64,000 bases of DNA from Pantoea rwandensis (GTDB lineage Bacteria; Pseudomonadota; Gammaproteobacteria; Enterobacterales; Enterobacteriaceae): contig NZ_CP009454.1 in assembly GCF_000759475.1 (NCBI RefSeq), positions 3,410,001-3,474,000 of the forward strand, read 5' to 3'. Position numbers and translations under genes: made by a program. Shown piece by piece: positions 1 through 64,000 of this stretch; the first letter of the stretch is position 1; every line of letters starts with the position of its first letter. The notes beneath the pieces are model-generated. The model saw only the letters and a program-made list of their open reading frames with translations, did no database searches and was not told the origin of the DNA.

Positions 1-50
1 ACGATATCGGCCCCCAGCCACAGGCTGTCGATCTGCTTCGCTTCTGCCAT
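1..50 (-). CDS. hutI: Imidazolonepropionase, N-terminal fragment (partial at window edge)
   Basis: Reading leftward from an ATG at position 50, the first 16 codons give MAEAKQIDSLWLGADI, which resembles HutI N-termini. The rest lies outside the window. HutI is known to open the ring of 4-imidazolone-5-propionate to give N-formimino-L-glutamate, the third step of histidine breakdown. It is divergent from hutF with an 85-bp gap that holds a HutC-type palindrome, so both directions are probably controlled from one site. The identification rests on a short fragment plus the surrounding hut genes. Confidence 0.75.
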   Translation of the reverse strand, partial: MAEAKQIDSLWLGADI

Positions 51-95
51 CCCACTCCCCTTCACGTCTGACGATTTACAGTGCGTCTCAAAGTA

Positions 96-111
96 TGTAT
101 ATGTATATACA
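96..111. promoter_or_regulatory. Putative HutC operator between hutI and hutF
   Basis: The stretch TGTATATGTATATACA contains the perfect palindrome TGTATATACA at 102-111. It shares the TGTATA core with the sites in front of hutC and hutH in this window. HutC repressors of enterics and pseudomonads are known to bind such TTGTATA-type palindromes and to release them with urocanate. Its place between divergent hutI and hutF suits repression of both. Confidence 0.7.
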
Positions 112-135
112 ACTTTCCGCCCTTAAGGATCAACC

Positions 136-1491
136 ATGGCCGTTTTTTTTGCCCCACGCGCGCTGCTGGCCGACGGCTGGCATGAAGACGTATTGATTAC
201 CACTGACGCATCCGGACAGATCGCTTCACTCACCCCCAGCAGCACGCCAGGCAGCGCCATCCGCCTTGCTGGCCCAGTGATCCCCGCCATCGCCAACCTG
301 CACTCACACGCCTTCCAGCGTGCCATGGCCGGGCTGGCAGAAGTGGCGGGCGATCCGCAGGACAGTTTCTGGACATGGCGCGATCTGATGTATCGCATGG
401 TGCAGCGCCTGTCGCCGGAGCAGGTCGGCGATATCGCCACCCATCTCTACATCGACATGCTAAAAGGCGGCTACAGCCAGGTGGCGGAATTCCACTACTT
501 ACATCACGATGCGCAGGGCAAACCCTATGCCGATGACGCGATGCTGCTCAACCTGATGGCCGCCGCCGAGACCGCTGGTATTGGTCAGACGTTGCTGCCG
601 GTGCTTTACAGCTACAGCGGATTTGGATCGCAACCCGCCAGCGATGGCCAGCGCCGTTTCATCCAGCAGACCGATGCTTATCTGCAACAACAGCAACGCG
701 CAGCGCAATGGAGCGCCAATAAACCGCTGCTTAATCATGGCATCTGTTTCCACTCGCTGCGCGCGGTGAATGAAACCCAGATGCGTGAAGTACTGGCCGC
801 CAGCGCTGCTGATGTGCCGGTGCATATCCATGTGGCGGAGCAGGAAAAAGAGGTGAATGACAGTCTGGCGTGGAGCGGTGAACGTCCGGTGGCCTGGCTC
901 TACAATCGCTTCGAGGTGGATCAGCGCTGGTGCCTGATTCATGCCACCCATCTGGACGACAGCGAAATCCAGCGCATGGCCGCCAGCGGTGCGATTGCCG
1001 GTCTCTGTCCGACCACCGAAGCCAATCTTGGCGACGGCATCTTCCCGGCGGTGGAATACATCGCACGCGGTGGGCGCTGGGGCATTGGATCGGACAGCCA
1101 TGTGTCGCTCAGTGCGCTGGAAGAACTGCGCTGGCTGGAGTACGGTCAGCGCCTGCGCGATCGCCGTCGCAATCGTATCACCCTGCCCCACCAGCCTTCT
1201 GTGGGCGATCTGCTGTGGCAGCAGGCGGCACAAGGCGGTGCGCAAGCGTGCGCGATCAACACAGGTGAACTGGCCGTGGGTAAACGCGCCGACTGGCTGG
1301 TGCTGGAAAACGATGCCTTCCTGGGCAGCGTGAGTTCAGCATCACTTCTTAACCGCTGGCTGTTTGGCGGTAGCCAAAGCCAGATCCGCGATGTGTTTGT
1401 CGCCGGTAATCAGGTCATCAGCGAGGGCCATCATCGGGCAGAAGAAGCTGCTGCAGCACGCATTGCCGAGGCGATGAGGGCGCTGCAATGA
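136..1491 (+). CDS. hutF: Formimidoylglutamate deiminase
   Basis: The 451-residue protein belongs to the amidohydrolase superfamily. It has the metal-binding LHSHAFQRA motif (His56 and His58), a HIHVAEQ segment near residue 230, the LIHATH motif and the metal-ligand GSDSHVS segment. HutF converts N-formimino-L-glutamate to N-formylglutamate plus ammonia, the first half of the five-step histidine pathway best known from pseudomonads. The next enzyme, N-formylglutamate deformylase, is not in the window and may lie beyond hutI. The start ATG follows AAGGA closely. The stop overlaps the hutD start as ATGA, so the two are translationally coupled. Family assignment is firm. Confidence 0.92.
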   Translation: MAVFFAPRALLADGWHEDVLITTDASGQIASLTPSSTPGSAIRLAGPVIPAIANLHSHAFQRAMAGLAEVAGDPQDSFWTWRDLMYRMVQRLSPEQVGDIATHLYIDMLKGGYSQVAEFHYLHHDAQGKPYADDAMLLNLMAAAETAGIGQTLLPVLYSYSGFGSQPASDGQRRFIQQTDAYLQQQQRAAQWSANKPLLNHGICFHSLRAVNETQMREVLAASAADVPVHIHVAEQEKEVNDSLAWSGERPVAWLYNRFEVDQRWCLIHATHLDDSEIQRMAASGAIAGLCPTTEANLGDGIFPAVEYIARGGRWGIGSDSHVSLSALEELRWLEYGQRLRDRRRNRITLPHQPSVGDLLWQQAAQGGAQACAINTGELAVGKRADWLVLENDAFLGSVSSASLLNRWLFGGSQSQIRDVFVAGNQVISEGHHRAEEAAAARIAEAMRALQ

Positions 1492-2027
1492 GAACACGCT
1501 TTGACTACAGCCAGCTGCCCGTGAGCCGCTGGCGCAACGGCGGCGGCGAAACGCGTGAAATCGTCAGCTTTCCGCCCGGTGAGGCAGAGTTTGGCTGGCG
1601 CGCCAGTATTGCCACCATCGATGCCGACGGACCTTTCTCGCCGTTCCCCAGTATCGATCGTGTGATTACGCTGCTGAATGGCGACAGCGTGGTACTTCGC
1701 AGTGATAGCGTCGAGCACGCGTTGTTGCCGCATCAGCCGTGGGCATTTCCCGGTGAATGGTCGATCGATGCGCAGATCAGTGGCAGCTGTCAGGATTTCA
1801 ATATCATGACCCGCCGTGACAGTTGGCAGGCTCAGGTGGAGGTTGTGCAACACGCTGTTGCCAGCGAACACGGTGTCGCGTGGGTGCTATCGGGTGAATG
1901 GCAGAGTGCGGACGGCGAAAGCATCGCGGTTAATCAGGGGATGTGGTGGCTGGATGAAGAGACGCAGCTGGCACCGCGAACCTCGGATGCCAGCCTGCTG
2001 TTTGTGGCGCTTAGCCGTGTCCTCTGA
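1488..2027 (+). CDS. hutD: HutD family protein, hut operon accessory factor
   Basis: This 179-residue protein has the HutD hallmark near its N-terminus, where a WRNGGGETREI segment at about residues 16-26 is followed by a FGWRASIATI stretch. HutD proteins are bicupins that bind urocanate or formylglutamate and are thought to limit the level of hut expression; the fine mechanism is not settled. It starts within the hutF stop codon and so sits in the hutF operon. Its 3' end overlaps the convergent hutC end by 17 bp. Confidence 0.9.
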   Translation: MRTRFDYSQLPVSRWRNGGGETREIVSFPPGEAEFGWRASIATIDADGPFSPFPSIDRVITLLNGDSVVLRSDSVEHALLPHQPWAFPGEWSIDAQISGSCQDFNIMTRRDSWQAQVEVVQHAVASEHGVAWVLSGEWQSADGESIAVNQGMWWLDEETQLAPRTSDASLLFVALSRVL

Positions 2028-2766
2028 AACGCCCCAGTAACTTATAGCGCGAGCCGGGATAGAGCAGGCGCGCGTAAGTCACAATCTTGTTGTCGCTCCA
2101 GGTCTGACGACGAATCAGCAAGCAAGGCTCATGCTCATCCAGCGCCAGATGTTTACGCTGGCGCAGATCGGGCAGGACCGCTTCCACAATATGCTCACCG
2201 GCAGTCAACGGCGCCACGCGCATCAAATAGGTGTAGGGCGTCAGTTGATGATAATCCTGGCTGAGGTAATCCGGTGCCACCAGCGGGTTAACCAGACGAT
2301 CTTCCAGTTGCACTGGCATGTCGTTTTCGTAATGCACAATCAACGAATGATACAGCGTCTGTCCGGTGGACAAGCCCAACACAGCGGCTTGTTCTGGATC
2401 GGCCTTCATCTGCCCAATCGACAAAATTTTGCAGCTGTGGCGATGACCGCGCTGAGCAATCTCATCGGCGATGTTATGCACTTCCAGCATCGCGGTGTAG
2501 CCCTTCATCTCCGCGACAAAGGTGCCGACGCCTTGCATGCGCACCAAAAAACCTTCGCTGGTGAGTTCACGCAGCGCACGGTTAATGGTCATGCGGCTCA
2601 CGCCCAGCTCGTTAACCAGCTCACTTTCGGACGGTACGCGCTGATTCGCTTTCCAGTGACCTTCACGGATCTGGCTGACGATCGCCTGTTTCACGCGCTG
2701 ATAAATCGGTGCTGGCTCATCGCCCATCGCTGCGGCCAGCTGCGCTATTGCCGTTTGCTCCGCCAT
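2011..2766 (-). CDS. hutC: Histidine utilization repressor, GntR family
   Basis: The protein has 251 residues from the chosen ATG at 2766, which follows AACAGGAT; an upstream in-frame extension has no good ribosome site. The N-terminus holds a GntR winged-helix DNA-binding domain (about residues 20-85, with VPSESELVNELGVSRMTINR characteristic of the family). The rest is a UTRA ligand domain. HutC is known to repress hut promoters and to respond to urocanate. The perfect palindrome 52 bp upstream implies autoregulation. It is transcribed opposite to hutH, with a 319-bp intergenic region between them carrying three operator-like sites. Confidence 0.92.
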   Translation of the reverse strand: MAEQTAIAQLAAAMGDEPAPIYQRVKQAIVSQIREGHWKANQRVPSESELVNELGVSRMTINRALRELTSEGFLVRMQGVGTFVAEMKGYTAMLEVHNIADEIAQRGHRHSCKILSIGQMKADPEQAAVLGLSTGQTLYHSLIVHYENDMPVQLEDRLVNPLVAPDYLSQDYHQLTPYTYLMRVAPLTAGEHIVEAVLPDLRQRKHLALDEHEPCLLIRRQTWSDNKIVTYARLLYPGSRYKLLGRFRGHG

Positions 2767-2817
2767 ATCCTGTTCCTTTTCCGAATAATGCCCAAAGTTT
2801 ACTGTCTCAGCACGTAA

Positions 2818-2829
2818 ATGTATATACAT
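2818..2829. promoter_or_regulatory. Putative HutC operator in front of hutC
   Basis: ATGTATATACAT is a perfect 12-bp palindrome 52 bp upstream of the hutC start. It matches the core found in the hutI-hutF gap and suggests autorepression. Confidence 0.7.
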
Positions 2830-2961
2830 CCAATTGTGCAGACAGCGCGTCAACAGTGCAGCGTTCTCCCTGTTTCGGTGCAATGCGGCTGCGGCTGGAT
2901 GACACATACCGCATTGCGGCGCATTTCACAGAATCCAATCAATCTGGCACAGCCCTTGCTA

Positions 2962-2975
2962 CTTGTATAGACAAG
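2962..2975. promoter_or_regulatory. Putative distal HutC operator of hutH
   Basis: CTTGTATAGACAAG has the symmetric arms CTTGT and ACAAG, the strongest match to the HutC consensus in this window. It lies about 110 bp upstream of hutH. Confidence 0.72.
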
Positions 2976-3063
2976 ATTAGACACTTATGCTTCACTCAGC
3001 TCATTCAATGGTGCTACCCCTTGCCAGATCGTCAACTCAGGGCGTGCAGGTAGCACTCGATCA

Positions 3064-3077
3064 CTTGTATAGACAGG
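3064..3077. promoter_or_regulatory. Putative proximal HutC operator of hutH
   Basis: CTTGTATAGACAGG shares 13 of 14 bases with the site 102 bp upstream and ends 8 bp before the hutH start codon, partly covering its ribosome site. Bound repressor here would block transcription directly. The two-site spacing could allow looping, which is inference. Confidence 0.68.
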
Positions 3078-3085
3078 AGTAGACT

Positions 3086-4639
3086 ATGTCAGGTTCGGTT
3101 CAGGAAATTCGCCTCGTTCCCGGTGAAGTGGACCTCGCGACCTTGCGGGCGATTTATCAAAGCAAGGTGACGCTCACGTTAGCGGATGACGCCCGTGCGG
3201 CCATCGATCGCGCGAATGAAACCGTCGATGCCATCGTGGCATCAGGCAAAGTGGTGTACGGCATCAATACCGGCTTCGGCAAACTGGCCCAGACACAGAT
3301 TCCTTCTGAACGTCTGGCAGAGTTGCAGCGCAATCTGGTGCTGTCGCATAGCGTGGGCTTGGGCAACTTACTGCCCGATAACGTTACGCGCTTAGTGGTC
3401 GCCACCAAAATCATCAGCCTGGCACGCGGTCACTCCGGCGTGCGTATCCAGTTAATTGAAGCCCTGCTGGCGCTGTTTAATGCCGGTGTCATGCCGTGTA
3501 TCCCGGAAAAAGGTTCGGTTGGCGCATCGGGCGATTTGGCCCCGCTGGCCCATCTGTCTTTGATGTTGCTGGGCGAAGGCCAGGTGCGCGTCGGCGGAGA
3601 ACTGATTCCTGCTACGGAAGGGCTGGCACGCGTTGGCCTGCAGCCGATTGTGCTGGGACCGAAAGAGGGTTTGGCACTGCTGAATGGCACTCAGGTCTCT
3701 AACGCGCTGGCACTGCGCGGCTTGTTTGAAGCCGAAAACCTGTTTGCCGCAGGCTTGATGGCGGGTGCATTGTCGCTGGAAGCGATCAAAGGCTCAGTAA
3801 AACCTTTCGATGCGCGTATTCATCAGGCGCGTGGTCAGCACGGGCAAATCGCGGTGGCCGCTGCGGTTTCTTCCTTATTGGAAGGCAGTGAAATCCTCAG
3901 CTCACATACGAATTGTGGTCGCGTGCAGGATCCCTACTCGATTCGCTGCGTACCGCAGGTTATGGGCGCGTGCTTAGACAATCTCAGCCATGCGTCGCGC
4001 GTACTGCAAATTGAAGCCAATGCGGCCTCCGATAATCCGCTGGTGTTCAGTGAAAGTGGTGATGTGATTTCAGGCGGTAACTTCCACGCTGAACCGGTGG
4101 CGTTTGCCGCCGATATCATCGCGCTGGCGATTGCCGAAATTGGAGCGATTTCCGAGCGCCGTATGGCACTGTTGCTGGATACCGGTCTCTCTGGCCTGCC
4201 GCCATTCCTGGTGCGCGATGGTGGAGTGAACTCTGGCTTTATGATTGCTCAGGTCACCGCTGCCGCACTGGCTTCTGAAAACAAATCGCTGGCGCATCCG
4301 GGCAGTGTAGATAGCCTGCCGACCTCCGCTAACCAGGAAGATCACGTATCGATGGCCACCTACGCCGCGCGTCGCCTTGGTGATATGTGCTTCAACACCG
4401 CTGCCGTGGTCGGCATTGAAGCCATGGCTGCGGCACAGGGCATCGACTTCCACCGCCCATTGCAAAGCTCGACTGCACTGGAACAAGAGATAGGGCGCAT
4501 CCGCGAACACGTCGCCTTCCTCGATCAAGACCGTTTAATGGCGCCGGATATTGAATCCATGCGCCTGTGGGCCAGCCGTCACGCCTGGCCTGAATCCCTT
4601 ACTGCACTGCTGCCAAGCCAGCGTTCACCTTCCCTTTAA
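3086..4639 (+). CDS. hutH: Histidine ammonia-lyase
   Basis: The 517-residue protein removes ammonia from L-histidine to give urocanate, the first step of the pathway, in the cytoplasm. The Ala147-Ser148-Gly149 triad in the [12 protein letters not shown] segment forms the MIO electrophile typical of the family. The YGINTGFG motif near residue 58 and the NQEDHVSM segment in the C-terminal half are also present. Length is normal (about 510). It is followed after 10 bp by hutU and preceded by two HutC operator-like sites, so the pair should be induced by urocanate. Confidence 0.96.
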
Positions 4640-4649
4640 GGAATTGATG

Positions 4650-6335
4650 ATGAGCGAAACTTTATCTCAGGCTGTTGCCCGCGAAATCCGTGCGCCGCGC
4701 GGTAATGAACTGCATTGTGCGAATTGGTTGATTGAAGCGGCTTACCGCATGATCCAGAACAACCTCGATCCTGATGTGGCTGAGCGCCCGGAAGATCTGG
4801 TGGTATACGGCGGTATCGGTAAAGCGGCACGCAACTGGGAGTGCTTTGAGCAGATTCTACGTTCACTGCGTGCGTTACAGCCCGAAGAAACCTTGCTGAT
4901 CCAGTCAGGCAAACCGGTGGGTGTGTTCCGTACCCATGCCGATGCACCACGCGTCTTGCTGGCTAACTCCAACCTGGTGCCGCACTGGGCTAACTGGGAT
5001 CATTTCCACGAGCTGGATAAAGCCGGCCTGATGATGTACGGCCAGATGACCGCCGGTTCCTGGATCTACATTGGTGCGCAAGGCATCGTGCAGGGCACCT
5101 TTGAAACCTTCGCCGAAGCGGGTCGCCAGCATTATGACAGCGATTTGAGCGGCCGCTGGATCCTGACAGCAGGCCTGGGCGGCATGGGCGGCGCGCAACC
5201 GCTGGCTGGCGTGCTGGCCGGTGCCAGCGTGTTAGCCATTGAGTGCCAGGAATCACGTATCGATTTCCGTCTGCGCACCCGTTACGTCGACCACAAAGCT
5301 TATACCCTAGACGAAGCGCTGGATCTGATTGAGAAAGCCACCAAAGCCAAACAGGCGATTTCTGTTGGTCTGCTGGGCAACGCCGCCGAAATCGTGCCGG
5401 AGTTGGTGAAGCGTGCCAAAGCGGGCGGCATGAAACCGGATATCGTCACCGATCAGACTTCCGCACACGATCCGATCAATGGCTATCTGCCAGTGGGTTG
5501 GGATCTGGATCGCTGGCAGGCCGAGCGCGTCAGCAATCCTAAAGCTGTTGAGAAAGCGGCACGTGCGTCGATGGCGGTGCATGTGCAGGCGATGCTCGAC
5601 TTCCATCATATGGGCGTGCCGACCGTGGATTACGGTAACAACATTCGTCAGGTGGCGCTGGATGAAGGGGTGAAAAACGCCTTTGATTTCCCAGGCTTCG
5701 TGCCCGCCTATATTCGTCCACTGTTCTGTGAAGGCAAAGGTCCCTTCCGCTGGGTGGCGCTGTCAGGCGATCCGGAAGACATCTACAAAACTGACGCCAA
5801 GCTGAAAGAACTGTTCCCGGAACACAAGAACCTGCATCGCTGGCTCGACATGGCGCAGGAACGTATTGCCTTCCAGGGGCTACCAGCGCGCATCTGCTGG
5901 TTGGGTCTGGGCGAGCGCCATAAAGCCGCGCTGGCATTCAACGAAATGGTGCGCAACGGTGAGCTGAAAGCGCCTATCGTCATCGGCCGTGACCACCTCG
6001 ACTGTGGTTCCGTGGCGTCACCCAACCGTGAAACCGAAGCGATGAAAGACGGTTCGGATGCGGTGTCTGACTGGCCGCTGCTGAATGCCCTGCTGAACAC
6101 CGCAGGCGGCGCGACCTGGGTGAGCCTGCATCACGGCGGCGGCGTTGGCATGGGCTTCTCGCAGCACTCCGGCGTGGTGATTGTCTGCGACGGCACCGCC
6201 GAAGCGGATGCGCGTCTCGGCCGCGTGCTGTGGAACGATCCGGCGACGGGCGTGATGCGTCACGCGGACGCGGGCTATGAACTGGCACAGAGCTGTGCCA
6301 AAGAGCATGGCTTGAATCTGCCGATGCAGAAGTAA
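4650..6335 (+). CDS. hutU: Urocanate hydratase
   Basis: This protein of 561 residues hydrates urocanate to 4-imidazolone-5-propionate with tightly bound NAD+. It shows the NAD-binding [13 protein letters not shown] segment around residues 170-182 and the YGNNIRQVA motif of urocanases. Two adjacent ATG codons (4647 and 4650) could start it. The second has the better spacing from the AAGGA ribosome site that overlaps the hutH stop. It is cotranscribed with hutH and followed by a good terminator hairpin. Confidence 0.96.
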
Positions 6336-6353
6336 TTTGTCGTGATAACTGAA

Positions 6354-6380
6354 GTCGCCTTTCACCGGGCGACATTTTTT
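6354..6380 (+). terminator. Rho-independent terminator after hutU
   Basis: A GTCGCC/GGCGAC stem with an 8-base loop is followed by ATTTTTT. It starts 18 bp after the hutU stop codon. Confidence 0.8.
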
Positions 6381-6406
6381 CGTCTTAGTTCAGCCGCCAA
6401 ACCTTC

Positions 6407-6490
6407 TCTCTACTCTCTACTCTCTACTCTGTACTCTCTACTCTCTACTCTCTACTCTCTACTCTCTACTCTCTACTCTCTACTCTCTAC
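6407..6490. repeat. Heptanucleotide tandem array (TCTCTAC x12)
   Basis: Twelve consecutive copies of TCTCTAC; the fourth copy reads TCTGTAC and the others are identical. The unit length is not a multiple of three and the array sits between genes, just past the hutU terminator. It is the first of three unrelated short arrays in this gap and is likely length-variable by slippage. Confidence 0.95.
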
Positions 6491-6608
6491 TCAATGTTTC
6501 GTGCCATATCCCGGACTGACAACCATAGATTGCCGCATAAAACTCGTGAATCCCCCCTTTAACCCTTCAGCCCCTACAATCCCTCATTCCCTCATTCGCT
6601 CATCCCCT

Positions 6609-6784
6609 CAGTCTCTCAGTCTCTCAGTCTCTCAGTCTCTCAGTCTCTCAGTCTCTCAGTCTCCCAGTCTCCCAGTCTCCCAGTCTCCCAGTCTCCCAGT
6701 CTCCCAGTCTCCCAGTCTCCCAGTCTCCCAGTCTCCCAGTCTCCCAGTCTCCCAGTCTCCCAGTCTCCCAGTCTCCCAGTCTCT
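6609..6784. repeat. Octanucleotide tandem array (CAGTCTCY x22)
   Basis: Twenty-two units of 8 bp: six CAGTCTCT, then fifteen CAGTCTCC, then one CAGTCTCT. The block-wise distribution of the two variants suggests that the middle block expanded by slippage from a single changed unit. The plus strand is strongly pyrimidine-rich across the whole gap. Confidence 0.95.
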
Positions 6785-6793
6785 CAATCACTC

Positions 6794-6828
6794 AATCCTT
6801 AATCCTTAATCCTTAATCCTTAATCCTT
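6794..6828. repeat. Heptanucleotide tandem array (AATCCTT x5)
   Basis: Five perfect copies of AATCCTT directly follow the octanucleotide array. They are followed by the 12-bp palindrome GCAGCATGCTGC at 6833-6844. The remaining 145 bp up to the next gene hold its presumed promoter; I saw no other coding signal there. Confidence 0.93.
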
Positions 6829-6989
6829 AAATGCAGCATGCTGCGGAGCATATTCCATTCCGCTATAGCCTATAGCCAAATTATTCCGTTCCACGATAGA
6901 CGCCGCCCTGCGCTTACCACTACAGTGGAGACATCGCGTTATGTGTCAGAAAAATCGCAGCAACTGCTGCTGATGGAGAGCCTAACTTT

Positions 6990-8147
6990 ATGAGCCTGCC
7001 TGCCGTCCTGCTGGAAAACGCCCTGAAATGGCGCCGTCAGTTACACCAACATCCTGAACTCGGTTACCAGGAGCAACAAACCAGCGAGCTGGTTGCGAAC
7101 GTGCTCTCCGAAGCAGGATTACAAGTGTTCCGTGGCCTGGCAGGCACTGGCGTGATTGGCACCCTGGAAAACGGTCCTGGGCCGGTGATTGGCTTGCGTG
7201 CCGATATGGATGCCCTACCGATGACCGAAAAAGGTGCACCGGAGTGGAAATCCAGCCGCCCTGGCGTGATGCACGCCTGCGGTCACGATGGACATACGGC
7301 GATTCTCCTCGCAGCAGCCTGCCAATTGGCCAGCACCCGCAACTTCAAAGGCACGGTGCACTTCCTGTTCCAGCCTGCGGAAGAGAATCTTGGCGGTGCG
7401 CGGAAAATGGTGGAAGAAGGTTTATTTAAGCGTTTCCCAATGGATGCGGTTTACGCCATGCACAACTGGCCGGGTTTGCCGTTGGGTTCACTGGCGGTGA
7501 ATCCAGGTGCGATGATGGCCTCGCTGGATTCCTTTGAGATCACCCTCAACGGTAAAAGCTGCCATGCGGCGATGCCAGAGAGCGGTGCCGACCCGATGGT
7601 GGTGGCAGCAGAATTGATTATGGCGCTGCAAACCATCCCGTCACGTCGTTTGTCACCGCTGGCGTCAGCGGTGGTGAGCGTGACGCAGATCCATGGCGGT
7701 GAAGCGATTAATGTGATTCCCGAGCAGATTGTGTTGCGTGGTACGGTGCGATGTTTGCAGACTGACGTACGTGACCGCGTGCGCAGTCTGATAGAAGATT
7801 TTGTCACTACCCTGCCGCGCCCGTTTGGCGTCAGCGGCGAGATTCACTGGTATCCGGGTTACCCCGTTACCGCCAACCATGCCCTCCCGGCGGAACAGGT
7901 ACGTGAGGTTGCCCAGCGCGTGTTAGGCGAATCACAGGTGCATTGGCATGTGAATCCTTCTATGGCATCGGAAGATTTTGCCTGTATGCTGGAATCCTGC
8001 CCGGGTGCTTACTTCTGGCTCGGTGCCGATGGCACAACACCTTCCGCTCCATTGCACAACGCGCATTACGATTTCAATGATGAGTTGTTGCCAATTGGTA
8101 TCAGTTTCTGGCAGCAACTGGTTGAGAACGTGCTGGTCAAAGCCTGA
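6990..8147 (+). CDS. M20D family amidohydrolase (hippurate/N-acyl amino acid hydrolase-like)
   Basis: The 385-residue protein matches the M20 peptidase subfamily that removes acyl groups from N-acyl amino acids, including hippuricase, IAA-amino acid hydrolase and aminoacylase. Metal-binding features visible are HACGHDGHTA (residues 95-104) and FQPAEE (127-132), with a dimerisation domain between about residues 180 and 290. The C-terminal LHNAHYDFND provides a further His ligand. There is no signal peptide, so it is cytoplasmic. It stands alone, convergent with ybiB, after the repeat-filled gap. The physiological substrate cannot be read from the sequence. Confidence 0.85.
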   Translation: MSLPAVLLENALKWRRQLHQHPELGYQEQQTSELVANVLSEAGLQVFRGLAGTGVIGTLENGPGPVIGLRADMDALPMTEKGAPEWKSSRPGVMHACGHDGHTAILLAAACQLASTRNFKGTVHFLFQPAEENLGGARKMVEEGLFKRFPMDAVYAMHNWPGLPLGSLAVNPGAMMASLDSFEITLNGKSCHAAMPESGADPMVVAAELIMALQTIPSRRLSPLASAVVSVTQIHGGEAINVIPEQIVLRGTVRCLQTDVRDRVRSLIEDFVTTLPRPFGVSGEIHWYPGYPVTANHALPAEQVREVAQRVLGESQVHWHVNPSMASEDFACMLESCPGAYFWLGADGTTPSAPLHNAHYDFNDELLPIGISFWQQLVENVLVKA

Positions 8148-8227
8148 CTAGCAGGATTCGCGGAATCCAGGAATCTCAAGCGGCATTGCGCGCTTGATCT
8201 TCTATCATCTCTCGGCTGTGCATTTGA

Positions 8228-8248
8228 CCCGCAACCAAAGGCTGCGGG
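8228..8248. terminator. Hairpin between convergent amidohydrolase and ybiB genes
   Basis: A CCCGCA/TGCGGG stem with a 9-base loop lies between the two convergent stops. The following sequence is only mildly T-rich, so it is a weak intrinsic terminator candidate. A second small inverted repeat (CAAGCG/CGCTTG) lies about 50 bp to the left. Confidence 0.45.
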
Positions 8249-8262
8249 TATTGTTCTACCCG

Positions 8263-9231
8263 TCAGATCCCAGCTTGCTGCAAGCGGGTTTCCGCCTCAT
8301 CCAGCGTCGCTGATTCCCCGGTTGCCACTAAGCAGCACGCCAGCTGTAAACGCAGCGCCTGTGGCACCGCTCGTTCGCCGCACAGCACCTGTTTTATCCA
8401 GTCTGCGGTGTCCTGCGCATTTTTACTTTCTGGCAGTTCCACACTGATTTCTGGCTGGCGCTCTACCCACACTTCCGCCTGTGCGCCCGCACCGGCAATG
8501 TAGTTAATCGCCGGACAGCGCTGTGGATTCGCATACACTTCACCTTCGGTGCCGTTCAGCAGAATGCCGGGTGCATCGATATCCTGAAAGAACTTGCCGA
8601 CGCGCGGCACATATTCCGGATGGGAAACACTCGCCAGACGCAACGCGGCACGTTCGGCAAACGGCGTGGCCAGCTTCGCCAGCGTGTGCGCACTATTACG
8701 CACGCCCATGCGCCAGCGCAGCGACAGCTGTTTTGCCATCGGTGCACACAGGTGATCGATGGTGATAAAGGCCAGTTCGCCGCTCTCCAGCTTCGCTTGT
8801 GCCTGTTGCGCGTTGGTGACCGGCGCAATATCCAGCGCCGCCAGCACGGCTTCGGTGGTGATGCGCGTCGGATCGTCACTCACACCGTGCAGCAATACCG
8901 GAAAACCGAGTTTGCTTAATAGTAAGGCTAACAGCGGCGTGAGATTGCCCTGACGACGTGCGCCGTTGTAGCTGGGGATCACAATCGGCATCGGGCGATT
9001 GGCGGGCGGCTGCAACTGCATCATCTGCTGCTGCATGGCGTGGTAAAAACCGCGCATCTCCTCTTCACCTTCGCCCTTGATACGCAGGGCGATCAGCACA
9101 CCACCAAGTTCCAGTTCGGGTACTTCATCCGCCAGCATCGCGCTGTACAGCGCAACGGCGGTGTCAAAATCGATATCGCGCGCGTGATTCTTACCGCGCC
9201 CAATCTCTTTGATGATTTTATTCAGTTCCAT
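8263..9231 (-). CDS. ybiB: YbiB/TrpD2 family DNA-binding protein
   Basis: This protein of 322 residues has the fold of anthranilate phosphoribosyltransferases (glycosyltransferase family 3) but belongs to the YbiB (TrpD2) branch. That branch is known in E. coli to bind nucleic acid without transferase activity and to be linked to the SOS response. The VALYSAMLADEVPELELGGVLIALR segment near residues 26-50 is typical of the helical N-terminal domain. It lies 72 bp downstream of dinG on the same strand, the E. coli arrangement, so it is likely read from the LexA-controlled dinG promoter. Confidence 0.88.
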   Translation of the reverse strand: MELNKIIKEIGRGKNHARDIDFDTAVALYSAMLADEVPELELGGVLIALRIKGEGEEEMRGFYHAMQQQMMQLQPPANRPMPIVIPSYNGARRQGNLTPLLALLLSKLGFPVLLHGVSDDPTRITTEAVLAALDIAPVTNAQQAQAKLESGELAFITIDHLCAPMAKQLSLRWRMGVRNSAHTLAKLATPFAERAALRLASVSHPEYVPRVGKFFQDIDAPGILLNGTEGEVYANPQRCPAINYIAGAGAQAEVWVERQPEISVELPESKNAQDTADWIKQVLCGERAVPQALRLQLACCLVATGESATLDEAETRLQQAGI

Positions 9232-9303
9232 CAGGGCATTCCCGCTTCCAGGGCGCGCCGATATCTGGCGGCCAAAAGGTCATTGAGGTGCGCCTGGGCA
9301 CAC

Positions 9304-11481
9304 CTAAGATTTCTTACTTTTACGCTTCGCTGATTTTACTGGGGCTTTAACCACTGCTTTTACCGCTGGTTTTATGCTGGCTTCAGGCACCATCGGTTGC
9401 TCAATCGGAAACACCGGTAAGGCGGCCAGCAGCCGACTGCCATAAGCTTTATTAAGCAGTCGCCGATCGTATATCACGATCTCCCCGAAGCAGTGATGGC
9501 TACGAATCAGACGCCCGACTTGCTGAATCAACGTAAACGAGGCGCTGGGTAAACTCTGCACTTCGAACGGGTAGCGTTTGAGGCTCTTCAGCCACTCCCC
9601 TTCGGTCAAAATTACCGGACTGTCCACCGGGGGAAAAGCAATTTTATGGATATGCACCTGCGTCAGCAGATCGCCCTTTAAATCCAGTCCTTCAGCAAAA
9701 GACTGCAGTCCGACCAGAATACTGGTTTGCCCCGCTTCGACTCGCTGGCGATGCAGCTCCACTAAGCGCGAACGAGGTTGATCGCCCTGCACCAGCATCG
9801 ATAAGCGTAATGCGCTGACATGGCTGACAAACTGCTGCATCGCGCGCCCGCTGGCAAACAGCACCAGCACGCCTTTGTGCTTCTCTTCTGCCATTTGTTG
9901 CAGGAAAAATCCTGCCATCTCGGCGATGTGCTCTGCTTCATTCGCCATCAGCGGTTCATAGCGCATTTGCGGGATCACCAGCTTGCCTTGATCGACATGA
10001 TTAAATGGCGAATCCAGCGCCACAAAGCGATCGCCCGCTTTCTCGTTTAGCCCTGACATCTCTTGCAGCCGATTGAAGCTGTTCAGTGAGCGCAAGGTCG
10101 CCGAGGTCACTACCACATGCGGGATTTTACGCCACAGCAGTTTTTCCAGCTGATCGCTGACGCGAATCCCGGCGCAGTGAAACAGCAGATGCGCCTGGCC
10201 GTCGCGAATTTCTCGCGTAATCCATTTCGATACCGGCGCATTAGAGGCTTTCTCCATGGCCGCCAGTCGCCAAAGTTTACTGATCGATTCGAACCAGCCA
10301 AACTGACGGTTAAGCTGAATAATCGCCCGATGCAGTCGCATAATGTCGGCTTTGCCGGTTTGCTCACCTAACTCATTGAGTAACCCTTCGCTCAACCCGC
10401 GTAAGGCATCGCTCAGTTTGAACAACCGTGCGCACATCGTCATCAGTTCTTCCGGCAACTCACCCAGCACAAAACGGAACTCACCCGGCTGGTTGTGCGC
10501 GGGTAATAACGGATTCAGCGCGTCGCACAGAATTTGCAGCAGTTCACGCATCTCATCACAATGGCCTTTTAACCGCTCAGGGTTGGTCAGTGGAGGAGGC
10601 GATTTCGGGCGGAACTGCGCCATGATGGTTTCCACCAGCCGCACAAACAGATCGAGCTGCAAACTGCTCCAGCCGGGGGTGATTTCCGCGCTCATCTCCA
10701 GCGCGTCACGCGCCACTTCTGGCAGATGATGACCTTCGTCTAGCACCAGCATCAGGTGTTTGGCAGGCGGTAAGACGGATTCATTCTCCATCGCCGCCAT
10801 CACCAGCGCATGGTTCGCCACCACCACATCCGCCTGTTCTATTTCACGACGTGCAACAAAGAACGGGCATTCACGATACCAGCGGCAGTGATGCCCCAGG
10901 CAGTTGGCTTTATCGGTGGAAAGGCGCTGCCACAGGCTGTCATCAATCGAGACATCGGAGTGATCGCGCAGGCCATCCCATTTGTAGCTGCTGAGTTGCT
11001 TTTCCAGTTTGGCGCAGAACTTCTGCTCTTCTTTCGACCCGGTTACCGCTTCTTCATCGAGATACAGCAGCAGGTCACCCTGCTGATCCTCGGTCGCGGC
11101 CAGCGCCGCGAGATTGCGCGGGCAAACATAGCGGCCACGGCCAAACGCGGCAGTGAAGGTGAGATCGGGGATGATTTTTTTCAGCAGCGGCAGATCTTTG
11201 CTGAAGATCTGATCCTGCAGCGCGACGTTGGCGGTGCTGATCACTAACCGCTTCTCTTCGGCGCGGCTCACCGCGATGCCGGGAATCAGATAAGACAAGG
11301 TTTTGCCCACGCCGGTGGGGGCTTCAATCACCAGATGGCGGCCTTCATCACCGGCCAGACTTTTTGCCACTTCGGCAATCATCTGACGCTGGGGCGCACG
11401 GGGGATAAAGTCAGGAACCTGCTGCTGCAGCGCCTTATACCATTGCGCAATCTGGCTTTTTATCGCTGCTGTCAGGGCCAT
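9304..11481 (-). CDS. dinG: ATP-dependent DNA helicase DinG
   Basis: DinG is a 5'-3' superfamily 2 helicase of the XPD class that unwinds R-loops and D-loops and is induced by DNA damage. The 725-residue product has a Walker A APTGVGKT at 54-61 and a DEGH box. Four cysteines at 120, 194, 199 and 205 sit at the same positions as the Fe-S cluster ligands in E. coli DinG. I chose the ATG at 11481 (MALTAAIK) because it matches the E. coli start; an ATG two codons upstream is possible. A lysine-rich C-terminal tail extends beyond the family core. A LexA box lies 26 bp upstream. Confidence 0.96.
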   Translation of the reverse strand: MALTAAIKSQIAQWYKALQQQVPDFIPRAPQRQMIAEVAKSLAGDEGRHLVIEAPTGVGKTLSYLIPGIAVSRAEEKRLVISTANVALQDQIFSKDLPLLKKIIPDLTFTAAFGRGRYVCPRNLAALAATEDQQGDLLLYLDEEAVTGSKEEQKFCAKLEKQLSSYKWDGLRDHSDVSIDDSLWQRLSTDKANCLGHHCRWYRECPFFVARREIEQADVVVANHALVMAAMENESVLPPAKHLMLVLDEGHHLPEVARDALEMSAEITPGWSSLQLDLFVRLVETIMAQFRPKSPPPLTNPERLKGHCDEMRELLQILCDALNPLLPAHNQPGEFRFVLGELPEELMTMCARLFKLSDALRGLSEGLLNELGEQTGKADIMRLHRAIIQLNRQFGWFESISKLWRLAAMEKASNAPVSKWITREIRDGQAHLLFHCAGIRVSDQLEKLLWRKIPHVVVTSATLRSLNSFNRLQEMSGLNEKAGDRFVALDSPFNHVDQGKLVIPQMRYEPLMANEAEHIAEMAGFFLQQMAEEKHKGVLVLFASGRAMQQFVSHVSALRLSMLVQGDQPRSRLVELHRQRVEAGQTSILVGLQSFAEGLDLKGDLLTQVHIHKIAFPPVDSPVILTEGEWLKSLKRYPFEVQSLPSASFTLIQQVGRLIRSHHCFGEIVIYDRRLLNKAYGSRLLAALPVFPIEQPMVPEASIKPAVKAVVKAPVKSAKRKSKKS

Positions 11482-11506
11482 GTTCATTACTGTTTGCTGA
11501 ATTGGC

Positions 11507-11522
11507 CTGTATTTTTACACAG
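11507..11522 (-). promoter_or_regulatory. LexA (SOS) box of dinG
   Basis: CTGTATTTTTACACAG fits the LexA consensus CTGT-N8-ACAG exactly at both arms. It lies 26 bp upstream of the dinG start codon, in the short gap after the upstream LysR gene. E. coli dinG is a known LexA target, so SOS control is expected here. Confidence 0.88.
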
Positions 11523-11535
11523 TATCGGCGCAGCG

Positions 11536-12432
11536 TCAGCTTTCGCTGCTATTTTTTCGCGCTGGATTCAGAATTTCACGCATCGCGCGGATCAGCGTTT
11601 CGCGGGCTCGTCCCCGACGGAAGGCAAAGGAGAACGGTGCGCGGAAGTGAAAATGTTGCGGCAACAAGCGGCATAGCGTGCCCTGCTGTTCCCCGCTTTG
11701 CGCGTAGTGTTCCGGCAAATAGCCGATATATCTCCCGGAGAGGATCAGCGTCAGCTGCGCCTCTATACTCTCCACTGAGGCGTTAGTCTGGCGGAAGCCG
11801 CGCTTGTTTAACTCCTGCTGATTCCAGTAACGCCGCGTCACCATGCCGGTTTGCTGCACGGTGCGCATATCCGGATCGCCCTGCGCCAGGGGATGTTGCG
11901 GACTGCAATACAACCAGTGTTGCTCCTCATAAAGCGGAATGGTGACCAGATTGCTGGCACGCAGCGGAAAGTGCCCGATTGCCAGATCGAGGCGGTCTTC
12001 CAGTAACTGCTGCTGCAGTTCGTTGGGATCGCGCACGCTGAGATTGAAAAATACCGCCGGAAAACGCTGATTAAAGCGCGCAATCGCCGCCGGCAGATCC
12101 AGCGTGCTGTCGGTGACAGTGGCATCCACCACGCCCAGCGAAAAGGTGCCACCCTGGGCACTTTTTAGCGTCTCAACCTGCTCTTGCCAACCCGCCAGCG
12201 TGGCCAGCATTTCCTGACTGTAACGATGAAACTGTTCGCCTTTCGTGGTGAGGGTAAAACCGCCACGTCCGCGCTGACACAGAATAAAACCCAGCTGCGT
12301 TTCCAGCTCGCTCATATAGGCGCTAATGGCGGGCGTGGTCATATTCAGCGCCTGCTGAGCACGTGAATAGCCCTGATTCTCCACCACGCTGGCGAACACC
12401 TGGAGCAGTTTGAGATTGGGGAGCGTTTGCAC
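11536..12432 (-). CDS. LysR-type transcriptional regulator
   Basis: The 298-residue protein has an N-terminal LysR helix-turn-helix (about residues 5-65, with SRAQQALNMTTPAISAYMSE as the helix region) and a substrate-binding domain. It is divergent from the ureohydrolase/alcohol dehydrogenase pair across 124 bp, so it most likely controls that pair. Its C-terminal segment (GRYIGYLPEHYA) is very similar to the regulator at 22754 (GHFIGYLPEHYA). The two are probably paralogues guarding separate nitrogen-compound cassettes. The ligand is unknown. Confidence 0.85.
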   Translation of the reverse strand: MQTLPNLKLLQVFASVVENQGYSRAQQALNMTTPAISAYMSELETQLGFILCQRGRGGFTLTTKGEQFHRYSQEMLATLAGWQEQVETLKSAQGGTFSLGVVDATVTDSTLDLPAAIARFNQRFPAVFFNLSVRDPNELQQQLLEDRLDLAIGHFPLRASNLVTIPLYEEQHWLYCSPQHPLAQGDPDMRTVQQTGMVTRRYWNQQELNKRGFRQTNASVESIEAQLTLILSGRYIGYLPEHYAQSGEQQGTLCRLLPQHFHFRAPFSFAFRRGRARETLIRAMREILNPARKNSSES

Positions 12433-12556
12433 CTCATTTCCTTCAGTGATTACAGACTAAAGTTAACCAATCTATGAAGTGATTATTTGCTGTCAAGGAT
12501 TTTTCCCGCGCCTGCCTCAGGCCATGATGAGACTCACTTAGCCGAAGGAGTTCGTG

Positions 12557-13516
12557 ATGACCGATTTTCCTCAGCCGCAGGGCGGCAACGAGATGCCCCG
12601 TTTCGCCGGCCGTGGCACCATGATGCGTTTGCCTGCTGCCGAATCCCCTGCCGATCTTGATGTCGCGTTTGTAGGCATTCCGCTGGATATCGGCACGTCG
12701 CAGCGTAGCGGCACGCGCTATGGTCCACGCGCCATTCGCGCTGATTCCGTGATGATTCGCCCGTATAACATGGCGACGGGCGCAGCGCCTTTTGATTCGT
12801 TGCGCGTCGGCGATCTCGGCGATGTGCCCATCAATACTTACAGCCTGCTGAAGTCGGTCGATATCATCGAAAACTATTATACCGAGCTGAACAATTGGCC
12901 GATTATCCCGTTAACGCTCGGGGGCGATCACACGCTAACGCTGCCGATTTTGCGGGCGCTGGCGAAGAAGCACGGGCCGATGGGCCTGATCCACATTGAC
13001 GCGCACACCGATACTAACGATGAGATGTTCGGCGAAAAGATCGCCCACGGCACCACATTCCGCCGTGCGGTAGAAGAAGGCCTGCTCGACTGCCAGCGCG
13101 TGGTGCAAATTGGTCAGCGCGCTCAAGGCTACGCCGCCGATGATTTCCAGTGGGGCGTCGATCAAGGCTTCCACCTGGTGCCGGCCGAGCAGTGCTGGTA
13201 TCGATCCATGACACCTCTGATGGCCGAAGTGCGTGCGCGTATCGGCAACGGTCCGGTGTATCTCAGCTATGACATCGACAGTTTCGATCCTGCATGGGCA
13301 CCCGGCACCGGTACGCCAGAAGTGGGTGGATTGACCTCAATGCAGGGACTGGAGATTGTGCGCGGCTGTCGCGGACTCAATCTGGTCGGTGGCGATCTGG
13401 TCGAAGTGTCACCGCCGTACGATATCAGCGGCATGACCTCCCAGCTGGCAGCCAATATCCTTTATGAGATGCTGTGCGTATTGCCCGGCGTCCGTTACAC
13501 AGAGAAAAAAGCATGA
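12557..13516 (+). CDS. Agmatinase/guanidinobutyrase-like ureohydrolase
   Basis: The 319-residue protein is an arginase-superfamily enzyme that splits urea from a guanidino compound. Manganese ligands are visible in GGDHT (122-126), DAHTD (148-152) and the SYDIDSFDPAWAPGTGTPE signature (Asp239, Asp241, Asp244). Overall it resembles agmatinases, guanidinobutyrases and guanidinopropionases rather than arginase or HutG. The ATG at 12557 is preferred over the in-frame GTG at 12554 because the AAGGAG site is better spaced. Its stop overlaps the start of the dehydrogenase. Substrate choice between agmatine and a guanidino acid cannot be decided by eye. Confidence 0.85.
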   Translation: MTDFPQPQGGNEMPRFAGRGTMMRLPAAESPADLDVAFVGIPLDIGTSQRSGTRYGPRAIRADSVMIRPYNMATGAAPFDSLRVGDLGDVPINTYSLLKSVDIIENYYTELNNWPIIPLTLGGDHTLTLPILRALAKKHGPMGLIHIDAHTDTNDEMFGEKIAHGTTFRRAVEEGLLDCQRVVQIGQRAQGYAADDFQWGVDQGFHLVPAEQCWYRSMTPLMAEVRARIGNGPVYLSYDIDSFDPAWAPGTGTPEVGGLTSMQGLEIVRGCRGLNLVGGDLVEVSPPYDISGMTSQLAANILYEMLCVLPGVRYTEKKA

Positions 13517-14598
13517 CACAACAGAATTTGGTGTTTCCGGCGCGCGTGCTGCGCGGCGCGGGTGTGATCAATCAGCTGGGCGAGATTTGCGCGGGGCTGG
13601 GCAAACGCGCTCTGCTGATCGGCGGCCATCAGGCACTGCAGTCGGTGGAAGCGCAGGTGCGCGCTCAACTGCTGGCGGCGAACGTGACGCTGCTGGCGCA
13701 GGAGTGGTTTGGTGGTGAGACCTCGATTAACCAGATCAACCGTCTGGCCGCCATCGCCACCGAGCTGCAAGCAGAGGTGATCATTGGCGTCGGCGGTGGT
13801 AAGTCGCTGGATACGGTGAAAGCCGTGGGGGCGCAGTTGGGGCTGCCGTTTATCACCATCCCGACCATTGCCGCCACCTGTTCAGCAGTGACGCCGTTGA
13901 CCATTCGCTATGATGATAACGGCAATTTCTTCGATATTTTCCCGCTGCCACAGGCACCCGCGGCAGTGATCATCGATAGCGAGTTGCTGGCTAAAGCCCC
14001 TGCTCGCTGGCTGGCTGCTGGTTTGGGCGATACCCTGGCTAAATGGTATGAGTTTCGTGCAGTGAGCGTCAGCCATCCGGCGCGTGAAGGCAATGCATTG
14101 TCATCATTGGCTCATAGCCAGATTTGCTATGACGTGATCGCGGAACACGGCCCGGCGGCCTATGCGGCGGTGCTGCGCGGCGAGAGCAGCGCCTCATTGG
14201 ATCAGGTGCTGGATGCGATCTTTACCTGGGCCGGATTGACCTCGCTGATGAGCAACGGCGCCCATGCGGCAGCATCCCATGCAATTTATGAAGGATTTAC
14301 CTTCTGCGATAAGACGCGTGAGTTCGGTCATGGCCTGTTGGTTGGCTTTGGCAACTTGTGCCTGTTGGCGCTGGAAGATCGCAGCGATGAAGAGGTACTG
14401 GATGAGATGCGTCTGGCGCGCGATTGCGGTGTGCCATTGACGCTGCATGAGATTGCCGAGTTGGATGATGCCGAGCTGGCGCTGATTGTGCGTGAATCCG
14501 TGCATGCACCGGACATGGAGAATATGTCGGTGGCGGTCACCGAAGCCCGCCTGCTGGCGGCGATGCAGCGGATTGAAGGGTTGGCTGATCGGGTTTAA
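13513..14598 (+). CDS. Iron-containing alcohol dehydrogenase family protein (YbdH/GldA-like)
   Basis: This 361-residue protein has the GGGKSLD nucleotide-binding motif at 94-100 and the HAISHA-like metal region (HAAASHAIYEG, HGLLVGFG) of the glycerol dehydrogenase branch. E. coli YbdH (HcxA), a hydroxycarboxylate dehydrogenase, is the closest family I recognise. The start overlaps the upstream ureohydrolase stop (ATGA), so the two are coupled and share a pathway. A plausible role is reducing or oxidising the acid or aldehyde left after urea release, which is inference. Its stop codon lies inside the perfect palindrome CGGGTTTAAACCCG (14590-14603). Confidence 0.82.
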   Translation: MTQQNLVFPARVLRGAGVINQLGEICAGLGKRALLIGGHQALQSVEAQVRAQLLAANVTLLAQEWFGGETSINQINRLAAIATELQAEVIIGVGGGKSLDTVKAVGAQLGLPFITIPTIAATCSAVTPLTIRYDDNGNFFDIFPLPQAPAAVIIDSELLAKAPARWLAAGLGDTLAKWYEFRAVSVSHPAREGNALSSLAHSQICYDVIAEHGPAAYAAVLRGESSASLDQVLDAIFTWAGLTSLMSNGAHAAASHAIYEGFTFCDKTREFGHGLLVGFGNLCLLALEDRSDEEVLDEMRLARDCGVPLTLHEIAELDDAELALIVRESVHAPDMENMSVAVTEARLLAAMQRIEGLADRV

Positions 14599-14622
14599 AC
14601 CCGGGGGTGAGTGCTTGTGCGG

Positions 14623-14827
14623 GCCGTAGCACCGCTGCTGCTGCCGGGCAGTCCTCGCGCCGCTGACGCGGTGCCCTCGGCTTCCACGTCGTGCCGACGG
14701 ACCGTTCGGGGATCGACCATCCCTGGTCGGCCCCGAACTGATCCACGCATCCCTGCGTGGATCTCCTGGCCCAACGTAAAAGCCTCAGCGCTGCGGATAG
14801 CCCTTGCAGCATCAGCGGTGCTACGGC
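14623..14827 (-). repeat. Structured extragenic element, copy A (minus orientation)
   Basis: The copy is closed by a 15-bp perfect inverted repeat (14623-14637 with 14813-14827, GCCGTAGCACCGCTG) that continues imperfectly inward. It holds a 9-bp hairpin with loop ATCCCT (14740-14763) and a nested hairpin with loop ATCCCT (14704-14738, outer arms GTTCGGGG/CCCCGAAC). On the minus strand both loops read AGGGAT. It also contains the reverse complement of the conserved block GCGTCAGCGGCGCGAGGAC seen in copies B and C. The stems differ in sequence from those copies but pair as well. Confidence 0.85.
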
Positions 14828-15183
14828 CTCAAATATTGTGCCCCTTTCAATAACATTCACTTCAGCTCATCAGCCGACTGGGAAATTTGGCTCATTGCTG
14901 CGTGGATTTCCCTGCCCAACGTAAAAGCCTCAGCGCTGCAGATAGCCCTTGCAGCAGCAGCGGTGCTACGGCCTCAAATATTGTGCCCCTTTCAACAACA
15001 TTCACTTCAGCTCATCAGCCGACTGGGAAATTTGGCTCATCGCTGCGTGGATTTCCCAGCCCAACGTAAAAGCCTCAGCGCTGCGGATAGCCCTTGCAGC
15101 ATCAGCGGTGCTTCGGCCTCAAATATTGTGCCCCTTTCAACAACATTCACTTCAGCCCATCAGCCGACTGGAAGATCTGGATC
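14770..15183. repeat. 145-bp tandem repeat, three copies
   Basis: Units begin at 14770, 14915 and 15060, each starting CCCAACGTAAAAGCCTCAGC; the period is exactly 145 bp and the last copy is truncated near 15183. Copies differ by only a few bases. Each unit contains the right arm of structured element A plus about 90 bp of downstream sequence. The array therefore looks like tandem amplification starting inside that element. I see no convincing gene in it, although chance open frames run through all copies. Confidence 0.92.
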
Positions 15184-15243
15184 AACATGCCCGCTATGGA
15201 CTTAAACCCGGAGGTCTTTAACAGCAAGCACGATGGTTAATGA

Positions 15244-15442
15244 GCAGGCTGGGGGCGCTTTGGCGCAGGCAATCCGCAGCGCCGAACAGAGTGAGTCTGC
15301 CAGGATAGCCCGCAGGGACGCGGGCGAAAGGCGGGGCGGCACAGGGATGTGCCATCCCCGCCGTTCCGTCAGGCAGACGAACGAAGTGAGGGCACCGCGT
15401 CAGCGGCGCGAGGACGCCAGCGCCAAAGCGCCCCCAGCCTGC
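15244..15442 (+). repeat. Structured extragenic element, copy B
   Basis: A perfect 23-bp inverted repeat (15244-15266 with 15420-15442) closes the element. Inside are a hairpin with arms GCCCGC/GCGGGC and loop AGGGAC (15308-15325) and a nested hairpin 15330-15362 (arms GGCGGGG/CCCCGCC and GGCAC/GTGCC, loop AGGGAT). The flanking blocks, from GGCAATCCGCAGCGCCGAAC at the left to GCGTCAGCGGCGCGAGGAC at the right, are nearly identical to copy C 22 kb away. About 135 bp between its right end and the next gene show no other feature. Confidence 0.9.
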
Positions 15443-15577
15443 GTCGCCACCTGCGGACAACAACATCATTACCTGCGAACTACCACTTCAGCTGTGAATT
15501 AATCTGCGAGCATGCAACTGCATCAGCCAGCCTCAATATTTTCTACAGATTCAGGTGCAAAATTCAGCACCCGAACC

Positions 15578-16939
15578 CTATGCACGAGCCAGCAGCGCCA
15601 CCAGTTCCTGCACATCCGCGACGTCATCCAACTCCATACAAATCGCTTCCAACTGTTCAACCTGCTCAACCGGCAATACACGCCCCGCTAAGCTACGGTA
15701 TTTAGCCAGCAGCGCTTCAAGACTTAACGGATTGGCGGGCGCACCCGACGGCACCGGCACATGCTGCTGCCACTGCTCGCCCTGCTGGGTTTCAATCCGC
15801 ACCCACGGCTCGTCATCGCGCCCCTGCTGCTCATCAATCATCAGCTCAATCCGCGCCATAAACGCATCAACCTGAGGGTGCAGACGTTTGGCATCATCGT
15901 AACTGGCTAACTCAGCGGAGCCGTACAACGCTCGTGCTGCCAGTGCATACGGCAGGCTCATTTGTGCACTTGCCAGGCTTTTCAGCTCACGTCCGCCACA
16001 CATCTCCAGCAGGAACGGATTTAATCCCACCAGGATACGTTCAATCTGTGCAGGCTGTACCGAATGCTGCGTCAGCATCAGGTTCAAGGCATCCACCGCA
16101 GAATGGGTTCCACGACAGGCGGCATACGGCTTGATCGAGCAGCGTGCCAGCTTCCACACCACGCCAAGATCGGCGGTTAACGCAGCGGGTTGCTGTGTTT
16201 CAGATGCAAGGGTTTGCAGGAATCCGCCCCACTTCGCTTCGAATACCGCCGATGGCCCATTAATACCGCGCTGCGCCAGTTGCGCTGCCTGCACCCCACC
16301 TTCAGCTGCACGTGCGGCATGCAGCTTTTTGGTGTGCGAACCGTCGTGAATAAAGCCCCACAACCCACCGCTAAAGCTGGCGGCAATGCCCATGGCCGAC
16401 GCGCACTGTTCACGATCCAGCTGCAGCAGTGAACACACCGCCGCTGCGGCACCAAACACGCCACAGCTGGCGGTGGAGTGCCAGCCTGCGCCGTTGTGCG
16501 CAGAGTAGCCGCCGCAAGCTTCCAGCACCCGGCGTCCGACGTCATAACCGATCACCATCGCCACCAGCAGCGTCTGGCCGTCAACCGGCTGCGTCGCCAA
16601 AGGCAGCGCAGCCAGAATAGCGGGAATCACCACCGCGCCCGAGTGATCGCAGCCGCCGGTATCATCCAGCTCATACATATGCGCAGCCACGCCGTTGAGC
16701 CATGCCGCCTGGCGTGGACTCACCTGCTTTGCACTTCCCCACACTTGTGCCTGCTGATGCCCACCTTCTGCGAGCGCCAATAGCAGACATTCGCGCCAGA
16801 TTGGGCTGTCGCTGCCCGCCAGTGAAGCCCCGAGCGTATCCAGCAAATGGCGTTTTGCCTGTTCGACCAGCGCATCAGGCAGCTGTTCAAAACCTGTTTC
16901 GGCGATAAATGCCGCCAGTTGATCAAGCGAACTGCCCAT
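15578..16939 (-). CDS. MmgE/PrpD family protein
   Basis: The 453-residue protein spans the full MmgE/PrpD family, with an N-terminal helical domain (HLLDTLGASLAG near residue 31) and the conserved LDDTGGCDHSGAVVIPAILA region around 90-110. Known members include 2-methylcitrate dehydratase, cis-aconitate decarboxylase and iminodisuccinate epimerase. It is the last gene of a seven-gene operon and its start overlaps the upstream deacetylase by 17 bp. With a C-N lyase and amino-acid transporter in the same operon, an epimerase or hydratase acting on an aspartate-like substrate is a reasonable guess. The reaction itself is not proven. Confidence 0.82.
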   Translation of the reverse strand: MGSSLDQLAAFIAETGFEQLPDALVEQAKRHLLDTLGASLAGSDSPIWRECLLLALAEGGHQQAQVWGSAKQVSPRQAAWLNGVAAHMYELDDTGGCDHSGAVVIPAILAALPLATQPVDGQTLLVAMVIGYDVGRRVLEACGGYSAHNGAGWHSTASCGVFGAAAAVCSLLQLDREQCASAMGIAASFSGGLWGFIHDGSHTKKLHAARAAEGGVQAAQLAQRGINGPSAVFEAKWGGFLQTLASETQQPAALTADLGVVWKLARCSIKPYAACRGTHSAVDALNLMLTQHSVQPAQIERILVGLNPFLLEMCGGRELKSLASAQMSLPYALAARALYGSAELASYDDAKRLHPQVDAFMARIELMIDEQQGRDDEPWVRIETQQGEQWQQHVPVPSGAPANPLSLEALLAKYRSLAGRVLPVEQVEQLEAICMELDDVADVQELVALLARA

Positions 16940-17810
16940 GCGTACCTCCTGTGATGCGGGTAAACACTTCGGCTGGATGGGAGATATCGTTACCCGGCTG
17001 CGTTTGCCAATGCGTCACCAGCTGCTCCGCCGTGGCGATCCACACGTTGTGCTGTTGCAGCGTCTCGATCAATTCACGCAGCAAGCCGATGCGCCCGGCA
17101 GTGCCGATGATTTCCGGATGCAGGCGCAGCAGATAACACAGGCCAAAGCGGTGGAAGCCCTGGAAGTCTTGCGTCATGTTTGCCAGCGTTTCGGCATAAG
17201 GTGCAATCCGCGACTGCCCCGGCGGGATGGCCGGGCTCAGGTTAAAGGCGAAATAGGGTTCGTCTTCCAGCGAGTAGTGCATCGGCAATTCCACCAACTG
17301 CGTGTCGGGATGGAAGTACGGCAGATCGTCGCCGCGCCAGCTGGATGACCAACGAATACCCTGATCCACCAGCGCCTGTGCCAGACCCGGTTTCCACTGC
17401 CCTGCTGGGGTGCGGAAGCCCTGAATCGGTTTGCCGGTAAACTGTGCCAGCTGCTCACAGCCGCGCGTCACGCTGGCAATCTGCTGCTCCAGCGACAGCA
17501 CCGAGAAATCTTCATGGCGCTCGCCGCTACAGGCGATTTCATGGCCATCAGCCACGATGCGTTTAATCAGTTCCGGCTGCTCTTGCGCGACGATTGCCGG
17601 TAAGCACCAGCTGGCTTTCAGCTGTTTATCTGCCATTAATGCCAGTAAACGATCCACACCGCGCAGGGTGCCATAGCGCCATACCGACAGGGTTTTATCG
17701 CGTCCGGCGACGGCCGGTGCCTGCGTCAAAATGCCGTGAATGTCGTTGAAATCGATGGTCAAAACGGCGGCGGACTGGAAGCCCAGCGGCCAGCGGGAAG
17801 ATTCAGTCAT
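16923..17810 (-). CDS. Polysaccharide deacetylase-like hydrolase (first of two)
   Basis: This 295-residue protein from the ATG at 17810 belongs to the carbohydrate esterase 4 / PuuE-type fold. The NodB-type features visible are LTIDFND (metal Asp), a GHEIACSGERHEDF segment and GFRTPAGQWKPG. It lacks a signal peptide, so it is probably cytoplasmic. That fits amide hydrolysis of small molecules, as in PuuE allantoinase, better than cell-wall deacetylation. It overlaps its neighbours by 8 bp and 17 bp, and is related to but clearly diverged from the next gene. Confidence 0.8.
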   Translation of the reverse strand: MTESSRWPLGFQSAAVLTIDFNDIHGILTQAPAVAGRDKTLSVWRYGTLRGVDRLLALMADKQLKASWCLPAIVAQEQPELIKRIVADGHEIACSGERHEDFSVLSLEQQIASVTRGCEQLAQFTGKPIQGFRTPAGQWKPGLAQALVDQGIRWSSSWRGDDLPYFHPDTQLVELPMHYSLEDEPYFAFNLSPAIPPGQSRIAPYAETLANMTQDFQGFHRFGLCYLLRLHPEIIGTAGRIGLLRELIETLQQHNVWIATAEQLVTHWQTQPGNDISHPAEVFTRITGGTHGQFA

Positions 17811-18648
17811 GCTGTTGCTCCTGCAAATACCACTGCGCCACCGCATCACAGCGTGCAAACCACACGTCGTCACGCGCTGTCATATGTTCAAACAACTGCT
17901 CCAGCAGCAAGATACGCCCTGGCTGGCCAGAAATTTTCGGGTGGAATAACGTGGTCAGGCACAAGCCTTCATCCATCGCACCATCGAATTCGCGCTGCCA
18001 GTTATCGCGTGTGTGCGCATAGCTGGCGATGCGGTCGCCGCCTTTCGGGAAATCGGGCTGGCGCGTGTAAGCCAGCGAGGCGTAATCATCCATCTCCCAC
18101 TTGCCAGGGATCTCGACCAGCGGCGTGTGACCCGCCACCGGGATGCTATAAGGACGGTCGTCGCCGCGCATGCTGCTGGAGTATATCACCCCAGCATCAC
18201 GCAAAATTTGTGGCGTTTCGGCATGCCAGTCACCCGACGGCGTGCGGAAACCGCAGGCCGTAATGCCCAAATGCTGTTTAAAGATTTCAGCGGATTTCGC
18301 CATCACGGCACGCTGTTCATCCGGCGAAATCGCCCAGAATGATTCGTGACGATAGCCGTGATAGGCCACTTCGTGGCCTTGTTCGATAATCGCCTGACAC
18401 TGCTGCGGCCACTGCTCCACCACCCACGCCGGCACAAAAAACGTAGCGGGAATCTGGAAAGCGCGCAGCAGGTCGAGCAACCGCCCGAGCGCACGGTACG
18501 GCCCATACGCACCGAAGGTGAAATATTCTGGCGTTGACCACAGGCTGCCATTCAACATGGCATCGCCAGTGGGACCATCAAGGTCAAACGCCAGCGCCAT
18601 ACAGCCGCGTTTCCCCTGCGGCCAGCGCACTGCGCCCGGTTGTTGCAT
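17803..18648 (-). CDS. Polysaccharide deacetylase-like hydrolase (second of two)
   Basis: The 281-residue protein has the same fold as the gene that follows it. Metal and catalytic motifs are LAFDLDG near residue 20, GHEVAYHGYRHESF around 90-103 and ACGFRTPSGDWH. The HGYRHE segment supplies the two metal histidines; the corresponding position in the partner gene reads SGERHE, so this copy has the more standard site. No signal peptide is present. It follows the ABC substrate-binding protein gene by 12 bp. Two unequal copies side by side may form a heteromer or act in sequence, which is inference. Confidence 0.8.
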   Translation of the reverse strand: MQQPGAVRWPQGKRGCMALAFDLDGPTGDAMLNGSLWSTPEYFTFGAYGPYRALGRLLDLLRAFQIPATFFVPAWVVEQWPQQCQAIIEQGHEVAYHGYRHESFWAISPDEQRAVMAKSAEIFKQHLGITACGFRTPSGDWHAETPQILRDAGVIYSSSMRGDDRPYSIPVAGHTPLVEIPGKWEMDDYASLAYTRQPDFPKGGDRIASYAHTRDNWQREFDGAMDEGLCLTTLFHPKISGQPGRILLLEQLFEHMTARDDVWFARCDAVAQWYLQEQQHD

Positions 18649-18660
18649 CGCTACGCTCCT

Positions 18661-19482
18661 TTAGCCCTGGTTAACGGTCGCCTGAGTCACGCCATTGTCG
18701 GCCAGACCCCATTTCGCGAGGATCTTCTGGTAGCTGCCATCGGCAATCATCGCGTCAATGGCCGCCTGAATGGCTGTGGTCAGCTCGCCTGCATCTTTAC
18801 CGATTGCCATGCCGGTGTACTGGAAGGAGAAGGCTTTATCGAGCGGCTTATATTTGCCTTTCTCAAGATCCATGATGTACGGCAGCGTTTCACTCCCCTG
18901 CACCACGCCATCCAGACGGTTTTGACGCAGCTGAGTACGCGCATCGGCCGTCCCTTCGGCGCCGACCACAATGATCGCTGGCTTGCCGGCGGCTTCGCAG
19001 TGCGCTTTCGACCAGTTGGCAATCTCTACCGGGAAGGTGGTACGACGGCTGGTGCCGACTTTCTTGCCGCACAGATCCATGGCGCTGTTGATGTCGCTGC
19101 GCGCGGCCTGGGTGTAGAACTGCGGGCCGGTTTTGAAGTAATCGATGAAGTTAACCACCTTCTGGCGTTCTTTGGTGTCGGTCATACCGGACATCACCAA
19201 ATCGACACGCTTGGTCACCACGGCGTTCACCATCTGCTCAAAGGCGATCTCCTGCCAATTGATCTTCACACCCAGCTTCTCACCGATCGCCTGACCGAGA
19301 TCGTAATCCACACCAGTGAGCTGGTTGGTGGCCGGATCTTTGAAATCCATGGGCGGATAGTTCGGCATGATCGCCACGGTCAGGCCTTTCTCTTTGATGG
19401 CGGCCGGCACGGCGATGTCCGCCCAGGCGGAAGATTGCAGTAACAGCGCGGCACTGATGGCACTCAATAACAGTTTTTTCAT
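18661..19482 (-). CDS. ABC transporter substrate-binding protein, polar amino acid type
   Basis: The 273-residue precursor has a signal peptide (MKKLLLSAISAALLLQSSAWA) and a family 3 solute-binding domain (LTVAIMPNYPPMDFKD, then GVDYDLGQAIGEKLGV). Two cysteines (in DLCGKKVG and KAHCEAAG) could form a periplasmic disulfide. The ATG at 19482 was chosen because it begins the signal peptide; the longer frame adds six codons without a ribosome site. It works with the ATPase and permease upstream in the operon. The ligand is unknown, but the neighbouring C-N lyase suggests a dicarboxylic or N-substituted amino acid. Confidence 0.88.
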   Translation of the reverse strand: MKKLLLSAISAALLLQSSAWADIAVPAAIKEKGLTVAIMPNYPPMDFKDPATNQLTGVDYDLGQAIGEKLGVKINWQEIAFEQMVNAVVTKRVDLVMSGMTDTKERQKVVNFIDYFKTGPQFYTQAARSDINSAMDLCGKKVGTSRRTTFPVEIANWSKAHCEAAGKPAIIVVGAEGTADARTQLRQNRLDGVVQGSETLPYIMDLEKGKYKPLDKAFSFQYTGMAIGKDAGELTTAIQAAIDAMIADGSYQKILAKWGLADNGVTQATVNQG

Positions 19483-19501
19483 GTTTTTCACCCCGGTCAC
19501 G

Positions 19502-20266
19502 TTAAAGAAGAATCGCGTTAATAAAGTTTTTCATCCGTGGGTTTTGCGGGTTCAGCAGAATGTCTTCTGGTGCGCCCTGCTCGATAATGCGTCCCTCGTC
19601 CATAAACACCACCTGATTGGCCACTTCACGGGCAAAGCCCATCTCATGAGTGACCACCAGCATGGTGGTGCCCTCTTTTGCTAACTGGCGCATAACGGCC
19701 AGCACTTCGCCCACCATCTCCGGATCCAGCGCCGAAGTAGGTTCGTCAAACAGCATCAGTTTCGGTTTCATCGCCAGCGCACGCGCAATCGCCACACGCT
19801 GCTGCTGCCCGCCAGACAGTGACTGCGGGTAGTCGTGCGCTTTGTGTGCCAGACCAACGCGATCCAGCAGTGCCATTGCCTCTTCCGCCGCCTCACGCTT
19901 CGGACGCAGCAGGACACGGCACGGCCCTTCGATAATGTTCTCCAGCGCGGTTTTGTGCGGGAACAGATTAAAACGCTGGAAAACCATGCCGGTTTGCAGG
20001 CGCTGGCGGGCAATCTGCTTATCGCTTAACGCATGCAGTTTGTTGCCTGCAATGCGATAGCCCGCTAATTCGTTGTCGACCCAAATGCCACCCTGATCGA
20101 CCTTCTCCAGCTGGTTGATACAGCGCAGGAAGGTGCTTTTACCGGAACCGGAAGGCCCGAGGATGCACATCACCTCGCCGTAATTCACTTCGAGGCTGAC
20201 ATCCTTCAGCGCGTGGAACTGGTCGAAATATTTGTTCACCTTGACGGCGCGCACGATGTTTCTCAT
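19502..20266 (-). CDS. ABC transporter ATP-binding protein, polar amino acid type
   Basis: This 254-residue protein shows a Walker [10 protein letters not shown], a Q-loop in [10 protein letters not shown], the [16 protein letters not shown] signature, a Walker [13 protein letters not shown] and the VTHEMGFA H-loop of the GlnQ/HisP group. It energises uptake through the permease encoded 13 bp upstream. The ATG at 20266 follows a GGGAGAGAG ribosome site; an in-frame upstream extension overlaps the permease gene and is unlikely. Confidence 0.92.
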
Positions 20267-20279
20267 CTCTCTCTCCCAA

Positions 20280-21158
20280 TTACTGACGCTGGCGGTGGCC
20301 GCGTGAGAAGAAGCGCTCAAGGCGACTTTGACCAAACGACAGCACGGTGACGATGATCAGGTACCAGATGCCCGCCACGAACAGCAGCTCCATCACGCGC
20401 GCATTGGCGAAGTAGATGGTTTGCGTGTTGTAGAGCAGTTCGGAGTACTGGATCATGCTCGCCAGACTGGTGGTTTTGATCATGCTGATGAATTCATTGC
20501 CCACCGGCGGCAAAATCACGCGCATCGCCTGCGGCAGAATAATGCGTTGCAGCGCTTGCAGACGTGGCATGCCAATCGCTTTCGCCGCTTCATATTGACC
20601 GGTATCCACAGACAGCAAGCCGGCGCGCACCACTTCGGAGGTGTAAGCCCCCTGGTTGATGCTCAGACCCAGCAGCGCCGCGAGGAACGGCGTCATGATG
20701 GTGACGGTTTGCACGCTGAACACGCCGGGAATATTGATGGTGGGAAACACCAGCGCGAGGTTAAACCACAGCAGCAGTTGCAAAATCAGCGGCGTACCAC
20801 GGAAGATCCACGCGTAGCCCACGGCGATGTAGTGCAACACCGGATTGGGCGACATATACATAATCGCTGTGATCACGCCGAACAGGATGCCGAGCCCCAT
20901 TGCCAGCACCGACATAATCAGCGTGTTCACCACGCCGTTGAGGATCGCCTGAGCAGTAAAGAACTGGCCGACAAATGACCATTCAATGTTGCCGTGGGCG
21001 AAGGCATTCACCAGCAACGCCAGCAGCACCAGGATCACCGCCGAGGCAGTGATGCGACCGTAATAACGGCGCGGCACCACCTGATAGCGATCCAGATCGT
21101 AATGCGTCTGCTCGCGGCTGTTTTTCAGGCTGGGTTCAACCGGGGTGGTTTGCGACAT
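20280..21158 (-). CDS. ABC transporter permease, polar amino acid type
   Basis: The 292-residue membrane protein has an unusual 35-residue hydrophilic N-terminal extension before the first transmembrane segment, then about five or six helices. The EAA-type coupling loop ([22 protein letters not shown]) contacts the ATPase. Only one permease gene is present, so it probably acts as a homodimer. It lies 10 bp after the lyase gene in the operon. Confidence 0.88.
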
Positions 21159-21168
21159 CAGCGTCTCC

Positions 21169-22596
21169 TCAGGCGCGCGGGCCAGCGTAATCTTCAGTCC
21201 AGCGCTGCTGGTCCTGCATCAGAATTTGCAAACGCGCTAACTGTTCACGTACCCGGGCGGGTGCAGTGCCGCCATAGCCACTGCGTGCCGCCAGTGCGGC
21301 TTCCAGCGTCAAAGCGCTGCGCACTTCTGGCGTTAAACGCGCGTCGACGGCCTGCAACTGCGCATCGCTCAGGTCGGACAGACCGCAATCTTCGCGTTCA
21401 CACAGTTGCACCAGCTGGCCCGTGATTTCATGCGCTTCACGGAAAGGCACACCGCGCATCGCCAGCCAGTCGGCGACTTCGGTGGCCAGGGTGAAACCGT
21501 CTGGCGCCTGCTCACGCATGACGTCGGTGTTGAATTTCAGCGTCGACATCATGCCCGCCATGGCAGGCAGCACCAGCAGTAGGGTGTCTACAGCATCGAT
21601 CACGTTGCGCTTGTCATCACTGAGGTCGCGGTTATAGGAGAGCGGCATGGCTTTCATGGTAGTGAGCAACGCCATCAGATTGCCGACCAGACGTCCTGAA
21701 CGACCGCGCGTCAGTTCGGCAATGTCCGGGTTTTTCTTCTGAGGCATGATTGAGCTACCCGTGGCATAGCTGTCATGCAATTCCACCCAGCGGAACTGGC
21801 GCGACGCCCACATGCACACTTCTTCGCACAGGCGAGACAGGTTGATACCGATCATGCTGGTGACGAACAGGAATTCTGCGGCGTAATCGCGGCTGGCAAC
21901 GGCATCGATCGAGTTCTCGCACGGTGCCAGATAGGCCAGATCTTCAGCGGCTTTTTCCGGCTGGCGCGCAATTGCCGATCCTGCCATCGCTGCGGCACCC
22001 AGTGGGCAGCGCGCGCTGCGGCGATCCCAGTCCTGCATACGCTCGATATCGCGGGCAAAAGATTGCGCATGAGCCAGCAGTTGGTGACCAAACACAATCG
22101 GTTGTGCCTGTTGTAAATGGGTGAAGCCCGGCGCCACGCTTTCGGTGTGCAGTGCCGCTTGCTCAACCAGAGATTGCTGCAGTGCCAGTAAAGCACTGAC
22201 CACTTTGCGGCCGTTATCACGCAGGTAGAGACGCAAATCGTTGACTGTCTGATCGTTACGAGAGCGACCGGCGCGCAGTTTGCCGCCCAGTGCTCCTAAG
22301 CGCTCAGTCAGTGCGCGTTCAATGAACGTGTGGACATCTTCATCAGCAGCAATCGGGTGCAGATTGCCCGCACGATAATCAGCATCCAGCGCATCAATCG
22401 CTGCCAGCATGGTTTTGAGTTCTTCACTGCTCAGCAGATCGCCGCGTGCCAGTTCACGGGCATGTGCCCGGCAGCCTGCTAAATCGTAAGGTGCCAGGGC
22501 AAAGTAATAATCCGGGCTGCGCGACAGCGCGGTTAAACTGGCCGCCGGTGCCGCTTTAAAACGCGCGCCCCATAATAGTTCGGCATTATCAGACAT
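21169..22596 (-). CDS. Argininosuccinate lyase-like C-N lyase
   Basis: The 475-residue protein carries the fumarase/aspartase superfamily signature GSSIMPQKKNPD with the catalytic serine, the AGRSRNDQ segment and a TGFTHLQ-like GFTHLQQAQP motif. It therefore clips fumarate from an N-substituted aspartate. True ArgH normally lies with argCBG; here the gene opens an ABC-transporter operon under a LysR regulator, so it is probably a catabolic paralogue. Related lyases cleave argininosuccinate, EDDS and iminodisuccinate. The actual substrate is unknown. A housekeeping argH elsewhere in the genome would confirm the paralogue reading. Confidence 0.83.
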   Translation of the reverse strand: MSDNAELLWGARFKAAPAASLTALSRSPDYYFALAPYDLAGCRAHARELARGDLLSSEELKTMLAAIDALDADYRAGNLHPIAADEDVHTFIERALTERLGALGGKLRAGRSRNDQTVNDLRLYLRDNGRKVVSALLALQQSLVEQAALHTESVAPGFTHLQQAQPIVFGHQLLAHAQSFARDIERMQDWDRRSARCPLGAAAMAGSAIARQPEKAAEDLAYLAPCENSIDAVASRDYAAEFLFVTSMIGINLSRLCEEVCMWASRQFRWVELHDSYATGSSIMPQKKNPDIAELTRGRSGRLVGNLMALLTTMKAMPLSYNRDLSDDKRNVIDAVDTLLLVLPAMAGMMSTLKFNTDVMREQAPDGFTLATEVADWLAMRGVPFREAHEITGQLVQLCEREDCGLSDLSDAQLQAVDARLTPEVRSALTLEAALAARSGYGGTAPARVREQLARLQILMQDQQRWTEDYAGPRA

Positions 22597-22753
22597 GCTA
22601 TTTCCCCTTACAGATACTCGTCAGCGATATGGAAAAGATATGAATAAACCAGCCGTGATAATAAAAACTTATTTCACACTCACACTGGTAAATACGTCAT
22701 ATTTCAGGTTCACTGTACTTTCACCGCAATTATTCCGGAGTTGAATAGCAAAG

Positions 22754-23725
22754 ATGGAAAGTAAAGTTTCCCAGTCTGGAAACAATGCAAATAATCGCGG
22801 CGACAATGCGGTTCTGGCACTGAGTAATATCGACTTAAAATTGCTTCGCGTATTTAAATGCGTGGTGGAAGCCGGAGGATTAACCGCTGCCAGCAACGAA
22901 CTGAATATTGGTTTAGCCGCCATCAGCAAGCAGGTTTCCGATCTGGAGATTCGTCTCGGCATGACGTTATGCAGCCGTGGACGCGAAGGCTTTGAACTGA
23001 CGCAGTACGGCATTAATGTCTATCAGGCCACGCTGGAGCTGTTCGTCTCCCTGAATCTGTTCCGCGAACGTCTGCACAACAGCCGTAATGAGTTGCTGGG
23101 TGACATCGCCATCTGTGTGGTGGACAACACCATTTCTGATCCACATTCACCGGTCACTGCGGCGGTGCAACAGTTGCACCAGAAAGCACCAAAGGTGCAG
23201 ATTCGCTTACAGACTGCGCAATTAGATGATATTGAACGGGGCATGAGTGAAGGTCGTTTTCATTGTGGCATTGCGCCGGTTTATGAAATGAAAAGTGATT
23301 TTGATTACTTCCCGCTTTATAAAGAATATTCGAAATTATATTGCTCCATGTCACATCCTTTATATTCTGGATCTTGTGATAAGAATATATCGGTGGAAAT
23401 ATTACGTGAGCAGAAAATCATTAATCATTTATATGTCACGCCGCGCGATGACCGCCGCCTCATTCCATTACAGGACAGCGGTGCGCAGGCGGTGCAAGTG
23501 GAATCCGTCGCCATGCTGATTTTAACCGGGCACTTTATTGGTTATTTACCCGAACACTATGCTGCTCCCTTTATTGCGCGGGGGCAGCTTTGCGAGTTGG
23601 GTGATGAATCGGTGCGCCGGGAAAATCCGTTCTGCCTGATGATGAAAAAAGGCCGGAAAATAAATCCGATTATCCGGCTGTTTATGCAATCACTGGGCCT
23701 GGCAGAGGCCGAAGAGGCGCACTAA
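22754..23725 (+). CDS. LysR-type transcriptional regulator of the C-N lyase/ABC operon
   Basis: The 323-residue protein has a 22-residue N-terminal extension, then a LysR helix-turn-helix (ALSNIDLKLLRVFKCVVEAG onward, to about residue 85) and a substrate-binding domain. It is divergent from the seven-gene operon across 157 bp and is the obvious candidate activator. Parts of the gene (23290-23440) are noticeably AT-richer than its neighbours, hinting at a different history. It resembles the regulator at 11536 in the C-terminal GYLPEHYA segment. Confidence 0.84.
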   Translation: MESKVSQSGNNANNRGDNAVLALSNIDLKLLRVFKCVVEAGGLTAASNELNIGLAAISKQVSDLEIRLGMTLCSRGREGFELTQYGINVYQATLELFVSLNLFRERLHNSRNELLGDIAICVVDNTISDPHSPVTAAVQQLHQKAPKVQIRLQTAQLDDIERGMSEGRFHCGIAPVYEMKSDFDYFPLYKEYSKLYCSMSHPLYSGSCDKNISVEILREQKIINHLYVTPRDDRRLIPLQDSGAQAVQVESVAMLILTGHFIGYLPEHYAAPFIARGQLCELGDESVRRENPFCLMMKKGRKINPIIRLFMQSLGLAEAEEAH

Positions 23726-23735
23726 GTTGGTGCAA

Positions 23736-24254
23736 TCACCCCACCACTTTATACATCACCGTGGTGGCATCTAACGCCCCTTCCGTCGATTCGGCGTACA
23801 ACGGAATGGAACCCGCAATTTGCCAGTCCATCGATAAGTAGAGTTGCGTGGCCACATCGCCGCTGCGCGTATCCAGCACCAGCAGTGTTTTACCCTGCTC
23901 AACCGCTAATTGCTCAGCCTGCTGCATCAGACGACGCGCAATTCCCTGACGCCGGGCACGGGGATGCACCAACAATTTACTGATTTCTGCGCGATGACGA
24001 CCATTCGGCATGGCGCTAAACCCGACCATCACCGTCGCAACAATCACACCCTGCTGCCACGCCACGAGGAGTTGATTATCGCCGCTCGCCAGGCTGTAGA
24101 TTTTATCCTGCCAGAAGCGTTCCATCGCTGCGCGATCATCGGCAGCAATAAAACCGACGCTGGCCCCGTCAGCCACGCAACCGTGTAACACCTCGGTCAG
24201 CGCGGCTAGCAGGGGCTGTGCCTGAGTGGCACTTAACTGTTCTATTTCAGTCAT
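23736..24254 (-). CDS. GNAT family N-acetyltransferase
   Basis: This 172-residue protein has the acetyl-CoA-binding motif VHPRARRQGIARRLMQQAE around residues 101-119 (R-x-x-G-I/L-A pattern) and a C-terminal beta-strand typical of GNAT enzymes. The start ATG overlaps the stop of the upstream XRE-cupin gene as ATGA, so the pair is an operon. This pairing is common for acetyltransferases that act on small molecules or antibiotics. The acceptor is unknown. Confidence 0.83.
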   Translation of the reverse strand: MTEIEQLSATQAQPLLAALTEVLHGCVADGASVGFIAADDRAAMERFWQDKIYSLASGDNQLLVAWQQGVIVATVMVGFSAMPNGRHRAEISKLLVHPRARRQGIARRLMQQAEQLAVEQGKTLLVLDTRSGDVATQLYLSMDWQIAGSIPLYAESTEGALDATTVMYKVVG

Positions 24255-24814
24255 GGTTTGCACACCACCAAAATGTAACGCGCGCCGCCTTCAGGGTGCG
24301 CCTGGAATGATGATTTGCCGGTGAGATGAAAACGCAGGCAATCCCCCGCCTGCAGTGTCCAGCGCTGATCGTCCATGGTGAACGTCAGCTCGCCGGATTG
24401 CAGCCAGATATGCTGTTCCAGCCCCTGTACCGGAGGTGCGTCATAATCAATGCGCGCGCCGGGACGCAGCACGCCTTCCACCATTTCCGCTTTGAAGTGG
24501 CTGGCCGGTGGCGAGACGCTGCGGCGCTGATACCCGCTGGCATCATCACGCCACACCGTTTGATCGCTAACCTTGAGTAGCAGCGCCGCCTCCTCTTCCA
24601 CTTCACTCAGCAGGCGTGACATAGTCAAGCCATAGGCAACGCACAGCCGGTTAAGCAAAGCGGCTGTGGGGCTGGTTTCAGCCCGTTCAATGCGCGACAA
24701 TGAAGCCCGGCTGATGCCGGTAGCCATCGCCAGTTCGTCCAGTGACCAGCCACGTTGCACACGCAATTCGGCTAAACGTGCGGCCAGTCGGTCTTCGGTA
24801 TCCGGTACAGACAT
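24251..24814 (-). CDS. XRE family regulator with C-terminal cupin domain
   Basis: The protein has 187 residues, with an XRE helix-turn-helix at about 10-65 (WSLDELAMATGISRASLSRIE) and a cupin sensor domain at about 110-187. This two-domain type often senses a small metabolite. I placed the start at the ATG at 24814, since GAGAGGTGA lies just upstream and the alternative GTG falls inside that ribosome site. It probably represses its own operon through the inverted repeat in its leader. Confidence 0.85.
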   Translation of the reverse strand: MSVPDTEDRLAARLAELRVQRGWSLDELAMATGISRASLSRIERAETSPTAALLNRLCVAYGLTMSRLLSEVEEEAALLLKVSDQTVWRDDASGYQRRSVSPPASHFKAEMVEGVLRPGARIDYDAPPVQGLEQHIWLQSGELTFTMDDQRWTLQAGDCLRFHLTGKSSFQAHPEGGARYILVVCKP

Positions 24815-24823
24815 GTTCACCTC

Positions 24824-24853
24824 TCATATATGGGAAATAATTCTCACATATGA
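24824..24853. promoter_or_regulatory. Inverted repeat in the XRE-cupin leader, putative autoregulatory operator
   Basis: TCATATATGGGAA and TTCTCACATATGA are imperfect inverted copies (11 of 13 bases) separated by 4 bp, ending 10 bp before the XRE gene start. Such a dyad suits binding of a dimeric XRE protein. No binding data are available for this family member. Confidence 0.55.
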
Positions 24854-24884
24854 AATAAAGCCTTAATTTGCATAAACCGTCAAG

Positions 24885-24911
24885 TTGTACAAACATAAAA
24901 GAGTTGTACAA
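24885..24911 (+). promoter_or_regulatory. MlrA-box-like dyad upstream of mlrA
   Basis: Two TTGTACAA palindromes lie with their centres 19 bp apart, 55 bp before the mlrA start. E. coli MlrA is reported to recognise a TTGTACA/TGTACAA dyad with about 12 bp between the arms; here the gap between the equivalent arms is 13 bp. This suggests autoregulation, or control by a related MerR protein. Confidence 0.55.
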
Positions 24912-24965
24912 CCCAAACGAGGCAGTTAAGGTGTTGTAATGCAGGTCAGAATTTTCGAGGACGCC

Positions 24966-25700
24966 ATGGCCTTATACAGTATCGGCGATGTTGCCGAACG
25001 CTGTGGAATCAACCCGGTAACGTTGCGCGCCTGGCAGCGCCGTTACGGTTTATTAAAACCTCAGCGTACAGAAGGCGGTCACCGCCAGTTTGATGATGAA
25101 GATGTTCAGCGGATTGAAGAGATCAAACGCTGGATAGAGAGTGGTGTGCCTGTTGGCAAGGTCAAAGCCCTGCTGGAAGGCCAAAGCATTAATGTGCACG
25201 ATGGCTGGACCGCACTGCAGGAAGAGCTAATGAGCGTGCTGCGTCACGTTCGTCCGGCTAAACTACGCACTAAAATTGCCACCATTGGCCGCGAACATCC
25301 GGTGGATGCACTGATTGATCATGTGTTTGTCCCGGTGCGTCAACGTCTGGGATTGGATCAGCACACCGCGCGCACCATGTGTAGCCTGTTAGATGGCGCA
25401 CTGATTGATTACGTGGCGTTTTGTCTCGCTGGCGGCCGAAAAAAGGCCGGCAAAGATGCTTTAATGATTGGCTGGGGCGTGGAAGATCGTACCCGTCTTT
25501 GGCTCGAAGCCTGGCGCTTGTCACAGCAGGGCTGGCGCATGGATGTCTTAGCCGAGCCGCTGGATATGCCGCGTCCTGAACTGTTCCCCGGTCAGAATCT
25601 GTTTATCTGGACCGGTAAAAAACCAACACGACGCCAATTAGAGCAGTTTGAGCACTGGCAGGCGCAAGGGTTTGCCACCCATATTCACGAACCCGCCTGA
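24966..25700 (+). CDS. mlrA: MerR-type regulator MlrA (curli/biofilm activator)
   Basis: The 244-residue protein matches E. coli MlrA along its length, beginning [20 protein letters not shown] with the near-invariant [13 protein letters not shown] recognition region. The C-terminal half is the MlrA sensor-like domain ([20 protein letters not shown]). MlrA is known to activate csgD, and so curli and biofilm formation, under RpoS and c-di-GMP control. The start at 24966 aligns with E. coli; the frame extends nine codons upstream. It is followed by yohO and the yehWXY-osmF cluster, as in E. coli. Confidence 0.93.
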
Positions 25701-25701
25701 C

Positions 25702-25741
25702 AAAAAATCGCACACACGGCCTTTGCCTTGCCGGGTGTGCG
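25702..25741 (-). terminator. Intrinsic terminator for the minus-strand yehW operon
   Basis: A 12-bp stem with one mismatch (25709-25720 with 25730-25741) is followed on the minus strand by TTTTTT. It lies about 130 bp past the yehW stop, so the operon transcript would run antisense through yohO before ending. Confidence 0.65.
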
Positions 25742-25783
25742 CGTTATCATGCCGCACTCCATGACTTTTCTCAGGTTTCCCTT

Positions 25784-25891
25784 ATGAACTGGAATAAAAT
25801 TCTCATTGGCACCCTGTTTGCCGTGATGGCCATTGGCGGCATGGGTGGCATGATGCTGGTAGGCTACAGTCTTATCCTTCCCAGCCACTGA
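25784..25891 (+). CDS. yohO: Small membrane protein YohO
   Basis: This 35-residue frame encodes [20 protein letters not shown], a glycine-rich hydrophobic stretch, and ends LILPSH. E. coli YohO is also 35 residues, with a similar single transmembrane helix and a GG-hG-V-M-L-GY pattern, and lies at the same place between mlrA and yehW. Its role is unknown. Its last 20 bp overlap the 3' end of yehW on the other strand. It is easily missed because of its size. Confidence 0.82.
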
Positions 25892-26603
25892 GTTGACGTT
25901 GCACGCGTTCTAACACGCGGTCGCAAATCAGTGCCAATAGCGCCACCAACAGCGCGCCCTGAATGACATAGGCGGTGTTAAAGCCGCTCAGTCCGATAAT
26001 CACCGGCGATCCCAGACTTTCTGCGCCCACCGTAGAAGCGATCGTTGCGGTGCCGATGCTGATCATCACCGATGTACGCACGCCAGCCATGATCACCGGT
26101 GCGGCCAGCGCCAGTTCAATCTGCCATAAGCGCCGCCAGGGCCCCATACCCAGCCCAACGGCAATTTCCCGGTTGCTGTCGGGCACGCTATCTAATCCTG
26201 CCAGCGTGCCCTGCAAAATCGGCAACAGCCCATAAAGAAACAGCGCCATAATGGCAGGTGTCGCGCCAAATCCCATCACTGGCACGGCTATCGCCAGCAC
26301 CGCTACCGGCGGAAAAGTCTGCCCTGCTGCCGCCAGCGTCTCCAGTAACGGTCTGAATGCCCGCCCGGCACGTCGCGTGGCGAAAACACCACAGCCTACG
26401 CCAAAAATAATCGCCAGGGCGCTGCCGCTGACCACCAGTGACAGATGCGCGAGGGCCAGCCGCCAGAAGCTCTCCTGCTGATACAACGGACGTTCCAGCT
26501 GCGGGAACCAGTGAGCAAACAGCGATCCGGTGTGCGGCAATCCCCACAGCAACAGCAAAAACGTCGCCAGCAGCCAGTAAAGGGGATCGCGCCATAACCG
26601 CAT
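25872..26603 (-). CDS. yehW: Osmoprotectant ABC transporter permease YehW (OsmW)
   Basis: The 243-residue membrane protein has about six helices and the binding-protein-dependent transport loop ([24 protein letters not shown]). It is one of two permeases of the OsmF system, a low-affinity glycine betaine or related osmolyte transporter in enterics that is induced by osmotic stress and stationary phase. The ATG at 26603 overlaps the yehX stop as TGATG; a GTG one codon upstream is possible. It is the last gene of its operon. Confidence 0.9.
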
Positions 26604-27538
26604 CACATCGCCTCCCGCTGGCGCAACAGATCGCTGAAGTGCAATACACCCAACGGCTGTTGATGCTGATCGATCACCGGCAGTTTGTCGGTGCGCCGGG
26701 CGATAAACTGTGACAGCGCCTCACGCAGCGTCAGGCTGGCGGCTATCGGCTCACCGTCCAGCCACTCACCGCGCCGTGCTGCACCGCCCGCACGGCCCAA
26801 TGCCAGCAACCGTACGCCTAGCTCGCTGCGGCCAAAGAATTCACGGGCAAAATCCGTGGCCGGTTGCGTCAGCAGTTCAATCGGCTTGCCCTGCTGCACG
26901 ATTTCACCGCCATCCATCAATACCAGTTGATCCGCCAGCGTCAGCGCTTCGTCGATATCGTGCGTCACCAGCACCACCGTGCGTCCTGACAGCTTCTGAA
27001 TGCGCAGCATCTCCTGTTGCAGCGCCTGACGGTTCACCGGATCGAGCGCGCCAAACGGCTCATCCATCAGCAACAATTCAGGATCGGCCGCCAGGGCGCG
27101 CGCCACGCCAACCCGCTGCTGCTGCCCCCCGGAGAGTTGATGGGGAAAACGCGTCGCCAGATGCGTATCCAGATTCAGCAACGCCAGCAGTTCCTCTACG
27201 CGCTGTTGAATTTTTGCCTGCGGCCAGCCGAGCAGTGACGGCACGGTGGCGATGTTCTTTGCCACGTTCCAGTGCGGGAACAAACCAATCGACTGAATGG
27301 CGTAGCCAATGCGCCGCCGCAGCGCGCGCGCATCCATGCGTTCAATCGGTTCACCGGCAAAGCGGATTTCGCCGCTGTCATGTTCCACCAGCCGATTGAT
27401 CATTTTGAGCGTGGTGGATTTGCCTGAACCGGACGTGCCAATCAGCACGGTGAAACTGCCCTTCTCAATGTGCAACGTGAGATCACGCACCGCCGCTTTG
27501 CCGGCAAATATTTTGCTTACCTGGTGAAACTCAATCAT
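26603..27538 (-). CDS. yehX: Osmoprotectant ABC transporter ATP-binding protein YehX (OsmV)
   Basis: The 311-residue protein shows Walker [10 protein letters not shown], the [16 protein letters not shown] signature, Walker [13 protein letters not shown] and the VTHDIDEA H-loop. A short CBS-like regulatory tail follows (residues 250-311, ending [10 protein letters not shown]), as in OpuCA/ProV-type ATPases. I chose the ATG at 27538 (MIEFHQVSK), which overlaps the yehY end by 8 bp. It energises uptake with YehW and YehY. Confidence 0.92.
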
Positions 27539-28697
27539 CGGTTCTCTCCAGCAGTGCTGACAGTAAACGCAATGCGGCATCAAACACCACCGCCAGCGCG
27601 ACCACCGGAATCACGCCCAGCAACACCAAGTCCAGTGCGCTGCTGAGTAATCCCTGAAAAACAATGGCGCCAAAGCCACCGGCACCAATCAGCGCCGCAA
27701 CCACCGCCAGGCCAATGGTTTGTACCACCACCACGCGCAAGCCCGAAAGCCACACCGGCAGCGCCAGCGGGAGTTCGGCGAGCCAGAACTGTTGCAGCGC
27801 GCTCATGCCCATACCGCGTGCGGTTTCACGTACCTCCTGCGGCACCTGCTGCAACCCCGCCACCACGCTGCGCACCAGCGGCAGCAGCGCATACAGCACC
27901 AGCGCGATCAGCGCCGGAGCCAGGCCAATACCGCTGATGCCCCAACTTGCCAGTACCGGGAAGTGAGCTACCAGCCCCGCCAGCGGCGCAATCAGCAAAC
28001 CAAACAACGCCACAGAAGGCACGGTCTGGATCAGGTTGAGTAGGCTGAAAGCGGCACTTTGCCAGCGCGATCGCCGGGCAATCACCAGGCCGAGCGGCAA
28101 ACCAATCAATACCGTCGGCAACAGCGTGCCAGCCAGCAACAGCAGATGCTGGCTGAAGGCGGCATCAAATACCGCCCTGCGGTTGGCATACTCTTTCATC
28201 AGAGAGAGGTGGTCGAGATGACCGCTGAGCAATAACAGCAGCGGCACCAGCCAGATTTGCAGATTCAGCAGGATACGCCATGGCGTACTGACGGTGAGTT
28301 GGCGGATAGCCTCAGCGGCCAGCAATAACGCCAGCGCCGCCGCACACCATAAACCGCTGCCAAAGGCGGTGCGTGCCAACGGGCTGCCATTGTTAGCCAG
28401 CTGCGCCGCCGTCTGCCCGCCAATAAAGATCAGCAGCGCAAACAGAATCTCAGCGTCCAGCAATGCCATCACCAGATTGCGACGCCGTGGCTTCCACCAC
28501 AATCCTTGCCATAACCAGAGTAACGGCAGCAGCAACAGCCAGGATTGCGCCACTTGCCATAACATCAGCGGCTGTCCGGACACCAGGCGGTTGGCGGCGA
28601 AACTGAGTAACGGCAAAGCCATTAGCGCGCAAGTGATCAGCAGCGTGAGTACCAGCAGCACCGGCTGCTGGCGCGGTCTTGATAACAGTAACGACAC
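27531..28697 (-). CDS. yehY: Osmoprotectant ABC transporter permease YehY
   Basis: The 388-residue membrane protein has an N-terminal half of five or six hydrophobic helices and a C-terminal permease domain (NLIQTVPSVALFGLLIAPLA, then GMGMSALQQFWLAELPLALP). Long stretches agree with E. coli YehY, including LMKEYANRRAVFDAAF and the LSSALDLVLLGVIP end. It starts with GTG three bases after the osmF stop, a sign of tight coupling. Confidence 0.92.
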   Translation of the reverse strand: MSLLLSRPRQQPVLLVLTLLITCALMALPLLSFAANRLVSGQPLMLWQVAQSWLLLLPLLWLWQGLWWKPRRRNLVMALLDAEILFALLIFIGGQTAAQLANNGSPLARTAFGSGLWCAAALALLLAAEAIRQLTVSTPWRILLNLQIWLVPLLLLLSGHLDHLSLMKEYANRRAVFDAAFSQHLLLLAGTLLPTVLIGLPLGLVIARRSRWQSAAFSLLNLIQTVPSVALFGLLIAPLAGLVAHFPVLASWGISGIGLAPALIALVLYALLPLVRSVVAGLQQVPQEVRETARGMGMSALQQFWLAELPLALPVWLSGLRVVVVQTIGLAVVAALIGAGGFGAIVFQGLLSSALDLVLLGVIPVVALAVVFDAALRLLSALLERTDD

Positions 28698-28700
28698 CGC

Positions 28701-29609
28701 TTACAGCAACTTATTCTGCTGCAGCCACTGCTTCGCCACCTGGCTGGCATCCTGACCGTCAACCGCAATCTGCGCATTGAGCTGTTGCAGGGTTTTCTCA
28801 TCCAGCTTACTGAACACCGGCTGTAACCAGTTACCGATGTCCGGATACTGTTTCAGCACGCTTTCCCGAATCACTGGCGCAGGCGCATAGATCGGCTGCA
28901 CCCCTTTCGGATCGGTCAGGGTTTGCAGTCCGAGCGCCGCCACCGGGCCATCGGTGCCATAGGCCATCGCCGCATTCAAGCCAGACGTTTGCTGCGCGGC
29001 CGCTTTGATGGTCACCGCTGTATCACCGCCCGCCAGCGACAGCAGCTGTGACTGTTCCAGCTTGAAGTTGTAGGCTTTTTCAAACGCAGGCAGTGCATCG
29101 CTGCGTTCGATAAATTCCGCCGACGCCGCCAGCTTGAAGGTGCCGCCTTTTTTCAGGTAAGCGCTGAGATCGTCGAGGGAGTTAAGATTATTTTTCTGTG
29201 CCACATCGCCGCGCACCGCAATGGTCCAGGTGTTATTGGCGGGTGCAGGAGCTAACCACACCAGATGGTTTTTATCCGCATCGAGCTTTTTCACCTTTTC
29301 ATAGCCCTGCTGCGCATTTTTCCAGGCCGCATCTTTCTCATCACTGAAGAAGAACGCGCCGTTACCGGTGTATTCCGGGTAGATATCCAGTTCACCTGCG
29401 GTGATGGCTCCGCGCACGACCTGCGTGGTGCCGAGCTGGATCTTGTTAACCGTTTTCACCCCATGTTTATCCAGCACCTGCAGAATAATGTTGCCTAACA
29501 GCGAGCCCTCCGTATCAATCTTTGAACCGACCTTAACCGGATCGGCGGCATTCGCTGCGCTCACACCCATCGCGAGTGCGATTATCCCCAATAAACCCTG
29601 CTTAATCAT
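28701..29609 (-). CDS. osmF: Osmoprotectant-binding periplasmic protein OsmF (YehZ)
   Basis: The 302-residue precursor has a signal peptide (MIKQGLLGIIALAMGVSAANA) and an OpuAC-type binding domain (VKVGSKIDTEGSLLGNIILQ, GELDIYPEYTGNGAFFF). It delivers osmolytes to YehYXW. It is the first gene of the operon, reading away from the MFS gene at 29828 across 218 bp. In E. coli its other neighbour is bglX; here 12.5 kb of accessory genes intervene. Confidence 0.92.
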   Translation of the reverse strand: MIKQGLLGIIALAMGVSAANAADPVKVGSKIDTEGSLLGNIILQVLDKHGVKTVNKIQLGTTQVVRGAITAGELDIYPEYTGNGAFFFSDEKDAAWKNAQQGYEKVKKLDADKNHLVWLAPAPANNTWTIAVRGDVAQKNNLNSLDDLSAYLKKGGTFKLAASAEFIERSDALPAFEKAYNFKLEQSQLLSLAGGDTAVTIKAAAQQTSGLNAAMAYGTDGPVAALGLQTLTDPKGVQPIYAPAPVIRESVLKQYPDIGNWLQPVFSKLDEKTLQQLNAQIAVDGQDASQVAKQWLQQNKLL

Positions 29610-29726
29610 GCCGCTGTCCTCTGCTTATGTTTTCAGTCTGTGACTATCAAGCGTAGCCTGGCGAAACAGGATGGGGGCGGTCAAGCGCCTAAGTTCGAGC
29701 TTTTTCTGCTATTTAATGCACATTGC

Positions 29727-29754
29727 TTATAACCCATTCGCAGGACATATAACC
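29727..29754. promoter_or_regulatory. Direct repeat in the osmF/MFS divergent region
   Basis: TTATAACC at 29727 and ATATAACC at 29747 share seven bases and lie exactly 20 bp apart, two turns on the same face of the helix. This could be an activator site for the MFS gene starting at 29828. I cannot assign a regulator. Confidence 0.3.
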
Positions 29755-29827
29755 AAATGGAATTTTTATTGCGTTTTAGTAGGCTTATTCTCATAGGCCC
29801 ACTCTTTACAATAAAATACATAACATC

Positions 29828-31294
29828 ATGTCCGATTTAGCTTCTCCGGCGCACGTCGCGCTGGCAGGGAATGCGCCAACTGGCGAAACCAAGTGGATAC
29901 GCAGCGCGGCTGACGTATCGAATCTCGTTAACAACAGCAACGAATCACGCAGCAATGCGCGCATCGTGGTGGCCATCGCCCTCGGCGGTGTGTTCCTGGA
30001 TGCCTACGATCTCGGCGCACTGGCCTTTGGTATCAAAGATGTCACGCGCGAATTTAACCTGACGCCGACCGGCACCGGCATGGTGGCCTCCGCGATTACC
30101 TTCGGCGCGATTGTGGGTGCGCTGATTGGCGGTTATCTCACCGATAAAATTGGCCGCTACCGCGTGTTTATGGCCGATATGTTCTTCTTTGTGATTGCCG
30201 CCCTCGCCTGCGCTTTTGCCCCTAACGAATATGTGTTAGGCGGTGCGCGCTTTGTGATGGGGCTCGGCGTTGGCATCGATTTGCCGGTCGCCATGGCGTT
30301 TCTTGCCGAGTTTTCTAAACTGCGCGGGCAAGGGAATAAGGCCGCTAGTGTGGCGATGTGGTGTCCCACCTGGTATGCGGCGATCAGTATTTCCTATCTG
30401 CTGGTGCTGCTGCTGTATGCGGTGCTGCCGGAGAGTCACACCGATTGGTTATGGCGGCTGATTCTTGGTTTCGGCGCGGTGCCGGCGTTGCTGATCATCG
30501 CCATTCGCAGCCGTTATATGAGTGAGTCACCGGTATGGGCGGCCAATCAAGGCAATCTGCACGGCGCCGCGCAGATCCTGCAGCGCTCTTACAACATCAA
30601 TGCACACGTTGCGGATGATGCCGAACTGACGCCCGCTAAACCGGTGCGCAAAGCCAGCTGGCGTAACTATGGCGCGCTGCTGCAGGGGGTTTATCGTCGC
30701 CGAACGATTCTGGCCACCGTGACCTCTATTGCTTCATCGTTTGCCTATAACGCGGTGGCTTTTGGCCTGCCGGTGATTATTTCCAGCTTCTTTGCGCAAT
30801 CGATGCTGACCACGATTTTGGTGTCACTGGCGTTGAATTTGCTGTTCGCTTTCGTCGGTGGCTTGCTGGCCGTGCGTCTGGTGCCGCGTCTCGGCGCGTG
30901 GAAGATGTCGGTGGCGGGTTACAGCTGTCAGTGCATTGCGTTACTGGGTCTGGCGCTGATTGGTCGTCCGGAAGGCGGTGAACAAGCGGCATTGGCGATT
31001 GCGATGCTGGCGCTGTTCCTGTTTGGTCAGGGATTCGGTCCGGGTTCACACACCATGACCTTTGCCTCGCTGAGCTACCCTGCATCATTGCGTGGCGTGG
31101 GTGTTGGCTTTAACCAGACACTGATGCGCGGCAGTTCAACCGTGTCGCTGTTCCTGTTCCCACTGCTGGTGGCGGCCTTTGGCACTGGCGTGTTCTGGGT
31201 GATTTTCCTTGCCCCGCTGATTGGCTTGCTGGCGCTGCTGGCGATTCGCTGGGAACCCTCAGGCTACGATGTGGATGCGGAAGATTTTGTGTAA
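29828..31294 (+). CDS. MFS transporter (sugar/aromatic acid porter type)
   Basis: The 488-residue protein has 12 predicted helices after a 45-residue soluble N-terminus. The MFS signatures GGYLTDKIGRYRVFMAD between helices 2 and 3, and GLGVGIDLPVAMAFLAEF in helix 5, place it with the sugar-porter/aromatic-acid branch. The helix 1 motif LGGVFLDAYDLGALAFGI is reminiscent of D-D/E-containing acid symporters. It stands alone between osmF and idi with its own terminator. The substrate is not evident. Confidence 0.8.
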   Translation: MSDLASPAHVALAGNAPTGETKWIRSAADVSNLVNNSNESRSNARIVVAIALGGVFLDAYDLGALAFGIKDVTREFNLTPTGTGMVASAITFGAIVGALIGGYLTDKIGRYRVFMADMFFFVIAALACAFAPNEYVLGGARFVMGLGVGIDLPVAMAFLAEFSKLRGQGNKAASVAMWCPTWYAAISISYLLVLLLYAVLPESHTDWLWRLILGFGAVPALLIIAIRSRYMSESPVWAANQGNLHGAAQILQRSYNINAHVADDAELTPAKPVRKASWRNYGALLQGVYRRRTILATVTSIASSFAYNAVAFGLPVIISSFFAQSMLTTILVSLALNLLFAFVGGLLAVRLVPRLGAWKMSVAGYSCQCIALLGLALIGRPEGGEQAALAIAMLALFLFGQGFGPGSHTMTFASLSYPASLRGVGVGFNQTLMRGSSTVSLFLFPLLVAAFGTGVFWVIFLAPLIGLLALLAIRWEPSGYDVDAEDFV

Positions 31295-31299
31295 ATAAC

Positions 31300-31324
31300 A
31301 ACGCCCCTTCACGGGGCGTTTTTT
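31300..31324 (+). terminator. Rho-independent terminator after the MFS gene
   Basis: An AACGCCCC/GGGGCGTT stem with a 5-base loop runs into TTTTTT. It lies 6 bp after the MFS stop and overlaps the end of the convergent idi gene, so it may also serve idi in the other direction. Confidence 0.88.
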
Positions 31325-31856
31325 ATGCGGTCAGGCGGAAATCGCCGAACGTATGGGGAATGCGTGGGAAGGTGTGCAGGAACCAGGGCGTAAATTGTTC
31401 TGGCTGATCCTGCATCTCCTGCTGAATCTGTTCAACCGAACGATAACACCAGGCATCCGCTTCTTCCGGATTGAGTTTCGGCTCAACATCACTAATGGCG
31501 AAGAAGACGTGGCCATACTCGTGCTCGGTCAGCCCATTGCTAAGTGGCAGGTTGTAGCTCAACTCGAACACCGGGGTCAGTGCCAGTTGCATCCCCATCT
31601 CTTCACGCAAGCGACGTTCAGCGGCATCACGGGTCGATTCCTGCGGATAAGGGTGGCCGCAGCAGGTGTTGCTCCACAGGCCGCCACAGTGATATTTACC
31701 GTTTGCACGACGTTGCAGCAGCAGTTCATGGCGCGAATTGAACACGTAGACCGTCACCGCACGATGCAGCAATCCTTTCTCATGTACTTCCAGCTTTTCC
31801 ATCTTGCCGGTGGGACGATCGAGGTGGTCGACGAGAATAACTTCAATGGCGGGCAT
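31323..31856 (-). CDS. idi: Isopentenyl-diphosphate delta-isomerase, type I
   Basis: The 177-residue Nudix-fold enzyme interconverts IPP and DMAPP for isoprenoid synthesis. Motifs seen are HCGGLWSNTCCGHP (catalytic Cys at 65/66 in the SNTCCGHP context), the Nudix-like ERRLREEMG and EHEYGHVFF with the catalytic Glu. Length matches E. coli Idi (182). Pantoea species often carry carotenoid clusters with idi, but no crt gene is nearby here. Confidence 0.95.
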   Translation of the reverse strand: MPAIEVILVDHLDRPTGKMEKLEVHEKGLLHRAVTVYVFNSRHELLLQRRANGKYHCGGLWSNTCCGHPYPQESTRDAAERRLREEMGMQLALTPVFELSYNLPLSNGLTEHEYGHVFFAISDVEPKLNPEEADAWCYRSVEQIQQEMQDQPEQFTPWFLHTFPRIPHTFGDFRLTA

Positions 31857-32195
31857 GACAACTCCTTCAGATAATTCTCAGCTATTGTACACAACCTCAA
31901 AGACCGAAACTGAGGAAATCGCGCACATTCCGTGCGCTTAAGTGGCGAAATTTAAGCTTAGCAGTCATCAGACAAAGCGGTAACGACGACGGAGGCAGAA
32001 ATCATATTGATCGGCGATGAGCAGAATAAAGCTGTCGTAGTCATCAGCTGAACTGCGGTTGCGAGCGCCATTCCGGCCCCTTTGCATCCCACGTCATCGC
32101 ATCTTTAAAAGCTCGAACGGTATAAGCGCGCAAAAGCTGCCATTCCTCACATGGCAGCCCTATTTGCAAAAGTCCCAAACGGGGAGGCATGCGTT
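31857..32195. other. Intergenic gap between idi and the sugar transporter gene
   Basis: This 339-bp stretch holds the presumed idi promoter, a perfect GCGCAC/GTGCGC hairpin with a 5-base loop at 31921-31937, and a possible gene remnant described separately. No RNA gene or mobile element was recognised. Confidence 0.6.
31968..32190 (-). pseudogene. Possible short gene or frameshifted remnant, unknown function
   Basis: From an ATG at 32190 a 48-codon frame (MPPRLGLLQIGLPCEEWQLL at its start) ends in PQFS at 32044. A one-base shift near that stop opens another frame ending in LRRRYRFV at 31970, giving about 75 residues with a protein-like composition. It begins 5 bp after the transporter stop. 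I do not recognise the product, and it may be non-coding. Confidence 0.25.
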
Positions 32196-33758
32196 CTAAG
32201 GTCGCCCCTTTAGTTTTAGCTCGGATTCGATCGTCGTATCGCGGGCAGTTGTGTGACGGGTTGCGCCCCACACTTCATCATATTCATAGCCAGTGAGATC
32301 TTTAATCACCACACGCGTTTCAGCATCGCAACCTCTCGCCGTGCCACCCAATTTGCGGCGCGCCACCTCTTTGATCAGCAACTTATGGCTACGCTGCGTC
32401 AGTTTGAATTTAAAGGTCAGCCAGAAGCTCGCCACCAGCAGAGCCGTGGTGACAAACACCATCAACCCGACAATCGCATGGATGGCGCTTTCTGGTTGCG
32501 CGCCGTTGCCTTTTACAAAACCACTCTCCTGCAGCACGATGCCAATCATGAAAATGGCGATGGCCACCGAACTTTTGCGCGTCAACACCATGACACCAGC
32601 AAATATCCCTTCACGTCGCTTACAGGTCACCATCTCATCAATATCGGGAATAAAGCTGTAGATGTTCCATGGGATGTAAAACAGCCCGGCGCGTACGATG
32701 CCCAAAAACACAAAGACTGCGCTGAACAGCAGCGTGGGCACCTGCCATTGCCACAGATAAACTGCAAACAGGAACAGGAAGATGACGACGATACTCAGGT
32801 AGGAGATCCGTAGCGCGTTGGAGGGCGTCATATTAAAGCGGCCCAGCAGCATCATGAAGATGAAGGTACCGGGAATCGACATAAACATCATGTTGCTCAG
32901 CAGCAGCGAAGCCAGTGAGGCATCCTGCTTCAGGCCATAGATCACGAAATAGGTGAACACCGCCAGAAACGCATCCATCGCGGTGAAAGAGCAGATATAG
33001 ATCAGCAGATGCTGGCGAAAGGCTCTGATTTTAAAAGACGATGCCAAATCGACAAACAGATACTTCAGGTGGGCTTTGAGGCTGCCTTGACGCGCCGAAT
33101 GTTGCGCTACATCCTCTTCCGGCTGGATGTCTTTGGCCTCCCAGGTGGTCAGCCAGGTAATAAACACCGCCACGCAATAAATCACCGAGAAGATGATGCC
33201 GGTCAGCGTATAGGTAATGGCATTATCTTTGCCGGTATAGGTCATGATGACGCCCGGCACCGAGACGGCGAGGAAACTGCCAAGCGCCGAGAACATCAGG
33301 CGCACGCCCGAAAGACGTGTGCGCTCGCTAAAGCGATTGGTCATCTCCGAGGACAAGGTTTCCCACGGCACCAGCACCATCGCTGACAGCAACTCGATGG
33401 TGAGATAGGTGCCGAGATAGTACCAGTAGCCCATATCCGTGACCCACAGTGCGCCATACAGCAGCATCAAGGGAGAAGAGATCAGCAGGAAGAAACGACG
33501 GCGGCCAAACTTACGTCCCAGCCAGGTGTTGCCGAAGTTGTCGGTAATGTAGCCCATGATTGGGCTTAATATCGCGTCAATGACGCGGGCGATGGCAAAT
33601 ATCGAGCCCGCTTCAAACACCGATAATCCGCAGTAGGTGGTATAGAAAAACAGCAGCCAGGTGCCAATCACCGCAAAGGCACCTCCACCAAATAAGTCCG
33701 TCAGGCCGTAGCCGATTGCGACGCCATAACCGACGCGACGTTCTGTAGGTTTAACCAT
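32196..33758 (-). CDS. GPH family sugar transporter (MelB-like MFS)
   Basis: This 520-residue protein has 12 transmembrane segments and features of the glycoside-pentoside-hexuronide:cation symporters: an early GYGLTDLFGGGAF helix, the ARVIDAILSPIMGYITDN segment and the LGRKFGRRRFF cytoplasmic loop. A hydrophilic tail of about 60 residues follows the last helix, longer than in MelB. It is the third gene of an operon with two Gfo/Idh/MocA dehydrogenases. It therefore probably imports the sugar or glycoside that they oxidise. Confidence 0.87.
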   Translation of the reverse strand: MVKPTERRVGYGVAIGYGLTDLFGGGAFAVIGTWLLFFYTTYCGLSVFEAGSIFAIARVIDAILSPIMGYITDNFGNTWLGRKFGRRRFFLLISSPLMLLYGALWVTDMGYWYYLGTYLTIELLSAMVLVPWETLSSEMTNRFSERTRLSGVRLMFSALGSFLAVSVPGVIMTYTGKDNAITYTLTGIIFSVIYCVAVFITWLTTWEAKDIQPEEDVAQHSARQGSLKAHLKYLFVDLASSFKIRAFRQHLLIYICSFTAMDAFLAVFTYFVIYGLKQDASLASLLLSNMMFMSIPGTFIFMMLLGRFNMTPSNALRISYLSIVVIFLFLFAVYLWQWQVPTLLFSAVFVFLGIVRAGLFYIPWNIYSFIPDIDEMVTCKRREGIFAGVMVLTRKSSVAIAIFMIGIVLQESGFVKGNGAQPESAIHAIVGLMVFVTTALLVASFWLTFKFKLTQRSHKLLIKEVARRKLGGTARGCDAETRVVIKDLTGYEYDEVWGATRHTTARDTTIESELKLKGRP

Positions 33759-33792
33759 CGATCCGATTCCTGTTCTGGTAGGGTATGTAGTA

Positions 33793-33817
33793 GCGGCAAG
33801 GTGCTATGCCCTGCCGC
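33793..33817. other. Intercistronic hairpin between dehydrogenase and transporter genes
   Basis: GCGGCA and TGCCGC flank 13 bases in the 104-bp gap between two genes of the operon. It could stabilise or process the mRNA; no T-run follows, so it is not a strong terminator. Confidence 0.4.
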
Positions 33818-33862
33818 CGTTGTTATCAACAGAATTGGAAATCAACTTATTGGGCCGGGATG

Positions 33863-34927
33863 CTATCCCGCATTGGCTAACATCTGCGCTTTGACACAGA
33901 GTTCCGCCGCCTTAAAAGCATGGGCTTGCGTCATGGCGTGCTCTGTACGATGGAGGCAGTCGTTAATCAGTTGTCCAAAGAACGGGAAGCCAACTTCGCC
34001 GGAAACGGCATAGCGGAACTCGCCCTCTTTGTTCACCAGATACACAACGTCCTGCTCGCCACGCGTGAGATCGGTGTATTTGCGAATCTCGATGTAACCG
34101 TCAGTGCCGAGCAGCGTCATGCGTCCATCGCCCCAGGTCGATAAGCCGTCCGGTGTAAACCAGTCGCAGCGGAAATAACCGGTGGCACCGTTCTCGCCTG
34201 CCAGCATCGCATCGCCAAAGTCTTCAAATTGCGGATGTTGAGGATGGCGGAAATTCCGCACCTGGCTGGCCACCACCGTGGCTTCGCTGTTGCCGGTGTA
34301 GTAGAGGAATTGCTCGATTTGATGGCTGCCGATGTCACACAGGATGCCCCCGAAATAGCGACGCTGATAGAACCAGTCGGGCCGTCCGGTGCCTTCACGA
34401 TGTGGCCCCGTGCCAAGGGTTTGCACCACCTGGCCGATAGCCCCTTTTTCCACCAACTGACCGGCAAACACGGCGCTCTCCACATGCAGACGCTCGCTGT
34501 AATACACCGCATATTTGCGCCCGGTTTTAGCGCACATCGCTTTGGCATCTTCCAGCTGTTCCAGGCTGGTGAGCGGGGCTTTATCCGTGAAGTAATCCTT
34601 GCCCGCCGCCATCACTTTCAGCCCCAGTGCACAGCGTTCTGACGGAATCGCCGCGCCTGCCACCAACTGCACCTGCGCATCGGCCAAAATTGTCTCCAGC
34701 GAGTCGGCGATCTGGACCTGCGGGAATTGCTGCACAAACTTATCGACTTTGGCGGCATCGGGATCAAATACCCACTTCAGCGTGGCTCCGGCTTCGGTCA
34801 GGCCATTGCACATGCCGTAAATGTGGCCGTGATCCAGTCCGGCCGCCGCAATGATAAATTCCTCCGGCTGCACCACCGGCTGCGGTTTGCCTTTCGGCGC
34901 GTAGTTCATGCCATCCTGCTTATTCAT
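33863..34927 (-). CDS. Gfo/Idh/MocA family oxidoreductase (second in operon)
   Basis: The 354-residue protein has a Gfo/Idh/MocA fold, but the usual GxGxxG turn is replaced by AAGLDHGHIYGM near residues 28-39. The following ADSLETILAD and DYFTDKAPLTSLEQL segments correspond to the Rossmann domain and the conserved EKP-like lysine (here DKAP). The C-terminal domain holds GGILCDIGSHQIEQFLY, with the Asp/His catalytic pair. The start ATG at 34927 lies 10 bp after the upstream dehydrogenase. Cofactor and substrate are unknown. Confidence 0.82.
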   Translation of the reverse strand: MNKQDGMNYAPKGKPQPVVQPEEFIIAAAGLDHGHIYGMCNGLTEAGATLKWVFDPDAAKVDKFVQQFPQVQIADSLETILADAQVQLVAGAAIPSERCALGLKVMAAGKDYFTDKAPLTSLEQLEDAKAMCAKTGRKYAVYYSERLHVESAVFAGQLVEKGAIGQVVQTLGTGPHREGTGRPDWFYQRRYFGGILCDIGSHQIEQFLYYTGNSEATVVASQVRNFRHPQHPQFEDFGDAMLAGENGATGYFRCDWFTPDGLSTWGDGRMTLLGTDGYIEIRKYTDLTRGEQDVVYLVNKEGEFRYAVSGEVGFPFFGQLINDCLHRTEHAMTQAHAFKAAELCVKAQMLANAG

Positions 34928-34937
34928 GGTTGTTTCC

Positions 34938-36107
34938 TCACGCAAAGTTTTTGCCCAATGGGATGTCATCGACATCGGCGAAGTTGTCGACCGAAGCCTG
35001 TTTTTCATAGAAGTGCGGTGCATGGGCGATCAGCCCGCCGGTGCGATAAAAGGCATCATCTTTAGGGATAGGTAACGAGACGGTGCTTTTGGTGATGGCC
35101 GATTTATAGATGGCGGTAATCAGTTCCAGCGAGCGTTTGCCCTGCTCGCCATCAATCAGCGGTGCACGCTGCTGCTCAATCGCCGAGAAGAAGTCATCGA
35201 CCTGTCCGGCGTGCAGCGTCCATGTGAGAGGTGCGGTGCTGGCATGCAGGCGATCCAGCTCGCGCTCCAGCGCCAGATTGTTCTCTTTTTCCGGGAAACC
35301 GTTCTCCGCTGCCTGCATGGCGACCGCTTTCCACGGAGCCGACAGGCGCGCGTTCTCCCCCTGCAGCACGATTTTCTGATCTTCACCGTGATGCACAACG
35401 GAAGCGGTCAACTGCGCCAGCGTGCCGTTGGGATAGCGGAATATCGCGGCGCTGAGGTCTTCCACTTCGGCGTTGTCATGTGCCACGTTGCCGATCATCG
35501 CCACCACTTCACTGGGCGCACCGAGCATCCACTGCATGGCATCAATGTGATGAACCGCATGGTTAAGCGTGCAGCCGCCGCCCTCTTTTTCCCAGGTGCC
35601 GCGCCACCACAGGTCGTAGTACGAATGGCCACGCCACCAGAATGAATCGATCTGCGCGTGGCAAATTTTGCCTGCCAGCCCCGAATCCACCGCGGCTTTC
35701 AACTGCCAGAACGCATCAGTGAAACGGTTCTGCGCCACCACTGACAGAATTTTGCCGCTGGCTTTTTGCGCGGCAATCATCGCATCGCACTCTTCCAGCG
35801 AAGCCGCCATCGGTTTTTCGCACAGCACATGCTTGCCCGCCTGCAGCGCTGCAATAGTGTTTTCCGCATGCACATATGGCGGCGTACAGACATCGACCAC
35901 GTCGATATCCGCGCCCTCGGCCAGCATCTCGCGGTGATCGTGGTAAACCCGCACATCGTGCAGACCGTAGCGCTGCAACTTCTCCCGCGCTTTTTCGGGA
36001 TACATATCCACCACCGCGACAATTTTGCCGCGCTCTGGAAACTGCAGAAACGCCTGGATATGTGAATTGGCGATGTTGCCCATGCCCACTATGGCAATTT
36101 TTAACAT
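34938..36107 (-). CDS. Gfo/Idh/MocA family oxidoreductase (first in operon)
   Basis: The 389-residue protein is a standard NAD(P)-dependent sugar dehydrogenase: IAIVGMGNIANSHI nucleotide turn at residues 4-17, the HVLCEKPMA lysine motif around 92-100, and GGGCTLNHAVHHIDAMQWML with the catalytic residues. It opens a three-gene operon with a related dehydrogenase and a GPH transporter, divergent from a LacI regulator. Two such enzymes together often carry out oxidation then re-reduction of a sugar ring, as in inositol or keto-glycoside pathways. The substrate here is not known. Confidence 0.86.
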   Translation of the reverse strand: MLKIAIVGMGNIANSHIQAFLQFPERGKIVAVVDMYPEKAREKLQRYGLHDVRVYHDHREMLAEGADIDVVDVCTPPYVHAENTIAALQAGKHVLCEKPMAASLEECDAMIAAQKASGKILSVVAQNRFTDAFWQLKAAVDSGLAGKICHAQIDSFWWRGHSYYDLWWRGTWEKEGGGCTLNHAVHHIDAMQWMLGAPSEVVAMIGNVAHDNAEVEDLSAAIFRYPNGTLAQLTASVVHHGEDQKIVLQGENARLSAPWKAVAMQAAENGFPEKENNLALERELDRLHASTAPLTWTLHAGQVDDFFSAIEQQRAPLIDGEQGKRSLELITAIYKSAITKSTVSLPIPKDDAFYRTGGLIAHAPHFYEKQASVDNFADVDDIPLGKNFA

Positions 36108-36262
36108 GGTGATTCTCCGCTCATGACCGCTGTTGAGGTGTTTGCGAGGAACATAAAAAAGCGCTGCCAACCGGACAATCTGTTTTTGTGAGAATGCTCG
36201 CAGAGCGATGCAGGAGTTTGTGAACCAAATGTAAAACCGTCTTAATATCAGTCCACTGCGTC

Positions 36263-36276
36263 TGCAAAAATTTGCA
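36263..36276. promoter_or_regulatory. Putative LacI-family operator
   Basis: TGCAAAAATTTGCA has the symmetric arms TGCAAA/TTTGCA around two bases, a typical LacI/GalR spacing class. It sits 28 bp before the LacI gene and 156 bp before the divergent dehydrogenase operon, so it could control both. Confidence 0.55.
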
Positions 36277-36303
36277 AAAAATGATTGGGATGGGGATCAC
36301 ACT

Positions 36304-37371
36304 ATGGCCGGCAAGCTCAGGATGGACGAAATTTCAGCAATTACGGGCTACTCGGTCAGTACCGTTTCGCGCGTGCTGAGCGGAAAATCCTACACCAGTG
36401 ATAAGGCGCGTGAGGCGATTGTCGACTGCGCCCGCCGACTGGGCGTCTTGCAGGAAATGGTGAGTGGTCGTCTGCTGATCAATGACATTGTGGTATTTGC
36501 GCCGGGACGCACCTTCACGCCACGCGGCGATCACTTTTATCATGAGGTGACACGCGGGATAGCCGAGGCATGCGCATCGCATGATGTGCATATCAGCTAT
36601 TGCCCGCTGGAAGAGCAGCGCGCCGATGTGAAGCTGTTTCTGGAGAAGGCGAGTGCGAAAAACATCAGCGCCATCATCATTATCGGTATCGACGATCAAG
36701 CGATCTTTAGCTTGGCGGCGTCACTCGGCAAACCCTGTGTGCTGATTAACTCTCGTGATAAAGATATGCGGCTGGATGCGGTGTCCCCCGATCATCGGGC
36801 GATTGGTTTCAGCGCTATGCAGCATCTGTTTGAACAAGGCCACCGCCGGGTGTTGACCGTCACCTGTCTGCGACGTGAGACGCTATTTTTGCGTCTGGAA
36901 GGGATCAAAGACGCTTACCGCCATTTTCATATGCCGTTTAATGCGCAGCAGGATTTGATTGTCATCGAAGCTTACTCCTCGCAGGACACCGAGATCGCAC
37001 TGAATCACTGGCTGGATACACACCCACGCGATCAATGGCCTGATGTGATTTTGCCCGGCGGCAAAGGCATTATTACCGGCGTGCAGAATGCACTGCTGTC
37101 ACGCGGCTTGCGCATTCCCGAAGATATTTCGCTGATGACGACAGATTTAGCCAGCCGGCTGGAAGGATCGCCAGAGATGCCCATCACCGGCTTTGCGGTG
37201 CCGTGTCGCGAGCTGGGTTATGAGGCGATCCAACTGATCCAGAACCGCCTTAATCGTCCGCAGTCGTCGATTTACAATCTGTTGTTGCAGGGAAAACTGG
37301 TGGATCGCGGTACGGTGGCGAATGCCACTCGCCATGCCGCGCGTGAGGAGATCCGTAACGCGTTTCCGTGA
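36304..37371 (+). CDS. LacI family transcriptional regulator
   Basis: The 355-residue protein starts with a LacI helix-turn-helix (MDEISAITGYSVSTVSRVLS, residues 7-26, with the hinge region up to about 60) and continues as a periplasmic-binding-protein-like sensor. It is divergent from the dehydrogenase/GPH transporter operon, which it most likely represses in the absence of the sugar. It reads toward a convergent chemoreceptor gene, with structured element C in the gap. Confidence 0.87.
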   Translation: MAGKLRMDEISAITGYSVSTVSRVLSGKSYTSDKAREAIVDCARRLGVLQEMVSGRLLINDIVVFAPGRTFTPRGDHFYHEVTRGIAEACASHDVHISYCPLEEQRADVKLFLEKASAKNISAIIIIGIDDQAIFSLAASLGKPCVLINSRDKDMRLDAVSPDHRAIGFSAMQHLFEQGHRRVLTVTCLRRETLFLRLEGIKDAYRHFHMPFNAQQDLIVIEAYSSQDTEIALNHWLDTHPRDQWPDVILPGGKGIITGVQNALLSRGLRIPEDISLMTTDLASRLEGSPEMPITGFAVPCRELGYEAIQLIQNRLNRPQSSIYNLLLQGKLVDRGTVANATRHAAREEIRNAFP

Positions 37372-37533
37372 GATGCCCCAGACCAAAAACGAACGTAATA
37401 AGAACATCGTGCCTGCGCACCCAAACCCAACGTCAAATCCTCGGCGCTGAAATAACCCTTTGAGTCACCAATCCATTCAAGCCTGAAACACATAGGCCTT
37501 TTCTAACAAGCCACACAAAAGTTCAGAAGCAAG

Positions 37534-37724
37534 CTGGTGTCGCGCAGGGGCAGGCAATCCGCAGCGCCGAACAGAGTGAGTCTGCCAGGAGAGACCGCAT
37601 GGATGCGGTCGAAAGGCTGGGCTGGAACAGGGATGTTCCATCCCAGCCGGTCCGTCAGGCGGACGAATGACGTGAGGGTACCGCGTCAGCGGCGCGAGGA
37701 CACTCGGCCCCTGCGCGGCACCAG
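37534..37724 (+). repeat. Structured extragenic element, copy C
   Basis: An 18-bp inverted repeat with one G-U-type mismatch closes it (37534-37551 with 37707-37724, arms CTGGTGTCGCGCAGGGGC and GCCCCTGCGCGGCACCAG). Inside are a GACCGC/GCGGTC hairpin with loop ATGGAT (37593-37610) and a nested hairpin 37615-37648 (GGCTGGG/CCCAGCC and GGAAC/GTTCC, loop AGGGAT). It fills most of the 429-bp gap between convergent genes. I see nothing else in that gap. Confidence 0.9.
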
Positions 37725-37800
37725 ATTGCGTTATCACCTTTCGCTCAACAGACAGCTTTCAACGCTACAGCAAGTGCGCACTCCTTGCGCACCGCTTCTC

Positions 37801-39696
37801 TTACAACTTAAAGCTCTGCACCACCAGCTCCAGCTGCACGCTCTGCTCTTCCATCGCGCGCGCGGCAGCCGACACCTGCTCGACCAGTGCGGCGTTCTGC
37901 TGGGTGCTGCCATCCAGCTGGGTGATCGCCTGGTTAACCTGCTCGATGCCCATACTCTGTTCGCGGCTGGCAGACATGATTTCACTCATCAGGGTGGTCA
38001 CACTGCTCACGCCCTGCATCAGCTCATCCATGGTCTGTCCGGCTTGTTCCACCAGTTGGCTGCCGGTATCGATATTCGCCACCGACTCCTCAATCAGCTT
38101 CTTAATCTCACGCGCCGAGTTCGCGGAACGTTGCGCCAGATTACGCACTTCTGACGCCACCACGGCAAACCCACGACCCTGCTCACCCGCTCGGGCCGCT
38201 TCCACCGCCGCGTTAAGCGCGAGGATATTGGTCTGGAAGGCGATGCTGTCAATCACACTGATGATATCCACCACTTTACGGGATGAGTGATTAATCGCCC
38301 CCATGGTGGTGACCACCTGACGCACCACATCCGTTCCGCGCGCCGCCACCTGCGAGGCGCCGTCCGCCAGTTGATTGGCGTGGGTGGCATTGTCGGCGTT
38401 CTGACGTACCGTGCCGGTCAGTTCTTCCATTGAAGCCGCAGTTTCAACAATCGAACTGGCCTGCGACTCGGTGCGAGCAGACAGATCGGCGTTGCCGCTG
38501 GCAATTTCACGTGAGGCAGAGGTAATTGCCAGTGCGCTGTCGCCCACCTGACGCATCAACCCCTGCAGATACTCAATAAACTGGTTAAAACTTTGCGCCA
38601 CCGCGTTAAATTCCGGGCTGTTGCTGGCAGGCAGACGCTGAGTTAAATCCGCGCCGCCAGTCGACAGCGCTTCGATATTGCGATTCAGCAGGCTAAGACG
38701 TTTCATCATGGCGCGCACAAAGCCGAGCAGCACCAGCAGCAGAATCACCGCCAGCGGGATCTGCACCAGGCCGAGGCGAGTCAGCATGCTGTGGGTTTGC
38801 GCATCCAGCAAACTGGACGGCACATCGCTGGCGAGATACCACGGGCTACCGGCAATCGCCTGCAGGAACAGCGTGTGCTCGCCATCTTCGCCTTTAAAGG
38901 TGGTTTGCGTAGGCTGATTACCTGCCTGGCTCAGCAGACCTTTCAGCGCACCCGCCATCGGCAGTTGCGTATCCGCGAGATTTTCCAGCTTCGGTGCGCC
39001 TTCCAGCAGTGCGGCGTTGCCCACCACTTTGCCATCCGCTTCAACGATCAATACACGTCCGTGAATGGCGTCGCCCATCTGTTTCGCCAGTTGGTTGAAG
39101 AAACCGAGCGTGACGTCGATGGTTGATACCCCCCACACCGTGCCATCACGATAAATCGCCATCGCACAGTTGGTTCGCGGCTGCGGGCTGGCCGCATCCT
39201 GATAGGCTTTAGCCCAGGCACATTGCCCTTTGGCCGCGGCCATACCGTCTTTGTACCACGGCTGCTCCCAGTATTTGTCCGCTGCATCGGAGTTCCAGTA
39301 GGTGTTGACCTGTAACTGGTTGCTGGCGTTACGGGCGAAGAACGAACTGTCTTTTTCCTTCGCCGGATCGCGACGATTAGGCAGCGGCCAAATACCGCCG
39401 CCAAACACGTTGCTGTCCTGATACTGGTTCACCAGCGCAGGTAGCAAGTTGTCGATGGCCGCGCTATCCATCACGCCTGCGGCTTCGGTAATGGCACGTT
39501 GCTGCGCCTGCACGCGGTTCATCTGCTCGACGATACGTCCCGCCAGGCCATCCACTTCATAGCGCACCAGACGGCTTTCGTTTTGCGTTAACTGCGGAGC
39601 GATAAACTGATTGATCACCACCACGGTAACCAGCATCAGCACCACGAAAAATGCGACCAGCGTCGCGGTAAAACGAGATTGTGTAGTTTTTAACAT
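37801..39696 (-). CDS. Methyl-accepting chemotaxis protein
   Basis: The 631-residue chemoreceptor has a transmembrane helix at about 10-33, a periplasmic dCache-type sensor (about 35-290, with [15 protein letters not shown] and [12 protein letters not shown]), a second helix near 300-320, a HAMP region and a signalling domain with the hairpin tip [20 protein letters not shown]. It lacks the C-terminal NWETF-like CheR tether and ends VVQSFKL, so adaptation probably depends on other receptors. The ATG at 39696 was chosen because it begins just before the first helix. A sigma-28-like promoter lies upstream. Confidence 0.93.
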
Positions 39697-39737
39697 CGAT
39701 GTGCCCTTACCCTGGTTGGCGAGTTGCCTGATCGAGG

Positions 39738-39764
39738 TTAACGGCGTGTTGCAGGGGAACTTGA
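39738..39764 (-). promoter_or_regulatory. Sigma-28 (FliA) promoter of the chemoreceptor gene
   Basis: On the minus strand, TCAAGTTC, an 11-base spacer and GCCGTTAA fit the FliA consensus TAAAGTTT-N11-GCCGATAA with few mismatches. The -10 element is 41 bp before the start codon. This places the receptor in the flagellar late-gene class. Confidence 0.7.
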
Positions 39765-39871
39765 GGTGCGCCAGATCACAAAAATGCAAATAGTTGATTT
39801 AGGTGATCATTAGGCGGGTGACTAACGTTGCGCTTACTGAGTCGCGTGCGGGCAACCGCCCGCAGAGAGGG

Positions 39872-40981
39872 CTATTGCGGCGGATCCACCACTTCCTGAC
39901 GTGGTCGAAATACATGGTCATTACCTTCTGCCTGCAAACGCTGCAGCAGCTGTTGTCCACCGCGATCGTCGGCCTGAGCAAACTGACGTTCCGCTTCGGT
40001 GATTGGGGTGGCCCACAGCAGATTCGGCCGATCGCCATCGCGCTTGGGCAGTCGGAACTGGGCACCTTCCGGTGCTAAGCCATTGGCCAGCAGGAAACTC
40101 TCGAAGCCCACTGGCGCCACTTCCGATGCCAGCGTATGCCCTTCGCCAATCCACGTCAGGCGCGCCCACGGCAAGTGCGCGAATTCCGCCAGCGCGCTGG
40201 CCATCTGCACCGCATTGGCTTCGGTCATCACTTCGCCGTCCACTGCCATCGCCAGCTCAACACGGCGGTACTGCGGGGCCAGCTCATCAAACAGGTAATC
40301 CACTTGCGGCATGGGCCGAATCCCCATACCCAGCGTGAGAAAAACCCACACGCCATTGTGCCAGTGCTGAGAGATTGCCATTGGCGGCCAGCTCCCCTGA
40401 TCGATGGCGTAATACTTTACCGACTCACCAAACTGCGCCTGGTAGCACTGCATCAGCTCATGCTGCACAACATCCCATAAATGGCCGTCATGCCAGTCAC
40501 GCCAGAAGTGCCGCTGCTGCTCGGCGCGAGCATAGTAATCATTGGTGGAGGCGGAGCCGAGCGGCGCGGTCAGGCGATTCTCTTTGATGCAGCCCGCGGA
40601 GAAACTGACCTGCTTATCCTGATACAGACTCCAGCCAGGGATCACCGCCAGCAGTTGGCCGTAATACCACAGGGCTGCGCCGTCATCACTCGGTTCCCAC
40701 AGAATCTGTAGACCGGCAGGATCGAGCATCGGCTCGGCTTCTAAGGTGCGGCAATACTCTGCGCTGAGCAGGGGCGCAATGCCCTGCTCCATCGCTTCAC
40801 GATCTTCACGCGCCGGTGCAGGCAACAGATTGCGCAGCCAGCAGCCGCGCACCGCATACTGGCTGCGAAACAGATCGTTCGGCCAGATGTAAAAGTAGGC
40901 CGTGCGCGCATCCTGTTCGACGATAGCGGTGAGTGTGTTTTGCTGATTTGGCACCTCAGCAATCAGAGGTTGGTGTGTCAT
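39872..40981 (-). CDS. Suppressor-of-fused (SUFU) domain protein
   Basis: The C-terminal half of this 369-residue protein matches the bacterial suppressor-of-fused domain: a region from about residue 180 with SWPPMAISQHWHNGVWVFLTLGMG, then RRVELAMAVDG and FAHLPWARLTWIGEGHTLAS. The N-terminal part (residues 1-175) is unassigned but rich in aromatic residues. Bacterial SUFU proteins are often immunity proteins or associates of toxin systems, although function here is unproven. No toxin gene is adjacent. Start chosen at the ATG at 40981. Confidence 0.72.
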   Translation of the reverse strand: MTHQPLIAEVPNQQNTLTAIVEQDARTAYFYIWPNDLFRSQYAVRGCWLRNLLPAPAREDREAMEQGIAPLLSAEYCRTLEAEPMLDPAGLQILWEPSDDGAALWYYGQLLAVIPGWSLYQDKQVSFSAGCIKENRLTAPLGSASTNDYYARAEQQRHFWRDWHDGHLWDVVQHELMQCYQAQFGESVKYYAIDQGSWPPMAISQHWHNGVWVFLTLGMGIRPMPQVDYLFDELAPQYRRVELAMAVDGEVMTEANAVQMASALAEFAHLPWARLTWIGEGHTLASEVAPVGFESFLLANGLAPEGAQFRLPKRDGDRPNLLWATPITEAERQFAQADDRGGQQLLQRLQAEGNDHVFRPRQEVVDPPQ

Positions 40982-41206
40982 AACGCCTCGACAAAGCCTT
41001 GAGGGATCCATTTTCCCTGAGAATAGAGCAGGATCGGCACTCGCACCACGTGACGCAAGGGTAAAACTCTCAAAGTGCAGTCAGAAACCGTGAGAATGGC
41101 TGATGAATGCCAGCACAACGCCCTGACAAACTTCAAATTAATTCGCGATTCATTTGCCGCCTCGCATGCTATTGTCTGCACATTCCTCCTTGCGGAGCTG
41201 CTCAGC

Positions 41207-41500
41207 ATGGTGCTGCAAAACCTCGATTTGAACCTGCGCGATGTCGTGATTTTCGCGATTTTGGCGTGGCTGTTTCTTCGCTATACATGGGTGATGTCAG
41301 CGCTCACGTTCATGCTCGGTGGTGCGGTACTCTTGGTGTTGTTACCCATCGACATTTACTACAGCTTGTTGCCATTAGCGCTGCTGGGAGTGGGATTAGG
41401 GATGCTGCTTCATCATTATCAGCAGCGCCAGCTCACCCTTAAACGTGAAGCCCGCACACCGCGCACCTACACCAAAAAGCAGGACGAGCTGCATTTGTAG
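41207..41500 (+). CDS. Small inner membrane protein, unknown function
   Basis: From the ATG at 41207 (GCGGAG nine bases upstream) the frame encodes 97 residues with three hydrophobic helices and a basic tail (KREARTPRTYTKKQDELHL). A longer reading frame exists upstream but lacks a ribosome site. I do not recognise a family. It is convergent with the MpaB-type gene, three bases from its end, and divergent from the SUFU gene. Confidence 0.6.
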   Translation: MVLQNLDLNLRDVVIFAILAWLFLRYTWVMSALTFMLGGAVLLVLLPIDIYYSLLPLALLGVGLGMLLHHYQQRQLTLKREARTPRTYTKKQDELHL

Positions 41501-41502
41501 CG

Positions 41503-42366
41503 TTAGCGTCCCATGCGTTGCATGGCGCGGGAATAAGCCCCGCGCTGAATTGACCAGCGCAGCAAACCGGCAATCACCGCGATCTCTTTATCCACGCGCC
41601 ACTGTGTCAACGGGCTGATCGGCTGCTGAATTTGCTGTTGCGCCCAGTCCGGTAGCAATCCCATCCCGGCTTTTAGCATCACCCGCATCGCCGGTTTCGC
41701 CTGCCAGCTTGGAGCCGGTGCATTGATTAGTAGCTGCATCACTTCCAGCGTGCGTTCATCGCAAATCAGTTCCGGGCGCATGGCTTGCAGATAAGCGTCC
41801 ACCGCCTGCACCGTTTTCGGTACCTTTTCCGCGCCCAGCGCTTCGGCGATGAGCGCCGCTTCATCGTAATAGCGATCCTGCTCGGCCAGCGAGAGCTGCG
41901 GATTTTTATAGCGCAGATGCGCGGCGAGGAAGCGGCTGGTTTCCGCCACGTGCACCCAGGTCAGTAAATGCGGATCGCTGGCGGCGTAAGGTTGCCCGGC
42001 GTTATCAATACCGGTGACGCGCAGGTGGATACCTTTAACGCGCTCGATCAGGATGTTGGCATCCTGCGTGTTACCAAAGGTGGTGACAGCGATGAACTGG
42101 CTGGTGCGCCGTAAACGGCCCAGCATGTCCTGACGAAAATTAGAGTGATCCCACACGCCCGCCAGCGCTGCCGGATGTAGCATTTGCAGCATGAGTGCGC
42201 TAATCCCACCGCACAGCATCGAAGGAAAATCGCCGTGCACACGCCAAATCACGTGATCGGGGCCAAACAGACCCGGATCGCCCAACGGTTGCGAGATATC
42301 GAATTCGTTCAGTGCGAGGCCATTCAGGCGAAAGACTTGCTGTTGAATGCGGTTACGAAGATTCAT
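41503..42366 (-). CDS. Oxygenase MpaB family protein (DUF2236)
   Basis: The 287-residue protein has the DUF2236/MpaB pattern, with a GDPGLFGPDHVIWRVHGDFP segment near residue 29, LMLQMLHPAALAGVWDHS following, and a conserved LLTWVHVAETSRFLAA stretch containing a likely haem-binding histidine. Members bind haem b and include latex-clearing and mycophenolate-pathway oxygenases. No signal peptide is seen. It stands alone downstream of bglX, separated from it by a 50-bp tandem repeat. Confidence 0.83.
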   Translation of the reverse strand: MNLRNRIQQQVFRLNGLALNEFDISQPLGDPGLFGPDHVIWRVHGDFPSMLCGGISALMLQMLHPAALAGVWDHSNFRQDMLGRLRRTSQFIAVTTFGNTQDANILIERVKGIHLRVTGIDNAGQPYAASDPHLLTWVHVAETSRFLAAHLRYKNPQLSLAEQDRYYDEAALIAEALGAEKVPKTVQAVDAYLQAMRPELICDERTLEVMQLLINAPAPSWQAKPAMRVMLKAGMGLLPDWAQQQIQQPISPLTQWRVDKEIAVIAGLLRWSIQRGAYSRAMQRMGR

Positions 42367-42408
42367 GGTGTCTGGATGATGAGCTGATTGATGTGGAAGG
42401 CATAAATG

Positions 42409-42670
42409 CCAACCCTACAAACCCGGCAAGCAGAGCATTGCAGGAGCAGCACTCCGGCCAACCCTGCAAAACCTGGCAAGCATGGCGTTGTAAGTTCAGC
42501 ATAAATGCCAACCCTGTAAAATCTGGCAAGCAAAGCATTGCAGGATCAGCACTCAGGCCAATCCGGCAAAACCTGGCAAGCATGGCATTGTCAGATCGGT
42601 TTTTAGGTCAACCTGACAACACCCCGTCAGCATAGCATTACAGGGACAGCATTCCTGCTGACCCTGTGCC
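42409..42670. repeat. 50-bp tandem repeat of REP-like hairpins
   Basis: Units begin at 42409, 42458, 42508, 42558 and 42608 with a partial sixth at 42658; the period is 49-50 bp and copies are diverged. Neighbouring units pair as small hairpins, for example TTGCAGG at 42438 with CCTGCAA at 42463, and TTGTCAG at 42588 with CTGACAA at 42613. The first unit starts with the REP-like GGCATAAATGCCAACCCTAC. The array fills the gap between bglX and the oxygenase gene. Confidence 0.88.
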
Positions 42671-42685
42671 AAATCGCACTAACGT

Positions 42686-44983
42686 TTACAGATAATCAAA
42701 CTGCCCGTCTCGCGTGCGGACCGAATCCAGGCCAATCATCACATTGAATTTGCCCGGCTCGGCGACATGCTGCATTTTTTGATTCCAGAATTTCAGTGCA
42801 TCCACATCAATCTTAAAGCTTACGGTCTGTGACTCGCCCGCTTTCAGCATGATGCGTTTGAAGCCGCGCAACTCCTGCACCGGACGGCTGATGCTGGCCA
42901 CCGGATCGTTGAGATACATCTGTACCACCGTGGCACCATCACGTTTGCCGGTGTTGGTAACAGTGACGCTCGCTTCAACGGATCCATTGCGCGGCATGGT
43001 TTTGGCGGACATTTTCACCGGCGAAACGGTGAAAGTGGTGTAGCTCAGACCGTAACCAAACGGATACAGCGGGCCATTCACCGCATCGTAGTAATGCGAG
43101 GTGTACTTGTTCGGCTTCGCGAAGTTGTACGGACGCCCGGTTGGCAAGTGGTTGTAGTAAATCGGCAGCTGGCCCACGGAGCGCGGGAAGGACATCGGCA
43201 GTTTGCCCGATGGGTTGTAATCGCCAAACAGTACATCAGCAATCGCATTACCCCCTTCGGTGCCGCTGAACCAGGTCTCTACCATCGCATCCGCGATACG
43301 ATCTTCATTCACCACCGTCAGTGGACGGCCATTCATCAGTACAATCACCAACGGCTTGCCGGTCGCTTTCAGCGCCGCCAGCAGTTTTTGCTGGCTTGGC
43401 GGAATCACCAGGTCACTGCGGCTGGAGGCCTCATGCGCCATCCCCTGCGCTTCGCCCACGGCAGCAACCACCACATCCGCTTTCTTCGCCTGGGCAACGG
43501 CTTCATCAATCAACTCCTGCGGCGAGCGTTTATCCACGCTAACCGCCTGCTCGTAGAGGTTGAGGAAGTCCTGAATACCTTTGTTATCGGTGATGTTGGC
43601 CCCTTTGGCATACAGCACGGTGCCTTTGCCCGCCATCGCATTGCGCACGCCCTGCAGCAGCGGAATCGACTGTTTCGCCACGCCTGCGGCTGACCAGCTG
43701 CCCATAATGTCACGCTGGCTGTCGGCCAATGGCCCCACGAGCGCCACTGTGGCGTCTTTTTTCAGCGGTAAGGTTTCATGCCAGTTTTTCAGCAGCACAA
43801 TGCTTTTACGCGCCACGTCACGCGCTTCGGCACGATGCAGACGGCTCTCGGCATTGGTGTCCTGCGGATCGCTGCCTTTTGGCCCCAAATGGCTGTAGGG
43901 ATCGTTAAACAAGCCCATATCATATTTGACGTTCAGCACGTGACGCGCTGCATCGTCGATCTCTGCCATGGTAACAGCACCACTCTTGACCAGCCCTGGC
44001 AGGTATTTGCTGTAGTACTCATCGCTCATACTCATATCGATGCCGGACTTCAGCGCAATACGCACCGCATCCTGCGGATCGCTGGCCACGCCGTGTTTCA
44101 ACAGCTCTTTGATCGCGCCGTGATCGCTGATGGTGATGCCTTTAAATTTCCACTCACCGCGCAGCAGGTCTTTCAGCAACCAGCCATCCGCCGTCGCTGG
44201 CGTGCCGTTCAGTGAGTTGAGCGCCACCATCACGCCGCCGCTGCCCGCATCCAGAGAAGCTTTGTACGGTGGCAGATAATCCTGGAACAGGCGCTGTGGG
44301 CTCATATCCACGGTGTTGTAATCACGTCCGCCCTCCACTGCGCCATAAGCGGCGAAGTGCTTCACGCTGGTCATGATCGAATAACGGTCGGCGGCGCTTT
44401 TGCCCTGCATGGATTTCACCATCGCGCTGCCCATTTGTGAGGACAGGAAAGTGTCTTCTCCGAAGCCTTCAGACACACGTCCCCAGCGCGGCTCGCGCGT
44501 GACATCCACCATCGGCGCCCAGGTCATATTGAGACCATCATCGGCGGCTTCATAGGCGGAGATGCGCCCGACTTCACCGATCGCATCCAGATCCCAGCTG
44601 GCTGCGAGGCCGAGCGGGATCGGGAAAATGGTACGCTGACCGTGCACCACGTCGTAGGCGAAGAACAATGGAATTTTCAGGCGGCTGAGTTGCATCACCT
44701 GATCCTGCATCGCGCGAATATCCGGACGCGTCACGGTATTGAAGATTGCGCCAACCTGACCGTGCTGGATCATGTCGCGAACCGCCTCTTTTGGCGTGTC
44801 TGGCCCCACGCTGATCAAGCGCATCTGCCCGATTTTTTCATCAAGGGTCATTTTGCCGAGCAGCTGATTAACAAAGGCGTCACGCGCCTGTTCAGTCATC
44901 GGATGGGGGCCAAACAGGTCATCTGCGAAGGCAGGCTGTATGGCAAGGGAAACAGCGAGGCTAACAGAGCAAATCCATTTCAT
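42686..44983 (-). CDS. bglX: Periplasmic beta-glucosidase BglX
   Basis: The 765-residue GH3 enzyme hydrolyses beta-glucosides in the periplasm and is nearly colinear with E. coli BglX. It has a signal peptide (MKWICSVSLAVSLAIQPAFA), the catalytic nucleophile Asp in TISDHGAIKEL, the GH3 C-terminal domain (GDYNPSGKLPMSFPRSVGQLP) and a fibronectin III-like C-terminus. I chose the ATG at 44983 to match E. coli and to begin the signal peptide. It is divergent from dld, the E. coli arrangement. Confidence 0.95.
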   Translation of the reverse strand: MKWICSVSLAVSLAIQPAFADDLFGPHPMTEQARDAFVNQLLGKMTLDEKIGQMRLISVGPDTPKEAVRDMIQHGQVGAIFNTVTRPDIRAMQDQVMQLSRLKIPLFFAYDVVHGQRTIFPIPLGLAASWDLDAIGEVGRISAYEAADDGLNMTWAPMVDVTREPRWGRVSEGFGEDTFLSSQMGSAMVKSMQGKSAADRYSIMTSVKHFAAYGAVEGGRDYNTVDMSPQRLFQDYLPPYKASLDAGSGGVMVALNSLNGTPATADGWLLKDLLRGEWKFKGITISDHGAIKELLKHGVASDPQDAVRIALKSGIDMSMSDEYYSKYLPGLVKSGAVTMAEIDDAARHVLNVKYDMGLFNDPYSHLGPKGSDPQDTNAESRLHRAEARDVARKSIVLLKNWHETLPLKKDATVALVGPLADSQRDIMGSWSAAGVAKQSIPLLQGVRNAMAGKGTVLYAKGANITDNKGIQDFLNLYEQAVSVDKRSPQELIDEAVAQAKKADVVVAAVGEAQGMAHEASSRSDLVIPPSQQKLLAALKATGKPLVIVLMNGRPLTVVNEDRIADAMVETWFSGTEGGNAIADVLFGDYNPSGKLPMSFPRSVGQLPIYYNHLPTGRPYNFAKPNKYTSHYYDAVNGPLYPFGYGLSYTTFTVSPVKMSAKTMPRNGSVEASVTVTNTGKRDGATVVQMYLNDPVASISRPVQELRGFKRIMLKAGESQTVSFKIDVDALKFWNQKMQHVAEPGKFNVMIGLDSVRTRDGQFDYL

Positions 44984-45138
44984 CAGGTCGGGTTCTCTTA
45001 AGTGACTGCGCAATATCGAAATAACCGGGCCAGTGTGCCACAAGTTCAGGATAGCAGGTAGCCACCGATGTCACACCGCGACCATGCCGTTGACGCGTGC
45101 TAAAGTAGATGCGCAACGTTAACGACAAGGACAGGTTC

Positions 45139-46848
45139 ATGAATAACAACACCTCACACCCTACACTGCTGGCTGAATTGCGCCGCCTCGTCGGCCCTTC
45201 ACACCTGTTAACCGAGGCGGAACAAACCGCACGCTATCGTAAGGGTTTCCGCTCGGGTGAAGGCGATGCGCTGGCGGTGGTGTTCCCCGGCTCCTTGCTA
45301 GAGTTGTGGCGGGTATTGCAGGCGCTGGTGCAGGCCGACGCGGTGATTCTGATGCAGGCCGCCAACACCGGCCTGACCGAAGGCTCGACGCCCAACGGCA
45401 ATGATTACGATCGTCCAGTGGTAATCATCAGTACTTTGCGCCTCGATAAATTGCAGCTGATCGATGGCGGCAATCAGATTCTGGCCTTCCCCGGCAGCAC
45501 CCTTTATCAGCTGGAAAAAGCCCTTAAGCCGCTGGGACGTGAACCGCACTCGGTGATCGGTTCCTCATGTATCGGCGCGTCGGTCATGGGCGGGATTTGT
45601 AATAACTCCGGCGGTTCGCTGATCAAACGCGGTCCGGCCTACAGCGAAATGGCGCTTTATGCGCAGATTGATGCCGACGGCAAACTCAAGCTGGTCAATC
45701 ATCTCGGCATGGATCTCGGCCACTCGCCGGAAGAGATGCTCGGTCGACTGGATGACGATCGCTGGCAGCAGAGCGATGTGCGCTGGGATGAACGTCATGC
45801 TTCGGATCATGAATATGCAGAACGCGTGCGCGATATCCATGCGGATACACCCGCTCGCTTCAACGCCGATGAGCGCCGCCTGTTCGAGGCTTCGGGTTGC
45901 GCGGGCAAACTGGCGGTATTCGCCGTGCGTCTTGATACCTTCCCCACCGAACCGAAACAGCAGGTGTTTTATATCGGTACTAACGATCCGGCGGTATTGG
46001 GCGATCTGCGCCGCCATATTCTGGCCGAGTTTAAAAACTTACCGGTAGCGGGCGAATACATGCACCGCGACATTTTCGATATCGCCGAAGTGTACGGCAA
46101 AGACACCTTTGTGATGATCGACAAGCTCGGCACTGACAAAATGCCGCTGTTCTTCACGCTGAAAGGTCGGGTGGATGCCTGGCTGGGTAAGCTGAGTTTT
46201 GTTAAACCGCACTTCACCGATCGCGTGTTGCAGCGCATCAGCGGTTGGTTACCTGCCCATCTGCCGAAACGCATGAAGCAGTATCGCGATAAGTTTGAAC
46301 ATCACCTGATGCTGAAAATGTCCGGTGAAGGCGTAGCGGAAGCGCAGGAGTATTTGCACGAATACTTCCGCGAAGGCGGTGGCGAGTTCTTTGCCTGTGA
46401 CGGCAAGGAAGGCGCACATGCTTTCCTGCATCGCTTCGCCGCTGCCGGTGCCGCGGTGCGCTACCACGCGGTGCATGCGGATGAAGTGGAAGATATTCTG
46501 GCACTGGATATCGCGCTGCGCCGCAACGATAGCGACTGGTTTGAACGTTTACCCGCCGAGTTCGACAACGATCTGAGCCATCGCCTCTATTACGGCCACT
46601 TCTTCTGCCATGTATTCCATCAGGATTACATCGTGAAGAAAGGCGTGGATGCGCATGCGTTGAAGGAGAAGATGTTGGCAATTCTGAGCGAGCGTGGTGC
46701 CGAATATCCTGCCGAGCACAACGTCGGGCATCTTTATCAGGCGAAACCGCAGTTGCAGGCGTTTTATCGTCAGCTCGATCCGACCAATACCTTTAATCCG
46801 GGGATTGGTAAAACCAGTAAGCAGAAGGGATGGGCGGTGAAGGCTTGA
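45139..46848 (+). CDS. dld: Quinone-dependent D-lactate dehydrogenase
   Basis: The 569-residue peripheral membrane flavoprotein oxidises D-lactate to pyruvate and feeds electrons to the quinone pool. The FAD-binding domain includes FPGSTLYQLEKALKPLGREP and GSSCIGASVMGGICNNSGGS; the C-terminal part holds the membrane-binding and substrate domains. Length matches E. coli Dld (571). An AAGGA site precedes the ATG at 45139; the frame extends ten codons upstream without support. It ends at a GC-rich hairpin shared with the convergent channel gene. Confidence 0.95.
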   Translation: MNNNTSHPTLLAELRRLVGPSHLLTEAEQTARYRKGFRSGEGDALAVVFPGSLLELWRVLQALVQADAVILMQAANTGLTEGSTPNGNDYDRPVVIISTLRLDKLQLIDGGNQILAFPGSTLYQLEKALKPLGREPHSVIGSSCIGASVMGGICNNSGGSLIKRGPAYSEMALYAQIDADGKLKLVNHLGMDLGHSPEEMLGRLDDDRWQQSDVRWDERHASDHEYAERVRDIHADTPARFNADERRLFEASGCAGKLAVFAVRLDTFPTEPKQQVFYIGTNDPAVLGDLRRHILAEFKNLPVAGEYMHRDIFDIAEVYGKDTFVMIDKLGTDKMPLFFTLKGRVDAWLGKLSFVKPHFTDRVLQRISGWLPAHLPKRMKQYRDKFEHHLMLKMSGEGVAEAQEYLHEYFREGGGEFFACDGKEGAHAFLHRFAAAGAAVRYHAVHADEVEDILALDIALRRNDSDWFERLPAEFDNDLSHRLYYGHFFCHVFHQDYIVKKGVDAHALKEKMLAILSERGAEYPAEHNVGHLYQAKPQLQAFYRQLDPTNTFNPGIGKTSKQKGWAVKA

Positions 46849-46856
46849 TTAAACTA

Positions 46857-46880
46857 ATGGGCGGCCCGAGAGCCGCCCAT
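46857..46880. terminator. GC-rich hairpin between convergent dld and channel genes
   Basis: A perfect ATGGGCGGC/GCCGCCCAT stem with a 6-base loop occupies most of the 36-bp gap. No long T-run follows in either direction, so termination is likely but not certain. Confidence 0.6.
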
Positions 46881-46884
46881 TGGA

Positions 46885-49329
46885 TTATGACAGTTGCTCG
46901 CCTTCATCCTGTGCTGCGGCAGGTATTGCCCGACGTTCAATGATCATCGTCTGCGGTGTCGAGAGCACAATGCCCTCTTTACGCAAGCGCGTCAGAATAT
47001 CGAACAGCAAGTCACTCTTGGCGCTGGAGATCTGACGCTGGCCCGCCACGTTGCCGGTGACGCTCAACACGATACCCGCAGAGGTCAAATCCTTGAATGA
47101 GACGGATGGCTCAGGCGTTTCCAGAATACGCTCGTTCTCCTGGTAAACCTCCAGCAGAATCTCACGCACGCGCACCGGATCGATATCCAGCGGGAAGGTC
47201 AACATAATGGTCACCACACCCTGTGCATTGCCCATGGTGGCGTTACGCACGTTCTGTGAGATGAACTGTGAGTTCGGCACTATCACCGTGGATTTATCAC
47301 TCAGCTGAATCTCGGTGGCGCGCACATTGATACGGCGAATATCCCCTTCAATGCCGCTGATACTCACCAGATCGCCCACTTTCACCGGGCGCTCGGTTAA
47401 CAGAATCAAACCGGAGATAAAGTTCTTCACTATCTCCTGTAAGCCGAAACCGATACCGACCGACAAGGCGCTGACGATCCACGCCAGTTTGTTCCACTGC
47501 AGGCCCATGATCGACAGCGTCAGCAGAATGATCAGCACATAGCCGATATTGCTGAACAGCGTCACCAACGATACGCGCATGCCCACGTCCATGGTGGTTT
47601 TGGGCAGGAAATCTTTATCCAGCCAGCGACGCACCGAACGCAGCACGTAGATGCCCACCACCAGACACAAAATGGCATTCACCATATGCGCCGGCACGAT
47701 GTTCAGTGATTCCAGACCTTTGCCGCCCCAGAACTCAATCACTTTCTGGATCAGTTCGATCGGCGTTGAAGAGGCGAAGGTGCCGTTCAGCAGCGCCAGC
47801 ACCACAATCCCTATCAGTGCGGTTTTACCCATAGCGCCCAGCAGCGTAGCCGCCTGCTGCAGATGACGTTCATCAATGTTCAATGACGTCTGCAGACGTT
47901 TGCCGGTGGCGTTGTTAGTGGAGAAAAGGCTTTCACAGCCGTCATTGATCAAATGGCTAAGGAAGTAGAACGAGCCAAACAGAATGCCGCACCAGATCAC
48001 TTCATAACCGAGGAAGCGGGCCAGCGTGACATAACCGATGATTAACGAAATCAGAATCGCCAGCGCGGTCAGGGTTAACGCGAGTTGAACCAGGCCAACG
48101 ATGGTCGGTCGAGCTTCCGGCGCATTGCCCTCTTGCACCATACGACGACGTACGCGATTAGTGCGCATGCTGATCGCCATACCGGTGGTGCCAATCAGCA
48201 GCGCCGTCAGGCCGTTCGCGAAGATGGTGGTATTGAGACTGGTGCCGACGCTGTAGTTAAAGGACTCTGCCGTCTGGAAAAGAAACACCAGTCCTGCCGT
48301 AATCGGCGGGAATGGCTTGAGCGCCTGCGCCACTTCATTGGAGATACTCGGCAAGCGCCAGCTCGGACGACGCGTGGACAGGAAGGCGCGGCCTAATCCG
48401 GCGATCAAACCGCAATAGACGCTGAGTTGCACCAGGCGCTCAACAAAATCCTGCACGTCAGTTGAAACTTCATCACGGCGAGTAAATGCCAGCGCGATAA
48501 AGTTGAAGGTCAGCACCACGGCCGCCAGGGTAGTTAAGGCAATTGCCGCAGCCAGGAAGCTACGACGCAAGCGCCCTTCTGGCAGTTTATTTATGCTCAC
48601 CCAAGCCAAAAACTCTTCGCTGTAGCGACGACCCAGGGTCATGACCAGCATCGCCGCAATCAACCAGCCAATGGTGCCGAAACGCCAACCGGGTTCCCAG
48701 GAGAGCGCCGCCGTGTCCTGCAGTTCAGCGATAAAATCACTGATCTTCTCACCGTCCAAATCCTGACGGCTGACCATCGGTGCCCAAAAACGCGGCCCCA
48801 GGATACTGCCAGAGTTGAGCGCCAGCTGGCTTTTCAACTGGTCACGACGCAGGTTGACGATCTGCGAGGAGAGCACCAGCGCACCATTTTTAATGCCATC
48901 GGCCTGCTTGATCTGGTCATCCAGCTTGCTTTTCTGGCTCTCCAGCGAGGCGCGCTTGCGCGTCACTTCCGGCGTCTCTTTCACTCCGCTGTCCGGTTTC
49001 GGTGCCGGACCGAGAACCGCTAACTGTGCATCCAGCTGCTGCCCTTGCGGGATCAGCGCCTGGCTGAGGGTTTCCGCGTTGCCGGATAACTCCAGCGCCA
49101 TTTCATTCAGCTGGTTCAGCTGGTTTTCATTGGTATCGCCTGAAACCTGACCTTTGATCTTGTCGAGGATTTTCTGCATTTTCGGCAGCTCAACCGCCGG
49201 ATTGACCTTGGGTGCGGCGTCCTCTTGCTGAGCCGCGGCGGCAGTGTTGTCATCCGCGTAGCTCAGTGCCGGGCTTAACAGCACCAGCAGCAGTATAAAT
49301 GGGGTAAATAGCGAACGAAGCTTGTACAT
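46885..49329 (-). CDS. Large MscS-family mechanosensitive channel with DUF3772
   Basis: The 814-residue protein has a signal peptide (ending PALSYA), a periplasmic coiled-coil domain with DUF3772 character (about 35-200), roughly ten transmembrane helices and a C-terminal MscS domain. The pore helix and beta-domain appear as LSVGIGFGLQEIVKNFISGL followed by ERPVKVGDLVSISG. Such large MscS homologues release solutes on osmotic downshock. Start at 49329 (MYKLRS); an upstream in-frame extension lacks a ribosome site. It is not an E. coli neighbour of dld and pbpG, so it is an insertion in the shared order. Confidence 0.88.
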   Translation of the reverse strand: MYKLRSLFTPFILLLVLLSPALSYADDNTAAAAQQEDAAPKVNPAVELPKMQKILDKIKGQVSGDTNENQLNQLNEMALELSGNAETLSQALIPQGQQLDAQLAVLGPAPKPDSGVKETPEVTRKRASLESQKSKLDDQIKQADGIKNGALVLSSQIVNLRRDQLKSQLALNSGSILGPRFWAPMVSRQDLDGEKISDFIAELQDTAALSWEPGWRFGTIGWLIAAMLVMTLGRRYSEEFLAWVSINKLPEGRLRRSFLAAAIALTTLAAVVLTFNFIALAFTRRDEVSTDVQDFVERLVQLSVYCGLIAGLGRAFLSTRRPSWRLPSISNEVAQALKPFPPITAGLVFLFQTAESFNYSVGTSLNTTIFANGLTALLIGTTGMAISMRTNRVRRRMVQEGNAPEARPTIVGLVQLALTLTALAILISLIIGYVTLARFLGYEVIWCGILFGSFYFLSHLINDGCESLFSTNNATGKRLQTSLNIDERHLQQAATLLGAMGKTALIGIVVLALLNGTFASSTPIELIQKVIEFWGGKGLESLNIVPAHMVNAILCLVVGIYVLRSVRRWLDKDFLPKTTMDVGMRVSLVTLFSNIGYVLIILLTLSIMGLQWNKLAWIVSALSVGIGFGLQEIVKNFISGLILLTERPVKVGDLVSISGIEGDIRRINVRATEIQLSDKSTVIVPNSQFISQNVRNATMGNAQGVVTIMLTFPLDIDPVRVREILLEVYQENERILETPEPSVSFKDLTSAGIVLSVTGNVAGQRQISSAKSDLLFDILTRLRKEGIVLSTPQTMIIERRAIPAAAQDEGEQLS

Positions 49330-49505
49330 ATGAGTGAGATTCCAGCGCAATGACAGCCGATAAATGCCAGTTAACTTTAGATGGCGGCCAGTGTAGAGCG
49401 TAGCCGAAGCGGAAACTATAGGAATGAAGCGCGAAAACTTTGGTGCTAACGATTAGGGATTTTTTTGGTCGTTCGGGAGTGCTTATCCCGCCAATCGGAA
49501 GCACT

Positions 49506-49535
49506 CACAGACGCACAATCCATTGTGCATCTGTG
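49506..49535. other. Long inverted repeat downstream of pbpG
   Basis: CACAGACGCACAAT and ATTGTGCATCTGTG pair over 14 bp with one mismatch around a 2-base loop. It lies 20 bp past the pbpG stop on the minus strand. No T-run follows, so it may protect the 3' end or act as a protein site. Confidence 0.55.
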
Positions 49536-49555
49536 AAGGGAAACAGACGTCGTGA

Positions 49556-50485
49556 TTACTCGTTGCTGGCCGTTTGCGACGATTTCTGCTTCTTGTAGGC
49601 CAGCGCCGCTGCCGGAACCGGCGCCGCTTTGCCGGTTTCCAGCCAGTCACGCAGACGGTTGGCATCGGCAAAGTGGGTGTACTTGCCAAACGCATCCAGC
49701 ACCACCAGCGCCACCGGACGGTTGTTGATCACCGTGCGCATCACCAGGCAGTGGCCGGCTTCATCGGTATAACCGGTTTTGGTCAGCGCGATACGCCAGT
49801 CGTTTTTGTACACCAGGTGATTGGTGTTACGGAACGGCAGCGCATAGTTCGGATGTTTAAACACCGCTGTATCTTCTTTGGTGGTGCTCAGTTCACCAAT
49901 CAACGGATATTGACGCGTGGCTTTTGCCAGCTTAATCAGGTCTTCCGCGTTCGAGACATTTTGAATCGACAAGCCCGTCGGTTCAACATAATGAGTGTGC
50001 GTCATGCCCAGCGCACGCGCTTTGGCGTTCATCGCGCGGATAAAGGCGTCATAACCGCCCGGATAGTGATGCGCCAGGCTGGCGGCAGCACGGTTTTCCG
50101 ATGACATCAGCGCCAGCAGCAGCATATTGCGGCGGCTGATTTCACTGTTCAATTTGACGCGCGAGAACACACCGCGCATCTCTGGCGTGTGGCTGATATC
50201 CACCGACAGCATCTCGTCCATCGGCAGTTTGGCATCCAGCACCACCATTGCCGTCATCAGCTTGGTGAGTGACGCGATAGGCCGCACACGATCCGGATGG
50301 CTGGAGAACAGCACTTTATTGGTTTCAAGATCGACAATCATGGCACTGCCGGAGGCGATTTGCGGTTGGGCAATCGGCGCCAGATTAGACAGCGCAGCAG
50401 GCGCGGCCAGTGCCGGAGTGACAGCTGCCGGTGCGGCGACAAATAGCGCCAGCGACAGCAAGGAAATACGCATTTTTACAGACAT
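49556..50485 (-). CDS. pbpG: D-alanyl-D-alanine endopeptidase PbpG (PBP7)
   Basis: The 309-residue periplasmic serine peptidase cleaves peptide cross-links in murein. Active-site motifs are SLTK (SxxK), SEN and KTG in [12 protein letters not shown] signal peptide ends near APAALA. Start at the ATG at 50485, equivalent to the E. coli start; the longer frame is not supported. It precedes yohC in the opposite-neighbour arrangement seen in E. coli. Confidence 0.94.
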
Positions 50486-50627
50486 CGTGTCAAAAAAATC
50501 CGGTAAGGAGTTTTGCGCCGTGTTTAAGACACAGGCCGCGCGCATCAAACCAGACGGGATGCGGGCTGGCAGCAGCATAATACGCGCTTATCTGCGAAAT
50601 TTCTTAGGTAGATTGTTTCTGAGCGTT

Positions 50628-50658
50628 AAAAAAACGGGAGACCTAATGGCCTCCCGTT
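50628..50658 (-). terminator. Rho-independent terminator of yohC
   Basis: On the minus strand an AACGGGAG/CTCCCGTT stem with a 10-base loop is followed by a run of T's. It starts 18 bp after the yohC stop. Confidence 0.85.
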
Positions 50659-50675
50659 CACGGTGTCATTGCAGG

Positions 50676-51263
50676 TTAGAACAATCGTGGTCCGTAACCC
50701 CACAACACCACGGTCAGTGCCAGCAGCACTTCAAACACCAGCACACCAATCGCCAGTGTCGATCCTGAGAAGCGCATGCTCTCTTCACGATCAATATTGA
50801 GGAACACCGGAATGCCGACGTACAGCAGATAACCGGTATAGAGTAACGCCACCGCGCCGACCAACACACACAGCCACACCAGCGGATAAAGTGCCACCAG
50901 CCCACTGATAAACAACGGGGTGGCGACATAGCCGGCAAACACGGTACAGCGCTGAACGCTGGGACGCTGCGGATAATCGCGCGCCATCCAATGAATGACG
51001 CGACCCATCACCGCCACGCCGCCTAAGATAATCAGATAGAAAAGAATGCCGAGACCGATGCCCGTCAGCAGGTTGAGTTGTACGAACTGCCCTTCGCCCA
51101 GATTCCAGCCCAGTTGTGTGGTACCGATAAAGGCACAGATCACCGGGATCGCTGCCATCATCAAAACATGGTGGGTGTAGTGGTGCGAAACGCTCTCATT
51201 TTCTTGCTTGATATCGCGCATTTCCTGGTTAGGATGCGCCAGAAGACCCCAGACATGATTCAT
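50676..51263 (-). CDS. yohC: Inner membrane protein YohC, YIP1 family
   Basis: This 195-residue protein has five transmembrane helices of the Yip1 type and begins MNHVWGLLAHPNQEMRDI, where the E. coli protein has a very similar start. Function is unknown. It has its own terminator and is divergent from yohD. Confidence 0.9.
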   Translation of the reverse strand: MNHVWGLLAHPNQEMRDIKQENESVSHHYTHHVLMMAAIPVICAFIGTTQLGWNLGEGQFVQLNLLTGIGLGILFYLIILGGVAVMGRVIHWMARDYPQRPSVQRCTVFAGYVATPLFISGLVALYPLVWLCVLVGAVALLYTGYLLYVGIPVFLNIDREESMRFSGSTLAIGVLVFEVLLALTVVLWGYGPRLF

Positions 51264-51431
51264 AAAATCACTCCTCTGATGCGATGGGCTGCCCCTTCAG
51301 CGATCAGGCCATGCAACTCAGGCAGCTTCCCTTCAAGTATAATCGGGGCTGCTGTTTTTGCGGACAGCGGCACAAAAAAAGCTGCTGGCGTATAAACTGT
51401 TACCTGAATCACTCGCGACAGGGAGGAAAAT

Positions 51432-52007
51432 TTGCATCTCGATATCAATGGATTAATTACCCAATACGGCTATCTCGCCTTGCTGATCGGCTGTATCGCG
51501 GAAGGGGAAACTTTTACCCTGCTGGGCGGCGTGGCGGCGCATGAAGGCCTGCTGCACTTCACCGGCGTGGTTCTGGCCGCGATGATCGGAGGGATTATCG
51601 GCGATCAGCTGTTGTTCTGGCTGGGCCGTCGCTACGGCACGCGCATCCTGCGCCGTTTCCGTAAACATGAAGACACCATTCGTAAAGCCAATCGCCTGAT
51701 TCAGAAGCGCCCGAGTCTGTTTGTGATTGGCGTGCGCTTTATGTACGGCTTCCGCATTATTGGCCCGATCATCATCGGTACCAGCCGGTTAAAACCGCTG
51801 CGCTTCTTTGTGCTCAACGTGATTGGTGCAGCACTGTGGTCGCTGATTTTTGTCACCCTCGGCTACTTCGCCGGGGAGATCATTACGCCGTGGCTGCATA
51901 AGCTCGACCAGCACCTTAAACATTTGCTGTGGTTGGTGGCGGCGATTGTGTTCGGCATCGCACTACGTTACGTGATTCGCCGCTGGAACCGCCGCCGGGC
52001 GGACTAA
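51432..52007 (+). CDS. yohD: DedA family membrane protein YohD
   Basis: The 191-residue DedA/SNARE-associated protein has the conserved AEGETFTLLGGVAAHEGLLHF segment and GVRFMYGFRIIGPIIIGTSR, the core of the family thought to act in lipid carrier recycling across the membrane. It starts with TTG at 51432, directly after a strong GGGAGGA site, with no suitable ATG nearby. Its stop overlaps the convergent yohF end by 4 bp. Confidence 0.9.
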   Translation: MHLDINGLITQYGYLALLIGCIAEGETFTLLGGVAAHEGLLHFTGVVLAAMIGGIIGDQLLFWLGRRYGTRILRRFRKHEDTIRKANRLIQKRPSLFVIGVRFMYGFRIIGPIIIGTSRLKPLRFFVLNVIGAALWSLIFVTLGYFAGEIITPWLHKLDQHLKHLLWLVAAIVFGIALRYVIRRWNRRRAD

Positions 52008-52782
52008 TGGTGATAGCCTTTAAACTGCGGGTTGGCCAACATAAAGCCACCGTCAACAATAAACGATTGTCCGGTGGTATAGGTCGCCCATTCCGAACAC
52101 AACCACGCCACTAAACTTGCTACTTCACGCGTATCGCCGGGACGTCCAATCGGAATTTCCGGCATACGTGTGCTGCGCGCCTGATCGTCAGTCAGATGGT
52201 TCATCGCGGTGGCAATCGCGCCCGGCGCCACGGCATTCACCAGAATGTGATGGGGCAACAAACTTAACGCCATCGATTTGGTCAGACCGCCGAGCGCATG
52301 TTTCGCCGCGGTGTAAGCGGTGGCATCCGGCAACGGAGTGTGTTCATGCACTGAAGTGATGTTAATGATGCGCCCACCATCGCCCTGATCGACCATATGA
52401 CGGGCAGCGATCTGTCCGCAGATAAACGAACCATCCACATCGACGCTGAACGTTTTCCGCCAATCTTCAAAGGTGACATCGAGAAAATCAGCTTTCATCA
52501 TCACGCCCGCGTTGTTGACCAGTACGTCAATGCGACCCAGTGAATTGATGAGCTGCGCCAGTTGCTTGCCCCCTTCTTGCGGATCGGAGAGATCCAGCTG
52601 CCGCACCTGTGCGGTTTGCCCTTTACTCTCGACCAGTCGCGCCGTTTCCTGTGCCCCGCTTCATCTGAGCGCCAGGTGATCCCTAACGTGTAGCCCGCTT
52701 CAGCCAGCATGACGGCACAGCTGCGGCCAATGCCGGAATCGGATGCGGTAACCACGGCCACTTTCTGTTTGCCCAGTGCCAT
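52004..52782 (-). pseudogene. yohF: Short-chain dehydrogenase YohF, frameshifted
   Basis: The N-terminal frame from the ATG at 52782 gives MALGKQKVAVVTASDSGIGR, with the TASDSGIG cofactor loop, up to the GITWRSDEAG segment. The remainder, from about QLDLSDPQEGG through the NNAG, YTAAK catalytic and VAPGAI motifs to the end, continues in another frame. The frames join if one base is added to the CCCC run at 52654-52657 (GGGG on the coding strand). The restored protein would have 259 residues, matching E. coli YohF (253). A natural single-base deletion and a sequencing error are both possible. Confidence 0.87.
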
Positions 52783-52900
52783 AACATTCTCCTGCGTGAT
52801 GGGTGTCTTCACAGTATAGAAGTTATCGATCTGTGCCTCGGGTCAGCCGAAAACACCCTTTCGTCTATAGTTAACAATTAGATGCAGTCAAGGAGGCAGG

Positions 52901-54715
52901 ATGAGCAAAATTAAACGCAGAATTGATGATCACGGCGTGATTGGGGATTTACGGACCTGTGCATTGATCGCCAATGACGGCACCATCGATTATCTCTGCT
53001 GGCCGGAACTGGATAGCCCGTCCGTGTTTGCTGCGTTGCTGGATGGCGATGATGCCGGTCTGTTCTCACTGGCACCGGACTGGAAAAATGCGCGCCAGCA
53101 GCAGCTCTATCTGCCGGATACCAATATTTTACAGACGCGCTGGTTAGGCGATGCGGGCGTGGCAGAGATCACCGATTACATGCCGATCTGCGACCAGCCC
53201 AATAAAGTGCCGCGACTGGTACGTCGGGTCAAAATGGTGCGCGGAACGGCCACCTTCAATCTGCTGTGCTCCCCGCGCCATGATTATGCCCGTGCCGAAA
53301 CCCATACCGAACTGCGCCCCGGTGGCGTGGCCTTTCTTGCCGAAGGCCAGCCCGCGTTACGGCTGAGTGCTACGGTGGTGATGACCCGGGAAAACCACAG
53401 CGCAGTGGCCGAATTTACCCTCCAGGCCGGGGAATCTGCTGAGTTTGTCTTTGGCAGCGATGACGATCCCTTTGTGGCGGAGATTGCCACTGAACAGTGC
53501 TTCAGCGACACACTGGCCTACTGGCGGCGCTGGAGCAGCCACAGCACGTATCGCGGACGCTGGCAGGAAATGGTGACGCGATCCGCACTGGCACTCAAAC
53601 TACTTACCTCGAAACAGCACGGTTCGATTGCCGCTGCGGCAACCTTTGGCCTGCCGGAAGAGTTAGGCGGCGAGCGCAACTGGGATTATCGCGCCTCGTG
53701 GATTCGGGATGCCTCCTTTAGCATGTATGCGCTGATGCGCCTGGGTTATGTGGAAGAAGCGCGAGACTTTACCCATTGGGTGGGGCGCTGCGTCGAGCAC
53801 AGTCATGACGACACGCCGCACCTGCAGGTGATGTACCGTCTGGACAGCGGTACCGAACTGCATGAAACCGAGCTGCTCAATCTTTCCGGCTATGCCAACT
53901 CGCGCCCGGTGCGCATCGGCAATGATGCGTGGCGGCAGACCCAACTGGATATTTACGGCGAGCTGATGGATGCCATTTACCTTGCCAATAAATACGGTGA
54001 AGCCATTTCACAGCGCGGCTGGCGGCATGTTTCCAGCATGATTGATTATGTCTGCGGCAACTGGAATCAGCCCGATGCCGGTATCTGGGAGATGCGCGGT
54101 GAGCCAGAGCACTTTCTGCATTCGCGCCTGATGTGCTGGGTGGCGCTGGATCGCGCCCTGCGTCTCGGCCTGAAGCGTTCATTGCCGATGCCGTATGAGC
54201 GCTGGGATCGTGTGCGCAGCGAGATCCGCGATGACATCTGGCAAAACTTCTGGAACCCGGAACTGGGCCATTTTACCGCCACACGCGGCGGCAAGTTCCT
54301 TGATGCATCTATGTTGCTCATGCCGCTGGTGCGCTTTGTCAGCTCCACCGATCCCGACTGGATTGCCACCCTTGACGCGATTAAAACGCATCTGGTGAGC
54401 GACGGTTTAGTGCGCCGCTATAACATTAGTGAAACCCCTGCCGATGCCTTAACCGGGGGTGAAGGTTCCTTTGCCGCCTGTTCCTTCTGGTATGTGGAGT
54501 GTCTGGCGCGGGCCGGGCGCGTGCATGAAGCCCATTTTGAGTTTGAAAAGTTGCTGAGCTATGCCAATCCCCTGGGGTTGTACGCCGAGGAATTTACTAC
54601 GCATGGCGAAGCGCTGGGGAATATGCCGCAGGCGCTGTCGCATCTGGCGTTAATCAGTGCCGCTTTTTTCCTCAATCGTAAATTGAGCAATGAAGTGACG
54701 CTGTGGCAGCCTTAA
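52901..54715 (+). CDS. Glycoside hydrolase family 15 protein
   Basis: The 604-residue protein has a GH15 N-terminal domain (IGDLRTCALIANDGTIDYLC) and an alpha/alpha-barrel with the GERNWDYRASWIRDASFSMY segment near residue 257, followed by EFTTHGEALGNMPQALSHLA, the usual end of the barrel. GH15 members hydrolyse starch, glycogen or trehalose (glucoamylase, trehalase). No signal peptide is seen, so the substrate is cytoplasmic, perhaps trehalose; this is inference. It stands alone downstream of yohF. Confidence 0.86.
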   Translation: MSKIKRRIDDHGVIGDLRTCALIANDGTIDYLCWPELDSPSVFAALLDGDDAGLFSLAPDWKNARQQQLYLPDTNILQTRWLGDAGVAEITDYMPICDQPNKVPRLVRRVKMVRGTATFNLLCSPRHDYARAETHTELRPGGVAFLAEGQPALRLSATVVMTRENHSAVAEFTLQAGESAEFVFGSDDDPFVAEIATEQCFSDTLAYWRRWSSHSTYRGRWQEMVTRSALALKLLTSKQHGSIAAAATFGLPEELGGERNWDYRASWIRDASFSMYALMRLGYVEEARDFTHWVGRCVEHSHDDTPHLQVMYRLDSGTELHETELLNLSGYANSRPVRIGNDAWRQTQLDIYGELMDAIYLANKYGEAISQRGWRHVSSMIDYVCGNWNQPDAGIWEMRGEPEHFLHSRLMCWVALDRALRLGLKRSLPMPYERWDRVRSEIRDDIWQNFWNPELGHFTATRGGKFLDASMLLMPLVRFVSSTDPDWIATLDAIKTHLVSDGLVRRYNISETPADALTGGEGSFAACSFWYVECLARAGRVHEAHFEFEKLLSYANPLGLYAEEFTTHGEALGNMPQALSHLALISAAFFLNRKLSNEVTLWQP

Positions 54716-54806
54716 GAAAATTCACATTTTGGGCGGTACGGCAACGAGATGGGTCGGGAAATGCCCACTATTTAAGTAAAGTATCATCAGCCATTGAAAA
54801 TCCTGA

Positions 54807-54836
54807 TTCCCATCACTGCGCCTATGCACATATAAT
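54807..54836 (+). promoter_or_regulatory. Putative sigma-70 promoter of erfK
   Basis: A consensus TATAAT at 54831-54836 lies 18 bp after TTCCCA, a weak -35, and about 78 bp before the erfK start. It is the best -10 match in the 198-bp gap. Confidence 0.4.
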
Positions 54837-54913
54837 GCGCACCGGGTCATTGAGACCAAGATGGATTCGACACACTGACAAGCCTGAAACACGGCTATAA
54901 CGACTTGAAAAAC

Positions 54914-55996
54914 ATGAAAAAGAGCATTCGCGCGTTCGCTTCACTTGCTTTGGTACTGGCGGCGTTCAGCCAGTCGGCATTCGCAGTAGTGTATCCGCTG
55001 CCAGCGGCTAACAGCCGTTTGATCGGCGAAAACCTTGAAATCACCGTGCCTGATGACAGCCGACTTCCGCTGGAAGCCTTCGCTGCTCAGTACCAGATGG
55101 GCCTCAGCAACATGCTGGAAGCCAATCCGGGCGTTGATGTTTATCTGCCAAAAGCGGGCACCAAAATGGTGATCCCTCAGCAGCTGATCCTGCCTGACGC
55201 CCCGCGTGAAGGCATCGTGATCAACAGCGCGGAAATGCGTCTTTATTACTATCCGAAAGGCACCAAGACCGTGGTTGTGCTGCCAATCGGTATCGGTGAA
55301 CTGGGGAAAGACACGCCAGTGAACTGGACCACGACCGTTCAGCGTAAAAAAGCCGGTCCAACCTGGACGCCAACCAAAGCTATGCACGCAGAATACGCAT
55401 CACGTGGCGAAAGCATTCCAGCCGTATTCCCGGCAGGTCCGGATAACCCGATGGGACTGTATGCGCTGTATATCGGCCGTCTGTACGCAGTTCACGGTAC
55501 TAACGCCAACTTCGGTATCGGTTTGCGCGTGAGCCACGGCTGTGTGCGTCTGCGTGCTGACGACATCAAATGGCTGTTCGACAACGTGCCGGTTGGCACT
55601 CGCGTACAGTTTATCGATCAGCCGGTGAAAGCCACCGTTGAGCCAGACGGTTCTCGCTATGTAGAAGTGCACAACCCACTCTCTACTACCGAAGAGCAGT
55701 TCAACTCACGTGAAGTGGTGCCGATTACGCTGACCGCTGCGGTGACCAAAGTGATTGCCGATGGCAGCACTAACCAGGATGCGGTGAATAACGCGATACA
55801 GGCGCGTAACGGCATGCCAACTAAAATCAACGGTCCGCAGGGTGAAGTGATGCCTGCTCCGGTACCGGTTCAGGAATCTTCTGACGCCACGCCAAAAGAA
55901 GAGCCGATGACCCCGCAGGGCGCCAGCGCCGTTGCACCGCAGAGTGATGTGGCTCCGGCTGCTCAGCCTGCGCCAGCGACCGGCAACAGCCTGTAA
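54914..55996 (+). CDS. erfK: L,D-transpeptidase ErfK
   Basis: The 360-residue periplasmic enzyme attaches Lpp to peptidoglycan or forms 3-3 cross-links. A signal peptide ends near SAFA. A LysM-like region ([20 protein letters not shown]) precedes the YkuD domain with [17 protein letters not shown], giving His194 and Cys210 as catalytic residues. It is closer to ErfK than to YbiS or YcfS by the overall pattern. A Pro/Ala-rich tail of about 50 residues extends past the E. coli length (310). The first in-frame codon is TTG at 54905; I prefer the ATG at 54914. Confidence 0.88.
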
Positions 55997-56018
55997 TCGC
56001 TGACTCGCCATGCATTAA

Positions 56019-56049
56019 AAAGCCAGCCCATTGTGGCTGGCTTTTTTTT
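56019..56049 (+). terminator. Rho-independent terminator after erfK
   Basis: An AGCCAGCC/GGCTGGCT stem with a short loop is followed by eight T's. It starts about 22 bp after the erfK stop. Confidence 0.9.
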
Positions 56050-56053
56050 GCCC

Positions 56054-56182
56054 GGTCGCCATAAGTGGCAACCCTACGATGATATTGCGTAATGCTTGTC
56101 ACTTAACCCGGTACGCATAAATGCGCCCCCTACGAATACCATACCCATACTCAACTTTGTAGGGTCGCCATTAATAGCGACC
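56054..56182. repeat. Cluster of three REP-like palindromic units
   Basis: Units at 56054-56080 and 56110-56137 (minus orientation) and 56159-56182 (plus orientation) share a GTAGGG head followed by a short palindrome around ATTAAT or ATTTAT. The stem bases differ but pair in each unit (for instance CGCATTTATGCG). Opposite orientations form a mosaic like the BIMEs of other enterics. They occupy the gap between convergent erfK and zntB. The first unit of the array at 42409 is of the same family. Confidence 0.78.
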
Positions 56183-56223
56183 AAAGCGCACTTAAATACG
56201 CACTCATTGGCTTATCTACGGGG

Positions 56224-57249
56224 TTATTCCCGCCGCCGTCTCAACGCCAGCCAGCCCGCCACCAGGGTAAACACCAACACCACAATCACCAGCAGTAAGA
56301 AACCGTGCGGATTATTCGCCAGCGGAATCCCGCCCACATTCATACCGAAAAAGCCGGCAATGATGTTAATCGGCAGCGCCAGCACGGTGATCACCGTCAG
56401 TAAAAACAGCGTGCGGTTACTCTGCTCCATCAAACTCGCGGCAATCTCTTCCTGCAACAAGCGAATGCGTTCCATCAGTCCCGCCAGGTCATTCAGTGCG
56501 ACGCTGAACTCTTCGGTAAAGATGCGCAATTCACTTAGCGGTTCGCGCTTGAGCCACTTTGGTGGCCGATTTAACAAACGAAATAGCGCGGCGGGTTCCG
56601 GTGCCAGCAAACGCTGCACACGCAGTAGCATACGGCGTAAATGGCCCAACTCACTGCGGTTGGTTTTAATCGCGGCACTGAGCAAACGCTCTTCAATGGC
56701 ATCCACCGCCTGACTGGAGCGGCGCACCACTTGCTCTAGTTGCGCTTCCTGCTCACCCAGCAACCACAACAGCATCGCATCCGGCTCGGCGAACGGGAGA
56801 CGATCAATTTGCTGATGCATGCGCTCAATCATTCCCACCGGACGATAACGCGCGGTGACAATGGTGTGCGTACAGCACCAAATCCACAGCGTGGCATTCT
56901 GTGTACTGCGCTCTTCTTTACTGAAAGTCACATCATTGAGCACGGCCAGCAGCGCATCGTTTTGATGGGCCAAACGCGTGCGCGGTGAAGCAGAATGGAT
57001 CTCATCGAAAAAATCATCGTCTACACTAAAGTGGTCCTGAACCCAGCGCTCGGCACGGGCATGATTCAGGTTGATGTGTAGCCAAAGAAAATAGGATTCC
57101 GGCAAATTCTGCTGCGCGAGCTGCGAAGCTTCACGCGCGTTGAGCCGCTGTGGCGGTGCTTCCGGCGTGAACAGATACCCATGAATGAGTCCGGCCACTT
57201 CATTATTGAAGTCCGGCAATGAGGCAAGCGGTAAGACAGGCTGGAGCAT
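56224..57249 (-). CDS. zntB: CorA-family cation transporter, ZntB type
   Basis: The 341-residue protein has a long soluble N-terminal funnel domain and two C-terminal transmembrane helices joined by the GMN loop (GFFGMNVGGIPLANNPHG), with the Val-Gly-Gly-Ile extension typical of ZntB-like members. ZntB moves zinc with protons; older work called it an efflux system, later work import. Length matches E. coli ZntB (327). It is divergent from the phosphate transporter gene. Confidence 0.85.
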   Translation of the reverse strand: MLQPVLPLASLPDFNNEVAGLIHGYLFTPEAPPQRLNAREASQLAQQNLPESYFLWLHINLNHARAERWVQDHFSVDDDFFDEIHSASPRTRLAHQNDALLAVLNDVTFSKEERSTQNATLWIWCCTHTIVTARYRPVGMIERMHQQIDRLPFAEPDAMLLWLLGEQEAQLEQVVRRSSQAVDAIEERLLSAAIKTNRSELGHLRRMLLRVQRLLAPEPAALFRLLNRPPKWLKREPLSELRIFTEEFSVALNDLAGLMERIRLLQEEIAASLMEQSNRTLFLLTVITVLALPINIIAGFFGMNVGGIPLANNPHGFLLLVIVVLVFTLVAGWLALRRRRE

Positions 57250-57299
57250 GGCAGCGTGAGGATCCCGAAGCGGTCAGATCCACAGACTGCGACAGCCGT

Positions 57300-57317
57300 G
57301 TTACAGCAAGATGACAG
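57300..57317 (-). promoter_or_regulatory. PhoB-box-like site upstream of the PiT gene
   Basis: On the minus strand CTGTCATCTTGCTGTAAC has the 7-4-7 layout of the PhoB box, with a perfect first half-site and a second half (CTGTAAC) with one change. A further single half-site CTGTCAT lies on the plus strand at 57339. The position, 98 bp before the pit start, supports phosphate-starvation control, though the box points toward zntB. Confidence 0.5.
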
Positions 57318-57414
57318 AGCGTGATCGCGATCATCATTCTGTCATACAAACCACGTATCACACTGCGGGTAACGGATGCCAATCGAGCATCGTCAATCCA
57401 CACCGGGGTGTGTT

Positions 57415-59031
57415 ATGGCTGAAAACAGTTTACCTGCATCTACATCAACATCATCGTCCCAAAACGGTCGCCCGAATCTTAACCAGGGCAACGGAAAAAT
57501 CTCACGCATCATCTTCCTGATCTTGCTGTGCGGCGGCCTGCTGTTCACCGCCATCAACCTGTTTAATGACGTTGAGGAGACCGGCGCGCCTGTCACCAGC
57601 TATACGCCGTTCCTGCTGCTGGGCGTGGCTTTAGTGATTGCCCTCGGCTTTGAGTTTGTTAACGGCTTCCACGATACCGCCAATGCTGTCGCCACTGTGA
57701 TTTATACCCATTCGCTGTCGCCGGGTGTTGCCGTGGTGTGGTCTGGCTTCTGCAACTTCCTTGGCGTTTTGCTCTCCAGCGGCGTGGTGGCGTTTGGCAT
57801 TATCTCACTGCTGCCGGTGGAGCTGATTCTGCAGGCAGGTAGCGGCAACGGCTTCGCTATGGTGTATGCGCTGCTGTTCTCAGCGATCATCTGGAATCTC
57901 GGCACCTGGTACTTCGGCCTGCCGGCGTCCTCTTCACACACGCTGATCGGTTCGATCATCGGCGTGGGCGTGGCGAATGCCCTGCTGCACGGTCGTAGTG
58001 GTACCAGCGGTGTGGATTGGGGTCAGGCGATCAAAGTGGGTTACGCCCTGCTGCTGTCGCCGATTGTCGGCTTTATCTGTGCGGCGCTCCTGCTGCTGGC
58101 GATGAAGGCCTTTATCCGCAACCGCCAGCTGTATGAAGCACCAAAGGGCAATCAGCCTCCACCGGCATGGATTCGCGGCCTGCTGATCCTGACCTGTACA
58201 GGTGTCTCATTTGCCCACGGTTCAAACGACGGCCAGAAAGGCATGGGCCTCATCATGCTGATTCTGGTGGGCACCATGCCCATTGCCTACGCCCTGAACC
58301 GTTCGCTGCCGCCGGATCAAATCCCGCGCGTGGCCGCATTAACCCAGGTCACCGAACAGCAGCTGCTGACGCTGCAACCGGCACCCGCCGCGATGCCCGC
58401 GCCGCGTGAAGTGCTGACCGAGTTCGTGCGCACCAGCCAGAACCGCCCTCAGGTACTCCCTGCCCTCGGCATGATGCTGGGCGATATCGGCGATCAGATC
58501 CGTCGTTATGGTGCCGTGGAGAATATCCCGGCTCAGGCGGTAACAAACACCCGTAATGATATGTACCTCGCCTCCGAAACTATCAAACATCTGCAATCGG
58601 CCAAAGTCGCGATGCCGGAAGATATTGCCAGCAATCTCACCGCCGTGAAGAAAGAGTTGGATGCCGCCACGCGCTTTATCCCGATGTGGGTGAAAGTGGT
58701 GGTGGCGATTGCCCTTGGCCTCGGCACCATGGTGGGCTGGCGCCGCATTGTGGTCACCGTCGGTGAGCGCATCGGCAAAACCCATCTGACCTACGCACAG
58801 GGTGCCAGTGCGGAGCTGGTGGCGATGGCAACCATCGGTGCGGCGGATGTGTTCGGCTTACCGGTCTCCACTACTCATGTCCTGTCATCAGGCGTGGCCG
58901 GTTCGATGGCCGCTAACAAATCTGGCCTGCAGCTCTCGACGATTCGTAACCTCGCGCTAGCGTGGGTGCTGACGCTGCCGGTCTCAGTCTTACTTTCAGG
59001 GCTGCTTTACGCTCTGTTTATTCATCTGTAA
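57415..59031 (+). CDS. PiT family inorganic phosphate transporter
   Basis: This 538-residue membrane protein has the two PiT half-signatures: GFEFVNGFHDTANAVATVIY early and FAHGSNDGQKGMGLIML in the middle, with about ten helices. A cytosolic insert of about 120 residues (roughly 320-435) is also present. PiT proteins import metal-phosphate with protons at low affinity. The ATG at 57415 follows the upstream region without overlap; the frame extends 13 codons further but lacks a ribosome site. The polyphosphate kinase gene follows after 12 bp, so the two are an operon. Confidence 0.9.
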   Translation: MAENSLPASTSTSSSQNGRPNLNQGNGKISRIIFLILLCGGLLFTAINLFNDVEETGAPVTSYTPFLLLGVALVIALGFEFVNGFHDTANAVATVIYTHSLSPGVAVVWSGFCNFLGVLLSSGVVAFGIISLLPVELILQAGSGNGFAMVYALLFSAIIWNLGTWYFGLPASSSHTLIGSIIGVGVANALLHGRSGTSGVDWGQAIKVGYALLLSPIVGFICAALLLLAMKAFIRNRQLYEAPKGNQPPPAWIRGLLILTCTGVSFAHGSNDGQKGMGLIMLILVGTMPIAYALNRSLPPDQIPRVAALTQVTEQQLLTLQPAPAAMPAPREVLTEFVRTSQNRPQVLPALGMMLGDIGDQIRRYGAVENIPAQAVTNTRNDMYLASETIKHLQSAKVAMPEDIASNLTAVKKELDAATRFIPMWVKVVVAIALGLGTMVGWRRIVVTVGERIGKTHLTYAQGASAELVAMATIGAADVFGLPVSTTHVLSSGVAGSMAANKSGLQLSTIRNLALAWVLTLPVSVLLSGLLYALFIHL

Positions 59032-59043
59032 CGGGGAAAAGTC

Positions 59044-59964
59044 ATGGCGACACACGACAATAGCTTCCACAGCGAGACCTTCAATGCGCGTCTGCTGCAG
59101 GAGTTTTACGACAGCTACGACGAAGAGCTGGAAATGGAGCTGGATGATCTACGCTTCAATGATAACGGTGAACCGCAGCAGGAAGGCGATAAGGCTTTCC
59201 GCCGCCGCTACTTCCGTGAGTTGCTGCATCTGCAGGGCGAGCTGGTGAAGCTGCAGGATTGGGTGATGCGCACCGGACATCGCGTGGTGATTTTGTTTGA
59301 AGGCCGTGATGCCGCCGGGAAAGGCGGGGTGATCAAGCGTATCACCCAGCGTTTAAACCCACGTACCTGTCGCGTCGCCGCCCTGCCCGCGCCGAACGAT
59401 CGTGAGAAAACCCAGTGGTATTTCCAGCGCTATATCGCTCACCTGCCTGCAGCCGGTGAGATTGTGATGTTTGACCGCAGCTGGTACAACCGCGCAGGCG
59501 TCGAGCGCGTGATGGGCTTCTGTAATGAAGCCGAAGTCGAAGAGTTTTACCGCAGCGTGCCGGAATTCGAAAAAATGCTGACCCGCAGCGGCATTCAGAT
59601 CATCAAATACTGGTTCTCGATCACCGATGAAGAGCAGGAGCTGCGCTTCCTGAGCCGCATCCACGATCCGCTGAAACAGTGGAAATTGAGCCCGATGGAT
59701 CTCGAAAGCCGCCGCCGTTGGGAAGATTACACCGAAGCGAAAGAAGAGATGCTGGAGCGCACGCACATCCCTGAAGCGCCATGGTGGGTGGTGCAAGGTG
59801 TGGATAAGAAGCGTGCGCGCCTGAACTGCATCAGCCATCTGCTGCAACAGGTGCCGTACGAAGAGAGCGAGAGCAAAACCATAATGTTACCGACGCGCGA
59901 ACGTCATGAAGATTATCGCCGCGCGCCAGTGCCAGACAACATGGTGGTACCAGAGAAGTATTAG
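59044..59964 (+). CDS. ppk2: Polyphosphate kinase 2 (PPK2)
   Basis: The 306-residue cytoplasmic kinase uses polyphosphate to phosphorylate nucleotides (usually GDP/ADP to GTP/ATP). Walker A is GRDAAGKGG (87-95), the Walker B-like DRSWYNR is at 144-150, and the arginine-rich lid is LESRRRWEDYT. It follows the PiT transporter by 12 bp, a logical pairing of phosphate uptake with polyphosphate use. Its stop overlaps the convergent MFS gene by 4 bp. Confidence 0.93.
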   Translation: MATHDNSFHSETFNARLLQEFYDSYDEELEMELDDLRFNDNGEPQQEGDKAFRRRYFRELLHLQGELVKLQDWVMRTGHRVVILFEGRDAAGKGGVIKRITQRLNPRTCRVAALPAPNDREKTQWYFQRYIAHLPAAGEIVMFDRSWYNRAGVERVMGFCNEAEVEEFYRSVPEFEKMLTRSGIQIIKYWFSITDEEQELRFLSRIHDPLKQWKLSPMDLESRRRWEDYTEAKEEMLERTHIPEAPWWVVQGVDKKRARLNCISHLLQQVPYEESESKTIMLPTRERHEDYRRAPVPDNMVVPEKY

Positions 59965-61166
59965 TTAACAGTTTGCACGGCTGCCTCGCGGCCGTGCTGC
60001 TGTTGCAAACGCAATGTTATGGCAAATGCGCCCAGCACCATCAGGGCCGCCGCCAGATACACTGATTGCATCCCCCAATGACCAATCAGCAATCCCGCCA
60101 CCGGACCGGTTAATCCCAGCCCTAAATCAAGAAACGCCGAGTAGGTGCCCAGCGCCGATCCCTGATCCTGCTGCTGCACGCGTTTAACCGCTTCCACGCC
60201 CAGCGCCGGGAACACCAGCGAGAAACCACCACCGGTCAGGAATGCACCGATATCCACCAGCCAACTGCTATCAGCCTGCCAGATTAACAGCAGACCGGCA
60301 CACTCCAGCACAAATGACACCAGCGACACTTTCAACCCGCCAAAACGAGTGATGTAGCGGCCACCGGCCAGACGCACCAGCACAAAGCCCAGACTAAACA
60401 ACGTCAGGGCAAAAGCAGCGCCGCTCCAGTCGCGGCTGGCAAAATAGAGCGTGATAAACGTTGAGATGACGCCAAATCCGATGGTGCCAAAGCCCAATGC
60501 CAGCCCAAACAGCCAGACGCGGCTGACCACGCGATGAAAAGGGATACGCACGCCCGCGGTGACGCTGACCGCCGCTTTACGGCTCGCCATGCAGAAACCG
60601 ATGACGCCCATCAACGCCACAAGCCCGGCAAAGCCGCTGATGCCGAACATTTGATTGAGCAGCACCCCGAGCGGTGCGCCTATCGCCATCGCAAAGTAGG
60701 TGGCAACGCCATTCCATGAGATCACACGCGCCGTCTGCAACGGTCCGACAATGTTCATCCCCCACAGCGTTGACCCAGTACTGCTAAAGCTTTCACCCAC
60801 CCCCAGAAACAGCCTTCCCACTGCCAATAGCGCCAGACTGAGCATCGGCACATCGGTGAACAACGCAGCGAAAAGGGAAAGTACGCCACTCATGCCGCAG
60901 CACACCAACCCCATCATCACCACACGTTTCGGGCCATAACGATCGGCCAGACGGCCCGAATGCGGACGGCTGAGCAGCGTGGCGATGTACTGCAGGCTGA
61001 TGATCAATCCGGCGATGAACGAACTGAACCCCAGTTGGTTATGCACAAATCCCGGTAGCACCGCGAGCGGTAGCCCTACCGAGAGGTAGCAGAAAAACGT
61101 GAAGACAATAACGGAGATGATGCGTTTATTTAACTGAGCATGACTCAGTACAGCGGCGTCAGACAT
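59961..61166 (-). CDS. MFS transporter, YfcJ/YhhS family
   Basis: The 401-residue protein has 12 helices and matches the YfcJ/YhhS arabinose-efflux-like group in several places: YLSVGLPLAVLPGFVHNQLG, SRPHSGRLADRYGPKRVVMM and FPALGVEAVKRVQQQDQGSAL. Such proteins are candidate drug or metabolite exporters. The start at 61166 was chosen by alignment to the family; upstream in-frame ATGs at 61178 and 61211 are alternatives and no clear ribosome site decides. Confidence 0.84.
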   Translation of the reverse strand: MSDAAVLSHAQLNKRIISVIVFTFFCYLSVGLPLAVLPGFVHNQLGFSSFIAGLIISLQYIATLLSRPHSGRLADRYGPKRVVMMGLVCCGMSGVLSLFAALFTDVPMLSLALLAVGRLFLGVGESFSSTGSTLWGMNIVGPLQTARVISWNGVATYFAMAIGAPLGVLLNQMFGISGFAGLVALMGVIGFCMASRKAAVSVTAGVRIPFHRVVSRVWLFGLALGFGTIGFGVISTFITLYFASRDWSGAAFALTLFSLGFVLVRLAGGRYITRFGGLKVSLVSFVLECAGLLLIWQADSSWLVDIGAFLTGGGFSLVFPALGVEAVKRVQQQDQGSALGTYSAFLDLGLGLTGPVAGLLIGHWGMQSVYLAAALMVLGAFAITLRLQQQHGREAAVQTVN

Positions 61167-61660
61167 AAGTGATGGCATTACAAATGAATGTGAAACGCTA
61201 CTATAGCGCAATTAGCGTTGAGCTTGAACCTGACTTTACATGGGACTGTGTCATAGGGTAATTCTGTATAATTCCATTATCAGGCTTATTTAAATATCGC
61301 CCCGGAATTTCACCTTCGATTAATAACAGAAATTAATTCAATTTCTTTTACACATCGGCCTGACAAATCTGAAAAAAAACCTTTTCGGAAAACGATTATC
61401 CAAAAAATATACCATTAAAATAGCAACAAAACCAACTGCTAATCTTTTCAGGTCGCGCGAATGCTGAGAGAGGCGCGCGCAATCATTCACATTAATACAT
61501 AGATTCCGCCCCTGATTGCCTTTAGGTTACAGACTTATCAATCAAATACCGTTCATTACTTTCGGTGAGTAATAGGCATAACGGCAACGTTGAGCCTGTG
61601 CACCCGCTTAAGCAATTTCTGACCTCTGTTCATTCTGTTCCCTACCGACCAGGAGAGATT
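61167..61660. other. AT-rich gap upstream of the glycosyltransferase gene
   Basis: This 494-bp stretch is clearly AT-richer than its surroundings, especially 61260-61440, with several A/T runs. It holds the promoters for both divergent genes. I see no coding frame with a ribosome site, no RNA gene and no direct repeat that would mark an insertion. Confidence 0.6.
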
Positions 61661-62839
61661 ATGAAGATAATCATCAGTGGAAGCGGATATCCTGAAAAAA
61701 GAAATATCATCACTAACCCACACAACAAATATATTGATTGCCGCAAAAAGAATATCTATTTCTATTTAAATGCCGTCAAAGCAAAAATCTTACATAAAAA
61801 TAAACAATTTATTTTTCTTCCGCTCCCCGGCTTACTGCCACACGAGGCGGATGTCATTCACCTTTTCAATGAAGTGGCCGACACCAAAAGGAACTGGATC
61901 GCCACCTTTGAAACCGAGATCCCACGCGTGCTGCCGGTGCCCGGTGTGGCAAAATACGACAATCCTGAATTGAAGTCGCAGCTGCAATTAATCGCGAAAG
62001 CGGAATGCCTGACGTTGATTGCCATCTCGCAAGCGACCCTCGACATCCAGTGGAAGCTGCTCGATGCGTTTCCCGCGATCAAAGCCGCCGTCAGACACAA
62101 ACTACACGTTCTGCATCCGCCGCAACCGCTGTTGTGCGTTAAACCGCGCCTGATCTCGCCCGGAGAAATACGTTTCATCTTTATCGGCAATGAGTTCTAT
62201 CGCAAAGGCGGCGCGGAAGTGGTACTGGCCATCTCGCAATTAACCGAAGAGGATGTGTTCACCCGCGGCCAGATTCAGGTCACGCTGATCGGTGACATCA
62301 CACAGCGTCATAATATTGCCCATCGGCAATTTCAGGATGATGAGGCGTTTTACACGCGCATTGAGCACTTAATCAAAATTTCGCCCCACATTCAGCATTT
62401 CACTACCCTGCCCAACAATCAGGTATTGACCTTACTGCAGCATTCGCACGTGGGATTGTTGCCCAGCTGGCAGGATACCTACGGCTTCTCGGTGCTGGAG
62501 ATGCAAGCCAGTGGCTGTCCGGTGATCACCACCAACATTCGCGCCTTGCCGGAGATCAATCCCCCCGGTGCAGGGTGGCTGATTCAGCAGCCGGTCAATG
62601 ACGAATATGAGTATGTGGTTGATTCTCTGGAGAGTAAATTGCAGATCCGCCGACAAATCGTGCAGCAGCTAAAGGGGCATATCATTGATATTTTGCGCAA
62701 TCCGGGCGTGATCACGCAATACTCTGCGCAATCACTGAAGAGAATTGCTGAGCAACACGATCCCGGCAAATTCAGCGAGCAACTTGCCCTCTTCTATTCA
62801 GCCAGCAAGCAGATGCACTACACAACGGCGTTTAAATGA
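61661..62839 (+). CDS. Glycosyltransferase, GT-B fold (GT4-like)
   Basis: The 392-residue protein starts at the ATG at 61661 just after AGGAGAG; the upstream frame is spurious. A GT4-like C-terminal half is visible in RFIFIGNEFYRKGGAEVVL and SWQDTYGFSVLEMQASGCPV, which gives the nucleotide-sugar-binding E-x7-E-type region. The N-terminal part is poorly conserved and AT-rich. It stands outside any polysaccharide cluster, so donor and acceptor are unknown. Possible horizontal origin is suggested by composition only. Confidence 0.8.
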   Translation: MKIIISGSGYPEKRNIITNPHNKYIDCRKKNIYFYLNAVKAKILHKNKQFIFLPLPGLLPHEADVIHLFNEVADTKRNWIATFETEIPRVLPVPGVAKYDNPELKSQLQLIAKAECLTLIAISQATLDIQWKLLDAFPAIKAAVRHKLHVLHPPQPLLCVKPRLISPGEIRFIFIGNEFYRKGGAEVVLAISQLTEEDVFTRGQIQVTLIGDITQRHNIAHRQFQDDEAFYTRIEHLIKISPHIQHFTTLPNNQVLTLLQHSHVGLLPSWQDTYGFSVLEMQASGCPVITTNIRALPEINPPGAGWLIQQPVNDEYEYVVDSLESKLQIRRQIVQQLKGHIIDILRNPGVITQYSAQSLKRIAEQHDPGKFSEQLALFYSASKQMHYTTAFK

Positions 62840-62846
62840 GGATGGG

Positions 62847-63803
62847 TTAAACCGGTGCGGTTAACTGAAGAGCGTGGCGCTCAATCGCCGTGGCGATCTC
62901 GGCCGATACGCGCAGGGTGCGGATTTCACTGAACAGCCCATCGGCTTCGTTATAGGCTTTACGCAAATAGCCGAGCCACTGTTTGATGCGGGCGACGTGA
63001 TACATGCCGGTATCGCCCTGCTTCTCTAACTGCGTATATTTGAGCAGCAGTTCGACCACTTCAGGCCACGGCATCGGTGCTTCGTTATATTTCACCACAC
63101 GACCGAGATTCGGGATGTTGAGCGCACCGCGGCCCAGCATCACCGCATCGCAACCGGTGATGCGCAGACAGTCTTGCGCATCCTGCCAGCTCCAGATCTC
63201 ACCGTTGGCGATCACCGGAATCGACAGACGCTGGCGAATTTCGCCAATTGCCTGCCAGTTAATGCTTTCAGCGCGATAGCCCTCTTCTTTGGTGCGACCG
63301 TGCACCACCAGCTCGCTGGCGCCGGCCTGCTGCACCGCATCGGCAATTTCAAAGCGGCGTTCACCCGAATCCCATCCCAGACGCACTTTCACCGTGACGG
63401 GAAGGTGATCGGGTACGGCTTCGCGCATCGCTTTCGCGCCGCGATAAATCAGCTCAGGATCTTTGAGTAAGGTGGCGCCGCCGCCACTGCCGTTCACCAG
63501 CTTTGATGGACAGCCGCAGTTGAGATCGACGCCCCAGGAGCCAAGCTCCACCGCACGCGCGGCGTTTTCTGCCAGCCACTCAGGGTATTGCCCGAGGAGC
63601 TGCATACGCACGCGCGTACCGGAAGGCGTTCGGCTGCTGTTGTGCAGCTCGGGACACAAACGGTAAAAGGATTTTACTGGCAGCAGTTGATCGACCACGC
63701 GCAAAAACTCAGTGACGCACAGATCATAATCATTTACCCCGGAGAGCAGTTCGCGTACCAGCGAATCCAGCACGCCCTCCATCGGTGCCAGTAATACCCT
63801 CAT
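62847..63803 (-). CDS. dusC: tRNA-dihydrouridine(16) synthase DusC
   Basis: The 318-residue FMN enzyme reduces U16 in tRNA. It begins [20 protein letters not shown], nearly identical to E. coli DusC, and has the catalytic cysteine in [10 protein letters not shown], the HGRTKEEGY segment and the FMN-binding [10 protein letters not shown]. The ATG at 63803 aligns with E. coli; the same frame continues far upstream only because of the GC-rich neighbouring gene. It is the last element of the shared yohF-dusC neighbourhood. Confidence 0.95.
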
Positions 63804-63807
63804 GGCG

Positions 63808-64000
63808 TTAGATGTTCCCGCTCTTTTTCGCTGCCGGACGACGACGACCGCTGTTGGCGGCTGGCGTATTTTGACCGGCACTGCTGCCCTGGCGACGTGC
63901 CGGGCGCGCTTCGCCTTGTGGACGTGCGCCATTGCCACCCTGTGGACGCTGACCGTTGCCACTGTGCGGGCGAGAGACATTACCGCCTTGTCCACGACCC
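63808..64000 (-). CDS. C-terminal tail of a Gly/Arg-rich protein, probably a DEAD-box RNA helicase (partial at window edge)
   Basis: Reading left from the edge, 63 codons encode a low-complexity tail rich in Gly, Arg, Gln, Asn and Ser with repeats of GNGQRPQGG type, ending [12 protein letters not shown] and a TAA at 63808-63810. Such basic tails are typical of RhlE-like helicases and some other RNA-binding proteins. Only the tail is visible, so the identity is tentative. It precedes dusC by 4 bp and may share its transcript. Confidence 0.5.

Follow-up and report, generated by a model that had tools for sequence, protein, structure and literature searches.

Proposed carriage of TwoAYGGAY RNA modules by terminator-targeting transposon-like units in Pantoea, and their candidate role in CsrA docking

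The structured intergenic element at 15244-15442 of a 64,000-nucleotide stretch of the Pantoea rwandensis genome (hereafter the window) belongs with two further copies that resemble the Rfam family TwoAYGGAY (RF01731). We propose, with a probability of roughly 0.5 and on the strength of sequence comparison, that these modules are the cargo of terminator-targeting, MITE-like units and have been kept as 3'-UTR RNAs that would dock CsrA. The modules fall into two subtypes, A and B; copy 1 (B) and copy 2 (A, the element under study) form one back-to-back pair, separated by a 145-bp tandem triplication, while copy 3 is a solo A, and both sites lie between convergent genes (Table 1).

Table 1. Modules, hairpins, repeats and neighbouring genes in the window. 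Bit scores labelled R1 refer to a model of the modules made in this analysis.
Feature	Position	Strand	Evidence
Module B with outer inverted repeat (copy 1)	14622..14828 (first-pass annotation: 14623-14827)	minus	RF01731 48.3 bits over core 14696-14768; arms I8; R1 76.6 bits at 14681-14779
Module B hairpin 1	14740..14763	minus	sense loop AGGGAT at 14749-14754; sequence reading and fold
Module B hairpin 2	14704..14738	minus	sense loop AGGGAT at 14719-14724; sequence reading and fold
145-bp tandem triplication (spacer and 5' half of module B)	14748..15182	no strand	repeat search
Partial B modules inside the triplication	14890-14960, 15034-15105	minus	nhmmer matches
Module A with outer inverted repeat (copy 2, element under study)	15244..15442	plus	arms I4 96%; RF01731 41.8 bits; R1 97.5 bits at 15290-15385
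Module A (copy 2) hairpin 1	15308..15325	plus	loop AGGGAC at 15314-15319; sequence reading and fold
Module A (copy 2) hairpin 2	15330..15362	plus	loop AGGGAT at 15343-15348; sequence reading and fold
Solo module A with outer inverted repeat (copy 3)	37534..37724	plus	RF01731 50.6 bits at 37586-37667; R1 102.3 bits at 37575-37671
Copy 3 hairpin 1	37593..37610	plus	loop ATGGAT at 37599-37604; sequence reading and fold
Copy 3 hairpin 2	37615..37648	plus	loop AGGGAT at 37629-37634; sequence reading and fold
Iron-containing alcohol dehydrogenase gene, left of copies 1 and 2	13474..14598	plus	ORF; PF00465 101.6 bits
MmgE/PrpD family gene, right of copies 1 and 2	15578..16939	minus	ORF; PF03972 211.4 bits
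LacI-type regulator gene, left of copy 3	36304..37371	plus	ORF; PF13377 59.0 bits
Methyl-accepting chemotaxis protein gene, right of copy 3	37801..39789	minus	ORF; PF00015 180.5 bits

The first-pass annotation had described a dispersed, structured and covarying element, possibly a functional RNA, for which it could name no Rfam family, and had listed membership of an already named repeat family among the findings that would refute it. The description stands, with RNA as the probable nature; the lack of a family does not, as a cmscan of the window against Rfam placed copies 3 and 1 above the 43-bit gathering cut-off of RF01731 and copy 2 just below it, which rules out a novel family without an Rfam match and is a refuting result of the kind the annotation had listed. 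All three align to the two-hairpin core of the model only (positions 43-127, 43-116 and 43-128), and its outer stem (1-42, 129-168) found no alignment in the window copies; one other copy in this genome aligns over positions 1-168 at 40.2 bits. RF01731 was catalogued in 2010 as a probable RNA of the human gut, gamma-Proteobacteria and Clostridiales, according to the available text of that survey (Weinberg 2010, PMC2864571).

Reading the sequence bore out the three copies where the first-pass annotation had placed them, copy 1 on the minus strand and copies 2 and 3 on the plus strand, together with the stems it had listed. For copies 1, 2 and 3 respectively, these are GATCCACGC, GCCCGC and GACCGC in hairpin 1, GTTCGGGG, GGCGGGG and GGCTGGG in the outer part of hairpin 2, and CGACC, GGCAC and GGAAC in its inner part. 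The loops were likewise as described (AGGGAT in hairpin 2 of every copy; AGGGAT, AGGGAC and ATGGAT in hairpin 1), as were the long outer inverted repeats, both 96% identical between arms (I4, 15244-15270 with 15416-15442; I8, 14622-14644 with 14806-14828). In the core, a stem encloses hairpin 1 and hairpin 2.

The triplication also holds two more partial B modules, which the first-pass annotation did not report. The 5' half of module B is partially duplicated, up to near hairpin 1, at more than one locus (window 14748-15182; L033 4870-4934), perhaps through slippage at the hairpin or as the trace of an ancestral longer unit. Other tandem arrays lie beside modules of this genome (L033 about 5236-5390 and L032 about 5100-5290, of a AGCAGTTAAGC-type unit and a 34-nt unit). 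Elsewhere in the window we noted a microsatellite-like array of an 8-nt unit at 6537-6829 (about 24 overlapping register copies), an adjoining one of a 7-nt CTCTACT-type unit at about 6389-6507, 50-nt tandem repeats at 42400-42668 (four overlapping register copies, 65-79% identity) and, on the minus strand at 50495-50584, an Rfam RF03039 Peptidase-S11 RNA (57.1 bits; cut-off 34.8).

The cores of all three copies folded more stably than each of 200 shuffles (z -6.2, -6.4 and -6.3), and the two antisense strands tested did so as well (z -6.4 and -7.6), so that folding energy alone has no power to choose the strand. Covariation, which had been claimed from the three window copies, held up in larger sets. 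Among 37 diverse copies, two-sided change was seen in 24 of 29 pairs (0 of 500 shuffles reached this, and controls with slid partners gave at most 16), with a score of 0.447 against at most 0.115 for slid controls. Among 125 distinct copies it was seen in 25 of 29 pairs (two-sided cells numbered 729, slid controls giving at most 192; score 0.507, slid controls at most 0.110), and among 34 copies from loci of other families in 26 of 29 (score 0.517 against at most 0.083), both of these alignments having been fitted to the model and thus leaning towards its structure, which holds for alignments A3, A4 and A5 (A3 includes 150 of 152 matches). Searches with the local models were run on 96, 38 and 23 selected sources. 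Shuffles and covariation controls together rule out chance hairpins.

The constant part of the loops is GGA. Both loops carry it in all three window copies, the exact AYGGAY occurring only in hairpin 1 of copy 3, and in 121 of the 125 distinct copies, where the G, G and A columns have entropies of 0 to 0.12 bits and the directly flanking bases 1.3 to 1.6; copies at shared sites retain GGA in both loops in 49 of 49 cases, and the other-family set in only 22 of 34. The fuller CsrA/RsmA consensus is built around ANGGA. Paired ANGGA motifs in hairpin loops, as expected of a CsrA/RsmA-binding RNA, are present in all three window copies, and this genome encodes both CsrA and CsrB. ANGGA is given as the CsrA-site pattern in the available text of a paper that deals with other CsrA-related sRNAs (PMC9788540), and CsrA binding was proposed for TwoAYGGAY in 2014, with Clostridia in mind (PMC4333381, as its available text has it). 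RF01731 and CsrB share an Rfam clan (CL00106); the gathering scan of the 64-kb window gave no match to RF00018 (CsrB), and model R1 gave none to the CsrB locus of this genome (L249) at E 0.01.

Further copies, which the first-pass annotation had expected in related genomes, are abundant there. RF01731 is present in 36 of 60 genomes searched (this one included; 31 of 36 of the same genus) with up to 28 copies per genome, and R1 has 14 matches in this genome and 50 in the richest of 36 genomes. A search with a pattern for the conserved 3' part turned up 119 stretches; those listed, 80 in number, are from strains of Pantoea, from Erwinia sp. S63 and from one strain under the name Enterobacter cancerogenus. 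Strict filters left matches in 18 of the 274 genomes of a class-wide sample. All 41 matching plasmid records are from Pantoea; a plasmid-only location is ruled out by the copies in this genome, a single 4.33-Mb contig. Phage origin was likewise rejected, window positions 15225-15470 having no match in 50,697 phage records at E 1e-5.

Comparison with relatives indicates that the modules travel within larger units. In one genome (G018) a unit of roughly 550 bp recurs that consists of an A module on the minus strand, a spacer and a B module on the plus strand, bounded by TAATGCTTGTCAGTTAAG and CTTAACTGACAAGCATTA or near variants and often flanked by direct repeats; the same kind of A-B unit occurs on Pantoea plasmids. 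The suggestions of a mobile passenger or a 3'-end element made from the window alone thus came near the evidence and were incomplete, as there are two subtypes that in relatives are usually joined back to back in a larger mobile unit. Matching terminal repeats bound a 1,421-bp (1.42-kb) insertion sequence (IS) present in eight copies in this genome, the ends being common to module units (L192, L196, L198, L206) and ISs (L184, L194, L199, L204). Its 438-aa product matches PF13006 (Nterm_IS4, 107.6 bits), PF01609 (DDE_Tnp_1, 82.6 bits) and, with 286.9 bits at a cut-off of 115, the NCBIfam model of the IS4 family; it shares 56% identity with the annotated E. coli IS4. We infer from the shared ends that the IS4-type transposase moves the module units. 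Short module-free units with the same ends also exist, and modules are multi-copy and polymorphic in presence within a species. A target duplication of 8-14 bp accompanies 38 of 66 units bounded by terminal repeats, and by our criterion the other 28 have none. At the window sites we saw no target-site duplication and no terminal repeats above chance (best matches with 7-8 mismatches, null fractions 0.20-0.57; locus L002, '++', is left out of the tally that goes with this test), so that the case for a mobile origin of the window copies is their homology with intact units at other loci. In this genome, one terminal end is kept by the copy at L031, with 3 mismatches.

When the flanks of units were rejoined, the insertions proved to lie in the loops of intrinsic terminators, as in the example AAAAACGCCGCATTTCTGCG | IS | CGCATTTCTGCGGCGTTTT from this genome, whose eight IS copies all show this arrangement, with duplications of 10-13 bp. 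Of the 38 sites with a duplication, among which one site is counted in three strains (L171-L173), a stem of 6 bp or more is centred on the duplication in 30, and an A or T tract accompanies it in 25, against 271 and 39, respectively, of 4000 random positions outside units. The full test of stem plus tract was passed by 9 of the 10 ISs and by 16 of the 28 module units; it was not passed at 13 of the 38 sites, several of which lie in dispersed Pantoea palindromes such as GGTCGCCATAAATGGCGACC. Empty sites complete the comparison: at the ugpC/chemotaxis site, the sequence runs on uninterrupted in five P. agglomerans and five further Pantoea records (P. vagans, Pantoea sp. Lij88), with an intact terminator read in one record (L267), and the site is filled by both modules in two strains and by B only in one. 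One of the IS sites of this genome is uninterrupted in genome G017, at 96% identity. Targeting of terminators as a property of all IS4 elements was rejected: by eye, the single IS4 copy of E. coli K-12 is not in an obvious terminator, four P. ananatis records represent one weakly palindromic site, and no obvious terminator is seen for the copy in Serratia symbiotica. In one IS copy (L184 1501-2921), a terminator-like hairpin stands near each end; such hairpins might restore termination after the host terminator has been split.

Comparison of sites also revealed a strict orientation of the paired modules. Among 130 distinct module sites, those with two modules are '-+' in 69 cases, '--' in 2, '++' in 1 and '+-' in none; 50 sites hold solo modules, and others carry more than two. 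Gene context at the 130 sites is convergent in 86, tandem in 40 and divergent in 4, with convergent gaps making up 16% of control intergenic bases; genes were called here with a simple ORF caller, sites that lacked a called gene on each side at up to 700 bp were dropped, and orthologous sites of different species were counted separately. On annotated plasmids, five of six distinct sites are convergent (three of the eight records show one site). In distant families, 11 of 12 multi-module loci begin '-+', the twelfth being the '++' locus L002, and the terminal repeat described above was matched there no closer than with 5 mismatches. Module pairs of other gammaproteobacterial families (L268-L277; G326, G216) are embedded in another long inverted repeat (GGACACCCC ... 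GGGGTGTCC adjoining CCAAGAAAACC), so the cargo appears to be carried by more than one backbone.

Once inserted, the modules are conserved. At shared sites they were more alike than the DNA around them in 61 of 68 comparisons (identity medians of 95.9% and 90.5%), which are not independent, being drawn from 16 module sets, and for which pairs with flanks at least 98.5% identical were dropped and the flanks are largely coding. The window pair is common to three other loci (L063, L087, L229). At the L031 site, the module is nearly unchanged in four genomes with the remaining intergenic DNA scrambled, and one lineage has a compensatory change in hairpin 2. Across 464 pair positions in 16 ortholog sets, 411 were invariant, 20 two-sided paired, 7 one-sided paired and 28 had a broken member, a position being able to count in two of these classes; the L053/L138 module A set was omitted and the S32 A set split (L117 and L137 carry a different A subtype). 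The best ortholog exceeded the best paralog in 24 of 34 tests, with five ties and five losses (three in P. formicae, one in P. rwandensis, one in P. rodasii), species labels being limited to loci in the 80 listed of the 119 stretches, the loci of this genome and L229. There is very little difference among the A copies of P. formicae and P. rwandensis, and gene conversion or replacement may account for part of the module conservation and of the block changes.

These observations can be joined into a mechanism. Each module would form a junction with two hairpins that display in their loops ANGGA, the core of a CsrA/RsmA site, which could be enough to bind a CsrA dimer per module. A non-autonomous MITE-like transposon with IS4-family ends would, in Pantoea and Erwinia, carry the back-to-back pair (A minus, B plus) as cargo, and its insertion into a terminator loop would split the terminator between two, mostly convergent, genes and expose the element to read-through from both. 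An incoming transcript would then cross the near module in antisense and produce the far one in sense, exactly one per '-+' pair, and from either side the mRNA would gain a GGA-hairpin 3' end without a promoter in the element. Old copies, such as those in the window, would lose their transposon ends while the module is kept under selection as a 3'-UTR CsrA-docking RNA, acting as a decoy or as a stabiliser of its own mRNA.

Alternatively, the pair could encode free-standing CsrB-like sRNAs, a central bidirectional promoter driving two short divergent RNAs with one module each. The back-to-back layout, in which the two modules have their 5' ends turned towards each other, the absence of '+-' among two-module sites and the recurrence of '-+' in other families would all suit such transcripts, as would the Rfam clan shared with CsrB. 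Solo modules are common, however, and nothing like a sigma-70 promoter turned up when two representative stretches, 14560-15560 of the window and 2650-3380 of L171, were scanned with a simple consensus that is blind to other promoter types. Together with the read-through geometry this favours 3'-UTR read-through RNAs; we regard separate sRNAs as unlikely. The placement between convergent genes and inside terminators, with very stable folds, could also be that of a purely structural 3'-end element, an mRNA stabiliser or attenuator like REP-type palindromes that replaces the split terminator and in which the GGA loops are incidental. That GGA is the unchanging part while stems and other loop bases vary, and that no terminator-like site was found in window 14560-15560, make this quite unlikely.

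We find it quite improbable, too, that the module is selfish or inert cargo, serving the transposon (for instance in binding or expressing its own machinery) or nothing at all and persisting by copying. Multiple copies, polymorphism within species, module-free units that imply an optional cargo, and the near-identical A copies of P. formicae and P. rwandensis are what copying would give, but at insertions shared between species the modules are mostly better kept than their surroundings, both against largely coding flanks and amid the scrambled intergenic DNA at L031. Least probable of all, and in our judgement very improbable, are hairpins acting in DNA, the inverted repeats forming cruciforms for transposition or recombination. 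Both strands fold about equally well and the partial tandem duplications end at hairpin 1, as cruciforms might lead one to expect; the ends used in transposition, though, lie elsewhere, at the terminal repeats, GGA is conserved on one strand, and on the sense strand GU pairs outnumber AC mismatches by 49 to 21 in the first and larger set (4 to 9, the opposite direction, in the other-family set), so a cruciform as main function is less likely.

If the preferred reading, a transposon-borne 3'-UTR module that docks CsrA, is true, TwoAYGGAY would gain a dispersal mechanism, a genomic address (split terminators between mostly convergent genes), a strict pair orientation and a candidate ligand; a transposon would be tolerated by entering stop signals, be transcribed without a promoter and give its host ready-made binding sites for a global regulator. 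More tentatively still, and as a possibility on the doubtful side, terminator-targeting transposons may have seeded Pantoea and Erwinia with up to about 50 such modules, of which read-through from either side would make one in sense and many would have been selected, the resulting dispersed, CsrA-sequestering network coupling many operons to the Csr system. The RNA family itself, listed since 2010 without a demonstrated function, and the CsrA proposal of 2014 were already known (the latter from the available text of PMC4333381); added here are the covariation and GGA-loop counts, the back-to-back orientation, the MITE-like carrier, the terminator targeting and the post-insertion conservation. 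A link of TwoAYGGAY to transposons or terminators was not found in the literature searched, which took in a minority of subscription papers and some sources in part.

Among the closest known systems, RF01731 shares the sequence and structure of the two-hairpin core and GGA in both terminal loops; the window loops differ in being mostly AGGGAY rather than AYGGAY, with the outer model stem unaligned, and the available text of the RF01731 papers (PMC2864571, PMC4333381) describes neither a transposon cargo nor a back-to-back pair in terminators. CsrB/RsmB and the RsmX/Y/Z sponge RNAs have in common with the modules GGA-in-loop hairpins expected to hold CsrA, but CsrB of this genome is a single 306-nt gene whereas the modules have two sites each and many dispersed copies. 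Like the bacterial MITEs ERIC, Correia/CREE, RUP, BOX and SPRITE, the units are short and intergenic with inverted-repeat ends, and would yield structured transcripts able to affect mRNA; the main text of the review of these elements (PMC10969869) mentions none of CsrA, IS4 and Pantoea, and its available passages describe no protein-docking cargo RNA. With IS4-family elements that use palindromic targets (ISRm22 in REP elements, PMC1525189; the target arms of an IS4 subgroup, PMC2266710), the ISs share an IS4-type transposase, a palindromic target and a duplication of about 10-14 bp, going by the available texts, of which the main text of PMC2266710 lacks the word 'terminator' and PMC1525189 has it once, about REP elements. 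The targets found here differ in being mostly intrinsic terminators, which would thereby be added to the palindromic targets reported for IS4-type elements.
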